Assembly: GCA_029215795.1 (NCBI GenBank)
Contig: JARDYH010000004.1
Coordinates: 110,752,001-110,816,000 of the forward strand
From: Anniella stebbinsi
Taxonomy: Eukaryota; Chordata; Lepidosauria; Squamata; Anniellidae
Length of the DNA: 64,000 nucleotides
Reading direction: 5' to 3'
Below the pieces are notes generated by a model. That model did no database searches, was not told where the DNA came from, and saw nothing but the letters and a program-made list of their open reading frames with translations. The stretch's first letter is position 1. Every line of letters begins with the position of its first letter. A program made the translations under genes and the position numbers. Positions 1 to 64,000 of this stretch are shown piece by piece.

Positions 1-869
1 TTCCAAACCTACCTGAAGAGGCTTCTGCATGCAAAGTAGGTGTTACAGCTCTTCCCTGATTGTGCACATGTGTTTATTTGTACCAACAACTACCTGTGGG
101 CCTCTGCCGGTCCTGTCATATGCCTTGGTGTCAGCAAAGCTACTCTACCACCATTTCCCGAGATAAATGGTCTTGGTTTCATCTTAACATAGCTACCCCA
201 TCCCCCCTTCCCACCCCCCACATACATACATTTCACAGGAGCTGAGTATCTATAGCTGCTTATATAATTCTCAAGTACACAAGCCATTTAACACTGTAAA
301 GGGGAAGGAAATTCTGCTCAACTTCCCTTTCCGTTCCTCTACAGTGACTGCATTACCCCATCAAGGTAACCACCAATCTGGCTTGCACGGCTATTAAAAA
401 TATGTCTACTGATCCCTATAGTAACCCTCTGAGACACCAGATTAAAACACATTCTATAGCAGTAATCATACATGGATGCTTCTATATGAGGCATTTATTG
501 GGCAATGGCCCTCCTTATTCGTGGGGTTTTAGAAGGATCCATACAACATCCATTCATAACACACTGATGCTTTCCCACCATTTCTTCTGTTATTTTCCTT
601 CCCACAGAAAATCCACTAAAGAGGGAAAGTCAGAACAGCTGCACAATATTTTTTGATTGGTAGCACTAGGCGGAAGCACACAATCTATCCAGCTTGGTTG
701 TTAGTGTTGTTTTTTAAAAAATGCTTGCTCACACTAGCAAAAGTCAGTTAATTTAAAAAAAACACACACATATACACACACAGGGCAGAATGAGTTCAGA
801 TACTGAATGAGAAATTTTGATTTAATTTGATTCACTGTAATTTCAATGGAAAAGTGCTAATTTTAAATG
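1..869. other. Non-coding, no recognised feature
   Basis: AT-rich sequence with only short chance reading frames. No repeat family, exon or RNA gene recognised. Short CA-rich runs lie near 762-782. Confidence 0.5.
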
Positions 870-1035
870 TGTTTTTGTTGTGTTTTTAGATCTTTCTCTG
901 CTGGTCGTTTTTACGCTGATTTTATTCTGATTTAAACTTTTAAAGGTTTTCCACTATTTTATTATGTTGGATTTTGGGTTTTAATTTTGTGAACTGCTTA
1001 GAGAGCTTTGGCTACTGGGGAGGATAGAAATGTAC
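870..1035 (+). repeat. LINE 3'-tail remnant (L2-like)
   Basis: The stretch ends in a diverged version of the tail 'GTGAACCGCCCAGAGAGCTT' followed by 'TGGCTACTGGGGAGGATAGAAATGT'-like sequence. The same tail closes the better preserved L2-like copies at 21720-22147 (+) and 50411-51300 (-). Only the untranslated 3' part is left. Confidence 0.6.
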
Positions 1036-1626
1036 TGGTTGTCAGTACGTTTTCTGGACCAATTCAAAGTACTGGTTTGAACTTTAAATTCCTAAACCGT
1101 CTGCTTGCACTAAGAACTCCTTGAAAGCTCTACACATGTGGCCATTGTTGCGAGTAATCTGGTGGGCACAGCTTTTTTCATTGATTGTCTCACATTTATG
1201 GAACTCTATTTTAACAATTTCATATAGCCCCATCTAGTGCAGGCCTTCAATTGGGCATTAAATATTTTGTTGTTGTTGTTGAAAAGTACGTGATGCTACT
1301 GTAGACTGATCAGGCTTTCATTATTTTATCTGCTTGTATGATATTGCGTTAAGTTGGAAACTGCTATGTATTGTTAGTATTTGTCTGCTATTTTATGTTG
1401 CCTAGTATACTGTGTTTTTGGATATTTGCAAGGATTTGTTTTTATGAGATATTGTATGATGAAAGCCGCCTTGTGACAGCTTGGCCCACAAAGGCAGTTT
1501 ACAAATAATTAAGGGCACAATCCTGTGCATGTTTAGACAGAAAAAAGTCCTACAATTGGGAAGGCTCCCGAACCCGTCACCTCAAGCACCCTAAGCACTG
1601 AGCATTCTGAATAGATGGAAAGGGAG
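1036..1626. other. Degenerate repeat debris left of the giant hAT
   Basis: Around 1444-1505 there is a second LINE-type tail (GCCGCCTTGTGACAGC followed by a LINE-like end). From 1512 the motif 'AAGGGCACAATCCTGTGCAT' begins one arm of a fold-back repeat, more complete at 32294-32414. No coding evidence. Confidence 0.4.
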
Positions 1627-1634
1627 GTCGGAAT
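1627..1634. repeat. Target-site duplication, left copy
   Basis: GTCGGAAT directly precedes the left end of the hAT element and recurs exactly at 14924-14931, right after its other end. Eight bases is the hAT superfamily length. The sequence also fits the nTnnnnAn preference described for the Ac-like group (T at position 2, A at 7). Confidence 0.93.
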
Positions 1635-1650
1635 TAGGGGTGTGCATCGG

Positions 1651-1797
1651 ATCGGATCCGATCCACGATCCGAATCCGATCCGCCCCAAAAATCGGAAAA
1701 TCCGATCTGATCCGATCCGATCCGATACACCATCCGATCCGATCCGATCCGATCCGGCGAGGTCCGATCCGGATCGGATCGGATCGGCGGATCGGAC
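1651..1797. repeat. GATCC-rich subterminal block (left)
   Basis: Consists almost entirely of overlapping GATCCGATCC/CGGATCGGAT motifs in both orientations, so a single strand can fold on itself. A matching but not identical block lies at 14775-14902. The position just inside the tips suggests clustered transposase binding sites, as in the subterminal repeats of Ac/Tol2-type elements. That role is inference. Confidence 0.75.
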
Positions 1798-2442
1798 GCC
1801 ATTTTAAATGCGTTTTTCCCATAGCAAAGTATTGTTGTTTTACAAAAACGCCTATAACTTTTTCATTTTTAACGACAGAAGGATGAAACTTGGGCACATT
1901 GTACACTGGTTAGGGATAGGTATCTGTGAGAAATTTCAGAAAGATTGGTGCATGCAGTTTGTGGCAATTAATTTTTTAATAAATAACATGGAATGCCTAT
2001 AACTCGGTCATTTTTAAAGTTACACACATGAAACTTTGCCACATTGTAGGTGGAACCTTGGGACCCACGTGTGTGAAATCCCAGAACCGTGGGTGCTTGC
2101 CTGGTGTGGCAATGAATTTTTGAAAAATGGGTAGTAGTGGGGTAAATGCAGTTATGCCTCCCATGTTTTTATTTTTAAAGATACAAACAGGACACTTCGG
2201 CACATTACAGGGAACACTTCCCTTGATATGTGTGTAAAATTTCAGACAGCTAGCTCCAGGCATGTGTTGGCAATGAATTGTTGAAAATTGGGTAGCAGTG
2301 GGGTAAAATACAGTTTTGCCTCCCATTTTTTTATTTTCAAAGATACAAACGGGAAACTTTGGCACATTGCAGGGAACACTTCACTTCAAATGTGTGTGAA
2401 ATTTCCGGAAGCTAGGTGCAACATTTTAGTGGGAAACGAACG

Positions 2443-2883
2443 TTTATTCATGGCATTTCACATGGGATTTATGGGTTGGTTTTAAGAGCTACAAACCTCT
2501 AACTCGCTCACATGGCACAGGACCTATGCCCGCTCAAACGCTGGAAATTTAACAAACTTTGGTGCAATGCTTTAGTGGGAAAACAAAGGTTTATGCATGG
2601 CATTTCACATGGGATTTATGGGTTGGTTTTAAGAGCTACAAACCTCTAACTCGCTCACATGGCACAGGACCTATGCCCGCTCAAACGCTGGAAATTTAAC
2701 AAACTTTGGTGCAATGCTTTAGTGGGAAAACAAAGGTTTATGCATGGCATTTCACATGGGATTTATGGGTTGGTTTTAAGAGCTACAAACCTCTAACTCG
2801 CTCACATGGCACAGGACCTATGCCCGCTCAAACGCTGGAAATTTAACAAACTTTGGTGCAATGCTTTAGTGGGAAAACAAAGG
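2443..2883 (+). repeat. Three 147-bp tandem units in left arm
   Basis: Units at 2443-2589, 2590-2736 and 2737-2883, each beginning TTTATGCATGGCATTTCAC (TTTATTCATGG in the first) and ending GGGAAAACAAAGG. They are almost identical. The right arm has four units, so the two arms differ by one repeat. Confidence 0.93.
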
Positions 2884-2962
2884 TTAAACTTTATTATTTT
2901 AAACCTTCAGGAAAGGGAGGGGGAGGCTGTGTTTGTGTGTGTGTGTTTGACAGCTTGATCCA

Positions 2963-3058
2963 CCAATTGTGCTTTAGAATACATGACTGAATCACCCAAT
3001 CCTGTGAAGACTTTCTTCAGCCTCCAATCGCAATGCTGGAGGAGGGCACCAGTATATA
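2963..3058 (+). promoter_or_regulatory. Transposase promoter: CCAAT boxes and TATA box
   Basis: CCAAT occurs at 2963-2967, 2996-3000 and 3024-3028, followed by TATATA at 3053-3058. This lies immediately inside the left inverted repeat and about 470 bp upstream of the transposase start codon, all on the coding strand. A start site near 3083 would be expected. The leader contains a CT run followed by GT repeats (about 3369-3415). This is promoter-like by motif only; no transcript evidence is available. Confidence 0.6.
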
Positions 3059-3368
3059 TTCTCTCAGCCCTGCCCTTCTGGCTCTTTGTGGGTTGAACGT
3101 GGAGGAGATTAGGGAGTGTTTTGGAGCTGTGTTGGAGAGACTGTATTGATTTGATTGCATTTGGAGGTGGTTTTGAGGAGTTTCTGATCTTTTACTTCAG
3201 CTTTTCTTGTTCTCTCTCTTGGCTTTCCTTTCTCTCTTGCCTTTCCTTTCTTAGATAGCACGTTTGTTTGTCTGTGAGTTCAGTTTGTCTTTGCAGTGAG
3301 TGTGTTTGTTTGTTCTACTTTCGCTTTCTGAAAAAAACCCAAAAAAATAATAAAAAAATATTTCTATC

Positions 3369-3415
3369 CTCTCTCTCTCTCTCTCTCTTTCTCTCTGTGT
3401 GTGTGTGTGTGTGCG
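3369..3415 (+). repeat. (CT)n-(GT)n run in transposase leader
   Basis: Simple repeat of CT followed by GT/GC dinucleotides between the putative promoter and the transposase ATG. It creates a spurious reading frame on the opposite strand. Confidence 0.8.
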
Positions 3416-3523
3416 CGCTTGTGAGTGAGTGTGTGTTGCTGGGCTGTGTAGCCTGCTGCTACAAACACAAAAAAAGTCAGCAAAGCACACACTTACACAA
3501 AAATAAATAATAATAAAAATAAA

Positions 3524-6052
3524 ATGAAGCGTGGCACTCAAAGGGGGGGTGCTCCCAAGGCAGCATTTGGGAGAGGCCGCTCTGGGCATGGCGCTGCTGC
3601 TGCTGCTGCTGGGACCAGCAGCAGGCAGCCTACTTCCACACCCCCAGTTAAACTGAGGCGTTCTCCACTGGGGCAGCAGAAGCAGGCAGAGGCAACTCAA
3701 AGTAGTGCCTGCAGGGCACTCTTTCAGCAACATGAGGCAGGTGCTGGGAGCAGCAGTGGGCATGAAGAAGGAGCACTATATCCAGCTCCTTCTTTGGTGG
3801 GTGAGCCTGTGAACCCGCTGACTGATCTTTTCCCAGATCTTGTGGAAGTCAGCGAGGTTCAGAGTGAGGAGGAGGACTCTGATGTGGGGCAAGAGGAAGA
3901 GCAGGCAGCACCAGAGACTTACTCTCCACAATCCGTCCTCTCTTCCACTCATTCCCTTGCTCCTGAGGTGACACCACAGAGCGAAGGCGCCGGCAGGCCG
4001 TCTGTGTCACCCCAGAAGCGACAGGCAAGCAAGGTGTGGGACCACTTTGAGGTGGGAGTGGATTCCCGCTTTGCTGTCTGTCGCCACTGCAAGATGTCAG
4101 TGAGCAGGGGAAAAATGCCAGGCCACTTCACCACCACGAACCTCACCCGCCACATGCAGAGGCACCACCAGTCTGTTTTGCTTGGGACCGAGGCGGGCAC
4201 CTCGCAGCAGACTGGTGCTAGCGGCAAGGGCAAGCAGAAGGCTCCTGCAACTTCTGCCAGCTCTCGACCTCCCATCCCCAAGAGGCTTCGCCAGGCCACC
4301 ATGGAAGAGATGGGGTGGGGGAAGTATGGAGCCACAAGGTGGCGTTTTCCAGCGCCCAACCAGATCACCAATTGCATCGGTGAGATGGTGGCGTTGGATG
4401 ACCAGCCATTCAGCCTCGTCGAGAACGCAGGCTTCAAGAGGCTGATGGCTCTTGTGGTTCCATACTACAAGCCGCCGTGTCGCACCACCCTGAGCAGGCG
4501 TGTGGTGCCCTCCCTGTACCAGGCATGCAGGGAGTTAGTTCTGGGTCGTCTGTGCCAGGCAGAGGCACAGAAGGTGCACTTCACTTCGGACATCTGGTCC
4601 AGCGAAGGAGGAGTGCACGCTTACCTGTCCCTGACGGCTCACTGGTGGGGAGCCTCAGGGCAGGAAGCACCCAGGACTTCTGGGACTGGGAAGGAGGGCT
4701 GCCGCTGGGCCCTCCTTCATACCGCAGTCATGGACCAGTCCCACACGGCGGAGGAGATTACGGAGGCCATGAACCGCATGGTGGCAGGGTGGCTGGGCGG
4801 GCACCAGCACACCCGCGGTTACATGGTCACGGACGGGGGAGCCAATATGCTGAAGGCGGTGCGCGATGGCGGATTTGAGGGCATCCGCTGCATCGCGCAC
4901 GTCTTCAACCTGGTCGTGAGGGATGGCCTTGGAGGCAGCAAGGCCCCTCTCCCTCCCCAAATCCGTAATCTCCTAGAGAGCTGCAGGAAGGTGGCTGGGC
5001 ATTTCCACCACAGCGTGAAGGGCAGTCGGTTGCTGCGGGAGAAGCAGCAGGAGCTGGGACTTCCGCAGCACCGGCTAGTGCAGGACGTGGCAACACGTTG
5101 GAACTCCACCTACCACATGCTCGAGCGTATGGTGGAGCAACAGCGTGTTGTCCACGAGATGTTCAGGGTCGGGGACATTGGCATCCAGGCCCCACTGTCC
5201 AGGCAGCAGTGGGAGGCCATGTCCCAGCTTCTGGTGGTCCTCAAGCCGTTCCTTGAGGCCACCGAGACCCTGAGCAGCAGCACTGCCCTTCTCAGCCAGG
5301 TGCTCCCCGTGGCCAGGCATCTCCAGAATCAGATGGGCGAGTTTCTGGAGGCCGGGGATGCCGTCACCGGCAGGCGCTTCCTGCCAGAGGTGCGGGAAGT
5401 GGTGACGAGGCTGAGGGAAAGCCTATCCCGCCGGGTCCAGCCTCTCTACAACGAGAGGCAGTACATGTTGGCCACCATGTGCGACCCGCGCATCAAGGAT
5501 GGGTTATGTGGGCAGACTTCCCGGGCAGGTTGGGTGGAAATGCTGGTGACGGACGTTCGGGCGGCCCGGGATGCCAGGATTGGGCAGGCAGAGGAGGAGC
5601 CCACCGAAGCCCAGGCGCTAAGTCCGCTGAGCACCACCAGCAGCGGCGGCACCAGCACCACCACACCCAGCAGGGGGACAGGCCAGGGGTTTTGGGACAA
5701 GGCTTTGCAGGCTGCGGTTGGGCATAGAGGCACTCAACCCAGCCGCCGCCAGGATGACGCTGCAGCAGCAGTGCAGCGTTACCTGGCGGAGCAGATGGAG
5801 GACGGCTCCATCGAACCCCTGGCCTACTGGTCATCTCGGCGCCAGATGTGGCCTGATCTGGCGCGGGTGGCCATGGACAGAATCAGCTGCCCACCGTCCA
5901 GCGTTCCAAGCGAGCGGGTGTTTTCCATGGCGGGCGACGTGGTCACACCCCACCGCTCTCGCTTGGACGCTGAGATTGTGGAGCAGCTGGTCTTCCTCAA
6001 GGTCAATCTGCCCCTGCTGGGATACCCCACCCTCATGCCCGCGGGGGAGTAA
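3524..6052 (+). CDS. hAT-superfamily transposase with BED zinc finger, 842 aa
   Basis: Predicted to cut and paste the surrounding element. A disordered N-terminus has an Ala run (residues 24-29) and an acidic patch (about 109-127). A BED-type zinc finger follows at about 168-216, with C186 and C189, H210, and H214 or H215 as likely ligands. The hAT catalytic core shows the D-x-W motif FTSDIWSS (D356), the second acidic motif VTDGGANM (D437), the CxxH pair C456/H459 and the TRWNSTY motif (W526). A Ser/Thr-rich spacer (about 698-718) precedes the hAT C-terminal dimerisation region, with WSSRRQMWPDLA (769-780) and SERVFSMAG (796-804); E797 is the likely third catalytic residue. It most resembles the Ac/Tol2/ZBED1 group. 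All motifs expected of an active enzyme are present, in one exon without stops. The first ATG gives the full BED domain. Domestication is possible but unlikely, because it still lies between intact element ends. Confidence 0.95.
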   Translation: MKRGTQRGGAPKAAFGRGRSGHGAAAAAAGTSSRQPTSTPPVKLRRSPLGQQKQAEATQSSACRALFQQHEAGAGSSSGHEEGALYPAPSLVGEPVNPLTDLFPDLVEVSEVQSEEEDSDVGQEEEQAAPETYSPQSVLSSTHSLAPEVTPQSEGAGRPSVSPQKRQASKVWDHFEVGVDSRFAVCRHCKMSVSRGKMPGHFTTTNLTRHMQRHHQSVLLGTEAGTSQQTGASGKGKQKAPATSASSRPPIPKRLRQATMEEMGWGKYGATRWRFPAPNQITNCIGEMVALDDQPFSLVENAGFKRLMALVVPYYKPPCRTTLSRRVVPSLYQACRELVLGRLCQAEAQKVHFTSDIWSSEGGVHAYLSLTAHWWGASGQEAPRTSGTGKEGCRWALLHTAVMDQSHTAEEITEAMNRMVAGWLGGHQHTRGYMVTDGGANMLKAVRDGGFEGIRCIAHVFNLVVRDGLGGSKAPLPPQIRNLLESCRKVAGHFHHSVKGSRLLREKQQELGLPQHRLVQDVATRWNSTYHMLERMVEQQRVVHEMFRVGDIGIQAPLSRQQWEAMSQLLVVLKPFLEATETLSSSTALLSQVLPVARHLQNQMGEFLEAGDAVTGRRFLPEVREVVTRLRESLSRRVQPLYNERQYMLATMCDPRIKDGLCGQTSRAGWVEMLVTDVRAARDARIGQAEEEPTEAQALSPLSTTSSGGTSTTTPSRGTGQGFWDKALQAAVGHRGTQPSRRQDDAAAAVQRYLAEQMEDGSIEPLAYWSSRRQMWPDLARVAMDRISCPPSSVPSERVFSMAGDVVTPHRSRLDAEIVEQLVFLKVNLPLLGYPTLMPAGE

Positions 6053-6633
6053 TTGGCAGGCACCCCCCATCCATCCCACACCTTTGGGCAGGCACCGGCA
6101 GGCCCTTGATTTTTTAATTCTTATTTTCGGTTAATTAATTTTCTTTACTTTAATTTACTGGCTGTGTTGTTTACAGCTCAGTAACTCAACTCTGAACGAT
6201 GGATCCCGAAGGGATCTAGTTTCTTCTCCTAGCCTCTTACATTGAGGGGATGCACAAGCATCTCACACATTCTATGTTGTTTGACTTGAACCAATGTGCT
6301 TGCACGTGTGCCTCTGAAATTGGACTCCGATGGCTCCCTCCAGGCCTTCTGTAAGGTCCCACACTTCCATGGGCGTTTCTTCTTGTAAGACCACGTCAGA
6401 GGCTCATGAGAACTTTGGATAAGAAGAAGGCTTAATTTTATCGCCAAGGAACGCATGCACCTCTCTGACTATGAACGAAGGACGCGATAGGATTCCTCTT
6501 CCAGGCTCCTACATTGAGTGGATGACAAGCAGCATCCCACACTGTTTCTGACTGTGTCTTTTGGACTTATGTGGCAGCCTTGCAGGGCTGTCACTGTGTG
6601 TTGTGTTTATTTTGGCTATATGATTTAAAAAAC
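6053..6633 (+). other. Transposase 3' flank inside the hAT
   Basis: AT-rich after the stop codon. No AATAAA or ATTAAA seen close by. Two related segments (6215-6270 and 6495-6550, sharing 'CTCCTACATTGAGTGGATG'-like sequence) suggest an old internal duplication. The transposase transcript may run on into the arrays for its polyadenylation signal. Confidence 0.5.
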
Positions 6634-8226
6634 TGCCTGCCCGCCTGCCCGCCTGCTAGGTTGCCGCCATTGTGAAGTAGCCGGAATGCGTGGGCTGGTC
6701 TCACGGTTCTATTGCTTACTTGTGCAATGCGCAAGCGCCTGGCATCATGCCCGCCTCTGCCTCTGCCTCTGCCTGCCTGCCTGCCCGCCTGCTAGGTTGC
6801 CGCCATTGTGAAGTAGCCGGAATGCGTGGGCTGGTCTCACGGTTCTATTGCTTACTTGTGCAATGCGCAAGCGCCTGGCATCATGCCCGCCTCTGCCTCT
6901 GCCTCTGCCTCTGCCTCTGCCTGCCTGCCTGCCCGCCTGCTAGGTTGCCGCCATTGTGAAGTAGCCGGAATGCGTGGGCTGGTCTCACGGTTCTATTGCT
7001 TACTTGTGCAATGCGCAAGCGCCTGGCATCATGCCCGCCTCTGCCTCTGCCTCTGCCTCTGCCTCTGCCTGCCTGCCTGCCCGCCTGCTAGGTTGCCGCC
7101 ATTGTGAAGTAGCCGGAATGCGTGGGCTGGTCTCACGGTTCTATTGCTTACTTGTGCAATGCGCAAGCGCCTGGCATCATGCCCGCCTCTGCCTCTGCCT
7201 CTGCCTCTGCCTCTGCCTGCCTGCCTGCCCGCCTGCTAGGTTGCCGCCATTGTGAAGTAGCCGGAATGCGTGGGCTGGTCTCACGGTTCTATTGCTTACT
7301 TGTGCAATGCGCAAGCGCCTGGCATCATGCCCGCCTCTGCCTCTGCCTCTGCCTCTGCCTCTGCCTGCCTGCCTGCCCGCCTGCTAGGTTGCCGCCATTG
7401 TGAAGTAGCCGGAATGCGTGGGCTGGTCTCACGGTTCTATTGCTTACTTGTGCAATGCGCAAGCGCCTGGCATCATGCCCGCCTCTGCCTCTGCCTCTGC
7501 CTCTGCCTCTGCCTGCCTGCCTGCCCGCCTGCTAGGTTGCCGCCATTGTGAAGTAGCCGGAATGCGTGGGCTGGTCTCACGGTTCTATTGCTTACTTGTG
7601 CAATGCGCAAGCGCCTGGCATCATGCCCGCCTCTGCCTCTGCCTCTGCCTGCCTGCCTGCCCGCCTGCTAGGTTGCCGCCATTGTGAAGTAGCCGGAATG
7701 CGTGGGCTGGTCTCACGGTTCTATTGCTTACTTGTGCAATGCGCAAGCGCCTGGCATCATGCCCGCCTCTGCCTCTGCCTCTGCCTGCCTGCCTGCCCGC
7801 CTGCTAGGTTGCCGCCATTGTGAAGTAGCCGGAATGCGTGGGCTGGTCTCACGGTTCTATTGCTTACTTGTGCAATGCGCAAGCGCCTGGCATCATGCCC
7901 GCCTCTGCCTCTGCCTCTGCCTGCCTGCCTGCCTGCCCGCCTGCCCACCTGCTAGGTTGCCGCCATTGTGAAGTAGCCGGAATGCGTGGGCTGGTCTCAC
8001 GGTTCTATTGCTTACTTGTGCAATGCGCAAGCGCCTGGCATCATGCCCGCCTCTGCCTCTGCCTCTGCCTGCCTGCCTGCCTGCCCGCCTGCCCACCTGC
8101 TAGGTTGCCGCCATTGTGAAGTAGCCGGAATGCGTGGGCTGGTCTCACGGTTCTATTGCTTACTTGTGCAATGTGCAAGCGCCTGGCATCATGCCCGCCT
8201 CTGCCTGCCCGCCCGCCTGCCTGCCT
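6634..8226 (+). repeat. Tandem array A: eleven 136/148-bp units
   Basis: The core 'TTGCCGCCATTGTGAAGTAG' recurs eleven times with spacings of 136 or 148 bp. The 12-bp difference comes from two extra CTCTGC hexamers in a CTCTGC/CCTGCCTG pyrimidine tract. Cores are almost invariant. Last-unit variants include TGTGCAAG for TGCGCAAG. Apparent ORFs within it have non-ATG starts and are repeats of one another. Confidence 0.95.
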
Positions 8227-8246
8227 GGAGGTGCCCATGCAGCTGT

Positions 8247-9200
8247 GACTTTGCCTCTGCCAGTGGGACTTTGCCTCTGCCACTGGGACTTTGCCTGGAG
8301 GACCCTGTGCCAACGTGACTTTGCCTGGAGGAGCCTATGCCACTGGGACTTTGCCTGGAGGACCCTGTGCCAATGTGACTTTGCCTGGAGGGAGCTGTGC
8401 CAAACTGTGACTTTGCCTGGAGGACCCTGTGCCAATGTGACTTTGCCTGGAGGGAGCTGTGCCAAACTGTGACTTTGCCTGGAGGACCCTGTGCCAATGT
8501 GACTTTGCCTGGAGGGAGCTGTGCCAAACTGTGACTTTGCCTGGAGGACCCTGTGCCAATGTGACTTTGCCTGGAGGGAGCTGTGCCAAACTGTGACTTT
8601 GCCTGGAGGACCCTGTGCCAATGTGACTTTGCCTGGAGGGAGCTGTGCCAAACTGTGACTTTGCCTGGAGGACCCTGTGCCAACGTGACTTTGCCTGGAG
8701 GAGCCTATGCCACTGGGACTTTGCCTGGAGGACCCTGTGCCAATGTGACTTTGCCTGGAGGGAGCTGTGCCAAACTGTGACTTTGCCTGGAGGACCCTGT
8801 GCCAACGTGACTTTGCCTGGAGGAGCCTATGCCACTGGGACTTTGCCTGGAGGACCCTGTGCCAATGTGACTTTGCCTGGAGGACCCTGTGCCAACGTGA
8901 CTTTGCCTGGAGGGAGCTGTGCCAAACTGTGACTTTGCCTGGAGGACCCTGTGCCAATGTGACTTTGCCTGGAGGACCCTGTGCCAATGTGACTTTGCCT
9001 GGAGGGAGCTGTGCCAAACTGTGACTTTGCCTGGAGGACCCTGTACCAATGTGACTTTGCCTGGAGGGAGCTGTGCCAAACTGTGACTTTGCCTGGAGGA
9101 CCCTGTGCCAATGTGACTTTGCCTGGAGTAGCCTATGCCACTGGGACTTTGCCTGGAGGAGCCTGTGCCACTGGGACTTTGCCTGGAGGAGCCTATGTGC
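8247..9200 (+). repeat. Tandem array B: about thirty 30/32-bp units
   Basis: Built from three short unit types: CTTTGCCTGGAGGACCCTGT + GCCAATGTGA (30 bp), CTTTGCCTGGAGGGAGCTGT + GCCAAACTGTGA (32 bp) and a CCTATGCCACTGGGA variant (30 bp). Alternation of the first two gives a 62-bp higher-order period. Both strands stay open by chance of the repeat. No spacers separate the units, so it is not CRISPR-like. Confidence 0.93.
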
Positions 9201-9897
9201 CACTGGAGTCCTCCGATCCACAGCCGCCGCACGAATAAGGTAAGTGTGTGCAGTCAACGCAGGGACACCTGAGAGTGTCCAGAAGTGGGGCAGTGTGAGA
9301 TCTTACTTCCGAGTAAGCAAGCAGACTGCCCATCTGCCCCAGCCACGGCCGCATGGAGGTGGCCCCTCGATTCACGTCGCCCCTACGACTCAGGTAAGAG
9401 TGCAGGCAGAGTGGCCATATAGAAAAGAAGGCAGGGCCCCTGCACCTTTAACTGTTGTGATGAAGAGGGAATCTCAGCAGGAACTAATTCCATACAAATG
9501 ACACTGGCAGAAATTCCCTTTTCTCTACAACTGCTGAAGTTAGGAACCCTGACCTGGATTTGATCTGGTCAGCCTAACGTAGGGTGCTATTAGGAGTGAA
9601 TGAATAACCCAAGGACAAAAGAAATGGTGATTCTCTAATGATCCGGTAAGCTGTGTCCTGCCAGACACAAAAGGATAGCCAATCCCTCTAACAATGGGCT
9701 CAGAAGAGTGATTTAGAAAGGGAGGGGTGCAGGAGAAAGAGGATTGCATCACAAACAAGAGAAGTGTGCCGGTGGGAGACTAGTTACTAGGACTTGTTTG
9801 TATTAATTAATACAAATCTTTATTTATTTTCCTTTCTTCTTTTGCAGTATAAAAGTATTTATGTAATATTCATTATCCCCCTCCTCTTCTTTTGCAG
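9201..9897 (+). other. Inter-array segment with splice-like sites
   Basis: Array B runs into AATAAG|GTAAGTG, a strong donor-like site (GT at 9240-9241). A second donor-like CAG|GTAAGAG lies at about 9391-9400. An acceptor-like TTCTTCTTTTGCAG ends near 9847. Part of the segment (9295-9330) resembles the intron of the downstream 326-bp units. A half-length MITE copy sits at 9411-9577. This may be an intron of a cargo transcript, which is inference. Confidence 0.4.
9411..9577 (+). mobile_element. Half-length copy of the ~320-bp MITE, nested in the hAT
   Basis: Runs from GTGGCCATATAGAAAAGAAG to GGATTTGATCTGGTCAGCCTA and matches the right half of the palindromic MITEs at 16999-17318 and elsewhere. 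No clear target duplication found. It may be a monomer form of the dimeric MITE, or a fragment carried along by the hAT. Confidence 0.75.
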
Positions 9898-12263
9898 CCT
9901 ATGGCACTCTCACTGCCACAGTGCCCGGGAAAGGAGAGACTTTGCCCATTACATGCCAGCCTGCCCGCCCGCTGCTGATGCCGCCTGCCGCCTTCCAGAT
10001 CGTTCCTGCGAGGCGGGCCAGCCGCCTTTCTTGCACAAGCCATGGGACTAGGGTTCCTCCAGGAGAATCTCACCGAGTCCTCAACGCCCTCAGGACTATG
10101 GTAAGTGTTCTGTGAATGGGGGGGGGCACCTTCCACCTAACTGAAGGTTGGCTGTCTGCCTGCTAACTTCCGAGTGAGCAGGCAGCCCCGTGTGCCTGCT
10201 GGGGCGTGGGCACTCAGGACCGGGCACATGCCAGTCTTGGGTGGGAGGGAGCCAGTGGTGGAAAAGTATCATTTTTCTCATATTCTCCCCCCCCCCTTCT
10301 TCTTTTGCAGCCTATGGAACTCTTTGCCACAGTGCCCAGGAGAGACGGTAATGCAGACTGCCCACCTGCCCGTCACTGCCCGCCTGGAAGTGGCATCTTA
10401 TCAACAACGCCCTCAGGAGGACTACGGTAAGTGTTCTGTGAATGGGGGGGGGCACCTTCCACCTAACTGAAGGTTGGCTGTCTGCCTGCTAACTTCCGAG
10501 TGAGCAGGCAGCCCCGTGTGCCTGCTGGGGCGTGGGCACTCAGGACCGGGCACATGCCAGTCTTGGGTGGGAGGGAGCCAGTGGTGGAAAAGTATCATTT
10601 TTCTCATATTCTCCCCCCCCCCTTCTTCTTTTGCAGCCTATGGAACTCTTTGCCACAGTGCCCAGGAGAGACGGTAATGCAGACTGCCCACCTGCCCGTC
10701 ACTGCCCGCCTGGAAGTGGCATCTTATCAACAACGCCCTCAGGAGGACTACGGTAAGTGTTCTGTGAATGGGGGGGGGGCACCTTCCACCTAACTGAAGG
10801 TTGGCTGTCTGCCTGCTAACTTCCGAGTGAGCAGGCAGCCCCGTGTGCCTGCTGGGGCGTGGGCACTCAGGACCGGGCACATGCCAGTCTTGGGTGGGAG
10901 GGAGCCAGTGGTGGAAAAGTATCATTTTTCTCATATTCTCCCCCCCCCCTTCTTCTTTTGCAGCCTATGGAACTCTTTGCCACAGTGCCCAGGAGAGACG
11001 GTAATGCAGACTGCCCACCTGCCCGTCACTGCCCGCCTGGAAGTGGCATCTTATCAACAACGCCCTCAGGAGGACTACGGTAAGTGTTCTGTGAATGGGG
11101 GGGGGCACCTTCCACCTAACTGAAGGTTGGCTGTCTGCCTGCTAACTTCCGAGTGAGCAGGCAGCCCCGTGTGCCTGCTGGGGCGTGGGCACTCAGGACC
11201 GGGCACATGCCAGTCTTGGGTGGGAGGGAGCCAGTGGTGGAAAAGTATCATTTTTCTCATATTCTCCCCCCCCCCTTCTTCTTTTGCAGCCTATGGAACT
11301 CTTTGCCACAGTGCCCAGGAGAGACGGTAATGCAGACTGCCCACCTGCCCGTCACTGCCCGCCTGGAAGTGGCATCTTATCAACAACGCCCTCAGGAGGA
11401 CTACGGTAAGTGTTCTGTGAATGGGGGGGGCACCTTCCACCTAACTGAAGGTTGGCTGTCTGCCTGCTAACTTCCGAGTGAGCAGGCAGCCCCGTGTGCC
11501 TGCTGGGGCGTGGGCACTCAGGACCGGGCACATGCCAGTCTTGGGTGGGAGGGAGCCAGTGGTGGAAAAGTATCATTTTTCTCATATTCTCCCCCCCCCC
11601 CTTCTTCTTTTGCAGCCTATGGAACTCTTTGCCACAGTGCCCAGGAGAGACGGTAATGCAGACTGCCCACCTGCCCGTCACTGCCCGCCTGGAAGTGGCA
11701 TCTTATCAACAACGCCCTCAGGAGGACTACGGTAAGTGTTCTGTGAATGGGGGGGGGCACCTTCCACCTAACTGAAGGTTGGCTGTCTGCCTGCTAACTT
11801 CCGAGTGAGCAGGCAGCCCCGTGTGCCTGCTGGGGCGTGGGCACTCAGGACCGGGCACATGCCAGTCTTGGGTGGGAGGGAGCCAGTGGTGGAAAAGTAT
11901 CATTTTTCTCATATTCTCCCCCCCCCCCTTCTTCTTTTGCAGCCTATGGAACTCTTTGCCACAGTGCCCAGGAGAGACGGTAATGCAGACTGCCCACCTG
12001 CCCGTCACTGCCCGCCTGGAAGTGGCATCTTATCAACAACGCCCTCAGGAGGACTACGGTAAGTGTTCTGTGAATGGGGGGGGGCACCTTCCACCTAACT
12101 GAAGGTTGGCTGTCTGCCTGCTAACTTCCGAGTGAGCAGGCAGCCCCGTGTGCCTGCTGGGGCGTGGGCACTCAGGAAGGGCAATCCTGGGTGGAAGGGA
12201 GCTGGTTGTGTTGAAGTGGTCAACTAATATTCATTCTTTTTTCCCCCCCTTCTTCTTTTGCAG
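9898..12263 (+). repeat. Tandem array C: 326/327-bp units each carrying an exon-like block
   Basis: Six identical 116-bp blocks (10311-10426, 10637-10752, 10964-11079, 11290-11405, 11616-11731, 11943-12058) begin CCTATGGAACTC and end GGACTACG. Each follows C-run + TTCTTCTTTTGCAG and precedes GTAAGTGTTCTG, that is, a strong acceptor and donor. The 210-211 bp between blocks is intron-like (a CTAAC branch-like motif is present, though far from the acceptor). A diverged 203-bp block (9898-10100) opens the array. A related block starting at 12264 closes it and runs into array D. Unit length varies by one base in the C-run. Confidence 0.9.
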
Positions 12264-13183
12264 CCTATGGCACTCTCACTGCCACAGTGCCCGGGAAAGG
12301 AGAGACTTTGCCCATTAAATGCCAGCCTGCCCGCCCGCTGCTGATGCCGCCTGCCGCCTTCCAGATCCTTCCTGCAAAGAGAGCAAGCCGCCCTCCTCGC
12401 ACAAGCCATGGGACTTGGCATTCGCCCTCAAGGAGAATGTCACCCAGTCCCCAATGCCGCTGTTGGACTTTGCCCATTAAATGCCAGCCTGCCCGCCCGC
12501 TGCTGATGCCGCCTGCCGCCTCCCAGATCCTTCCTGCAAAGAGAGCAAGCCGCCCTCCTCGCACAAGCCATGGGACTTGGCATTCGCCCTCAAGGAGAAT
12601 GTCACCCAGTCCCCAATGCCGCTGTTGGACTTTGCCCATTAAATGCCAGCCTGCCCGCCCGCTGCTGATGCCGCCTGCCGCCTCCCAGATCCTTCCTGCA
12701 AAGAGAGCAAGCCGCCCTCCTCGCACAAGCCATGGGACTTGGCATTCGCCCTCAAGGAGAATGTCACCCAGTCCCCAATGCCGCTGTTGGACTTTGCCCA
12801 TTAAATGCCAGCCTGCCCGCCCGCTGCTGATGCCGCCTGCCGCCTTCCAGATCCTTCCTGCAAAGAGAGCAAGCCGCCCTCCTCGCACAAGCCATGGGAC
12901 TTGGCATTCGCCCTCAAGGAGAATGTCACCCAGTCCCCAATGCCGCTGTTGGACTTTGCCCATTAAATGCCAGCCTGCCCGCCCGCTGCTGATGCCGCCT
13001 GCCGCCTTCCAGATCCTTCCTGCAAAGAGAGCAAGCCGCCCTCCTCGCACAAGCCATGGGACTTGGCATTCACCCTCAAGGAGAATGTCACCCAGTCCCC
13101 AATGCCGCTGTTGGACTTTGCCCATTAAATGCCAGCCTGCCTGCCCGCCTTCCAGATTCTGCTGTGGAAGGAGAAATAAATAA
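11619..13183 (+). CDS. Hypothetical three-exon gene carried by the hAT (~382 aa, predicted)
   Basis: I do not recognise this product. Joining 11619-11731, 11943-12058 and 12264-13183 across two GT-AG introns (211 and 205 bp) gives one open frame. It starts at the ATG three bases into the first block. Frame shifts by two per 116-bp block. The third frame of those blocks has a TAA, but the last exon differs there and stays open. The C-terminal ~300 residues consist of about five 54-residue repeats rich in Pro, Arg, Ser and Cys. The stop (13181-13183) follows directly on AATAAA. No signal peptide or known domain is visible. The ATG context is weak (C at -3, G at +4). It could equally be an artefact of a 162-bp (multiple of three), GC-rich repeat. 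Only transcripts can decide. Confidence 0.35.
12305..13150 (+). repeat. Tandem array D: about five 162-bp units
   Basis: ATGCCAGCCTGCCCGC recurs at about 12319, 12481, 12643, 12805, 12967 and 13129, exactly 162 bp apart. Units differ at one or two positions (CCTTCCAG versus CCTCCCAG, TTCGCC versus TTCACC). Because 162 is divisible by three, one frame on each strand is open across the whole array. Confidence 0.95.
13175..13180 (+). promoter_or_regulatory. Polyadenylation signal candidate
   Basis: AATAAA immediately after array D and overlapping the end of the predicted spliced reading frame. It is the first good signal downstream of the transposase that I noticed on this strand. A second lies at 13535-13540, at the inner edge of the right arm. 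Confidence 0.4.
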
Positions 13184-13513
13184 TACTAGGTGCTGCAAGA
13201 GACCATGTGGATTGGCTCTACATCAAAGCAGCCTTCTGGTTTAGAATTACATAGTACACAAGAAAAGAACAATCACTTATCCTGCAAGATCCCTTCCCAG
13301 GCTAGGATCTGAATAATAGCTATTAGCTAGGATCTGAATAGCTATTACCTGGGATTAGCTACTAGTGCATTTGGTAGCATTCCTGCAACCAACACCTGTC
13401 TTGTCATGTAAATGTATGGGTCCCTAAAGCAATTTACAATCACTTTACATTTTACAAATGAATAAGTGAAACTTTCTTCCCTCATTACCAATCCACACCA
13501 GGCAGGCAATGTC
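13184..13513. other. Unique spacer before the right arm
   Basis: AT-rich sequence with a short local duplication (TAGGATCTGAATA.TAGCTATTA near 13302-13350). No gene or repeat family recognised. Confidence 0.5.
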
Positions 13514-13546
13514 CCCTTCCTGAAGGTTTAAAATAATAAAGTTTAA

Positions 13547-14134
13547 CCTTTGTTTTCCCACTAAAGCATTGCACCAAAGTTTGTTAAATTTCCAGCGTTT
13601 GAGCGGGCATAGGTCCTGTGCCATGTGAGCGAGTTAGAGGTTTGTAGCTCTTAAAACAAACCCATAAATCCCATGTGAAATGCCATGCATAAACCTTTGT
13701 TTTCCCACTAAAGCATTGCACCAAAGTTTGTTAAATTTCCAGCGTTTGAGCGGGCATAGGTCCTGTGCCATGTGAGCGAGTTAGAGGTTTGTAGCTCTTA
13801 AAACCAACCCATAAATCCCATGTGAAATGCCATGCATAAACCTTTGTTTTCCCACTAAAGCATTGCACCAAAGTTTGTTAAATTTCCAGCGTTTGAGCGG
13901 GCATAGGTCCTGTGCCATGTGAGCGAGTTAGAGGTTTGTAGCTCTTAAAACCAACCCATAAATCCCATGTGAAATGCCATGCATAAACCTTTGTTTTCCC
14001 ACTAAAGCATTGCACCAAAGTTTGTTAAATTTCCAGCGTTTGAGCGGGCATAGGTCCTGTGCCATGTGAGCGAGTTAGAGGTTTGTAGCTCTTAAAACCA
14101 ACCCATAAATCCCATGTGAAATGCCATGAATAAA
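13547..14134 (-). repeat. Four 147-bp tandem units in right arm
   Basis: Units at 13547-13693, 13694-13840, 13841-13987 and 13988-14134. The innermost differs by AACAAACCC for AACCAACCC. The outermost carries the TTTATTCATGG variant that also marks the outermost unit of the left arm, so the arms are co-linear. Confidence 0.93.
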
Positions 14135-14774
14135 CGTTCGTTTCCCACTAAAATGTTGCACCTAGCTTCCGGAAATTTCACACACATTTGAAGTGAAGTG
14201 TTCCCTGCAATGTGCCAAAGTTTCCCGTTTGTATCTTTGAAAATAAAAAAATGGGAGGCAAAACTGTATTTTACCCCACTGCTACCCAATTTTCAACAAT
14301 TCATTGCCAACACATGCCTGGAGCTAGCTGTCTGAAATTTTACACACATATCAAGGGAAGTGTTCCCTGTAATGTGCCGAAGTGTCCTGTTTGTATCTTT
14401 AAAAATAAAAACATGGGAGGCATAACTGCATTTACCCCACTACTACCCATTTTTCAAAAATTCATTGCCACACCAGGCAAGCACCCACGGTTCTGGGATT
14501 TCACACACGTGGGTCCCAAGGTTCCACCTACAATGTGGCAAAGTTTCATGTGTGTAACTTTAAAAATGACCGAGTTATAGGCATTCCATGTTATTTATTA
14601 AAAAATTAATTGCCACAAACTGCATGCACCAATCTTTCTGAAATTTCTCACAGATACCTATCCCTAACCAGTGTACAATGTGCCCAAGTTTCATCCTTCT
14701 GTCGTTAAAAATGAAAAAGTTATAGGCGTTTTTGTAAAACAATAATTTGCTATAGGAAAAAGCATTCAAAATGG

Positions 14775-14902
14775 CGTCCGATCCGGATCGGAAAATCCGA
14801 TCCGCGGATCGGAATCGGATCCGATCCGATCCGACACACGATCCGATCCGATCCGATCCGACCCCCCAGGTCCGATTCCGATCCGCTATCCGATCCGATC
14901 CG
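14775..14902. repeat. GATCC-rich subterminal block (right)
   Basis: Repeated GATCCGATCC and CGGATCGG motifs, partner of the block at 1651-1797. Its details differ more from the left block than the rest of the arms do, as expected if this short repeat expands and contracts quickly. Confidence 0.75.
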
Positions 14903-14923
14903 GGGGGTCAGTGCACATCCCTA

Positions 14924-14931
14924 GTCGGAAT
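14924..14931. repeat. Target-site duplication, right copy
   Basis: GTCGGAAT, identical to 1627-1634, follows the element's terminal CCCTA. Confidence 0.93.
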
Positions 14932-15074
14932 GCAAGATGTCTCTGTAGGCCTCATGCTGACGTACACTGATCATTTGTCCCTTCCATCTCACTAAATGTG
15001 AAGCATGACATAGAATCAGAAGTTAGGTACTAGTTTATGTATCTTTATAAGTTAAATAAGAGGCCAAAGCCTAG

Positions 15075-15730
15075 TCATAGAGTACCTGCTTTGCATGCAG
15101 AAGAATCCAGGGTCAACCCGTGACATTTCCAGGTAGGGCTAGCAAAGACTCCTACCTGAAACCCAGAGTCACGGCTGCCAATAAGTGTTGACAATATTGG
15201 ACTAGGTTAGGGATGTTCACACTAGGAAAACCAGTTCTTTTTTGGGTTGACAGAGTTCCACAGCATGTACAACTCGCTTTGGATTTCTGAGCCAAGTTGC
15301 AGGCTGTTCCCTGAACTCCGAGAGCTTTTTTTTTACAATTTTTTAAAGATTCTGCAATTTGTATCGATTTTTGAGCAAATTGTGCAAATGATGGCCAAAT
15401 GTGTGCAACTTTGACTGTAATAGGTGTAATTTGTGCAAATTCGGCCATAATTTGTGCAAATTCGGTCATAATTTGCGCAAATTACTCAGAAATTTGAGCA
15501 AATTGCAGAACCTTCCCCCCCCCCCCAAAATGCACAAACTTCACAGAAAATCCATGAACTGGCCCGACTCACTGCAGATTGAGTCGGGCACCACAGTGGG
15601 ATCCGAAATGAAGTTGGGGGGGAAGCCTAGGAAAACTCATCAAAATCTACTCTCGAAATGGATTTCTTCAATATCCCTAGACTAGACTAGCTGGACCAAT
15701 GGTCTAACTCAGCTTCCTATAGTCCTATAT
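15075..15730 (+). repeat. tRNA-derived SINE split by a hAT-like insertion
   Basis: The head has CATAGAGTACCTGCTTTGCA and a degenerate B box (AGGGTCAACCC), as in the SINE at 44030-44205. The body breaks at GGACTAGGT (15207) and resumes at GACTAGCTGGACCAATGG, where the intact family reads GACTAGATGGACCAATGG. The inserted piece is annotated at 15208-15679. Confidence 0.75.
15208..15679. mobile_element. Non-autonomous hAT-like element inside a SINE
   Basis: Begins TAGGGATGTTCAC and ends with the complement of TAGGGATATTGAAG. It is flanked by GACTAGGT and GACTAGAC (six of eight bases match). The left end is nearly the terminal sequence of the giant hAT. The interior has short tandem repeats of 'TTTGTGCAAATTCGGYCATAA' type, and no coding capacity. 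Confidence 0.75.
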
Positions 15731-16990
15731 GCTTTGGCTGAATAATTAAGACTGCAATCCTATGTAGACTTAACAGGATTGTGCTGCACGAATAATTTTA
15801 AAATAAGCCTCTTTTACATGCAACTAACTGTCCAAAATAGTTGCAATTATAAGCTAGTAGCATTAGTTCTAAAGAATAAAACACAGAGACATGTACACAC
15901 AATCACAGAAAAGCAGGCTGACCATCGTAAGAACAAAAGCACTAAGTAAAAAATATTCTCTTCAAAAAAGGGGAGAAAAGTACCTTCTTATCTACTTCAC
16001 AGTTGTAAAATAATGAAATGTTCTTTCATATTGGAACATTTCCTAAATCTTCGTACCTCTTAGGATTTCTATAGCAACAATTAGTTAGGATAGCACATGC
16101 CCTAGGCATCTACCTCATGCAGACAAAGGAGATGAAAATCTGTCTTTTGAAGAAAACTATTGTCAAACATCCTCCCTTCCAACCCCTTTCCATGCCTTCT
16201 CTGTTAGACATTGCATAAAGTAACAATAGAGGTGAGCTACAGAGACAGACACCGGCCCACTCTAAAGAAAAGGGAACAGCAGTCAACTGCAGAAAGTCAG
16301 TTATTAAAATGAAAAACAAGTCTCCCCAAAAAAGAAGAAGAAAAGAAAAGACAAGGCAGAATTCTGTTCTTTCAACTTTATGTTTTCATTTCCCATGCAA
16401 GAGTTACCAAGCATGTGCTTACGGCCACTTTGACAAGAATATGAACATATCATATAGGTAAAATATTCTAAATTAGCAAACATCCTAATTCTACACTTTC
16501 GCTTGTATGAATCCCCAGATATAGAATATTACAAAGGTGACAAAGCAGTAAATGCCTCTTCAGAATTTGGACTTTGTACGACATTAGGGGTTTAAAAAGA
16601 AAAATGAAGGTGTTTTTTTTTAAATGCATTCCAGTCTTCTGCTATATTTGATATAGACATTTCAACATTTTAAAATCAGGAAATCTAAAGCTACTGATGT
16701 AAGGTTCAGAAAGTTAACCATTATTACTATATGAATTTTGTCGTTAAATGGTGTTAGTTTCTATAGTAGGCACTAATGGTAGAAGGATGAGTGCCCGGCC
16801 CACCTTCGGCCATCCCACCTACTTATACTTATTTCGGTTTTTAATGTGCTTGTGAAGTCACTAAGCAATCGAATTTCATCCATGTTTAGCAATAGCTGCA
16901 AAATAGTGATGGTCTTGCAGGTAGGAACTAGGCATAATGAAAGAAACACAGGGTTTCCCTTGCAAGGGGAACCTGGCAGGGTGGGATTGC
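15731..16990. other. Non-coding, no recognised feature
   Basis: AT-rich intron-like sequence with short ORFs only. Nothing recognised. Confidence 0.5.
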
Positions 16991-16998
16991 AGGTAAGA

Positions 16999-17318
16999 TA
17001 GGGTAACCAGATAAAATCCAGGTTGGGTCTCATGTAACTTTAACAGTTGTAGAGAAAAGGGAATTTCAGCCAGTGTCATTTGTATGCAATTAGTTCCTGG
17101 TGAAATTCCTTCTTCATCACAACAGTTAAAGTTGCAGGCACTGCACTAGAGTCACCATATACAAAAGAAGGCAGGGCCCCTGCAACTTTAACTGTTGTGA
17201 TGAAGAGGGAATTTCACCAGGAACTAATTGCATACAAATGACACTGGCTGAAATTCCCTTTTCTCTACAACTGTTAAAGTTACATGAGCCCTGACCTGGA
17301 TTTTATCTGGTCACCCTA
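16999..17318. mobile_element. ~320-bp palindromic MITE, copy 1, with 8-bp duplication
   Basis: The ends TAGGGTAACCAGAT and (complement) TAGGGTGACCAGAT are flanked by exact AGGTAAGA at 16991-16998 and 17319-17326. The body is two head-to-head copies of a ~160-bp unit, so it folds over almost its full length. No ORF. Eight-base duplications place it with hAT-type elements. Confidence 0.9.
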
Positions 17319-17326
17319 AGGTAAGA

Positions 17327-19018
17327 ATCAATAGGCATGAATGTAGTGCTTAAACCTTTTTCCACACACCAATTCCCCCCTGCAAACAGGTCCCACATGA
17401 CCATTTGTAATAGTCCCCCCTCATAGCCAGGCTCCAAAATTGGAATTGAATCACACTGGGGAAAAAAAAGTCTCAGAGGAGTGTTTGTAGGGGGGAAAAC
17501 AGTAAGTGGGAGATGGTTCAAGTGTCCTGCCCTCTTCCCACAGTCACACCCCCGTGAATGCACTTCCCTTACCCTCAAATTCCCATTATCTCTGCAAATG
17601 TGGAGTCTAGACAATGTGTTGGTCAATATTTAATTCCACCCTCACAATCGTAGGAGTGTATCGCAGGACTGAGATCTCATAACTCTCCAGCATTTTTCTC
17701 CCATACATCTTGTGAGATGCTGTGATGGTATTCTGTAACATTTGGTGTGTCTTGCCCTGGTAGACATTGCAGAGTGCCTGTGTGGCCTTGTTTCTTCAAT
17801 GGGCAGCGGACTACTGCCGCCAGATTAGATATTGCCAGTGGAAAGGAAAGTATAAAGGACTGGATAGATCTTACTGGCAATGGTTCCATAAACTATGGAA
17901 CCTCAAGATTTCCCAAAGGTGGAAAGTTCACAACTCCCCTGGGAATGCTGAAAGAAAACAATGGGTTTGTGGGTCCTTGTCTGTTGAAAGCCCACTTCCT
18001 CTATGTTCTGGAAACCTGGGCTGCCTTTTGTCTCCTGCAGGGAGAAGACAGCAGGTGGATGTCTAAACCTTCAGTACCCCATGGCTTTCCCCTGTACGCC
18101 TATTGCTCAGGCACCTTTCACCCAGCTTGGGTTCCCTGATGCCTGGCTGCTTAATCAAGTAAACATTACTTACTTACTATGAACTGCCATGGGATGTACT
18201 TGTATGAGGGAAGGTATACAAATCCTTTCAATAATAATAAAAAAAATAAAGTGGGGAAAGAAGCTAAGACTGGATGAGAATTTCATTTCAGGTCGTATTT
18301 GATAAGAATTTTTAGTAGTGGTTATCAAGGTTTTCCATTGCGAAGCAAAAAGAACTTGAGTTTTTAAAAAATAGAACATGAAAGACTCCAAAACTGACAG
18401 ATTCATCCATCCAAGCCCATGGCTTGGCTCTTAAAAGTCTGGGTTTGAATTCCTATGTTTTAGTGTTAATTAGTGTTGTCTTTTTCCTGACAGGCTCCTC
18501 ATCTTTAACTGCTGTACAGTAGGCAGGTACAACATGGTCCCCTCCATGCTGCGATTAGGTATATGTATAGTATGCACATGAGAATTTTGTTTCCATTCAT
18601 TTTAAATAAGAAATTACTAAAATTCACCAAGTTCATATTTGGGAAAGGAAGAACGTAAGATTTTAAAAAAAAAAAATGCAGAAGGAAGCGAAACTGAGAG
18701 GTTTGCCTATCCTAAAAGAAGCCAGTGCTTCACCCATGCAAATCATGCCCTACTCTCATGGCCAACACAAAATATTTCTCTGCCTGAGTAAAGAACAAGA
18801 TGGGATTCCTTTTGCACACCATGTACAAAAGCTGACTGGACTGGCAACTGAATCTTTCTTCAACAGGGGAGATGAGATAATGACTTCCACTGCACCTGAA
18901 AGCAGCAGGCTAGTTTAGGTGGCACCGGGCAAGCCATGGCACAGAGCTCTCTCCTCCAACATCTTGCTCCCAGCTCCCAGCATCCACCGCTGAGGTGACT
19001 ACCTCACTTTGTCTAAAG
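17327..19018. other. Intron-like DNA, nothing recognised
   Basis: Short ORFs on both strands show no conserved domain or splice-framed coding pattern that I can recognise. Poly-A and AT-rich runs at about 18238-18250 and 18661-18675. Confidence 0.45.
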
Positions 19019-19474
19019 CATAGGTGTGTGCAAGGGGTGTGCCAGGTGTGCCCAGGTGCACCCTAATGTCTCAAGCAATAAGTGCTGAATTGAGGGGGGC
19101 TTTGAGTGGGGATCCAGACACAGTAGGAATGGCCCTCTGGCTGCTACACTGCTATGCCGAAGAACCGCTGCCTCCAAGAGAGCATCATTGCTCCCGGCAG
19201 CAGGAATGAAAAAGCCAGCGCCACCAAAAAGCCCCACCAATGCGAGGGCTTGAGGAGTGTCTCCTCATTCCACCCCACACACACCTGCAACAGCCCTTCC
19301 ATGGTTACAGGCAAGCCAGATGCAGAGTAGGGCATCCGTGTCTACAGTGTTTAATAAATTAATTAATAAAAATAATATTCTTTATGACTGAGTATTCAAT
19401 AAATGTTCATATTTAAAAAATAATAATCCCTGGGTGCACACTCTAATGAAATGTGCTGTGCACACCTATGCCTA
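19019..19474. mobile_element. Possible fold-back DNA element
   Basis: Starts CATAGGTGTGTGCA and ends with its near complement (TGTGCACACCTATG). Related tip sequence recurs at about 57275-57312 (GTGCACACCCTAATAAAATG). No target duplication could be defined, so boundaries are approximate. Confidence 0.4.
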
Positions 19475-20665
19475 GTGGTAAGGCCAGCCCTGAATACCCT
19501 CATGGCTTTTTAGCAGAGAAATGACACCCTGGGTTACTAAACCCATGTCTGCCACTAGACATATAGTTTGATACTTAAAGTGGTACTTAAGTGGTACTTA
19601 AAGAGGAATATGTAGAAAGTACTGACAAGGGAGATGGGACATGAAGGAAGTGTAAGTGGAGGACCCAGTCATGTACAGAACAAGCAATTCTGGGAATGAC
19701 AGGTGAATACATTTTCTACATTGGAATGACAGGAGTAAGTAGGAGGTCATGGTTGCATAAAATTAGAAACACTGCAGGAGATGTGTTACAATTACAAAGC
19801 TGATGATCCAGTAAGGTTAGTTGAGCTCTGGACAACTACTATTATATCCAATATTATATCCAATTAGCACCACATTTTTAAAAATAAAATATTTGTTGCA
19901 GTAGATTTTGGAATTTGAGGAACTAAACACAGGATCTGAGATCAGGGAGTGGCTCATAAGTTAATGGAGAAGTAATGGGGGGGATATTATTGCTTAAAGA
20001 AGATGGTGCTTATTTTTAGAACATTAAAATGGGTGATAGGAATTATTAAAAAGTAACAACACAACAGTTGCAATTGTAAGCTTTCTTTATAAGGAAGTAA
20101 CAATCCTAAACACATTAGGACTGAACTGCTAGATGCATTTCTTCTTTAAGCATTTCAAAATGTGTTTCAGAGGAGATCCTTGCACACCACTTCCAAAAAT
20201 AGTGTTACCTTGAATAGGCAGTGAATATTTTCACAAAACACCACCTGGACAATGCTGGGAAATCTTACCACTTGTCTGAGAACCTAAAACTCAATGTGAA
20301 GGAGAATTTGTGGCAAGGAATTTGTCAAAACCCAGGGTACACTTTCCAGATTGAATTGCTTTCTTGGGGACACCTGTGAGTTGCACAAAATTCTGTGGCC
20401 TATTCTAGGGTGCTCCCAGATTTTAAAGTCCCAATTGTTCCCACACCTAACCTGAGAGTATAGCCCGTAATAATGGATAAACTGTTCCTCAGATAATCAA
20501 AACTTCTGTTATAGATATTCTTATTAAGGAAACCGTACTAAGGTTCTGACAGACACCAAGTATGAGGAACAGACTTACAATTTAGACATAGTCATTAGAT
20601 ATTTTTAAATGTTCTTGTTGGCACTGTTTTTAAGAAAAATCTTAAGGAATGAATGAGAAGCTTCT
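19475..20665. other. Intron-like DNA downstream of the PTPRC-like exon
   Basis: No coding exon recognised on either strand. If the minus-strand exon at 20672-20738 is PTPRC, this is the start of its first long coding intron. Confidence 0.5.
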
Positions 20666-20671
20666 ACGTAC

Positions 20672-20738
20672 CTTGACTGAAAACATGCAGGTCCGCAAGA
20701 GCCAAGCCAAACACCAAGAGTTTAGGCCACAAAAACAT
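20672..20738 (-). CDS. First coding exon of PTPRC (CD45), signal peptide
   Basis: PTPRC is the leukocyte transmembrane protein-tyrosine phosphatase CD45. On the minus strand, ATG at 20738-20736 opens 22 codons, MFLWPKLLVFGLALADLHVF then S-Q. One phase-1 base and a GTACGT donor (20671-20666) follow. The peptide is a classic signal sequence. From memory, the human first coding exon has the same length class, the same phase and the pattern xLWxKLLxFGxAxxDxxVF. DNA identity around TTGTGGC.TAAACTCTTGG is also striking. The exon is far too short to have been called as an ORF. The later exons (mucin-like extracellular, fibronectin and phosphatase domains) are not seen here and probably lie below position 1. 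A chance signal-peptide-like match is unlikely given the UTR similarity next to it. Confidence 0.85.
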
Positions 20739-20967
20739 GGTTACATCCAGAGATAATGTGTATCCTTACAAAACAGCATATGTGTGTCTGTCTCTGGAAG
20801 GCAAAATAATTGTTATCGCTCTATGTAAATGCCTTGCCAAGGTCCAAATCAAACGTAGGAAATGCTATGCACATACATTGCAATGCGTCCTTATCACCCA
20901 AGAAGCAGCTTCCTCTGTCACCGAAAGACTAACCACTTGTAGTCACGCTCTATAGCAAAGTGATGTC
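20739..20967 (-). other. PTPRC 5'UTR-like sequence
   Basis: Reading toward the ATG on the minus strand, it begins GACATCAC and contains AAGTGGTTAGTCTTTC, GACAGAGGAAG, GTGATAAGGACGCA and ATGCTGTTTTGTAAGGATAC. These align in order with the mammalian PTPRC leader as I remember it. Whether part of it is an intron is unclear: GCCTTCCAG at about 20781-20789 could be an acceptor. The promoter should lie just above 20967. Confidence 0.6.
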
Positions 20968-21020
20968 ACAGACAATTTTACTCACTTCTCTAAAAACATT
21001 TTTTCCTTCTCCTTCAGTTT

Positions 21021-21030
21021 CCAGGAAGTC
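21021..21030 (+). promoter_or_regulatory. ETS-type binding motif near PTPRC start
   Basis: CCAGGAAGTC matches the ETS core (GGAA) with favourable flanks, about 55 bp upstream of the first UTR-like base. ETS-family factors such as PU.1 are established regulators of leukocyte genes. No TATA box stands out here. Motif-level evidence only. Confidence 0.35.
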
Positions 21031-21719
21031 ACAAAGGTTTTATTTGAAGTTGTTGCCGAGTTGTTCTGAAAAGCAGTTGCCATCAATGGTTCAAAAGATT
21101 TGAGAAGGGCTTCTCTTTCGAATGCTGAAAGAGTTAAAATACTTGTGGCTTTGGAGAAAACAAAACAGAAACTCCATTCCAACACAGGAAGAGAGTAATG
21201 CAAAATTTTCCGTAATGCTGACAAAATTGTGTGTCAACGTCCTTTTCTGACAAGACCACACTAGATGATCTAATGCCTCTATAGCAGTTACTGTCTAAAA
21301 CTCCAGGTACAAAAAAGGTTGATTTTTCACTTAATATGGGTCCTCAGATATTATTATACTGCAACTCCCATCATCCTTGACATCTGGCTATTCTGTCTGA
21401 GGGATAGGTATTGTAGTCCAAGAATGTCTGGGGACTCAAGATTGGAAACCACTGACAGGTATGATCTATCTAGTACATGTGCAATACCAAAATGGAGAAA
21501 GCCCATCCTAGGCCTCAAGAGAACCTCACCCAGCCTCACCTGGAACTCATGCAAGCATGCACACAAAACACTGACCACTACGGGGCTTAGGAAAGCTGTG
21601 TGTATCTCCCATATCTACATCCAACCCTTTTTCTTGCCTGGGTACAAGTTACTCACAGTGCAATTCTACACATGTTTATACATACTTAAGTCCAAGTATG
21701 TTCAATAGTGTTCAACACG
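21031..21719. other. Upstream flank with an inverted repeat
   Basis: About 21340-21440 pairs ACTGCAACTCCCATCATCC with GTATTGTAGTCCAAGAATG-like sequence, the layout of a common reptile repeat built around 'ACTACAACTCCCATCAT'. The rest shows nothing recognisable. Confidence 0.45.
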
Positions 21720-22147
21720 AACACTACGTTCAACATCTAAGGCCCTCCTCCGAGTGCCTCCTCCGAGGGAAGCTCTGAGGTCGGCAACAAGAGAGAGGGC
21801 CTTCTCTGTGGTGGCTCCCCAATTGTGGAACGATCTCCCCGACGAGGCCCGCCTGGCGCCAACATTGTTATCTTTTAAGCGCCAGGTCAAGACTTTCCTC
21901 TTCTCTCAGGCATTTGGCAATATCTGAGGAGCCTGGGTTTGTTTTGTTTTTGTAGTTTTTTGAAGTGTTGAAGTGGTTTTTAAATATACAGATTGTGTGT
22001 ATGTTGTATGTTTTTGCTGATTTAATTTTTGTATATTGTTTTTAATTGTTTTTAATCCCATGTAAACCGCCCAGAGAGCTTCGGCTATGGGGCAGTATAC
22101 AAATGTAATAAATAAATAAATAAATAAAATAAATAAATAAATAAATA
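21720..22147 (+). pseudogene. L2-like LINE, 3' end of ORF2 and tail
   Basis: The frame around 21760-21924 encodes the end of a LINE reverse-transcriptase ORF (TRERAFSVVAPQLWNDLP then DEARLAPTL and KTFLFSQAFGNI-stop). It is followed by an untranslated tail with ACCGCCCAGAGAGCTTCGGC and an (AAAT)n run at 22105-22147. Strongly 5'-truncated. The same protein segment occurs on the minus strand at 50411-51300. Confidence 0.85.
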
Positions 22148-22794
22148 GGGATTCCTTGGAAGTGTGCATAAAATTGTAGCCTTAAGCTTGTAACCTGAAT
22201 AATTTTTACCAACTTGACAGGGAGGGCTGGATGGGCATATGATAGGTGTAAACAGACCTCTGGGTATTGGTAATGGGTCAGTCTGTTGCATGCGCATGCG
22301 CCGATGGAGGGAGAAAGACTTGTGTTGAGCTCTATGATGGTGATCTCCCCGTATAGGAATGTTGTGCCTGAACTACAGCAGATATTGCTTATAATAATTT
22401 TGTATCCCCACACAAACCCAGCAACTCCCCCCTCTTTGCCCCACCATCTCTGTTCAGGATGCTTGTTCAGAAAAAAAAATGATGCTGGAATGTGGTGCTT
22501 CCTGGGCAGGAATAAAGAAAATGCAGTCCAGCAATATTTCAATCATTTTATTTGTTGGTTGGTTGGTTTATAAAAGGGTGTCTCTGCTTAGCAGGCACTT
22601 AGGGGAGAGGGGTGCAACAAAAATATTAAAACTTTACATAATACCCAATAAACAAAAGCATACAATAAAACGTATGCGTGGCATTACAAATTAAAGAATA
22701 CCGAAAAGATTAAACGTTAAAAGCCTGACAGAACAGGGCAACATGGAGGATGGGTTCTAGACGATGTGTTCCATGCTTTCTAGATGCCATGTGA
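22148..22794. other. Intergenic, no recognised gene
   Basis: Short ORFs only. A/T-rich stretch 22610-22720 could be an old LINE tail. Confidence 0.4.
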
Positions 22795-23119
22795 CATCTA
22801 CAAAACAGGCCTTGTCAGCAGCGGCACCCACCCTCTGGAACCCCTCCCCCATGCAGTTTGGGAGGCAGAAAATGAGGTGAGCTTCCCAAAAAGGTATCTG
22901 TTACTCAAGTTTCCTTGGTGTGTCATTGAAATAATGGTGCTGCTCCAATTTCTCTGTTTGCTATTGTTGTTTTTTAATTGTTTCTCTTATTTATTTTTGA
23001 TATGCCTGTCATCGTTTATTTTATTAGCAATTTTAATATTTTAGCATGTAAACTGCTTAAGAGATTTTATTATATCAAGTAGTATACAACTATTATAAAT
23101 AGATAGATAGATAGATAGA
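22795..23119 (+). repeat. LINE 3' end (degenerate) with (TAGA)n
   Basis: GGCCTTGTCAGCAGCGGCAC and CTCTGGAACCCCTCCCCC correspond to the C-terminal 'A..LWN.LP' part of LINE ORF2. A long T-rich tail ends in GTAAACTGCTTAAGAGATTT and TAGA repeats (23098-23119). Confidence 0.65.
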
Positions 23120-23196
23120 GCCCTTCTCATAGCAACCCAGTGTTGGACTCGATGGCCTTATAGGCACCTTCCAACTCTACTATTCTATGATTCTAA
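23120..23196 (+). repeat. CR1-like LINE 3' terminus
   Basis: TTGGACTCGATGGCCTTATA...CTTCCAACTCTACTATTCTATGATTCT. The ATTCTATG-type octamer at the end is the hallmark of CR1 3' ends. A second copy is at 32225-32293. Confidence 0.75.
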
Positions 23197-24279
23197 TGCC
23201 AAATTGGCAATACAGAGATATGGTGAGGGAGGAACTGAGATTAACATTACTGTTCACATTAATTTTAATTACGCTAATGTGTTACTTAAGTTTGAATACT
23301 TTAATCATAATCATAAATAATTTTATAACTATAAATTAATAAAGCAAGATACCAGGGCACCTCATGAAGTTATAAGCCATCTACGGTGGACTCCACGGCA
23401 AAAAGAAAAGAAAAGAAAAGAAAAAGAAAGAAAGAAAGAAAGAAAAGAAATTTCATTCACCCAAAAAGAGGACAAAAGAGGAGAATGATTTGCATAATAT
23501 TTGCATATACTACTTTATATGTATAGGTGCAAATTTAGAAAAACTAACTATAACTCAAATAGAAATACAATATATCTCACCATAGAGGAGAAGACTGACC
23601 AGGTGACCTGTGTGCCTTCCTGTTCAGTCTGCTGTCCAGGTGCTAACTGCTGATGGACACCTTCTAGGCCCCTGCTGCTCTCCCTGCTTAGGGTTCCTTA
23701 TCTTTAAATCAGACATGGACTGAACAGTCTTTCAAATAGAAAACATTGTAAAATAGAGAACTGTTCTCTGCCAAGCAGAGCACTCGGACGCCCTACAGTC
23801 ACCCAATATGGAGGCTAACCCAAATATTCCTCCTGGAGTGTTTCTTAGGGGCATCTTGTTTGGGATTGTCCACCAATATGCATTTTGAGACTCAACTAGA
23901 TGTTCAGAGGTGAGTATTCCAACAGCATGGATCAATATAGTGGATGTTTGGGCCAAAGGTTATTTGGGGACACAGAGCTCACGAATGTCAATTCCTTATT
24001 CACAGGCAAATAGTTCATGCAAACCAATAGAAGCTATGAAGGCATAAATTACTGGGAACATTTTGTGCAAAAAAATTAGCCTTTGTGTCTAGCGTAATAG
24101 TAGGGTTCATGTGGTAAAAGCCAAGGACACATGGGGCAAGAAAATGTTCCTGAGGGAAAGATCATATGGATGCAACAGAATGGAGAAGTTGCTTGCCGAT
24201 GGAACAACAGCAGGAGCAGGTCAGAGGACTGCTACAGGCTACAGGCTTCAGATAACTCCAAAGCTAACAACTCCCTCCT
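23197..24279. other. Intergenic with purine microsatellite
   Basis: AAAAG/AAAG repeats at about 23400-23450. The rest is AT-rich with no recognised feature. Confidence 0.45.
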
Positions 24280-24564
24280 TAGGGAAACCATATGAAAAGG
24301 AGGACAGGGCTCCTGTATCTTTAACAGTTGCATAGAAAAAAGGCATTTCAGCAGGTGTCACTTGTAGTATGCAGCACCTGCAAGAGCCATACTAGAGTGA
24401 CCAGATACAAAAGAGGACAGGGCTCCTGCAGCTTTAACTGTTGTGATGAAGAGGGAATTTCACCAGGTGCTGCATGCATACAAATGACACCTGCTGAAAT
24501 TCCCTTTTCAATACAACTGTTAAAGATATAGGGGCCCTGTCCTCCTTTGCATATGGTCACCCTA
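24280..24564. mobile_element. ~320-bp palindromic MITE, degenerate copy 2
   Basis: Ends TAGGGAAACCATATG and (complement) TAGGGTGACCATATG. Same head-to-head layout as 16999-17318 but 285 bp, with a deletion. Flanks TCCCTCCT and TTCTCCCT match at only five of eight positions, so the duplication has decayed or the ends were trimmed. Confidence 0.75.
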
Positions 24565-26279
24565 TTCTCCCTCAATGGCCAGAGCTGCTAGGTACCTAGG
24601 CCAGCATCAGGGGTCAGCATCATCAGGTACCTGCCACAGCCCAGGCCTCCCCCTTTTTCCCTCTTACCACTGCCACCTGCTCAGTCTTTCTGGCCCAGTG
24701 GGGAAACACCAGCAAGCAATTGAAGAAAGTAGAAGAAACAACAGCTGCCACTTCCTGCTCACTTGCCAACCTTTTCTCTCTGGGTACTGGTGGGAATTGG
24801 GCCCCAGGGCAGAGAGAAAGCAAACAGGTGACTGCAGGGTGGAGGAGAGGGATTACCGAAGGCACTGGTTCAAACATGGCTTGACTTTATTAGGACTGCA
24901 TATCAAAAGTGCACCTTAATAATTTTGTTTAATGCTTGAGTCTTAATACATTGTCAGCTAGAATATGACCAACCCTTCAGTTCAATGCATTAGAATGGGG
25001 GGGGGGGGTTCCTTATCCCATGCCTAACAACTGGCTGACAAAGCCATCTGTTATTAAAAAGGAAACTGAGAAATGCTCCAAATTCAGGTGCTGGAAAGCT
25101 GCTGGAGGTTTGGTTGCTGAGGCCTGAGGCCTGACGTGCTGCCCCTGCATTGCTATTGGAGAGCAGTAGAGGAGAACCAATCTGGAACTTGCACTACATG
25201 CGGCATGACTTCATCTTGGCTGCCACAGCCCGATTGCAAAAGGCACCCAACCATAGTAGAAAATGCAGAGAGAGGGAAGATTAGAAACAAGTTGCAGGCC
25301 TGTGTGGCGGGGGAGGGCTGGAACATTTCCTTTGATAAAAAGTTGTGTGTAGGTGTTGCTGAAGAGAAAGAGGCCAGAGTAAACCCTTTCCATTTGCAGG
25401 TGCAATGAAAATCTGCACAAAGCCCAGTTTGGAGTAGGGGGAACTTGAGCAAAGCAGAGAAACAGGTAAAAATAAATAAATAAATGACTGACTGACTGAC
25501 TAAATAAATGGTTTCCTCACTCTGCTTGTCTGCAAATGAAACAAGTCCTATTCCTGCAAAGTCATACCATGTTTCTGCTGGGGTAGACACTTTGCTCTCA
25601 ATCTTCAGGGGAAAGGAGGGGATGTAAGAGCAGAAGGAACAGATAACAAGCTAGAAATTGAGGCTGGGCTTACTAGCAAAGCTTTTTTGCCTAGTAGTGT
25701 GCAAAGAGTCAACTATTACTGACTTTTTAAAAAAAATCGTGCATCACCAAAAATTAATTTCTACCCTAAGAACTATTATGCTTCTCTTTACTGCTTTTTG
25801 TTCTCTGTCAAGCAAAGAACTTGTTTGTTTTGCTTAAAACTGGAGATAGATCAAAATAACTACTCAATTTATTATTTTCCAAAAGGGGAAAATCAGCCAT
25901 TTTCTTTTCCTCAGGATCCCTAGGTGTAACCTGAGAACTGCACAGCATCTGGGAAGGCCTAATCCAACATATTTACATATTATTTCTTGTGTTCAAAATA
26001 TTATCACCGTTAAAGGTAAAAACCTTCTCAAGGTAGTTTGCAAAATGAAAAATATGGAACTGTAGTAGCACACACATATACATTCTCTCTTTTAACCAAA
26101 ACAGCAGCATTAAAAAGTCTGCTGCCTCTTTCTGCATTTTAAGATTGAGAAATACAGACTTCATGCCTTTAGCCCCACCAGCTTTTTTCCTTCCCTTCCT
26201 CCCTCTGCTATTGCTTAACATCCAGCCTGTTGAAGAGCCTTGGAAAACTCAAAACCTTGCTCACTACTTTGTGGCATTT
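24565..26279. other. Intergenic, no recognised gene
   Basis: Contains a G-run (24998-25008) and TAAA/TGAC short repeats near 25470-25510. ORFs are short and antisense to one another. Confidence 0.45.
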
Positions 26280-27060
26280 TGATTAGAGTTGGGGCAAAAA
26301 TCTGCCCCAGGTGGACGCGCCTGGTGGATTTTTGGCCAATGACCTATTGTCCTTTTGTTCCGCCCCTTTGTCTTCCCCCCCCCCCCCACTGTATTAATGG
26401 CGGCTGCCATTAACGTAGTGGGGGGAAATATTAAATTTCCCCAAGAGTGGGGAAATTGCATTTCTCTCCCCCCCTAACAGGGCCTTTAAGGCGTCCGCCA
26501 TTAAAGTGGCGGGGGAAAAACAGCCTTGGGAAAAACATGTTTCTCTCCCCCCCCCCCCCCGCCCCAATGGTTGTGGCCTTCAGGGCCCTCTTAAAAACAT
26601 TGCATTAATGTGGCCAGGGGAATTGCACACTTTCTGGAGGCCCTGGAAAGCACACTTTGCCTCGCCCCTCACATAATAATAATATAATAATAATAATATT
26701 TATTTGTAACCCGCCCCTCCCTCCGGATCGAGGCGGGGAACAACAACAATATAAACATAAAAATCACAGCAGTTAAAAATTTTAAAAACAAGAGAACAGT
26801 ACAACATTAAAAACATCCTAAAATTCATCTGGATAGGCCTGTCGGAAGAGGACAGTCTTCATGACAATTAATGCAAGGTTTTGAGGGCCCCTCTTAATGC
26901 AAGGTTTTAAAAGCGACCTTAAGGCCACAGTTGGCACAAGTTGGAAAGGAAAAGTGTGCTTTCCAGGGCCTCCAGAATGTGCTCCATTCCCCAGCCATGC
27001 TAATAGTGTGCCGGGGAAATTGCACACTTTCCGCAGGCCCTGGAAAGTGTACTTCGCCGA
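26280..27060. repeat. Old repeat split by a LINE tail
   Basis: G/C-homopolymer-rich unit (GGCGG...CCATTAA motifs) in which GGAAATTGCACACTTTC + GCAGGCCCTGGAAAGTG-type sequence occurs at about 26616-26655 and 27014-27052. It is interrupted at 26685-26870 by an antisense LINE tail (AACCCGCCCCTCCCTCCGGA, then A-rich). The same tail occurs at 47018-47190. Confidence 0.5.
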
Positions 27061-27969
27061 GTGCTCATCTGGCCCAGCTCCTCGGAGTTCTATAGTCGCT
27101 AAATTTGATCTGTCCTCATATAGTTATTGCCTTGCTGTGGATTTTGGAATCAACTTGTAACACAATTTTATTGGGACTTCTCAAAGAAAAACATTTGGAA
27201 ACATACCTTAAATTGATTGCTAATTGTTTTAAGATACTTAATAAATATTACTGCTTTAAAAGACTTCAGTAGAACCCTATAAATGTTTGTTTCTCAGAAA
27301 GGGCAGGGGAAGAATAGTGCCTGGCACTTTTTTACTCTGTCTCACCCTCCACCATCTTCTGAGGTAAAACAACTCAGCAACTGTTAATAGAGCCTCCCTG
27401 AAAGGAATGATTTTGTTGTGTTCCTCTTATCAGGCAACTCTCAAGAAAGCCCTTAGGGGAGGATTGAATTACCATGCAAATGTTCTTCCCTGGCTCTGCC
27501 CCTCAGGTGTTGCTGTTCCCACTATTTGCCTGTAAGATGTCAGGAGAGTGCTTCTGAGCAGGTGTTCCCTGTGAAGTGAGACGGAAACTCATCCATGCTC
27601 GCATTCTTTGAGGATTCATGAAGAACTTAGGTGAGGGAGGAAGCTCACAAGAAAGAGCAAAGCCCTCTCCCCTGGCGCATTGGTGAGGGCATTTGTCAAC
27701 ACCAAAGGCCAAACTCAATGTTCTCCTAGTTGCACATAGCGAAGCTATGAGTGATCCTTTTCTCTGCTCTCCTGCAAGCACATGTGGCCCCAATTCAGAT
27801 TGGGACCATGGACCTTTAGGTGCCGAAGGTTTAAGTTTCCCCCTTACCCCATTTTTCTAAAAGTTCCACCCACCCCTCTACACAGGGGAGGTGGGGGCTG
27901 GAAAAAAAAGTTCCACTGTGCATGATTAGGAGATTAGTTTGGCCCCTAGTGGCAGATACAGAACAAACC
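27061..27969. other. Intergenic, no recognised gene
   Basis: No repeat family or exon identified. Confidence 0.45.
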
Positions 27970-27977
27970 CACAGAAT

Positions 27978-28297
27978 TAGGTTGACCATCTGAAAAGGAG
28001 GACAGGGCTCATGTAACTTTAACAGTTGTAGAGAAAAGGGAATTTCAGCCAGTGTCATTTGTATGCAATTAGTTCCTGGTGAAATTTCCTCTTCATCACA
28101 ACAGTTAAAGGTGCAGGGGCCCTGCCTTCTTTTGTATATGGTCACGCTAGTATAGTGCCTGCAACTTTAACTGTTCTGATGAAGAGGGAATTTCACCAGG
28201 AACTAATTGCATACAAATGACACTGGCTGAAATTTCCTTTTCTCTACAACTGTTAAAGTTACAGGAGCCCTGTCCTCCTTTTCAGATGGTCAGCCTA
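27978..28297. mobile_element. ~320-bp palindromic MITE, copy 3, with 8-bp duplication
   Basis: Flanked by exact CACAGAAT at 27970-27977 and 28298-28305. Ends TAGGTTGACCATCTG and (complement) TAGGCTGACCATCTG. Palindromic, non-coding, 320 bp like copy 1. Confidence 0.9.
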
Positions 28298-28305
28298 CAC
28301 AGAAT

Positions 28306-29160
28306 GGAAGATCAGATGCGAAACATATGACTGCTAAAAGTGAGGACAGGGATGGAGCCGTGCATGGAGGACCTACATCCAATGTCCCTGTGTTTTCTGT
28401 GCCTTGTCTCCTTGTTTCCCAACCTCCCTGCATTAAGCAGGGAGGCGTGAATGGAGCTTCTACATGCGTGGAACTGAACATGAGCAGAGCACTCCATGTT
28501 ACTTAGGCTCATGATAAAACAGGGTCCCTGAACCTGCAGAGTGCTCAATTTGCATCCAGCCGAACGTGAGTAGAACTCCACTTCATACCTCACCACTCCA
28601 CACAGCAAGATCAGGGAATGACTCAAGGCAGTGGAGCTGGTGCTCATAGGGCCACTGGGGCATTGGCAGTGCATGTGGCCTTATCCCACGTTCTTTGGAG
28701 GGCTTATCGAGTTGCCCCTTTATGCTGTCATCAACAGTTACAACTAGCCTTGCCAACTTTTGAAATAAAAAAAAAATACTGGTGCCTCAGGGAGAGAGGT
28801 TCAAGGGACACATCTCGGAGCAGATGCGAGAGTGACGTCTGAACCCAACAAGTCTTGGTGGGTCCAGGTTGAAGGCCCAGCTCAAAAGGTTTCTATTCGC
28901 TTGATGTGAGGAGCTTTTAAAAATGCAAGCAACGAGGCTGAAAGGTGAGGCGGTTTGAGATTCCCTTTTCTGGGTACAGGTCCAAATGTACTCACAAAAA
29001 AGGCAGTAAAGTTTTTTCTAGGCATTCCTGTCCCAGCTTGAAACATTTATGCCCCTATTTGAGGACCAATCTCTGTTATTGTTTTAAAGGACTGCTGTGT
29101 AAGTGCTAAAATTGACAGTGAAGGCTACAGAAGAGAGGGTTAACAACCCTTGAACTAAAA
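28306..29160. other. Intergenic, no recognised gene
   Basis: Short ORFs only, nothing recognised. Confidence 0.45.
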
Positions 29161-29340
29161 TTTTATTTATTTATTTATTTATTTTACTTTTTGATTGCCC
29201 AGTAACTGATGTGCTCTGGGCAAGTGCAAGGAAATTAAAAACTTAAAATACAAACAACAAGCAATTATACAGAAAACACACGTAATAAAACCAAGATAAA
29301 ACTAGTAGCAAGAGATAAAAACAATGCAGCGTATAAAAGC
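29161..29340 (-). repeat. Antisense LINE tail
   Basis: (TTTA)n followed by TTTTTGATTGCCCAGTAACTG and an A-rich continuation. This is the reverse of a LINE 3'UTR ending in TAAA repeats. Confidence 0.55.
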
Positions 29341-30440
29341 AATCTTCTTTTCAAAATGTTATCTGTCCTTGCTACACCTGTACCAAATTGACCATTCCTG
29401 AGTAGTTTCAAGCACATTGAAATCTGCTATTATGTTTCAGCTGTGGGGTGAGGCAAAATTCCTTGGGGGGGGGGGGGAAATCAGAGCAGCCGACATTCTG
29501 TTTTTCCCAGAAAGCTCTGAAGGGAGGGGGGGGGTGGAATTTTGGAATATTCTAAATGGCTGACTCTTTTTCCATTCTCTGGATCCAACATTGTAGCGGA
29601 TAGCAGTTGAGTATCTACAGGAAAACACACTTTTAAAGAGTGGATGAATTATCCCTTCAGCAGCTCATTTTATTCGAGAGATAAATATCCCTCCAAAGAA
29701 AGGATTGCTATTAATGCAGGTTTATTAAAAAAATATATAGAGTCACAGTGTAGTGTTACATACAATCTTATTTTTAAACCTGAACTACTAGGAAAAAATG
29801 GATTTCTTTCTTTCTTTTTATAAGAATGTCTTGCAAAGCAGCAACAACACAACAAAAAACTCAAAAGCAGGCCCGCACTTCTAAAAGGACCCATTAAGGT
29901 TTCTTGGTGTGTGGGTGTGTGGGGAGAGATCAGAGTTTTAATATGCAATCTTATGCATGTCTAAACAGAATTAGGCTCTACTTACTTGTACATTTGATGA
30001 AAAATCATGACATCCCTGTATATGTAATGCGTTTTTTTTCACGATTAATTTTTGTTATTGTTCTATTTCTTTGACACTCACAATAAAAAAGAAGAAGAAA
30101 AGAATTAAGCTCTACTGAATTCAGTGGGACGTACTCACAAGTAAACATGCTGAAGATTCAGCAAAATGATTCAAAAATCCAAGTTGGGGGAGCAGCTGTT
30201 TCATGAAACTGCTTCTCCTTGAATCATTGGGTCAATTTCATGAATGGTTGGTTTCACCACTGTTTCTGATCCCAGAACTGTAGAACATGCTCAGCACCTT
30301 TTAGAATGTGACTTGTAACCCGTAAAGACTTCTTCCTGTAGACAACAACAGATGTCCAGTGCGAATGTATGCATGTTTACTTGGAAGTAAGTCCCACTGT
30401 GCTCAGTGCTCAGTGGGAAGTATATGGTGCTGTTTAGCTT
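29341..30440. other. Intergenic, no recognised gene
   Basis: G-homopolymers at 29466-29477 and 29524-29533. No gene or clear repeat. Confidence 0.45.
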
Positions 30441-30543
30441 AGAGCCAATCTACACTACTGTTTTATAACGGTTTATAACAGTTTTATTAACCGGTTTAAA
30501 ACTGTTATAAACCGGTTTAAAGCAGTAGTGTAGATCGGTTCTC
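30441..30543. mobile_element. Short fold-back MITE
   Basis: AGAGCCAATCTACACTACTG pairs with the complement of CAGTAGTGTAGATCGGTTCT. The interior GGTTTATAAC/GTTATAAACC is also palindromic, giving an almost complete 100-bp hairpin. The TCTACACTACTG motif is shared with 39685-39918, 42115-42130 and 62936-63172. Confidence 0.7.
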
Positions 30544-30544
30544 T

Positions 30545-31005
30545 GAAAACAAACAAGTAATGGGGGGGACATAATAGAGATGTATACAGTTATGCGTAGT
30601 TTGAAGGACGTGGATAGGATAGTATCTCTCACAATAATAACCTGGGTTCATCCAATGAAGCTAAATAGTGGGACATTCAAGACAGATAAAAGGAAGCACT
30701 TTTTCAAACAGCGCATAGTTAAACTGTGGAATTAACTACTACAAGATATAGCGATGGCCACTAACTTGGTCAACTTTAAAAGAGGATTAGAGGATAAGGC
30801 TATCAATAGTCATGATGGCTATTTATTACCTCTAGTATTGGAAGTAGTAGGCCTCTGTATACTAGTTGCTGGAGAACATGAGAGGGGGTGCTGTTGCACT
30901 CATATTATGCTTGTGGGCTTCCCATGGGTATCTCGTTGACCACTGTGTGAACAGAATGCTGGACTAGATAGGTCTGATCCAGCATTGCTCTTCTTAGGTT
31001 CTTCA
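30545..31005 (+). repeat. Interspersed repeat with CR1-like end
   Basis: A known-looking reptile repeat: 'GGAAGCACTTTTTCAAACAG', 'GCATAGTTAAACTGTGGAAT', 'CACTGTGTGAACAGAATGCT', 'GATCCAGCATTGCTCTTCTT'. Its last part also occurs at 38108-38200 (+) and 38920-39095 (-). Family name not assigned. Reading frames in it are not genes. Confidence 0.65.
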
Positions 31006-31105
31006 CAGTGCAATCCAATGTGTATCTCCTCAGAGGTAAGTACCATTTATATCAATGGGGCTTATTCTCAGTAAGTGTGTATAGGACTGCAGCCGAAGTG
31101 TGATT

Positions 31106-31300
31106 AGGAAAAGAGACTGTAGCCCAGTGATAATAGCACATGCTTTGCATGTAAACAACATCCCAGTTTAATCCCTGGCATCTCCAAGTAAGGCTGGGAA
31201 AGATCTCTGTCTGGAATCTTGGAGAGCTGCTGCCGGTCAGTGTAAACAATACTGAGCTAGATAGATCAATAGTCTGACACGATGCAGGACAGCATCATGT
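31106..31300 (+). repeat. tRNA-derived SINE
   Basis: A-box-like GTAGCCCAGTGATAATAGC, TGCTTTGCATG, and a degenerate B box (AGTTTAATCCC). Body GCTGCCGGTCAGTG...ACTGAGCTAGATAGATCAAT as in the other copies. Confidence 0.7.
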
Positions 31301-32224
31301 GCTCCAGACTCAGTCTTCTGTCTAATAAAGAGAGAGAAAGAAAACACATCTGCATGTCCCGTAGACAATGGGAAAAGATGTTGAAAAGGAAGAGAAGACA
31401 GGGAGAAAGGAAGGAGAGGATATGGAAGAGCCAAGAAGGAAGTCATGAGCAGGTATATTCTTTGACATGTATGAATTCTTGCCTGCCAGGACTCATGTCT
31501 CTCTGTCAGCAATCCTCAAAAATTCTTCCCCCCTTATCATCTAGCAGTTGTTCAGATACTTGTTTAAGGTCATAGTTGACAAGCAAGAATGGGAAGGATA
31601 CCCAGCGCCACAAGTACCTTTCCCTTTCTGCAGAAATCCCTTCTGTAACAACATTTCAGCTCCTACATTCTATTTCCCCTTTCATTTCACTTGGGGGGAA
31701 AAGAAATACATATCTGATATGTTCAACAAAAAGGCACGATTGTCTGGAACAGTAAAGCAACTTCAGATGCCAAGTTCCTGCACTCCTCACTGTCAATTAG
31801 ACAGATTTTTGTTCCCAATCGTTGTCAAGGTAACCCACTATTCAATGCAAGGCATTTAAATTTGTATCTAATATTCCTAATAATGCCTCCCCCACAAAGC
31901 TTTACAAGGTGTCAGCTAAGAAAACAAAGGTCATCATGGGTGACATTTTAAGAGACAAAGACACTGTGTGCCTGGGAGGAATTGGAAGATGAAGATTCAA
32001 ATTGGTTAAAGCTGCCTTGAAGAAACAGGTAAGAATGCAACAGGACAGGGGGGCAGAGGAGATAAAAATATATATATATGAAGAGGAAAGCAGGCACAGA
32101 GAAGAGAAACAATTCAAGTAGGTTGATGTAGATAAGAAGATATTTGAATAGAGATTGTATCCCTATTCCTTAGGCACAGTGGTGGAATTCACTAAATTTA
32201 GCCTCTGAACTTAATGGTCTTACG
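31301..32224. other. Intergenic, no recognised gene
   Basis: Purine-rich 31320-31440. No feature recognised. Confidence 0.4.
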
Positions 32225-32293
32225 GGTGGGGTTGTTCAATTGGTAATGGTTGGACTCTATGGCCTTATAGGCCCCTTCCGATCTATTATTCTA
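32225..32293 (+). repeat. CR1-like LINE 3' terminus
   Basis: GGACTCTATGGCCTTATAGG then CCCCTTCCGATCTATTATTCT, matching 23120-23196. Confidence 0.65.
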
Positions 32294-32414
32294 AGGGAAC
32301 AATCCTGTGCATGTTTAGAGAGAAAAAAAACACACAACTTCTTTGCTGGCTGGAGAATGCTAGGAATTGTAGGAGGTTTTTTTTCTGTCTAAATGTGCAT
32401 AGGATTGCACCCTT
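32294..32414. mobile_element. Fold-back repeat
   Basis: AAGGGAACAATCCTGTGCAT...AGAGAGAAAAAA pairs with TTTTTTCTGTCTAAATGTGC...GGATTGCACCCTT. One arm of the same family lies at 1512-1550, next to the giant hAT. Confidence 0.65.
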
Positions 32415-35400
32415 AATGTGTATCATTCCAGAAGATTACAGTTTCAACAGCAAGGAAAACATCAGAAGCGGGGAGAGGAAAGGTTAGCAAACAAAAAGTG
32501 TTGAGGGAGAGGGACAGGAACCAAGGGATGAAGGTGAGCAAATGCACTCGTATACAGGTAGGCTTTGTGGGAGTTGGGAACAAGGGCTACAGATATAGGC
32601 TGCCTCTACAAGAGGCATTTAAAGCTCTTTCAAGACGCATTAAAAAATTTACCTCTACAAGAACGGAGCGCAAATCAGGCGTAGAAGCGCTTTAAACATC
32701 CGATTATGCGCATTATTGAATGCGCGTTAAATAGCGAGTTTTATTTTGCTCTGCCGTTAAAGCGCATTTTGACTGTGTAAACAAGCGATTCTCCGCATTA
32801 ACTACTTGTAAAGCACATTTGAAACAACCGGTAAGGTCACCCGTTGAGTGCTCAATTACCTCCTGCATACAAGCATTCACGATAAAGCACTTCAGCGATT
32901 ATGCACATAATCAGCTAACCAGGTGTCAAATGGAATCCATCTAGAGGGGGCCATATTTGCTGCTGTAGACTTCATAACATGATACAAGTGGAGAGTGACA
33001 TGTGAAAAAAATGAACTAGACATAACCCTGTGCAACTGTTTCTTCAATGGATCTCAGTGCTGGTGTTCCTCAGCACTGCTTCTTTCCACGTACCCACTCA
33101 TGGAACACTTCAGTTCTTGTTATCAGCGTTATAAAAGACTGGGCCAAAGTTTTCACCTAAAAGGATTCGATTCAGCTACCAGACATTCTCCCAGATCAGC
33201 ATAAGAAATCCGTAACTTGATGTACTACACCAGAGAGTCAGTGTGCCTCAGAAAGATACCTGCAGCCTACAAGCTATGTAAACTTTGTGATTCCACCATC
33301 AAATGCATCATTTTGTACTAGTCATTTAATTTAGCACTTTGAGTATCTTAAGTATTGTGGGGTGTTGTTGTTTTAAACCAAGCTTCTTGCCCTTTTGGGT
33401 ATCAACACAGACTTACAAGTATGTGCTGTGTGTATTTTGTTTTGTGGTAGGGGGAGTTCAGAGTGCGAAAGTATGTCATATGGGAGGAGCATTCCGGAGT
33501 TCAAACGAGCTACTCACTATAGGAAGCGTAAAAATGTCACTTATCTCTCATGCCATCCAACAACTTGCCTCTAACTGTGGCAGTCCTTAAACTCTCAGAA
33601 GGCAATTAAGGTCATTTTTGGAAACTATCATGCCTCCATTATCTGTGTCTGCTGTAAAAAGTGAAAGACAGAAGTACATCTCAAGCTTTGCTGTATGAGA
33701 GTTATGTTGCTGTTCACGTTTTTTAAGAAACAAACACACACCTGACTAGATGAGTGATTTAGTGTAGAAGCAGTGCAGGAGAAGGGAAGTGTGGGTTTCA
33801 GAGGGAGAAGAAGAGATTTTTATAAACATCTTTTGTTTTCTTCTCTAAATCACAAACACATTTCTAAGTGTGTTCCATGTATTCCCTACATTACAAGCAA
33901 AAGGTCTTCAGAGCAAAAGGCCAATGAAAGTGAGCACAGTAAAATATATGAAACTCTTAAGACTGCAAAACCTATATGCATTGAGCTTGGGAGTAAGTCC
34001 TGTTGAATTCAGTGGGACTTACCTCATGAGTAAACATGAAGAGGGTTGCCTATATAATCTCAGGATAAACTTTAGACAGTCTGGCAATGCTTTGTGACAA
34101 CTATTTGCCCCAAAAGCCTTTGCATCTTGCAAGACTCCTGCACCAACCTCTATAATAGGCTACCTTGCAAATATTTATCCAAACTAAAGAGTTATTGGTC
34201 TTCCACATTTTTCTCGTACGGTGCTTAACTCCTAGACTACAATTTTCATAGAGAAACAAGTGATATATTAAAATGTATTATCATAAGACAGTTGAATCAG
34301 TTTGATTTTAACTGAGGCATTCTAACAGAAGCATTAGTGCTGACATGCTGTGCCTTTTGAATGAACCATTCACTCAACTAGAAGCCTGCTATAGAAAAGA
34401 TTAAATTTTCCCACTTAACTTAGGAAAGGAATAACATGTGCATAAGATAAGAAAGTTGGAAAAAAGATAACCGCTTTCTGGACATGTGTTTACACGTGTT
34501 CAGGTTATTACACAAATAAATGAACATGAAATAGTGTGAGAAGTAGACACAACCTGTGATGCTTTAAGAAACCAGTTGTGACTCTCAGCAAAGGCAATAG
34601 CAATACACTTGCAAACTAGGGAGAGGCTTACATACTCTCTGGCATAAAGTGAAGCAGACTGGGAAATGTCTTTGCTGAAACATTTTGTTTTCTGGGCAAC
34701 ACATGACCAGAATTACATTCTTTTTCTTTTAATCTTAACTTCTTTGTCTTTGATGTACCTACAGCAGGTAGTAATGTGGTGGAGCATCTGAATTTATATC
34801 CCATAGCTCCAGCTTCAGCTCTCCTGCTTTCCTTCCAAGTCTGCAACCTTCCCAAGGCAGGATAGATTGTCAGATAGCATTAATTTTGTGCCTAGTTCTT
34901 CAGGTGCTTTTCAATCTGCCATATGACATGAACTGAGCCGTATCTCGACGTATTTGATTTGATCCTCCCCGTAAGCATCATTTCATGTGGCTTTATACAA
35001 ACTGCTTATTTGTATGGGCTGGAACCTGTGCACAGGAATATACTTCCCCATGGCAGCTTGTAGCCATCACATAATGGAGATAGAAAATACCTTTTAGCAA
35101 GACCACTCGAAGGCAAAAATCATAGCATTTACATGGATGATCTGCTTGCAGTGAAGCTTCTTGGCTGGCATCTGAGGCCACTTCTTCTGTTGACAAGATT
35201 ATTCTCTCTGGGGATATCCATTTGAGTTAGACAGATGTCAGTGAAGATGGGCATGTGGAAGACATTCCTTCTTGCTCAGTTTTTTGTCAAAGATATGTCA
35301 TTAGAAGATGACAACCAAAGCACAGAGGTTTCCTGGGAGTTTAAAATTAGGATTTGGATCTAGGGAAGCTGAATTTGTAATTCTGCAATGAACCTGTATT

Positions 35401-35954
35401 AGAGGCATTCTAAAGGCTGGTTCAGACATCCATCACTTGCTACCTGCCACATCAAACGAAGGTTTGCGCATGCAAAAAAAAAAACATCACACATTCAACA
35501 CCATAAATAGAAGTTTGCTATAACCTCAAACATACTGTTTTTCAGTGGATTCAGGTGTTAATCATTAAGAGCAGAGCAATCAAGTCATGTCTAAGTCAAC
35601 CACAACATGGCAATTGGTTCACAGGTGATAGGAGTATTCCACATATAGAGTTGGTGGCTATGATCCCCCCTGTACACTTTTTGAACAGGTAGGCTTATAT
35701 GAAGTGGTCCTGCACACAAATACAATGCTATGAGTGAAGCACTGGCACCATGCTTTACCTAATGTGTATGATAGAGTGGGAAGCGCTTGTCCTGCTCCTT
35801 CACTATATTAAGAAGATACTTTTCAAGGTGTGTGTGTGTGTGTGTGTGAACTAGACCTATGAGATTTCCATGTGGCTACCACTGCAAAGCATCCCCATGA
35901 CAATACCAGAAGCCCTGCTTTGGATGCCTCCACCACATGAGTGAGTGGTGATAC
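32415..35954. other. Intergenic, no recognised gene
   Basis: About 32600-32910 is richer in CpG and GCGC/GCGTTAAA motifs than its surroundings and may be an unclassified repeat. (GT)n lies at 35828-35849. No exon or RNA gene identified. Confidence 0.4.
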
Positions 35955-36215
35955 AGTGGTGATACAAGACTGGGCCTTCTCTGTGGTGGCACTTCTCTGT
36001 GCTAACACTGAAGCTATGGAACTGCCTCCCTAGGGAGTTTGCCTTGCTCCTTCTTTATTGGCAGTTAGATGTCCATCCAAAGAGACATCCTTCCAGGGTT
36101 TTTTGCCTGGATTATTTGTACTGTTTATGTGTGGCTAATAATATGTGGCTAATAATAATTAGTTTTATCAGGTGTTTTAAACATTTGATAATACTTTTAT
36201 ACAACTGTATTCTTC
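35955..36215 (+). pseudogene. LINE ORF2 3' remnant
   Basis: GGGCCTTCTCTGTGGTGGCA...ATGGAACTGCCTCCCTAGGG matches the AFSVVA...WNxLP end of L2-like ORF2 (compare 21780-21860). A T-rich tail follows. Confidence 0.65.
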
Positions 36216-38107
36216 TGTAAGAATTTTTGTTGCAGGGTATCCTTAGGGTCCCAATCCTAATGCCCGTCCTCCAGGATACTGAATGCCAAGCCCTCTCTTT
36301 GTTACTCTTATTTTTACTTTTTTTAAAAAAAACTGACCTTCTACAGTCTGTGACTGTTGAGCATGCCCAGCCCTCATTGGGTTGTGGGGGTTGGAAGGAG
36401 GGTTTGCCCCTTAGGGATTATTTATTTTTACACCTCCCCTTGTTCATTTTTGTCCCCCTTTTGGCTTCAGTCCTGTCAGCGCTCATCATCTGAATTTCCA
36501 ATTAAATTGAGTGATGATGATGTTGCTTTGGAGACCATCAAAAGGGAATTATAAATACTTTAATAAATACAACTATGAGTAAATTGCCTCACTATCTAGT
36601 TTAGAGACTCTTAACATCTGCATCGGCCTTCTCAAGGTATGAGGTATTTCTTCTTTTTGTTTCAAAGTAAGTGATGTGGCCCTGATTTGAATCAGGACCA
36701 GGGCAACCTGGGAGAGGAGAATTAAACCTGCAGCTCCACACCATTTGCTTCCCCAAATCCCCCCTCAAGGGGGGAAGTTAAAAAAAAAGAGGAGAAAAGC
36801 CTCCACTGAATCCAAGGGAGACTTCTTTCTTTCTGTTTTACTCCTGTGCTGTGCTGGGGGAGCAAAGTTTCAGGAGATAAAAAGTGTATGGGCAGAGATT
36901 GAATCCTTCTCTCTTAGTGCACACTGGGCTCATCACCCACCATTTTGGAACATTTTGGGATTCTACTCCCACTAGTAACGGTGGGCCATCAGAATGAGAA
37001 CAAGGCTCTGGCACTGGGGGAAAGGAGATTCAAGCCTGTGATGTTTTGTGCAGTCTGAAAAGCTGTCATTTGTCACACGGGGGGACACATACAGGTACAA
37101 TGGTAGCAGGTGCCTGTATGTCCTGTCCTTCTGTCTGCCGTGGGGCAAATGGCATTGAGAGTGGAAATTCAAATCAGGAAAATGGTAGAGAAGAAAAGGG
37201 CTAGACCTTTTCCTTAGCTGCCATGAGGTGCCCCAAGGGTGGCCTCGAAGCCTTTATCACACCTACCCGTTTTGCTTATGCGGGTTTCCCCTCAGTTTCC
37301 TATGTGAGTTTAGCCTTTTGATCACACGTGGTTGGTTTTGCTCCGATACCTCAGCTAAGCCTGTGGAGGAGGGGAGAAAACAGACAATCCTCGTTCAGGG
37401 ATATTTTGAAAGAGAAAGGAGAAAAGGAGCACTCAGGGCGCGAGAGCAGCGCGAGGGGGACGATGTCATGTGAAGGAATTGGATCAAAGTCACAGCAGGT
37501 GTGGATCAAACCACCCGTGTGATAAGGCTCTTAGTTTCTTCTTTGTTTGGGGGGAGAGGGGTGCCATCCATAGGAGATCTAATGAAAGATGTCCTGGCCT
37601 CAATATAGCTTGGCCCTCGTTGTATTGTGGCACTGAGATATATGAATTTTGATGCTGTGAAGGACCCAGTGGCTAACGAGGAATATCGTTATCTGGGACT
37701 GGGCATTAGCTTTCGTAGGGATGGATGAGAATTGCATTGAGTTCGTTTTCTGATACCAAAAATTCAGAAATGTCTTCATAAATAAGACAGAAATAATTTG
37801 AGATTTAAAATATATGAATGTGGGGGAAAGCAAAACCGGGGGATTCATCCATGTAGGCAGAGGGCTTAGAGCACTTTGCTCTTAAAAGTCAGTCTTTGAA
37901 TCCCTATGAACTCAGTCATGTTTGTGGTGCAGCATGAAGACTGTCACCTCTTTTTTTTTTTGACAGGGTTCTCATTTTTAGCTCCTGCATGGGATGCAGT
38001 ACAACACAGTCCTCTCCATGCTGGGAATAGTTATATTTATTGAATTTGGGCAGTGTAGAACGGTAATAACTTTGTTTCAGCCTTTTTAAAATATGGTTAA
38101 CAAATCA
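36216..38107. other. Intergenic, no recognised gene
   Basis: No feature recognised. Around 37800-38040 is similar in wording to 18330-18560 (GGATTCATCC...GCTCTTAAAAGTC...CTCATTTTTAGCTCCTGCAT...GTACAACA), an old unnamed repeat. Confidence 0.45.
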
Positions 38108-38200
38108 AATGTCTTCATAAACCGGGCACTGTGTGAACAGAGTGCTGGACTAGATGGACCCTTGGTCTAATCCAGCATGGCTCTTCTTATCTAATGAATG
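38108..38200 (+). repeat. CR1-like repeat end
   Basis: ACTGTGTGAACAGAGTGCTG + GACTAGATGGACCCTTGGTC, same 3' end as 30920-31005. Confidence 0.6.
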
Positions 38201-38919
38201 TAGGAGAAAGGGAAACACTGGCAGGTTCGCCCATCCTTACTCATGAATGACCTAATTCAGTGTGTGTGCAGAGCCCTCTTCAGGGGCAGATAGGACCTGC
38301 AACATTGATCTACAACAGCGATTGGCAGACTATATGAAGAATCTGGACTGGCCAGATCTGATATAAATACTAAAAACAAGCAAACCTGGACTTCTGTGCT
38401 TACCTCGCCAACAGAAAAGTAGTTGAGCTTGAGCACATCACACAGAAAGTATAGAAAAATACTATACACTTGATGCATTCAAGCCCAAGCCTCCATATTC
38501 AGCACCTGAGCTCAGGGACCCTGTTCTAATGCTGGATTCAAGCACAGTTGTCATGATTCCAGTCTTGCTGTGAAAGAGGAATAAATGTTAATGTGTCAAA
38601 GCAAAAGGAAAGAAGATAATCAACAAAAATAGAGTCCAAGAGAGTTGCTTTACTCATTTCTTCCATATGTTTTTAAGGCCCCTTTAACAATCATCTATTG
38701 TAGTGTGGGAGCTACATCAGGATAGTATAATCCTACATTGCAAGGTACAATCCTGTAGATCATTCCCAATCAGCTTTACCCACAAGGCTTTGCTATTCAC
38801 ACACATGTATGCATGCAGTGTAGTATCACACCTTGTTGAAGCAATCACACACTGCATGAAAAGTGCCTAAGAGGTCTACCCTGCAATGGGCAGCTTCCAG
38901 AACCAACTTTTATATCATC
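38201..38919. other. Intergenic, no recognised gene
   Basis: Nothing recognised. Confidence 0.45.
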
Positions 38920-39095
38920 ATAAGAACATAAGAAGTGCCATGCTGGATCAGACCAACGGTCCATTTAGTCTAGCACTCTGTTCACACAGTGGCCAACCAG
39001 CTGTTGGCTGGGGACCAACGAAGCAGGACACGGTGCAATAGCACCCTCCCACCCATGTTCCCCAGCAACTGGTGCATATAGGCTTACTGCCACAA
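38920..39095 (-). repeat. CR1-like repeat end, antisense
   Basis: CATAAGAAGTGCCATGCTGG, ATCAGACCAACGGTCCATTT, GTTCACACAGTGGCCAACCA: the complement of the repeat at 30800-31005. Confidence 0.65.
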
Positions 39096-39387
39096 TGTTA
39101 AGAGCATAAAGCGTATAGCTTTCTGGCTTCACCCAATGGGGCATCTGGTGGCTCAACAAACCAAATTTAGCATAAGGGGGAAAGAAGCTGGGTCACTTGG
39201 TTTTCTTGGGACATGTTCTGTACTGGAGCTCATACTGGAGGAAGGTTCCAAAAGATGTTGGTGTAAGAGCACATAGTGTCTTTCCTTTAATCTCTGATGT
39301 TCTGATCCCTTCATAGTAGTTGGCCCATCTTTCAATGCAACACTCCTGAATTCATATTGCTTGTTGTCTGCAAAAGGAGGGATCGTA

Positions 39388-39580
39388 GATTAGTGGTAGA
39401 GCACATGATTGCATGCAGACAATCTGAGGTTCAATCCCCAGCTTCTCCCAGTAAGGCTAAGAAGGAACCCTGCCGGAAACCCTGGAGAGCCACTGCCAGT
39501 CATTGTCAACAATAATGGGCTAGATAAACCAATGGCCTGACTCTGTATAAGGCAATTTCCTGTGTTCCTATGACTTCTTG
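39388..39580 (+). repeat. tRNA-derived SINE
   Basis: A box AGTGGTAGAGC, B box GGTTCAATCCC, body CTGGAGAGCCACTGCCAGTC, end CTGACTCTGTATAAGGCAAT. Confidence 0.8.
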
Positions 39581-39684
39581 ATGAGTTGATGGGATACCAA
39601 TGATATTGGATGTGCCCTTGCCCACATGACCACACTCCATCCAGATTGCTCTCTGGCTTACCAATGTCCATGTTTCATGACTGT

Positions 39685-39918
39685 GGCCTCATCTACACCA
39701 AGCAGGATATAGCACTATGAAAGTGGTATGAAAGTGGTATATAAAAGGCAGGAGCCACACTACTGCTTTGTAGCAGTATTGAAGTGCACTGACAACTGTT
39801 GGGGCCCATTGACACATACCATATACTGCTTTCATTCCACTATATCCTGCTTGGTGTGGCTCCTTCCTTTTATATACCACTTTTATAGTGCAATATCCTG
39901 CTTGGTGTAGATGAGGCC
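39685..39918. mobile_element. Fold-back MITE with ~25-bp inverted ends
   Basis: GGCCTCATCTACACCAAGCA + GGATA at the left and its exact complement at the right. Internal copies of GTGGTATATAAAAGG and TATATCCTGCTTGGTGTGG make nested hairpins. A related fragment lies at 42030-42130. Confidence 0.75.
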
Positions 39919-42900
39919 TTTGTCTACCATGTGGGTATATCATGGAGGTAGTTGGTGGGGTATTATATCAAAATCAAATTACATGTAGCTTTGTGCATTG
40001 TTTTCTCCATTCATCAATATTGGCATAACAATATTTACTATAAATTGTCTTGAGATCAATCAGTTGACATTTCAGTAGTGTGGTGACATCTTTTGATAGC
40101 AGGTCATACAAGTGAATGCAATTTCTAAATCCCTGCTCTCCCTTAAAACATCCTGCTTGTGATGTCTATATATGTTGACTTTTTTTCAATGAACGATCAA
40201 AGAGGTGAAGATAATTGCCATCTGGTAAGCAGCAAGTGCTGCTTGTTACGGTTATTAGAACCATCTCACTGTTACTTTGAACTCTGCCATCTGTTTGTTA
40301 GAGGTATGTACAAATAATGTTCTGCATTTTGTACAGACATTGAATGTTAGGGGTGGCACAGCTTTATATGCTATGGCTCTTCATAATTTGTTTTGTTTTT
40401 TAAAAAAACTAACTTAAATAATATATTAAAGAGTTAATAATAAAGTGGTGTAGAATGAGGAAGTTTCATTTGGAACATAAACTGTGGACAATAAAAGAAA
40501 AGTCTAAGAATATAATAGCAAAAAAAATGGAACTAACCTTTCTGAAACGTTTAAAAACATTGCCAGGTAAAGTTGGCCAGGTTGGGGGTGTATGTGGGAG
40601 AAACATCCTTCTGTTTATAATTAGCCCGAAGAATGTACTTCCAGTGGACTACAATAAAAGAATAAAGTTTTTTTAAGTATTGAGCTTATATATATTTTCA
40701 AACCCACATATTACATTAGCTCCATATTCAAAAGCATCCATATATTCCAAAATATTCCAAAATGATCCAAAAGCACATGGAACGAACAGCAATTGAAATC
40801 AAAATGATATGGCACGTAATAACAACAACAACAACAAAAATACAGAATTAGCCATAATAAACATTTAGCCCTTCTTGTAGTTTTATTACAAGAAATATAA
40901 ATCAAACAATAAATCATTCATTAGGATTCCCTTTAGAACTTCAACCTCTGCAATGCTACTGGCCAGCTACTATGAAGAAGTTAACTTAGAGCAGTAATCA
41001 ACGTTGCACAAATGGAGATTTGTTTGTGCAACTGGACTGACCCCCCCTCTCCTCCATTCCACAGGCCCCATTCCCTCAAAAGGTACTATGGAAGGTCTCC
41101 CAACTCTCCAGATAAGATTTTGAAGGTGCACAGGGTGCTGCAGGGGAAGGGAGAATCACCTCCTTCCTGTTTCTGCTGACGGAAGCAATTTGTCAGAGGA
41201 AAAACGTAATTGGATTTCACTCATATTGTGCAATCATAAGAACATATGTTGATTTCCCAATACTGGAAAAAAAAAACCACAAGCCCTTGTTATATGGATA
41301 TGCAAAATCTTGTGATGGAGCAAAGAAGAGTCAAATTAGGACAGAGCCTGAAATTACATCCTTGCAAGATTGGTGGCCATTAATAGAAAACTTGGACAGG
41401 ATACAATCTTGCTATTTTCAACCACAAATGCACAAGTCAAAGTACACTTGATAAGAAGCTGTATAACTTGGGATGGATTTTTAGAGGATATATACTTGAT
41501 ATGGGATGAGTAGAGCAGCAAAGGAGGATAAGAAAATATTTATTTGTTTTCCAATATTCAATACTCTTTTAAAAACACTTCCATGAATTTTTTTAAAAAA
41601 TGTAAATTTCTGATGTAGCAGAATTCTCAGAGCATTTCTTGAAAGTAACGAAGGTGGGTTTTTCAGTGTTCTGTGTGCAGATCAATATGTGTACCCCTTC
41701 CCGTTTCCTTCCTCTCTATTAGCCATTCGTGCTTTGCATCCCCCCCCCCCCTCCGCACCTTTGCACGGCCTATCAGATGGGCTCATCTGGATCGCAGGAG
41801 AGTTTCAGAAAGCAAGGCAGAAAGAGAAAGAAAGAAAGAAATACCTACTTGATGACGTGGGATGCATTAATAGAGCAGCTGCCTATTTCCTGTGCATTCA
41901 AGATGTGGTTCTTCAGCTGAAATCTTTTGTTCACCGTAATAACAGTCAACTTGGTTTAGACCCGAGAAATGAAAGTCACGGTGGCCACACCTACACCTTG
42001 GGTCAAATCAACATGAACGTGGAATAAAAAGCAAGATACAACACTATGAAAGCGGTATATGGAACGTGGATTGCAACCCAACAGTTATCAGTGCACTTCA
42101 ATACCACTTAAAAGCAGTAGTGTAGATCTAGCTAGTGTTTCACTCAAACCTGAGTTGGGACTCTTGTGGATCAGTTAAGAAGGACAATGGGGGCCTTTGA
42201 TCCTCTTACAGTGCAACCCTATTTATGCCTACTCAGAAGTAAGTCCCACTGAATTCATGGGGACTTACTTGAGGTAAATGGGCTCTTTTTGCTCCAGAAT
42301 TTGAAAGCACCAGTCTGGTGGTTTCCTGTTCGTTGAAGAAGAACCCATCTTTGAATGTGGATCTAGACCACCATTCTCCTGTTTCTTAATCTTTTCTACC
42401 AGGGTCTGAGCCCTGCATCTCTTATTTAAACTTCAGCCTCCATTGTATAGGGTAAAAGGCATATTTATTATTTCTTAATCACCTAAAAAGAAAATTGCTA
42501 GAACAGCAAGAGGCTCTTCCATTTTGTGTTATATCGCTGTTCTGATCCTGACAACAAAGAAAATACCATGGGGGGAATTAAAGCATTTTAGTGCTATCCT
42601 TGCCATAGATCCCCAATAGGAAAGTCAAAACCAATTAACAAAGCGATCCTATAGCTCCCAGGTGGATGATGCAGATAGGATGATGCAAATCTCTTCCTCA
42701 ATGGCCAGAGTCAGAGCTATGACCATGGAGGAAGAGTTCCAATTGTGGACCTTCTCCCCAGGTGACACAGAAAGCTCCGAAGTGGCTTCTATCCCAAGGT
42801 GACCTCGGAAGTGACATCAGAGAAGGAATGGGGCAGTGGATGGGTGGGACAGTAAACAGACAGGGGAAGGAGTAGAGGCCTGAATTCACTCAATCCAAGA

Positions 42901-44029
42901 TCCTCTTCATTGTTATCCCTGTCAGCTTACCAGGGAATTGCCCATTAGTTGAATATTTTTAATGCAAGATCAAGAGGCTGTAAAAGCCTCTATCCTCCTC
43001 CCTCCCTGCCTGGTCTTGCTGGCAGGGCTAAGGATAGACAGTGGGCTCCAAGATCAGATCTCCCCATCTATCGAGCACCAGCACCTTCGGGAGATTGTGC
43101 TCTTAGTTAACCACTTTCATCATAGAGAATGCATATGAAAGAACAGGAAAAAATAACTTGCGTAAATATCCCCATTTGGAAGCCGGGAGGATTCTGTCTT
43201 GTCAAATGGCAGCCTTTATGCTGTCTGGGAATGTACCTCCCCTCCTGGGAAACCTGGGAAAGTTAATCTTGATGTTTTTGAGGTCAACGAAGCCACTGGA
43301 AGAAGGAAAATGGGGTTATCTGAGGTTTTCAGATATTATTTTTGAACATGATGACAGGGGCTTTGCTGTGATGTCTGACATTTGCAGAAGGCATAAAAAC
43401 AATCTATAATAGGAATATAATTTTGTATTCATTTGGTTGTGTAGTTTAAACAAATAATACACCACTTCCTCAGCTTTTAACAAGAAAATTCATTATCAAC
43501 ATTGTGGGTTAAATGCAAACGAAACCAATACTGAAAGATTTGATTCACATATCGACCCCATTTGCAGTATTCAGAGCCAATGAAATTTCTTTTGCATTTT
43601 TACCAGACAGTTGCAAGTTATCAGTCGTGCAGATAGATAATTTTAGACCCTGGATGTAATGGTCTTATGGAGAGATGCCTGAATTCACTCCATCCAAGCC
43701 ATGTGCATTATTTCTGTTGCAAAACTCACAACTAACGTTTTTATTCCCCATCCCCATCGTTCCATCCATTACTTCTGCTTCTACATTCCTGATACATCAG
43801 AGCAACAAAACAAACAAACAAAAAGCAAACAAAGAAAACCCTGTTTGCCAAATCTGATTTTAAAAAAGAGATGAGTCAAGTCTAATTTTTTTTTTTAAAA
43901 AAAAATGAGAATGTTCAGTTTCACATTTTAAACGTACAAAACTCATAGCACCATTGTGACTCCAGTCATAAATTGGTATTTCCTTCAGCTGCCCTGATGC
44001 TAAGCACATTTACATAATGGAATAATCAC
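39919..44029. other. Intergenic, no recognised gene
   Basis: Fragment of a TCTACACTACTG-type MITE at about 42030-42135. C-run at 41741-41750. CACACA/AAAC runs near 43805-43840. No coding exon recognised. Confidence 0.45.
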
Positions 44030-44206
44030 CATAGCTCAGAGGTAGAGCACTGGCTTTGCATGCAGAAGGTCCCGGGTTCAATCCCTAGCCTCCCACCTAG
44101 GGCTAAGAAAGAATTCTGCCTGAAACCCTGGAAAGCCACTGCTACTGGGCTAAATAGATTAATAGTCTGACTCAGTATAAGGCAATTTCCCATGTTTCTG
44201 CATAAC
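44030..44206 (+). repeat. tRNA-derived SINE (best preserved copy)
   Basis: A box TAGCTCAGAGGTAGAGC and B box GGTTCAATCCC are both intact, with GGCTTTGCATGCAGAAGGTC between them. A ~110-bp body ends CTGACTCAGTATAAGGCAAT. Length and internal promoter fit a tRNA-derived SINE rather than a tRNA gene. Confidence 0.85.
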
Positions 44207-45378
44207 ATTTTGTTGTAGAAAAGAATAATGTATATTTTTAAAAAAATTAAAATAAAACATGCATGTTTTAAATGCCTGGGCAGCCACCCTGTTACCATAG
44301 AATTTAAGAGGAAAGGAAGGATGCTATAGTGAACAAGGTCAGTCACAGGGGTGCTGATGCGAGACTTGTTTGCTGCTGTCCCCCATCTCCAGGCACTCTG
44401 TGAGTGGTCATTTGGTAGGCCCCTGGTCAGCAGGACCCTTGACTCTGGACCTGAGGTCCAGCCCTAGCTGCACTACTAATTATCTTCAGTCTCTCAGGGA
44501 CAGCGTAAAGGCATTCACCTGGAAGAGAATGCCTAAGGCTCCTCTATCATTGGGTGCAAGGAATTTGAGACTTGATCCCTAACAATGTTCTACATTCTCA
44601 TGACACAAAAGATATATTTGGCAGATGTCCGCTGTGGATGGCGAAGGCAGTGGGTCTTGTTTGTGGTATTGTTTTCCTTTTGTACGGTACATTCCTACTA
44701 TACTTCATCAAATGTTTTGCAGCTAATTTATGGCTGCAGGACTTTGACGAGGTATTTCTTCGCTCTTTTAGAAATTTCATTAGAGAGTGTGCTAGCTTCA
44801 GAAAGGTGTACAGACAATTGGGCCCCCACTTCAGTAGAGGCCTTTATGAAAATGCTTCAAGTTGTTAACTCTAGTATGAAGGGGAACAAACAGTGTGCAT
44901 GGTGCCGAAGTCCACCTTCATCAACACTCAGACTATCTCTTCCCAAGTGGCTGAAACAAGTACTGGAAAATGAGGACAAATATATCTGTATCTTTGCACA
45001 GCATTATGGCATGTATGAAACATGATGATAATGTGATACAGAGAAGAAGGTCACATTTCAGTAGAGTTTACCAAGTGCAAGAGTGGGGTGCATTTCCTTT
45101 TCTTCTCATCCTGTTTGCTTCAGCACTAGAAAATGTTCGTAACTCAGTCTTCGTAAGTGTCTTTCAGCTGCTTTGTTTATGAACTAAATGCTCATCTCAG
45201 AACTGAATGTCAGCATCCTGCCCATGTTCTTTGAGTGAAAGGAGATACTCTGCTAATTCCCTATGAACCAGAATGCCTAAAAAGCCCATGAAGTCTGGCA
45301 AGGTGAGACTGCTAGACAATTCATGATGAGGAGCTGCTTAGGGATATCTTGTTCATGAACATTTGTTATTGCCAAAAC
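44207..45378. other. Intergenic, unassigned ORFs
   Basis: Two overlapping plus-strand reading frames (44572-44868, 98 aa; 44585-45025, 146 aa) cover a low-repeat stretch. I do not recognise either protein, and there is no splice or promoter context, so I do not call a gene. Confidence 0.35.
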
Positions 45379-45769
45379 TAGGGATGGATGAATCTGTCAA
45401 ATTCGATTCTGCTCAGTTTCTCATTTCTCCTACATTGAGTTTGCTCTATAGTATTTCCACATCAGTTTTCTTTGTTATTGCTTTTTTATGTCTGCCTAAA
45501 CATTTGTACGTATTTTTGTGTGCGTTCACTAAATGTACACATTTTATGCACTTTTCTAAATATATGCCTTTTGGTCAAGTGATTTTTCCTAATATAATGC
45601 TGTTTTGTGAACACTTTCCCCTAAAATATAAATGTTTGTACGTGCTTTTACCTGTAAAGTAAAAATATCACTGTATCACTACATTCCAGTTTGCGCATAG
45701 GTTCTTGAAATGCAAATCTGGCAAGTTCACATTAAAATGTAAACCAAATTAATTTCTCACCCATCCCTA
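45379..45769. mobile_element. Non-autonomous hAT-like element
   Basis: Ends TAGGGATGGATGAAT and (complement) TAGGGATGGGTGAG. Flanks GCCAAAAC and GTCAGAAA agree at five of eight positions. The interior carries short repeats such as AAATGTACACATTTTATGCA, also seen at 63745-64000. No coding capacity. Confidence 0.6.
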
Positions 45770-47017
45770 GTCAGAAACTTAGTTCCCTCTCAGTTACATA
45801 TGCCCATTGGTCAGTCTGGCCATTATGCCTTTACCAGGACTGTCTGCAAACTCTGGGTACCTCTTCATGGCTTATTTGGGTTGCCTTTACTTCGTTCTGA
45901 TGGCATTTTGTACACACGAGCGGGGCGCAGATCAGACGTGTATGCGACTTATAGCCTCCATTAATGCGTGTTTCCAAGGTGTCGATTAAACATGACTTTA
46001 AATGTTTCTCCGATGTTTGTTCGCATTTTGGTCGTGTAACCCTCCACTACCCATTCAGAGTGATGCTAATTGTGGGCTTCGTTTGGTAGGCAAGGCTTGT
46101 GATGTCAAGAGTGAATGCCAGCCCCTTTTTTGGCTACCCCTCCCAAGTTGTGGACAAGGTGGGAGGGGATTGACCCAATGCTTGCTTTGTCATTTCCTGT
46201 CTCCACCCTCCTACTTCCTTCTTCTTCTTCCCTTGACTAGACTGTTCAGTAATGGCTGGCCTTGAGTTACCGGTACTTAAAATAAAGTTTCTTTTAAATC
46301 CCCACTGGAATCTTTATTTCATCGAGACTCGTGGCTACTCACATGGAGCTGGTTCTACAGGAAGAAAGGGGGTTGGAATAAAGATGTGCATTGCTCATTT
46401 TGAGTATAATTTGAGGTCCGCTAAGGCTTCCCTCCCCCCTCCCCCCGCTCCCTTGCTGGGATTGTGGCTGGAAAAAGGCAGGGAAACTTGTCTCCGTGCA
46501 GTGAAAGCGAGTTCCTGCCATTGAGCTGTTGTCGTGCACGCTGCTACTCAGGAGTAAAGGGCATTGAGCAGGTGGGGGGACTAGCTCCATGGGAAGTGTG
46601 GCGCAGGATTGGGGATCGCGCTTCGTATCTACTCCTGTAATCTCCCTCCCTCTCCCTTCTGTCATTGCTTTACCGGGAAGTTGTGTGTGTGTATCGCAAC
46701 AAAATGACCATTTAGTACTGAGAACCCACTGCAATAGCTTTATTCTAGAAATGGTTACATGTGGGCACAAGCCCATTGCAAATTCTGGGCGGAGTAATCT
46801 GAAAGGCACAGTGCAGGTTGGGAAAACATGGAAATGGGTGGAACGCGGTGAACCGTAGGCAAACTGCAACAGTCGCATGGGAAGGAATGTCAGTCCACAG
46901 ATGCCACGTCACAGCCAAGGTCACACGTTGGGGGGTGGGGTCCCTGCCCGGTCATTCTAATGTCACTGCCAGTTGGCAGGCCAGACTATATGCTCAAGTC
47001 TCCTCATTTGATGCTGA
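45770..47017. other. Intergenic, no recognised gene
   Basis: CpG-containing stretch 45910-46060 (ACGAGCGGGGCGCAGATC) may be an unclassified repeat similar to 32660-32760. Nothing else recognised. Confidence 0.4.
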
Positions 47018-47190
47018 ATAATAATAATAATAATTTTATTTCTAACCCACCTCTCCCTCTGGATCGAGGCGGGGAACAACAATAAATATAAATACAAAGA
47101 CCATAAAATAGAATATATCAAACATTAAAAACAAATAAAACTATTACATTATTAAAAAACATCTTAAAATTCAGCAGGGTAGGACATGCA
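47018..47190 (-). repeat. Antisense LINE tail
   Basis: (AAT)n then AACCCACCTCTCCCTCTGGA + TCGAGGCGGGGAACAACAAT and an A-rich body, same family as 26685-26870. Confidence 0.65.
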
Positions 47191-48513
47191 ATGAACGCAC
47201 CGTACCGTGGAGGCGCAGCTGCAACCAACCATTCTGTCTCTTGAGTACAGCTAGGCAGAATAACAGCAGCCGCACTGTGTGTGGAAGAAGAGACAGGGGA
47301 AGAGGGGACAAAGAGACAGCAGTGCCATCCAGGGTTTTTTGGGAGGCAGCGCCCAGCCCTCCCACACTCCCACCTGCTCAGTAACCCACCTCTGCAACGC
47401 AGAGACCTGCTGGGATGGTGAGGTTGCCCTGTAGCCCGCTCAGCAATGGGCATCCCAGAACAGTTTCTAGCTGGCATCTCGGGGTCCAGAAACAGATAGA
47501 ATAATGGGAAGTTTGTATGGAACTGGGACATCAGTGCAAAATGCAACATTGTAACAGAAAGGCAACACAACAATTTGCCCTTGAAGCAGCACATTTCCAG
47601 GGTGCAGCAGATAAGGGGCAGCTGCCGCAAGCATGGTGAAGTGGGAGTGTACAGCGGTGGATTCTTGGCAGGAGGAATAGGAGGGCAGACGCGCCGTGGG
47701 CGGGTTCTTGCCAGGGCCATCCAGTACCTGGAGAAATGATGCTTTCATGGTTTTACATTTGGTCCCAAAGCCAATGCTGCCCTGCTAAAAACTCTAATTG
47801 TAGGCACATCCAATGTTTAGAAATCGTACCCACATGCGATCATGATTGGCCAGGGGCTAACATGTAATCCACGATGACACACTCAGGTGGACGGGGTTAA
47901 TGAATGGTGGGAAAGTCCAGGGGAGGTACCATCAGGAGACAAGGCGGTGCTTTCGTCAATTTTTGAACAAAATTTTTGAGCCATTCACCCCTGAACCAAC
48001 TCTGCAGCAAAACTCCGCGTATAAACAATTGTAAAGTGCATTTTATGATGCCCGTAATTTGCCTTAACAGCTCTCTTCTACCATTATTAGACATATATAT
48101 GAATATAGGAAAAAGTGCATATTATCATAAACATGCGCCAAAGAGGCGTCGTGTAGACCCCCCCCCCCCCCGAATCTTCTCCTCTAGTTTCATATCTGGA
48201 GACAATTGATTGACAATAAAATGACCCACTGAAATTGTATGATATGCCTCAGTACTGTTTTTGAAGCAGTTGCAACTTGTCAAAGTACCAGGATGCATAC
48301 CATCAGCAGCTCATGTTGTTGAACTCCTGGAACACAGGCAGGAGGTCCTGCTTTCCCTAAATACATCCTTCCCAATCCGCTTCTTTCTCAGTTGCTATGA
48401 GATTGTTGAGATGGTAGGCAAGCTCAAGGAACCAACCAAGTATTCTAGTTTCTTATGAGATTCATTTGTATAATACAACGATCACTGATATATCCTGAGC
48501 AGCTGAGCTTATG
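47191..48513. other. Intergenic, no recognised gene
   Basis: Moderately GC-rich 47190-47720 with long but unconserved minus-strand frames. C-run at 48160-48171. Nothing recognised. Confidence 0.4.
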
Positions 48514-48833
48514 TAGGCTGATCATATGAAAAGGAGGACAGGGCTCATGTAACTTTAGCAGTTGTAGAGAAAAGGGAATTTCAGCCAGTGTAATTTGTAT
48601 GCAGTTGGTTCCTGGTGAAATTCCCTCTTCATCACAACAGTTAAAGTTGCAGGGGCCCTGCCTTCTTTTGTATCTGGTCACTCTAGTATAGTGCCCGCAA
48701 CTTTAACAGTTGTGATGAAGAGGGAATTTCACCAGGAACTAATTGCATACAAATGACCCTGGCTGAAATTCCCTTTTCTCTACAACTGTTAAAGTTACAT
48801 GAGCCCTGTCCTCCTTTTCATGTGGTCAGCCTA
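48514..48833. mobile_element. ~320-bp palindromic MITE, copy 4
   Basis: TAGGCTGATCATATG to CATGTGGTCAGCCTA, 320 bp. Flanked by GCTTATG on both sides (48507-48513, 48834-48840), extendable to 8 bp (AGCTTATG) if the terminal A is shared. Palindromic, non-coding. Confidence 0.85.
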
Positions 48834-49507
48834 GCTTATGCATCCTTTGTTGTGAAAGATAATATCAGGTGTGTGCTGCTTCAGTGATGGATCAGTACTT
48901 GTCAGCAGCCCTGACTAAAAAAAAACATACACACATTCCATTTCATCATATTTCTTACTTCTAATAAGATTCAGTTGCCCTTGAGATACCACATGTGCTG
49001 ATGACTGCCCTTCATAATTGATTCTACAACTTTAAGATCCAACACATCACACTCAACCAATGCAGCATATATAATCTAATAAAACAAAGTTATATTTCTT
49101 TGCACATTGGGTTTTTTTTTGTGTGTGTGTGCCTTAACATCAGACATGAGAGCAAAGCCACTGACTTCATTTTCAAAAATTATGTCTGCAAACTCCCCAG
49201 ATAACCCAATTTTCTTTGTCCCAGTGTCATTAGGGCAATTTCTAATGGCTTTGTTAACCTCCAAAACCTATGAATAGACATCACATTTACACCTCTAGAT
49301 CATCCAAAAGGGGAGATGCATGCCAAGATAGTGTAACGGTGACCATTTTACAATATGGATTTCTCCCAAGTTCCTGTGTTGTCAAGAGCATTTCTCTGTG
49401 ACCTCAAAATCCCAAGATTTCCAGGTCATCTAGGAGGGGAGATACATGCCAAACTAGTGTAAAGGTGTCCATTTTACAAGATGGCATCCTCCCTTCTTCC
49501 ATCCAGT
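48834..49507. other. Intergenic, local duplication
   Basis: About 49300-49340 and 49425-49490 share GGGGAGATRCATGCCAARMT + AGTGTAA.GGTG, an old direct repeat. No gene. Confidence 0.45.
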
Positions 49508-50046
49508 GGCTGCATTCGGACAACACATTAGTCAATGGTGGGTTGAGTAGCCAACTCACAGTTGGCTATTTTGTGGGTACTCCCCACACAACATAGTCCT
49601 ACACAACTGTGGGTGGTTGGGGCTGGCATTGAGTGGACTAATAGTCAACCCAGCATTTGACTGACACAGCCCCTGCCCCTCTCCCCACCCTCCCTCCTCC
49701 CTCAGTCCTCCCAGTTCTATCCCAGCAGCCTCTGCAAGTTGCACCAGTTGTAGCAGAGTGGCAGCTGCCGCTTTGGTTGCTCTTGCTGCCTGCCTCTATG
49801 GGCTTGTGTTTTAACCCACTCACCACGTGCCATTAACCCACTCACCCCTCCACACAACACTTTAAACAACTGGCTTCAAGCTAAACAACTTGCAAGCCAG
49901 TTGTTTCTCTCAGTTGTTTATTTGGGCGGAATAGCATTCCGTCAGTAGTTTGTGAGCGGCGTGTTACCCTCCACACAACACAATAAGCAACACAACTGAC
50001 AATTGTCCCCCCCCCCAGTTGCTTAATGTGTTGTCCGAATGCAGCC
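49508..50046. mobile_element. Fold-back DNA element with 5'-GGCTGCATTCGGACAACACA ends
   Basis: The first 20 bases are exactly complementary to the last 20 (TGTGTTGTCCGAATGCAGCC). Flanks end in AGT and begin with AGT. Internal CAACTGTGG/GTTGGCT/CAGTTGTTT motifs also pair. A shorter relative lies at 53108-53335. Superfamily not assigned. A 3-bp duplication would fit Harbinger-like elements, but the usual TWA is not seen. Confidence 0.8.
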
Positions 50047-50410
50047 AGTGAGTAGGAACGCCTACCCACATTTTTCCTGTTCTTTCATACGCATTACCCA
50101 TAATGCAAATGGTTATTTAAATCAATGTTGGCTTTGCTAAGGGGACCTCTGACAGACTATTTAGGCAACTTCATACTTACATGAGTTCTACTCTTTCTCA
50201 GTTTTGAATCCCAGGCTGAGATCCTTACTGCCCTCCAAGCCACCGAAAGGGCTCCCAACACGAGTGCATGGAGCTTGGCTAGCGGCTTAGCTCTTCCTGT
50301 GGTTAATCCCTTAGTTCATCATGTGGTACAAATCCTTGCACCTGATGAACATTTGGGGGTGGCATCCACTGGGTCAGGTGGGACCCAGAACAGGTCCAGT
50401 GAAAGAGGAA
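50047..50410. other. Intergenic, no recognised gene
   Basis: Nothing recognised. Confidence 0.45.
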
Positions 50411-51300
50411 TCTAGCAGTTTTTGCATTTATTTATTTATTTTATTTATTTATTGCATTTCTATATCGCCCCATAGCCGAAGCTCTCTGGGCGGTTCACAA
50501 AAATTAAAACCATGAAATCATTTAAAAATATATAAAACAAGCCACATTCTAAAAACACAAAATAACATACAATATAGAAAACACAACCAGAATAAAACCA
50601 AGCAGCAGGAATTAATACAGATTAAAATACAAATTTAAAACAGCAAGGGTTAAAATGGAGTTAATTTAACTGTTAAAATACTGGGAGAATAAAAAGGTCT
50701 TCGCCTGGTGACGAAAAGAGTACAAAGTAGGCGCCAGGCGAACCTCTCTGGGGAGCTCATTCCACAGCCGGGGTGCCACAGCAGAGAAAGCCCTCCTCCT
50801 AGTGGCCACCTGCCTCACTTCCTTTGGCAGAGGCTCATGGAGAAGGACCCCTGTAGATGATCTTAGGGTATATATGGGAGGAGGCATTCCTTTAGATAAC
50901 CTGGCCCCAAGCCGTTTAGGGCTTTAAATGTTAGTACCAGCACTTTGAATTGGGCCCGGACCTGGATCGGCAGCCAGTGAAGTTGGAAAAGGACTGGCGT
51001 AATATGGTCTCGTTGGCCAGTCCCCGTTAACAATCTGGCTGCCCTGTTTTGTACCAGCTGAAGTTTCCGGACCGTTTTCAAAGGCAGCCCCACGTATAAC
51101 GCATTGCAGTAATCCAAATGAGAGGTTATGAGAGCATGGATAACTGTAGCTATGCTATCTCTGTCCAGATAAGGGCGCAGTTGGTATATCAGCCTAAGCT
51201 GGTAAAAGGTGTTCTTTGCCACCGAGTTCACCTGTGCCTCAAGTGACAGTTCTGGATCCAAGAGCATCCCCAAACTACGGACCTGATCCTTTGTACAGAG
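50411..51300 (-). pseudogene. L2-like LINE, 3' part of ORF2 and tail
   Basis: The minus strand from 51273 reads the C-terminal region of a non-LTR retrotransposon polymerase ORF: LITSHLDYCNALYVGLPLK, LQLVQNRAARLLTGTGQRD, LHWLPIQVRAQFKVL, FKALNGLGPGYL. It then shifts frame near 50880 into ATRRRAFSAVAPRLWNELP and FRHQAKTFLFSQYF. The tail contains ACCGCCCAGAGAGCTTCGGC and TAAA repeats. The wording is typical of the L2/CR1 group. It is 5'-truncated and frameshifted, hence dead. Confidence 0.9.
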
Positions 51301-53107
51301 CCCATTGCAAAAGCTATTTGCCTAAAGCTTGTAGCTTTAAAAGAAAAAAACATGCAGGAGCTAAAATGAAAAATGGTCTTGCTTTTCTGGCAACTGGCCC
51401 AAAGGCCAAAAAGACCCACACACCAAAAAAATAATAAAAAAATAAAAATAAAAATACCACCTCATTGTTTTTCTAATGGGTTCCCAGCCTTACTTCCTCA
51501 TGTACTGTGATTCAGTAATGACTATGTATTGCAGACAAAACGTCACTAGATGCATGTGAGGATCTTGAATATTTATGTGGTGTATAGGAATTGTGGTTGA
51601 AGCAAACACGACATACCCAGTATGAAACAGCGTGTTAAGATTCCTTCCACGTTTTTTGTGGCTGCTATAACAGGAAACCGGAGAAGGAGTGAGGCAATTC
51701 ATACTTTGGTGTAAATCAGCACTCCAATGTTTCATTGCTTTATGTGAAGTTTTAATGTTTGTTTTATTGAACACAATGGTTGTCGAGTAGGCAGAGGGTG
51801 TAATTTAGAAATCTAGTAAAGGATGGATGGATGGATGGATGGATGGATGGATGGATGGACAAAATGATGGCTCATTTGTATATCCAAGGCATCACATGAT
51901 GGTATAATCAACAAATGATGAACAGAAGAAATACAGTGATTCAATCGAACGCTTGTGAAGTTGACCCAGTAATTTAAGGAGAACTGTTTTCATGAAAGAG
52001 TGCCAACTTCCTTACTTTGTTTCACTGATTTATTGCACTATCAGCTCATTTACTTGGGAGCAAGTCCCTTGGGCCTTATTTTTTTTTATTAGACATGTGC
52101 AGGATTGCATTATTAATCTTTGATTCCTCCCCACAAAATGGAAGTACAACATGGGATGCTTTTTAAGCCTTTGGCTCTGCTTTCAAATAAAACGTATTTA
52201 GACATTCTTATTTGTTTCCCTCCAAAAATCAACAAATCAAAACAGTCCATCCCAATGTGAGTTACTTTGAAATGATTATTGTTATTTCATGCTAGCCCTA
52301 GAATGTGCACAAGTGAATCAATCTGTTTTGTCTCTTTTGGTTTTTAGATAGAATATAAAGTTAATGCATGAAAAAGAACATAGCCACTAATATGTAAGTG
52401 CTAGTACAAAATCATGGCAGACAGCCAGGAAAGTAAAAGTCTATTTAAAAAGATATGTAGGAAAACAGGCAGACCAGAAGTTGGGAAATGAAACACTTTA
52501 AAAGAGCAGAGTTCTTGATTTTATGTTTAGTTTATTTTCCTCCCCCCTTTTTCTTTTTTGTAGCAAATTCACACATCCTTGAAAGAGTATCATTTCAAAA
52601 GGAACTCTCATAACTAAACAGCTAAAAAAGGGGAGTTGCTTAAAAATGTTTTATATGCAAATATTGTGGTAATGCAGACCACAAGCAATGCAAATATGTG
52701 TTCAGATTCATCCCATTGTATCTTCCCTCCCTCCCCTCTTTCAGTTATGTCCTGCATTGTTTAGGGGGGTTCTATTCGAGGTTGCATTGGTGCCTTTACA
52801 CCCCACTATCCCACACTTGCGCTCCTGCTGGGTTGTCTGTGGTGTTCTACTGTTTAGAAATGAGAATGTGTTACAAAAGTTATTATTTGGAGTCGCAAGT
52901 CTGGGTGAGTATAGAATGAGTGGTAAGTGAGTGCTGATTGGTTAGTTGTTTGGAGTACCTGGATAGGTGTGGGAGAGTGGGAGGAGCTGGGGAGCGAATG
53001 GAGTATATATATATATATATATATGTCAGACAGAGCTGACAGGGGGGTTGTTTTGGGATGAATTGAGGAGGGGGGTTGATTGTGGGTTGAGCAGAGAGAG
53101 AGAGAGA
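51301..53107. other. Intergenic with (GGAT)n microsatellite
   Basis: GGAT repeated at 51821-51858. TA repeats at 53005-53024 and AG repeats just before 53108. No gene recognised. Confidence 0.5.
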
Positions 53108-53335
53108 GGCTGAATTCGGACAACACGATAGTCAATGGTGGGGTAATAATCAACTTTACAGTTGTTCATCTAGGGGGTACTCCCCACACAACATGGTAAT
53201 AAATAATCAACTGTGGTGTGGATTAGGATCAGCACTGAGTTGACTATGGCAGCATTCAGACAACCCAATAGACAATACAACTGACGATTGTTTCCCCCAC
53301 CTCCTGGTTGCTTATTGTGTCGTCTGAATTCAGCC
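53108..53335. mobile_element. Short relative of the 49508-50046 fold-back element
   Basis: Ends GGCTGAATTCGGACAACACG and (complement) GGCTGAATTCAGACGACAC. Flanks AGA on both sides. Shares GATAGTCAATGGTGGG and TACTCCCCACACAACAT with the longer element, so it is probably an internal-deletion derivative. Confidence 0.75.
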
Positions 53336-54046
53336 AGAGGGTATCTAGTGAGGTGTTTTGATTGATTGATAGTGAGAGGAAACAGTTTAGCTTAAGAAAC
53401 ATTTTGAAACATAGAAGCATTATACTTGAAACCAATAAGCTTACTGTGCACGCAATATACTTTGTGTTAATAAAACTTGTTAATTTCATCCAACTGGTGT
53501 GGTCATTTAAGGTGTACCTGAAGAAGGTACTGGTGGCAGTGGGAACATAGATGCTTGTCTGAGACCAGGTTGCTGGGCTGTAGAACTGTGGGGCCTAATA
53601 GTAAAGGTGGGACAGGGGCAGCAGCAGCAAGGGGCTAGGATAAGGTATCACATTGCCCCTCATCAAGACAACCCCTAGGTTTGCTTCTTTCCTCCACTGG
53701 GCTGCAGAATCACTGTGATTTTGTGGTGTTGATATAACACAAAAGAAAGTAATGGTTATTAGCTTCAAACCAGAGGGGTGGCGCTCATTCAGTATAATTT
53801 TAGGCCTATTTTCAGGTAGCAGCCTCATATATCAGGTGCGTCATTATTGATTTCATCAAGTGTCCCAACCTTTTTGGGTCACATTTGACATTTTGAGAGA
53901 GTGTTGTGAGTACTCTCACCAAATGGCTGCCATGGGGGGCAGCTTCTCCATTCATGAAATGGCTGCCATAGTGGGCATGATTGGTCACAAAACACTTGTT
54001 TTCCAGAATGCCAATTGGTGAGATAAAAAGAGAAATGTAGAACTTC
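53336..54046. other. Intergenic, no recognised gene
   Basis: Nothing recognised. Confidence 0.45.
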
Positions 54047-54054
54047 ACTACAAG

Positions 54055-54373
54055 TAGGCTGACCATATGAAAAGGAGGACAGGGCTCCTGTATCTTTAAC
54101 AGTTTCATAGAAAATGGAATTTCAACAGGTGTCATTTGTATATATGCAGAACCTGGTGAAATTTCCTCATCATCACAAAATTAAAGCTGCAGAAGCCTTG
54201 CCCTCTTTTGTATCTGGTCACTCTAGTATAGCTCCTGCAGCTTTAACTGTTGAGATGAAAAAGGAATTTCACCAGGTTCTGTATGCATACAAACGATACC
54301 TGCCGAAATTCCCTGTCTTTTGCAACTGTTAAAGATACAGGAGCCCTGTCCTCCTTTTCATATGGTCAGCCTG
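54055..54373. mobile_element. ~320-bp palindromic MITE, copy 5, with 8-bp duplication
   Basis: Flanked by exact ACTACAAG at 54047-54054 and 54374-54381. Ends TAGGCTGACCATATG and (complement) CAGGCTGACCATATG. 319 bp, palindromic. Confidence 0.9.
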
Positions 54374-54381
54374 ACTACAAG

Positions 54382-55419
54382 CAGAGCTGGAGTCTTAGCT
54401 CCAAAACACCAAAACACTCTTTTACATCCAAGTAAAGATGATGCTGGAGGATGGCTGCCCTGAATATCTCTAACAGTTCTTTTCCTAATAATCAAATGGG
54501 GCAGGGAGGACATTTCAAGCCTGCCAATTCAAACAAATCACAAAGGGTGGCCCTTTTGATTTTAATCATAGCAACACTATATATCCTTTGGCACAATCAT
54601 TTGATGTTAGAGCTTTACGGTTCCTGGCCACGGCGTGTCTTGTCATCCACTTTTTGAATACATCCAAAAGAATCCCCCAGGAGGAGGAAGGGGGGGAAAG
54701 AGATAAAGGAAGCAGGTGAGCAGGTAGCTCCGTTTAAGCAGTTCACAAAGATCACCGTACAGCTGAAATCCTACTCCTGTTGAAATCAATGGACGCTTGG
54801 CTCCTGACTTCAATGGATCTAAAATTTTGCTTGGATTCTTTTGTTTTTGTTTGTTTGTTTTAAAAGAGACTGGGCCTTTATTTATGCCACAATACTTGTG
54901 GGCTACAGCTTTTGCTATTTTATCTTCTTATTTTATGTAGGAATAGCCCAAGGCCATTTTAGAAAAAGAAGTGTGGGGAGGTAGACGAGAGACTTTGAAG
55001 TCATTGTTCCAGCACTCGGCAGGGAGCCTGGAATACTCTCAGCAACCCAACCGACAGCAACAAGCACTCACAAACTGATGGCGTAATGGACAAATATGTG
55101 TTTTTTTTGCTGGGGTCTCTTCCCTGATGTGAAGCTGCCACCAAGGACTGAATAAAGAACATTCCACTGAAGGGGGGAAAAAACAAGTCAAAACAAATGC
55201 CTTCAAGTTTTATATTATAGCAACCGTTTCTGGAAATGTCCTCCTGTGAGCAGCTTGCAAGCACAGGAAATGCAATTGTCAGGCTTACGAGGAACTGGTG
55301 GTCAAATAATTGATGGTTCCTACAAATTCATATGTGAATGTCATTACCCCACCCGATTCCCCACTTCGCCCACGGTCTACATTGCTAGGTCAATGGGGCT
55401 GCAGTGATGGTAGAACCAA
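54382..55419. other. Intergenic, no recognised gene
   Basis: Nothing recognised. Confidence 0.45.
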
Positions 55420-56160
55420 CAGTGTGGGGTGGAGGTTAGAATGTTGCACTGAGACTTGGGAGATCCAGGTTCTAGTCCCCACTGGGCCATAGAGCTTATC
55501 AGGAGCTGATCTACACACTAGGTTTTTAACGTTTTATAAGGGTTACGAAAACTCTTTGGGCCATATGACACACTCCCTTGAACGATGTATACCTGAGTTT
55601 TTTTAAAATTTACTTCAGCAATATACAACAGTTTTTACTTTTAATAAATTGTTTTAAGTAAAATAATGTGTTCTTACTTACCGTTTGTGATTCATGGGGG
55701 CAGTGCTTCATTCACTGGTTCCCAAATGCTTAGCAGTTGATTGGTGGGGAAGAAAGAGGGGCTAAGGAGGAAGTGGGTGAGTGAACTACAATGCCCACAA
55801 TGCTTTGCCCTAAACTCATTGTAAAAATGAAACAGAAAGAGGCGGTGCAGAAGAGTGTGTGACTGCACACACTGGTTTGAAGACTGAAGAATTTTTCTCC
55901 TGTAACATGAGTACGCCTTAATGTGGCCTAAGACGTTTTAGAACGCACCTATTTGGAACGTTTTAAAATACTATTTAAAATGTTCCAACGGACTGTGTAG
56001 ATAGGTTCCAGGTGACTGTGGGCCAGTCACTGACTCTCAGGCTAACCTACCTCACAGGGAAAGTTGATGCAGAAATAAAATGGAGAAGAGGAGAACCATG
56101 TAAGCTGCCTTGCATTCCTTGCAAGAGGAAAAAGGTGGGGTATAAATGTAATAACAGCAA
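55420..56160 (+). repeat. tRNA-derived SINE of a second family, split by a MITE
   Basis: The head (AGTGTGGGGTGGAGGTTAGA, AGATCCAGGTTCTAGTCCCC) runs to GGCCATAGAGCTT at about 55497. The body resumes at about 56010 with GGTGACTGTGGGCCAGTCAC, CTAACCTACCTCACAGGG and ends GGGGTATAAATGTAATAA. The 'GGGCCAGTCACTGACTCTCA' part is CORE/MIR-like. Confidence 0.75.
55499..56009. mobile_element. Fold-back element inserted in the SINE
   Basis: CAGGAGCTGATCTACACAC at the left pairs with GTGTAGATAGGTTCC at the right. ACGTTTTA/TAAAACGT-type motifs pair inside. Boundaries are approximate and no clear duplication is seen. Confidence 0.6.
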
Positions 56161-57480
56161 CAGCAGGCAAAATGATCCCATCCCTTCCATGCAACTAACT
56201 GTCCCGCCACCATTTATTTTGACTGTATCAATCTGCTTTTGAAGTCCAATAGACTGCTTTAATGTTCTAGCTGGAAACAGAGATATGCTTTGATTTCTAA
56301 ATGACTCCAGTTTTACAACAAAAAAGACTTTGGTGGTCTAATATCCCCCAAAATTATCTAAAACAAAAGCTGTTGGGGTACACGCTGTTGGTAATGTAAA
56401 CATTTTAAGAAGAAAAAACATTATGAAACCATTTTAACAAAAATGCAATAGGATGTCCACTGAAGCTTTGCCAAAGAAGAGGAAACACACCACCAAAATA
56501 GAGGGCAAAGGGAGACACATATTTACATATGCAAATATATAGCTGCAAATTTCAGAATGAATCTAATTTAAATAGAAATATAGTATATCTCACCATAGTG
56601 ACCGAAGTGCCTGCTTGGACTGCTGCACAAATGCTAAATGTTGATGGGCAACTTCCAAGTCTCCTGCTATCCCTTCTTATGATTCTTTACCTTTAAAAAC
56701 AGGATCGGCTGTCCTGTCTGAACAGGACAACTCATCAAATAGAGGATGTCTTCAAATAAAGACTGTCCCCTAACAGCCCTTCAAACAGGACTGTAAAGCA
56801 GGACACGTGGCCACCCTAAGACGGCTGTTGTAAATTCTGCACACATCTCTACTTGGTTGTAATGTTGAAGGAATGGACCCCAGGCAGAACTTTGGATAAC
56901 ACAAGTCCTAACAGTTCCATGTGGATGCTATCACCATAAACATGTCAAACTGTCTCCTGTACTATGCAAGCCATGCCGAGTTTAGTTGGATTTCAACAAA
57001 TATCCCCTATTTCCTTTCCACTTGAGCCGGTTAGCCACAGTGGTCAACAAATGCATATGCCAAAACACGTTGCCAATAGATATGCTGCCACTAGCCTTCC
57101 ACACACAGACCGGGAATTAAACAACATGCAATAAAATGCTCATCTGATGAAGCTCTGAGAGTCTGTTGTTATAATTAATGTCCATGGCCTTGTTTATTAT
57201 ACAACTGTGGAGATAAGGGAAGAGGACAATTTGATGACAATGTTGCCATAGGCTCCGATCAGGACCTTTAAGGTGCACACCCTAATAAAATGAGCTGCGC
57301 ATGCCTATGAATTTTGCTCAGATTTCTGTAAAAAGTGAGTAAATAAAGTATGCCTATTCCACAATAAACACCTGTCACGGACACACATCCTGGGACACTA
57401 TATATTTTTTTTAAAAAAATAATCCTATTACAATGCAAACTAATTGAAATAAAATGAAATAGATCAACTCTATTTTAAAA
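56161..57480. other. Intergenic, no recognised gene
   Basis: About 57249-57312 resembles one tip of the element at 19019-19474. Around 56460-56800 resembles 23450-23740 in order and wording (AGAGG..ACA, TTTGCATATAC, ATATCTCACCATAG, CTGCT...TGCTAA.TG.TGATGG), an old unnamed repeat. Confidence 0.45.
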
Positions 57481-58142
57481 GCAGCAGCCCTTTTAAAACA
57501 GAAAAAGCAAACAAATGTATTTATAAAATGTATAAATCGCCTCCAATGCCCAGTGTGAGAAACAATAAAACAAAAATACAAGAAAACACAAGAAACGTAG
57601 GAACAAAAAACATGCAATAACATTTGAGAGTGTCATTGAAGAGCAGCAAAATATTGTACACCATTGAAAGCCCAACAAAACAAAACAGTCTTTGCTGTAT
57701 GGCGAAAGTAAAATAGGGAAGAGGTTAGTCTCACCTTTCCCAGGAGGGATTTCCACAATCAGGATACTGCTACCAAAAAGGCCATGTCTTGAGTGCCCAC
57801 CAACCTAGCTTCCCTAGGTAGCAGAGCATCCAATGATGATCGTAAGTTATGGGCAGCTTTGTATGGAAGGAGGCACTCCTTCAAATATCCCTCCCCCAAA
57901 CCATTTAGGTTTTTTGTAGGTCAAAAAAATCATCTCTTTGAGTTGTGTATGGAAACAATTTGGAAGCCTCTGAAGTTGATCCAAGTGGTGCCATGTGTTA
58001 CACAAACCACACTTCTGACAAAAGTCTAGCTGCTGCATTTGGCACTAGCTGCAGTTTCCAAATACCTTTCAAGGGAAGCCCCCATATAAGGCATGTTACA
58101 GTAATCTAAACTGGAGGTCATTATGTTCTGAAAATATTTTAT

Positions 58143-58181
<39 letters not shown>

Positions 58182-59045
58182 CTCCAAGTGGTTCACATAC
58201 AAATATTAAAAATCACTTTTAAATACAATATTAAAGCACTATTTAAAAAAAAACAATTTCAAATACAACAAAATAAATACATTTAAAATGGACTACTAAC
58301 AATATAGAGAAAGAATGCAAACAGCAGTAAAATGGAACACCATCAATCGCGGTTATTTACAAGCCAGAGACCTGGGTGACCCAGTGCGTTTTCAGGAATA
58401 ACTCGAAATATACCACATTTTCTGCCTCCCAAATATACGTGAGAGGGTTTTTCCAGAAGGTGCACACCACCACTGAAAAGCCCGCCTTCAAGATATTACA
58501 TGGTGACATTATGTTAGTTGTACAACAACCAGCAAGGCCTCCTCTGAGGATGTTAAGGGTTGGCTGTGTATATATAAAGGAAGCTTCTGCTAGATATCCT
58601 GGTCCCAAGTTGTTTAGGGCATTTTATGTGAACAACATAACCTTGAACATGGCTCGGGAGCTAATAGGCAGCTAGTGCAGTTCTTTTAACACAAGTATAA
58701 TTTGAGCACAGCTGAGTCTCCTGGTCAGCACCCTAGCTGCTGCATTCTGCACTAGCTGCAGCTTCCAAACGAGGTACAAGGGCAGCACCACATACAGTGC
58801 ATTATAATAGTCTAATCATGAGATTACCAGTGCATGGATCACCATGGCTTGGCTGTCCCTATCTAGGAATGAGTGTAGTTGGTGAACCAACCAGTTGGTA
58901 ATGGGTGCTCTGGGCCACTGAGGCTACTTGAGCTTCAAAAGACAAAGGTGGATACTGCAGCAACCTCAGCTATGTACCTGTTCCTTCAGAGATCGTACAA
59001 CCCCATCCTGAACAGGCAGACATCTCAATTCCTGGACCTGGGAAG
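57481..59045 (-). pseudogene. Two antisense LINE remnants in tandem
   Basis: Two successive blocks (57481-58125 and 58185-59045) each run from an A-rich tail through ACTAGCTGCAG...CCAAAT/CCAAAC and CACATACAGTGCATTA...GTAATCTAA/AATAGTCTAA wording. That is the reverse of the 'YxNALYxGLP' region of L2/CR1-type ORF2. Many frame breaks, no usable ORF. A (TA)n run lies at 58144-58181. Confidence 0.6.
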
Positions 59046-59550
59046 TAGGGGTGTGCACGCCAAAAAATATCGTCATTTATCGTTATCGTCATTTTGGACC
59101 AAAAATATTATCGTCTTCATTCATATCGTAGGTGAACCGTATCGTCTTCACAATCATTATCATGAAAAAGCAATATATTTGCAACCCTATTTTTAAAGAC
59201 AAAATGCCTATAACTTCTGTATTTTAAAAGTTAGAGGCTTGAAACTTGGTCACAGTGCTTATGGGGTATGCCTAAGTATGTGTATGAAATTTGAGATCGA
59301 TCCCTCCAACCCTCGATTTTATATGATTTTTTAAAAGATTGTTTCTGTTCTGACAGGTCTGAATGAACGCACATAGCGAGCTGTCATTCTGATCTGTCAG
59401 AACTGAAACTATCTTTAATAAATTCATATAAAATCAAGGGTTGGAGGGATCGATCTCAAATTTGGCACATATGTGTAGCACATGTTGGGGATAAGATAAT
59501 AATATTGGGCATGTCAATTGCTAACATATCGAGGTACAGTCGCCCAACAC
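59046..59550 (+). mobile_element. Truncated relative of the giant hAT
   Basis: Begins TAGGGGTGTGCACG, one base different from the giant element's tip. A low-complexity ATCGTCATTTATCGTTATCG block follows, in the position of the GATCC block. Next comes GCCTATAACTTCTGTATTTT...GAAACTTGGTCACAGTG...GTGTATGAAATTTGAG, which parallels 1847-1947. A hairpin (GATCGATCCCTCCAACCCTC and its complement at about 59437-59456) fills the middle. No right tip or target duplication was found. It sits inside the LINE remnant ending at 59045. Confidence 0.6.
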
Positions 59551-62091
59551 TATTCTCTGGAACTGACCCCACAAGTAAGAGCTGAAGCACTGTAAAACAG
59601 TGACTCTAATTCCCAACCCATGGAGACAGTCCAGGAGGATATTGTGATTAATATGAAGTAATATGAAACTTCTATCCATGGTGTTTGCCCTTTACACTAT
59701 TTGAAGCTGTAGTTTTCTTAGGCAAATTAGTTACATGAAAGCATCCACTGTCCTCCAGCCCTTCTATGCAAGAAGAAGCTTCTGGGTGGCAGGATACTCC
59801 AACTATCACCAAGAACCAGAATCTGTATTTTCAAGTATTTTTTAAGAAAAAAAAGAGCTAAGCATTGTTTTTGAAAAGGTAGCCTACAACAAGAAAAGCA
59901 CAGAGTACATCAGCAAAAAAAAAATGTATCTTAGGGTATCACAACTGTTTGATGAAAGTGTTATCACTATTGGGAAAACCGAGAGTGGAAAATTCTCCTA
60001 TTCAAAACGGCTCTCATTCTAAAATATTCTTCAAGGCAGGTTTGCAACCACCTGCATTAGGTGCTGAGATTTGAAAGAGTGAAGAATAATCTCATCAAAG
60101 TTCAAGGGTAATGTTCCTTTTGGGGCAAATACACGTAATTGAAAGACGTTCCGTTTAAAGACTTGCGGTAGAGATGCGTCAATGGGGTTTAATTTAATTT
60201 TGCAAAGATTTCAAACACAGGCATTGCGCAGGCTTTTTTATCGGAGATTACTTTGTCATAAGCACAAAGCTTCCTTTAAATACAGAGATCATCTTTTGAG
60301 TTTTTCAAAGCAACCTATTTCCCTTTGTGAGCCTTCTATTATCACCCGTCATGCCCTATGAGAAAAGGTTTAATCTCGGCAGTTGCTGCTTTCTCTGACT
60401 CCTAAGGAAGAGCAGTGCAAATACTAATGGTGTTTCAAAATGGCTATAAAGGACAGACAAAAGCTTCCCTGACTGAAGGGTAATAACACTTGGAAAACTG
60501 ATATCGCAATCTTGGCCCTATGTCATCCATCTACTATTCTTTGATTGGTCAGAGTAGAAGTTATGTCAGAGTAAAGAATATGGGAAGATAGTGACGTTTT
60601 GGGCTCTACCATTGATGAATGGTGATTTGTGTTTCTCCAGTAAAAAGGGAGTACCCATCTGCACAAACCATGTCAGTAATAACAACCCATAGCAGGTATA
60701 TTAGGGGTATTCCTTCTTATAGTTCTTTATCTTTAAACTGGACATGGACCAGACAACCATTCTAACAGGGGCACCTTCTAATAGCAAATGGCCCCATTTT
60801 ACTTTCACTATGAATCTTCTAACAGACCAATAGGTGGATTCCTTAAAACAAAAAAACTCTAGTAAGAGATTTGTAGTAAAACCAAACTAGCGCTTTCACT
60901 AAAGCTACAATTTATTTGTTTTTGTTTTTTAAGGGGGCAGCTTATTTCTCCTGCTAATTAAAGTGACATATTACTTGGCTCTAAAAGAAAAAGAAATTAT
61001 GGAGCTGGGGGAATTGGCATGGCTTTTAAGCTTTTCATTGCAACTGCAACTTTTCTGTTGTCATGAGTGGTGCAGGTAGATAATTTTAGACCCTGGACTT
61101 AAAAGTCTTGGGGGGGGGGGGAGTAGAAGCCATGTGTATTATTTCAGTTGTCTTACTAACATTTGTTATAAGTGTAAAGATCATGTTGCCATGGGTGCTA
61201 GTAGTCCTGCTCTTTCCCACTTTATTGCCCTTCAGTCCTCTTAAAACCGAGGGGTCCATTATTATTTATAATGGAAATGTGGCTCATGCATAGTGAATCC
61301 CCCCTCCAAAATTTGTATGTGGAGCAGCTCTGCCCTCTCCCTCCTGTACCCTGATTGGCCATCTCTGTCCCCTTCCCCTTCCCCGCTGGGGGCAATGGCC
61401 TAACTACGCAGCTGTATCCAGGGTCCACTTTCACATCACACTGATTGCCCAAGCAAGGCTATCCATCATCCTTCTGGTGGAGGGGCTCCCCTACCTGTTT
61501 GGCGTGGAAGATGTTGATTTCTATTAATGCTCAAGCTTTGAACTTTTTTTAATGTTTAACATTTTCTGCATGTATGCACTCCTCAAGTTTCAGTTTAAAA
61601 CAAAAATGAGCAAAATTGGTCAGGAAGATCTCAAGGAATAAGCCTTACACTACCACAGTCTTATGTAAGAATTACTAAAAAATTGTGTATGACTAACATT
61701 TCTCTTAACACACATCCATCCACCATTCTGTGCTTTACAACTTACGTTTCTGATATGTTAACATAATAGCAACACAGTTTGCAAACCCAAGCCTGATACT
61801 CCGAGCATGTAATTTAAACTTCCTTAAATCATAGCACAATCATGACTACAGGAGTAATATGGAGTTTGATTCTGTTGACCTGATCACCTGCTACACTCTG
61901 GCATGCCCTGAGGTCCCCCAGGCTGCGGGGACCTGGACTTTGGACCCAAGGTACAGCCCTAGCTACACGACTGGTGACCATATTGAACGAAGACAGACTG
62001 TTTATTAGAGAATGGCTTTCAAAATCCTGCAGCAAAATCTTGCCTCTCTGACCATTTCTCCATCATATGACTTGAATTATCCCTTTATTAG
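59551..62091. other. Intergenic, no recognised gene
   Basis: No exon, RNA gene or clear repeat. G-run at 61111-61121. Confidence 0.45.
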
Positions 62092-62275
62092 GAATATAGG
62101 AAGCTGTGTTATACTGAGTCAGACTGTTGATCCATCTAGCCCAGTATTGTTGACCCTGATGGGCAGTGGCTTTCCAGGGCTTCAGGCAGGAATTTTTCCA
62201 GCCCTACCTGGGGGTGCTGGGGGATTGAACCTGGGACCTTCTGCATTCTCTGTCATTTAGCTATGGCCCCTCCCT
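62092..62275 (-). repeat. tRNA-derived SINE, antisense
   Basis: Complement of the 44030-44206 family: TATACTGAGTCAGACTGTTG, GGCAGTGGCTTTCCAGGG, GGATTGAACCTGGGACC (B box) and ATTTAGCTATGGCCCC (A box). Confidence 0.8.
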
Positions 62276-62935
62276 TTATTCTACCTTTGATAGTGATAGT
62301 CTGATGACCAGCAAAGCTATCCTTGTTTTGTATGTGCCTTGGAAAATGCTATATGCAGCCATTTTCCATTCTGAAGGTTCCATTCCCTCCATCCACTAGG
62401 TAACACTACACAAATTGACTTCAACTGTCTTCTTTACTTATTAATCTCCAGATTTGCTAATATAAAGAGTATCATGCTTCTAGTTACGTCTGCTCTCTGC
62501 CTACCTAGGAAGCTGTGTGTTTCTCCCAGAACAGGCAGAAGATCTGAAATATAGCCAGCCTTTATGTTGTCAGAAATTGGGGTCAGCCAATTTTCTCTGT
62601 CTCTCAGAATGCATCGCTGGGTATAATCTGATACCCACAACACGTTCCATTGATTCATTCATGGTCTGCAATCTCCACTTTTAAACAGAGCCTGAACAGC
62701 AGACCTCATAGCTATAACATCTGGCCTAGTTTTTGGACTTTTCTCTTCCTCATCCCCCCTTTTTTTCTCCACCAACTAGTCTGATGAAGAGTTCTAGAGA
62801 ACTCAAAAGCTTGGGCCAACTTTTCTGGCCCTTGGGTTGGTCCAGTAGTAGTAGTATTTTTATTGTTTTGCTTTAAGCAAAAACAAAACAGAAGGAATAT
62901 TCAGAGTTGCGTAACAAGTTTATATCTCAATTATC
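62276..62935. other. Intergenic, no recognised gene
   Basis: Nothing recognised. Confidence 0.45.
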
Positions 62936-63172
62936 TGGAGCCTAACTACACACAATGGATAAAACACTTTGAAAACATTTTGAAAACAGTATATGGAGTG
63001 TGCCCTGGGCCCCAGCAGTTCTCAAAACTGTCAGCCTATCTACACTACTGCTTTAAAATGGTTTAAAATGGTTTATATCAGTTTTGAGAACTGTTGGGGT
63101 CCAGGACACACTCTATATACATTTTTCAAAACATTTTCAAAGTGTTTTATCCTGCGTGTGTAGATAGGCTCC
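62936..63172. mobile_element. Fold-back MITE
   Basis: GGAGCCTAACTACACAC pairs with GTGTGTAGATAGGCTCC. Inside, AAAACACTTTGAAAACATTT pairs with its complement near 63130-63150, and CAGCAGTTCTCAAAACTG with CAGTTTTGAGAACTGTTG. Almost the whole 237 bp forms one hairpin. Confidence 0.75.
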
Positions 63173-63495
63173 TGGTCAACTGATCCTAATAAAGGTATTG
63201 CCCAACTGTGGATTTTTCACAATGTAGAGCCGGATCAATGTTGAGTATCACGTGCGTATTATTATCAGCAGTTGGATAATTATGCACTATTTTGCGCATC
63301 TCATTATCACTTTTTCAAACAGTTCTAAACATAATGTTCTCAAATCAACTGTCTATACGTGACACTTATTCAATATTACAAATATGTGATTTTCACATGG
63401 GGAGCTGCAACATCAGAGATATTTAGAGGATCCCTAATTTTAGCTTTCATGTGATATTCATGTCAATTTCTTGAAGCAGGAAATAGCTGCTCAGT
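63173..63495. other. Intergenic, no recognised gene
   Basis: Nothing recognised. Confidence 0.4.
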
Positions 63496-63725
63496 TATAT
63501 TTTATTTATTCATTTAATAGATTCCTAAAAGCCTGCTTTTCTGAGTAAAAACTTCATAAAGTGCATTACAAAATACGTTAAAATACAAAATAAAGAGCCA
63601 TAGCATATTCAATAAATCAAACAAACAAAATTCACTACATAAATCATTAAAATAACCAATAACCAATAAGCAGCAGACAAAAGCTCTGTTAAAAACACAG
63701 TACACTAAAATTAGGATCGTGCGAA
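63496..63725 (-). repeat. Antisense LINE tail (probable)
   Basis: TTTTATTTATTCATTTAATAG followed by a long A-rich body with ACAAACAAAATTCAC and ATAACCAATAACCAATAAG, the layout of a reversed LINE 3'UTR. Confidence 0.4.
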
Positions 63726-63744
63726 CTGACAAAACTCAAGCATG

Positions 63745-64000
63745 TGAATTCTATGAATTCCACCTCAGAGTTAATCCATTTCCTTTCCATATCACATTGC
63801 AAGCTTCTTTTTACATGAAAATGTGTGCATATTTCCATGTGTATTTTTCCAAATGTACACATCAGTTGGGTGCATTTCTGAAATGTATTTATTCTCTCCC
63901 ATTGATAAAAGCATGCTTGTGTGCATTTTTCAAAAGTGCATATTTTTTCATGCACATTTTTCAAATGTACACATTTTTGAACATTTATTTGTTGTTGTTC
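63745..64000. mobile_element. hAT-like non-autonomous element cut by the window end (probable)
   Basis: Repeated TTTTTCAAATGTACACAT, GTGTGCATTTTTCAAAAG and ATGCACATTTTTCAAATG motifs are the interior repeats of the element at 45379-45769. Neither end is visible. Confidence 0.4.

Follow-up and report, generated by a model that had tools for sequence, protein, structure and literature searches.

The question raised by this locus is how a hAT transposon came to be so large, whether it has moved recently, and what its extra sequence is, since hAT elements are generally regarded as small transposons with short repeats. We suggest, with considerable confidence, that the element in the window (the whole analysed stretch of 64,000 nucleotides) belongs to a young family of giant hATs, of which it is an intact, full-length member. 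The family is likely moved in cut-and-paste fashion by its own transposase, and its foldback arms and tandem arrays are likely rewritten by recombination and repair during the spread.

The tips of the element are TAGGGGTGTGCA, starting at 1635, and TAGGGATGTGCA, which is reverse-complemented and ends at 14923. The terminal TIRs are 12 bp long with one mismatch, and the flanking 8-bp target-site duplication, GTCGGAAT, has no mismatch between the two sides. Hence, the hAT-type tips and the exact duplication described in the sequence-only reading are both present. The bias between the ATCCG and CGGAT motifs is reversed in the right tip relative to the left, each being read from its own end, and by analogy with Hermes both tips are the predicted transposase binding region. 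When the flanks were joined and searched in the rest of the 64-kb window, they matched short pieces only and no full empty copy was found. All features are collected in the table.

Coordinates of the features of the giant hAT element and its target site within the window.
Feature	Position	Strand	Remarks
Target-site duplication, left copy	1627..1634	.	GTCGGAAT
Whole hAT element	1635..14923	+	13,289 bp; 11 further copies bounded likewise
Left tip	1635..1830	+	TIR, 14 ATCCG and 6 CGGAT (motif counts)
Left inverted arm	1831..2918	+	~150-bp units, about seven; the three inner ones of 147 bp almost identical
Predicted promoter and transposase 5' leader	2919..3523	+	TATATAT near 3053; prediction only
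hAT transposase ORF	3524..6052	+	842 aa, uninterrupted
Array 1, 148-bp unit x10	6753..8206	+	unit markers per copy range from 3 to 22 (11 copies)
Array 2, 30/62-bp unit	8243..9194	+	unit markers per copy range from 20 to 45 (11 copies)
Dispersed repeat nested in the element	9408..9581	.	in 11/11 copies at 97.7-100%
Predicted exon, 203 nt	9898..10100	+	splice prediction
Array 3, 326-bp unit x6.4	10092..12177	+	a 116-nt predicted exon flanked by acceptor and donor in each unit
Predicted last exon, with array 4	12264..13180	+	ends at AATAAA 13175
Array 4, 162-bp unit x5.2	12304..13148	+	inside the predicted last exon
Right inverted arm	13512..14746	-	like the left arm, plus one extra 147-bp unit
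Right tip	14747..14923	-	TIR, 14 ATCCG and 3 CGGAT (counted on the + strand)
Target-site duplication, right copy	14924..14931	.	GTCGGAAT

The uninterrupted BED-hAT transposase proposed earlier is indeed encoded here. It carries the Pfam domains zf-BED (E 1.8e-9) and Dimer_Tnp_hAT (E 1.8e-15), and only hAT and BED models match it at E <= 0.001, which rules out membership in Mutator or in the P superfamily (Galileo). The catalytic residues align to those of Hermes at D 4589, D 4832, W 5099 and E 5912 (first codon base); the roles of the compared residues we take to be those in Hermes. The nearest proteins are vertebrate ZBED4-like (Crocodylus, Anolis, Hemicordylus, caecilians) at 46-51% identity, and all six compared residues are kept in only 4 of the 16 relatives aligned, out of 29 protein matches. 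A search for the transposase in viral contigs found none.

Judged by its sequence, the element belongs with the Ac group of the hAT superfamily (Hermes, Tol2, Ac), which is its closest known system. Common to both are 8-bp duplications with the nTnnnnAn bias reported as the target preference of Hermes, short TIR tips, the BED finger, the DDE residues with W, the C-terminal dimerisation region, and short subterminal repeats whose bias is reversed from one end to the other. Hairpin-mediated cut-and-paste is characteristic of the Ac group. The dimensions are different. The accessible part of PMC3942097 gives hAT elements a size of 2.5-5 kb with TIRs of 10-25 bp, and that of PMC12506042 gives TIRs of 5-27 bp, whereas the present family measures 10.2-16.2 kb across the 12 copies delimited at both ends and has ~1.1-kb inverted arms and variable arrays. 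The combination of short TIRs and a few-kb size, usual for hATs and not defining for them, is thus not found in this element.

The ~1.1-kb inverted arms are the most unusual feature for a hAT, and they went unreported in the sequence-only reading. Positions 1831-2885 and 13692-14746 form an inverted repeat of 1,055 nt that is 100% complementary. The arms hold further tandem repeats of 147 and 162 bp, with only 3 of the 7 tested arm-unit pairs above all shuffles. Long inverted arms with tandem repeats around a middle domain make this a foldback architecture, foldback being a structural class and not a superfamily. To our knowledge, foldback transposons are seldom found together with their transposase. 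Galileo of Drosophila, a foldback-like member of the P superfamily, is described in the accessible part of PMC4168063 as having long inverted arms, in one copy with ~140-bp internal tandem repeats, and as varying strongly from copy to copy. As far as that text goes, it resembles our element in its arms with internal tandem repeats and in its copy-to-copy variation; unlike Galileo, with its P-superfamily transposase, our element has a hAT transposase and bears arm repeats in every copy seen whole. The foldback elements FB and Tetris, according to the accessible part of PMC4079207, likewise have long inverted repeats partly made of tandem units around a middle domain. In that account foldback elements are mostly assigned to Mutator and Tetris is without a transposase gene, in contrast to the present element, which carries a transposase of the hAT type. 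In the literature, most subscription papers of which were out of reach, we found no giant or foldback-armed vertebrate hAT; the family may be catalogued in Repbase or Dfam.

A protein search of the host genome returned at least 54 full-length transposase matches, each covering 842 of 842 aa at 100% reported identity, and so many near-identical matches rule out a one-locus artefact. These 54 are the best-scoring of 2,322 first-look candidates, and youth and intactness are therefore biased upward. The window's own copy and 10 others were fetched whole, 40 by the left end only and 3 not at all; for copy 21, one of the 40, the right end was obtained as well. In each of the 12 copies for which both ends were seen, the 8-bp duplication is perfect, and it differs from copy to copy; the 12th copy is delimited by GTTTGATC on either side. 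The tip is present in 50 of 51 left ends, and the 50 flanking 8-mers are all different; position 2 is T in 40 of them and position 7 is A in 41, i.e. the nTnnnnAn preference of Hermes. Pairwise divergence between copies averages 0.18% and reaches at most 0.52% over ~4 kb. Thus the recent movement suspected from the single locus is borne out by the duplications and the low divergence, and the family has likely spread very recently.

Between the transposase and the right arm lie ~7.46 kb, in agreement with the ~7 kb of extra sequence noted before. The transposase and sequence of all four arrays occur together in each of the 11 copies seen whole, and the arrays therefore belong to the family and are not a separate insertion. 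The proposed giant hAT lineage with both parts is thus upheld, and the concern that no other copy might unite them is removed. The four long arrays of the sequence-only reading are all present in the window element; as a description of the family they hold only in part, since the 326-bp unit is single in 5 of the 11 copies. Private segments of at least 60 bp are absent from 10 of the 11 copies, copy 10 having one 3.2-kb insert. The array genotypes are 11 among 11 copies, all distinct. Copies 8 and 11 show zero substitutions in 4,038 compared non-array bases and are 14,720 and 11,385 long, i.e. 3.3 kb apart. Copies 1, 7, 10 and 21 do not differ in the length of array 4, nor do copies 1 and 10 in that of array 2; hence, a jump need not rewrite every array.

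The two sides of the element can be told apart in its outermost part only. Comparison of left and right arms among the copies, disregarding columns 641-760 of the copy 6 left arm (an overrun), gives seven fixed difference columns, all in the first 38 columns, and the fixed differences are confined to the outer ~180-200 bp of the ends. The 11 further variable arm columns include no fixed difference between the sides, and at 3 of them the left and right arms share a variant. In 2 of the 49 typed copies the interior lies in the opposite orientation to the tips: copy 7 is swapped at all seven fixed columns, and copy 21 has likewise swapped tips and a perfect duplication. The right-type tip of both copies has a 5-nt unit that is absent from the 3 unflipped copies compared. 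This suggests that the element has transposed in its flipped form.

We suggest the following sequence of events. The transposase would bind the ATCCG/CGGAT-rich tips in the outer ~180-200 bp, and would then cut out and paste the element. The inverted arms may pair and cross over, thus flipping the interior, and the same crossing over would maintain the inner arms as a single common pool. The arrays may become longer or shorter by slippage, by unequal exchange, or when the donor gap is repaired by copying. The same array picture would also arise, with no link to transposition, from ordinary slippage in elements that stay in place. Only tentatively do we put forward a wider reading, the element as a self-remodelling giant and the first vertebrate hAT that is an active foldback element. 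Its arms would flip the interior, its outer ~190-bp tips alone would keep the identity of the ends, each cycle of movement and donor-gap repair would rewrite the minisatellite arrays, and the tandem exon array would give a spliced RNA of copy-dependent length.

With at least 54 near-identical giant copies, flipped and unflipped, and many array genotypes on nearly the same core, the origin and turnover of foldback arms become directly testable, and so do those of transposon-borne minisatellites. The family also challenges the view, stated in the accessible part of PMC6431247, that cut-and-paste elements above ~6 kb spread poorly. A giant hAT could yield a large-capacity transposon tool for vertebrates.

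The region behind the transposase is predicted to be transcribed and spliced. Splice signals occur on the + strand only: there are 3 donors and 4 acceptors, where shuffled sequences average 0.29 and 0.06. Some of the counted acceptors duplicate each other, and the splice weight tables were entered by hand. Neither ATTAAA nor AATAAA occurs between the transposase stop codon and 12314, and in its simplest form the predicted transcript would therefore be a long 3' extension of the transposase mRNA. The exon-like units, which have acceptor and donor on one strand only, the poly(A) signal and the retention of the arrays in 11/11 copies could also speak for cargo: a gene captured from the host, or one for a functional non-coding RNA, that the transposon carries for its own benefit. 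We consider this unlikely. The 306-aa array-4 ORF has no homolog at E <= 0.001 among 7,993 candidates, four array or arm ORFs have no Pfam match above the curated cut-off, and Rfam gives no match at gathering score in 1500-15100. Besides, the lengths of the predicted exons, 203 and 116 nt, each leave a remainder of 2 when divided by 3, and joining such exons in series disrupts the reading frame. Apart from the transposase, no recognisable gene of the kind by which cargo-carrying giant transposons are known was thus seen in the one array ORF searched for homologs and the four scanned with Pfam, and the earlier idea of acquired cargo is not supported as far as captured genes are concerned.

Cut-and-paste by the element's own transposase could be replaced by movement in trans, with most copies non-autonomous in practice and mobilised by a few master copies or a shorter unscored relative, for which only 54 scored copies out of 2,322 first-look candidates leave room. 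However, 52 of the 54 scored transposases are without stops, and we find this alternative quite improbable. An excess of synonymous changes among the distinct variants (10 of 13 against 4.5 expected, P 0.0018) would point the same way, but it is biased, because the copies were picked by protein score, and we do not use it as evidence.

Tandem arrays are prone to collapse in assembly, and the differences between copies could partly be assembly errors. That the array lengths are artefacts throughout and the family is really uniform is very unlikely: the differences are kilobases in size and independent in several arrays, and sub-lineages with common diagnostic changes share some array lengths, unlike random error. 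Very unlikely, finally, is that the family is old and owes its uniformity to gene conversion from copy to copy. The exchange of arm variants between sides does indicate conversion inside copies, but the 12 perfect and different duplications lie outside the element and beyond renewal by between-copy conversion, and 11 of the 13 distinct transposase variants are singletons. As evidence of the family's youth, CpG content carries little weight, the observed/expected ratio being 0.05 in array 2 and up to 0.49 in GC-rich flank windows.

Its transposase, target site and tips place the element in the Ac group of hAT transposons, and its anatomy makes it a foldback element. The sequence-only reading described a giant hAT with hAT-type tips, an exact 8-bp duplication, an uninterrupted transposase and four tandem arrays, and all of these are borne out in the sequence, the arrays being situated between the transposase ORF and the right arm. 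However, it missed that the ends form a long inverted repeat with 100% complementarity over 1,055 nt. From the outside in, about seven ~150-bp units follow one another in the left arm. The 147-bp units number three in the left and four in the right arm, with one mismatch in an inner arm unit.

Features of the element copy in the window
Feature	Position	Detail
Element	1635-14923	13,289 bp
Element tips		TAGGGGTGTGCA and TAGGGATGTGCA
Target-site duplication		GTCGGAAT, exact match on both flanks
Inverted repeat	1831-2885 and 13692-14746	left and right arms
Transposase ORF	3524-6052	no stop
Array 1	6753-8206	148 bp
Array 2	8243-9194	30/62 bp
Open frame over array 2	8160-9302	minus strand, 380 aa
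Nested dispersed repeat	9408-9581	~175 bp
Array 3	10092-12177	326 bp
Array 4	12304-13148	162 bp
First ATTAAA after transposase stop codon	12314	
First AATAAA after transposase stop codon	13175	
Tail	13191-13511	
Older related hAT fragment	59046-59350	tip TAGGGGTGTGCA

Published descriptions give hAT elements as 2.5-5 kb with TIRs of 10-25 bp (PMC3942097), and foldback elements as appearing mostly Mutator-related, with exceptions (PMC4079207). The nearest architectural parallel is Galileo, a P element (PMC4168063), and the word hAT is absent from a review of giant transposons (PMC6431247). A vertebrate hAT of this giant foldback kind was not found in a literature search with Repbase and Dfam outside its reach.

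Pfam matches in the transposase are a BED zinc finger and the hAT dimerisation region, and among solved structures it matches 4 distinct sequences, all of them Hermes transposase entries (E 9.4e-13 and weaker). In the printed alignments D356, D437, W526 and E797 stand opposite Hermes residues that we take to be catalytic or essential. Among the 7,987 best candidates scored, the closest proteins are annotated ZBED4-like (Crocodylus, Anolis, caecilians, Hemicordylus; 46-51% identity), and all six compared residues are kept in 4 of 16 aligned relatives. Together with the repeats, the closest proteins point to a probable reptile host. Squamate relatives (Anolis; Liasis olivaceus) are annotated with PF02023 (SCAN) in the same protein, a hint that squamates have SCAN-hAT fusion genes.

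The host genome (1.89 Gb, 91 contigs) was searched with the transposase, yielding at least 54 loci (the best 54 of 2,322 first-look candidates), each match covering the full length with a reported identity of 100%. Stop-free frames occur in 52 and one stop each in the other two; as the top of a protein search, these copies under-represent older, broken members. For the same reason the excess of synonymous variants (10/13 vs 4.5 expected, P 0.0018) is not counted as evidence. Ten loci taken whole and the window copy gave 11 copies of 10,212 to 16,200 bp, every one with a tip at either end and flanked by perfect 8-bp duplications that differ from copy to copy. A twelfth, copy 21 (12,072 bp), is flanked on both sides by GTTTGATC. 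With 1 kb around the left end of 40 copies besides these 11 (copy 21 among the 40), left ends were examined in 51; the tip is present in 50, and the remaining one has none within the stretch taken. The 50 left-flanking 8-mers all differ; position 2 is T in 40 of them and position 7 is A in 41, matching the nTnnnnAn preference reported for Hermes (PMC10368747).

The arrays belong to the family. All 11 whole copies carry a 99.8-100% identical transposase, both arms, the nested repeat, the tail and sequence from all four arrays, the 326-bp unit occurring only once in five. Unit markers range from 3-22 in array 1, 20-45 in array 2, 5-13 for the acceptors and 2-13 in array 4; for the two arms the ranges are 2-5 and 3-6. 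The combination is unique to each copy. Mean pairwise divergence over about 4 kb of non-array sequence is 0.18% (0-0.52%), and copies 8 and 11 show zero substitutions over 4,038 compared bases, yet one is 3,335 bp longer than the other. Thus, the arrays change much faster than the bases. This may happen during movement or at rest, both being compatible with the data. Copies 1, 7, 10 and 21 form a sub-lineage with some arrays in common; hence, one jump need not alter all arrays.

Of 49 typed copies, 2 (7 and 21) are flipped: the tip next to their transposase is of the right type, and the one at the opposite end is of the left type. Each sits at its own site with a perfect duplication, and their right-type tips have in common an additional 5-nt unit that three unflipped copies lack. 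The simplest reading is that one crossing over between the arms would have produced the flip and the flipped form would then have transposed; alternatively, the two copies may have arisen by two separate flips.

In an alignment of 22 arms, left and right differ consistently at seven columns, all in the first 38; the 11 remaining variable columns do not separate the sides consistently, three having the same variant on both. Within the left arm, adjacent outer units are 66-73% alike and inner ones 90-100%, and likeness exceeds every shuffle in three of seven tested pairs, not in the other four. ATCCG/CGGAT motifs number 20 in the outer 196 nt (left tip) and 17 in the outer 177 nt (right tip), none in the arms and five in the other 10.6 kb. 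ATCCG predominates on the plus strand in both tips, giving opposite bias read from their own ends, as described for the Hermes subterminal repeats; ends of 150-200 bp are reported as needed by Tol2 and Ac. We suggest that the tips alone would carry end identity, while the inner arms would recombine freely. In the older hAT fragment in the window, the microrepeats are of the ATCGT type rather than ATCCG, and a single arm-like unit resembles the outermost unit of the arm at ~62%. Microrepeats in the tips may thus differ by family and serve as its label.

On the plus strand behind the transposase, acceptors (TTTTGCAG/CCTATGG) and donors (G/GTAAGTG) recur around 203- and 116-nt blocks. With arrays collapsed, there are 3 donors and 4 acceptors, the latter partly duplicates of one another, vs shuffle means of 0.29 and 0.06 (reached in 1/300 and 0/300 shuffles), and none of either on the minus strand of this region. 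A coding series is unlikely because both blocks are 2 mod 3. The predicted signals would be consistent with a transposase transcript whose 3' part is spliced, or with a non-coding RNA.

The open frame over array 2, built of 10-aa repeats, has no Pfam match above cut-off. The nested repeat, fixed in 11/11 copies, has 76-90% copies in the right flank of the window and matches 24 pieces within 124 kb of flanking sequence. Among the 11 copies, a private segment of at least 60 bp occurs only in copy 10 (G000:C3 near 23255353), a young copy whose array 3 holds a 3.2-kb, presumably LINE-like insert at element positions 8377-11584.
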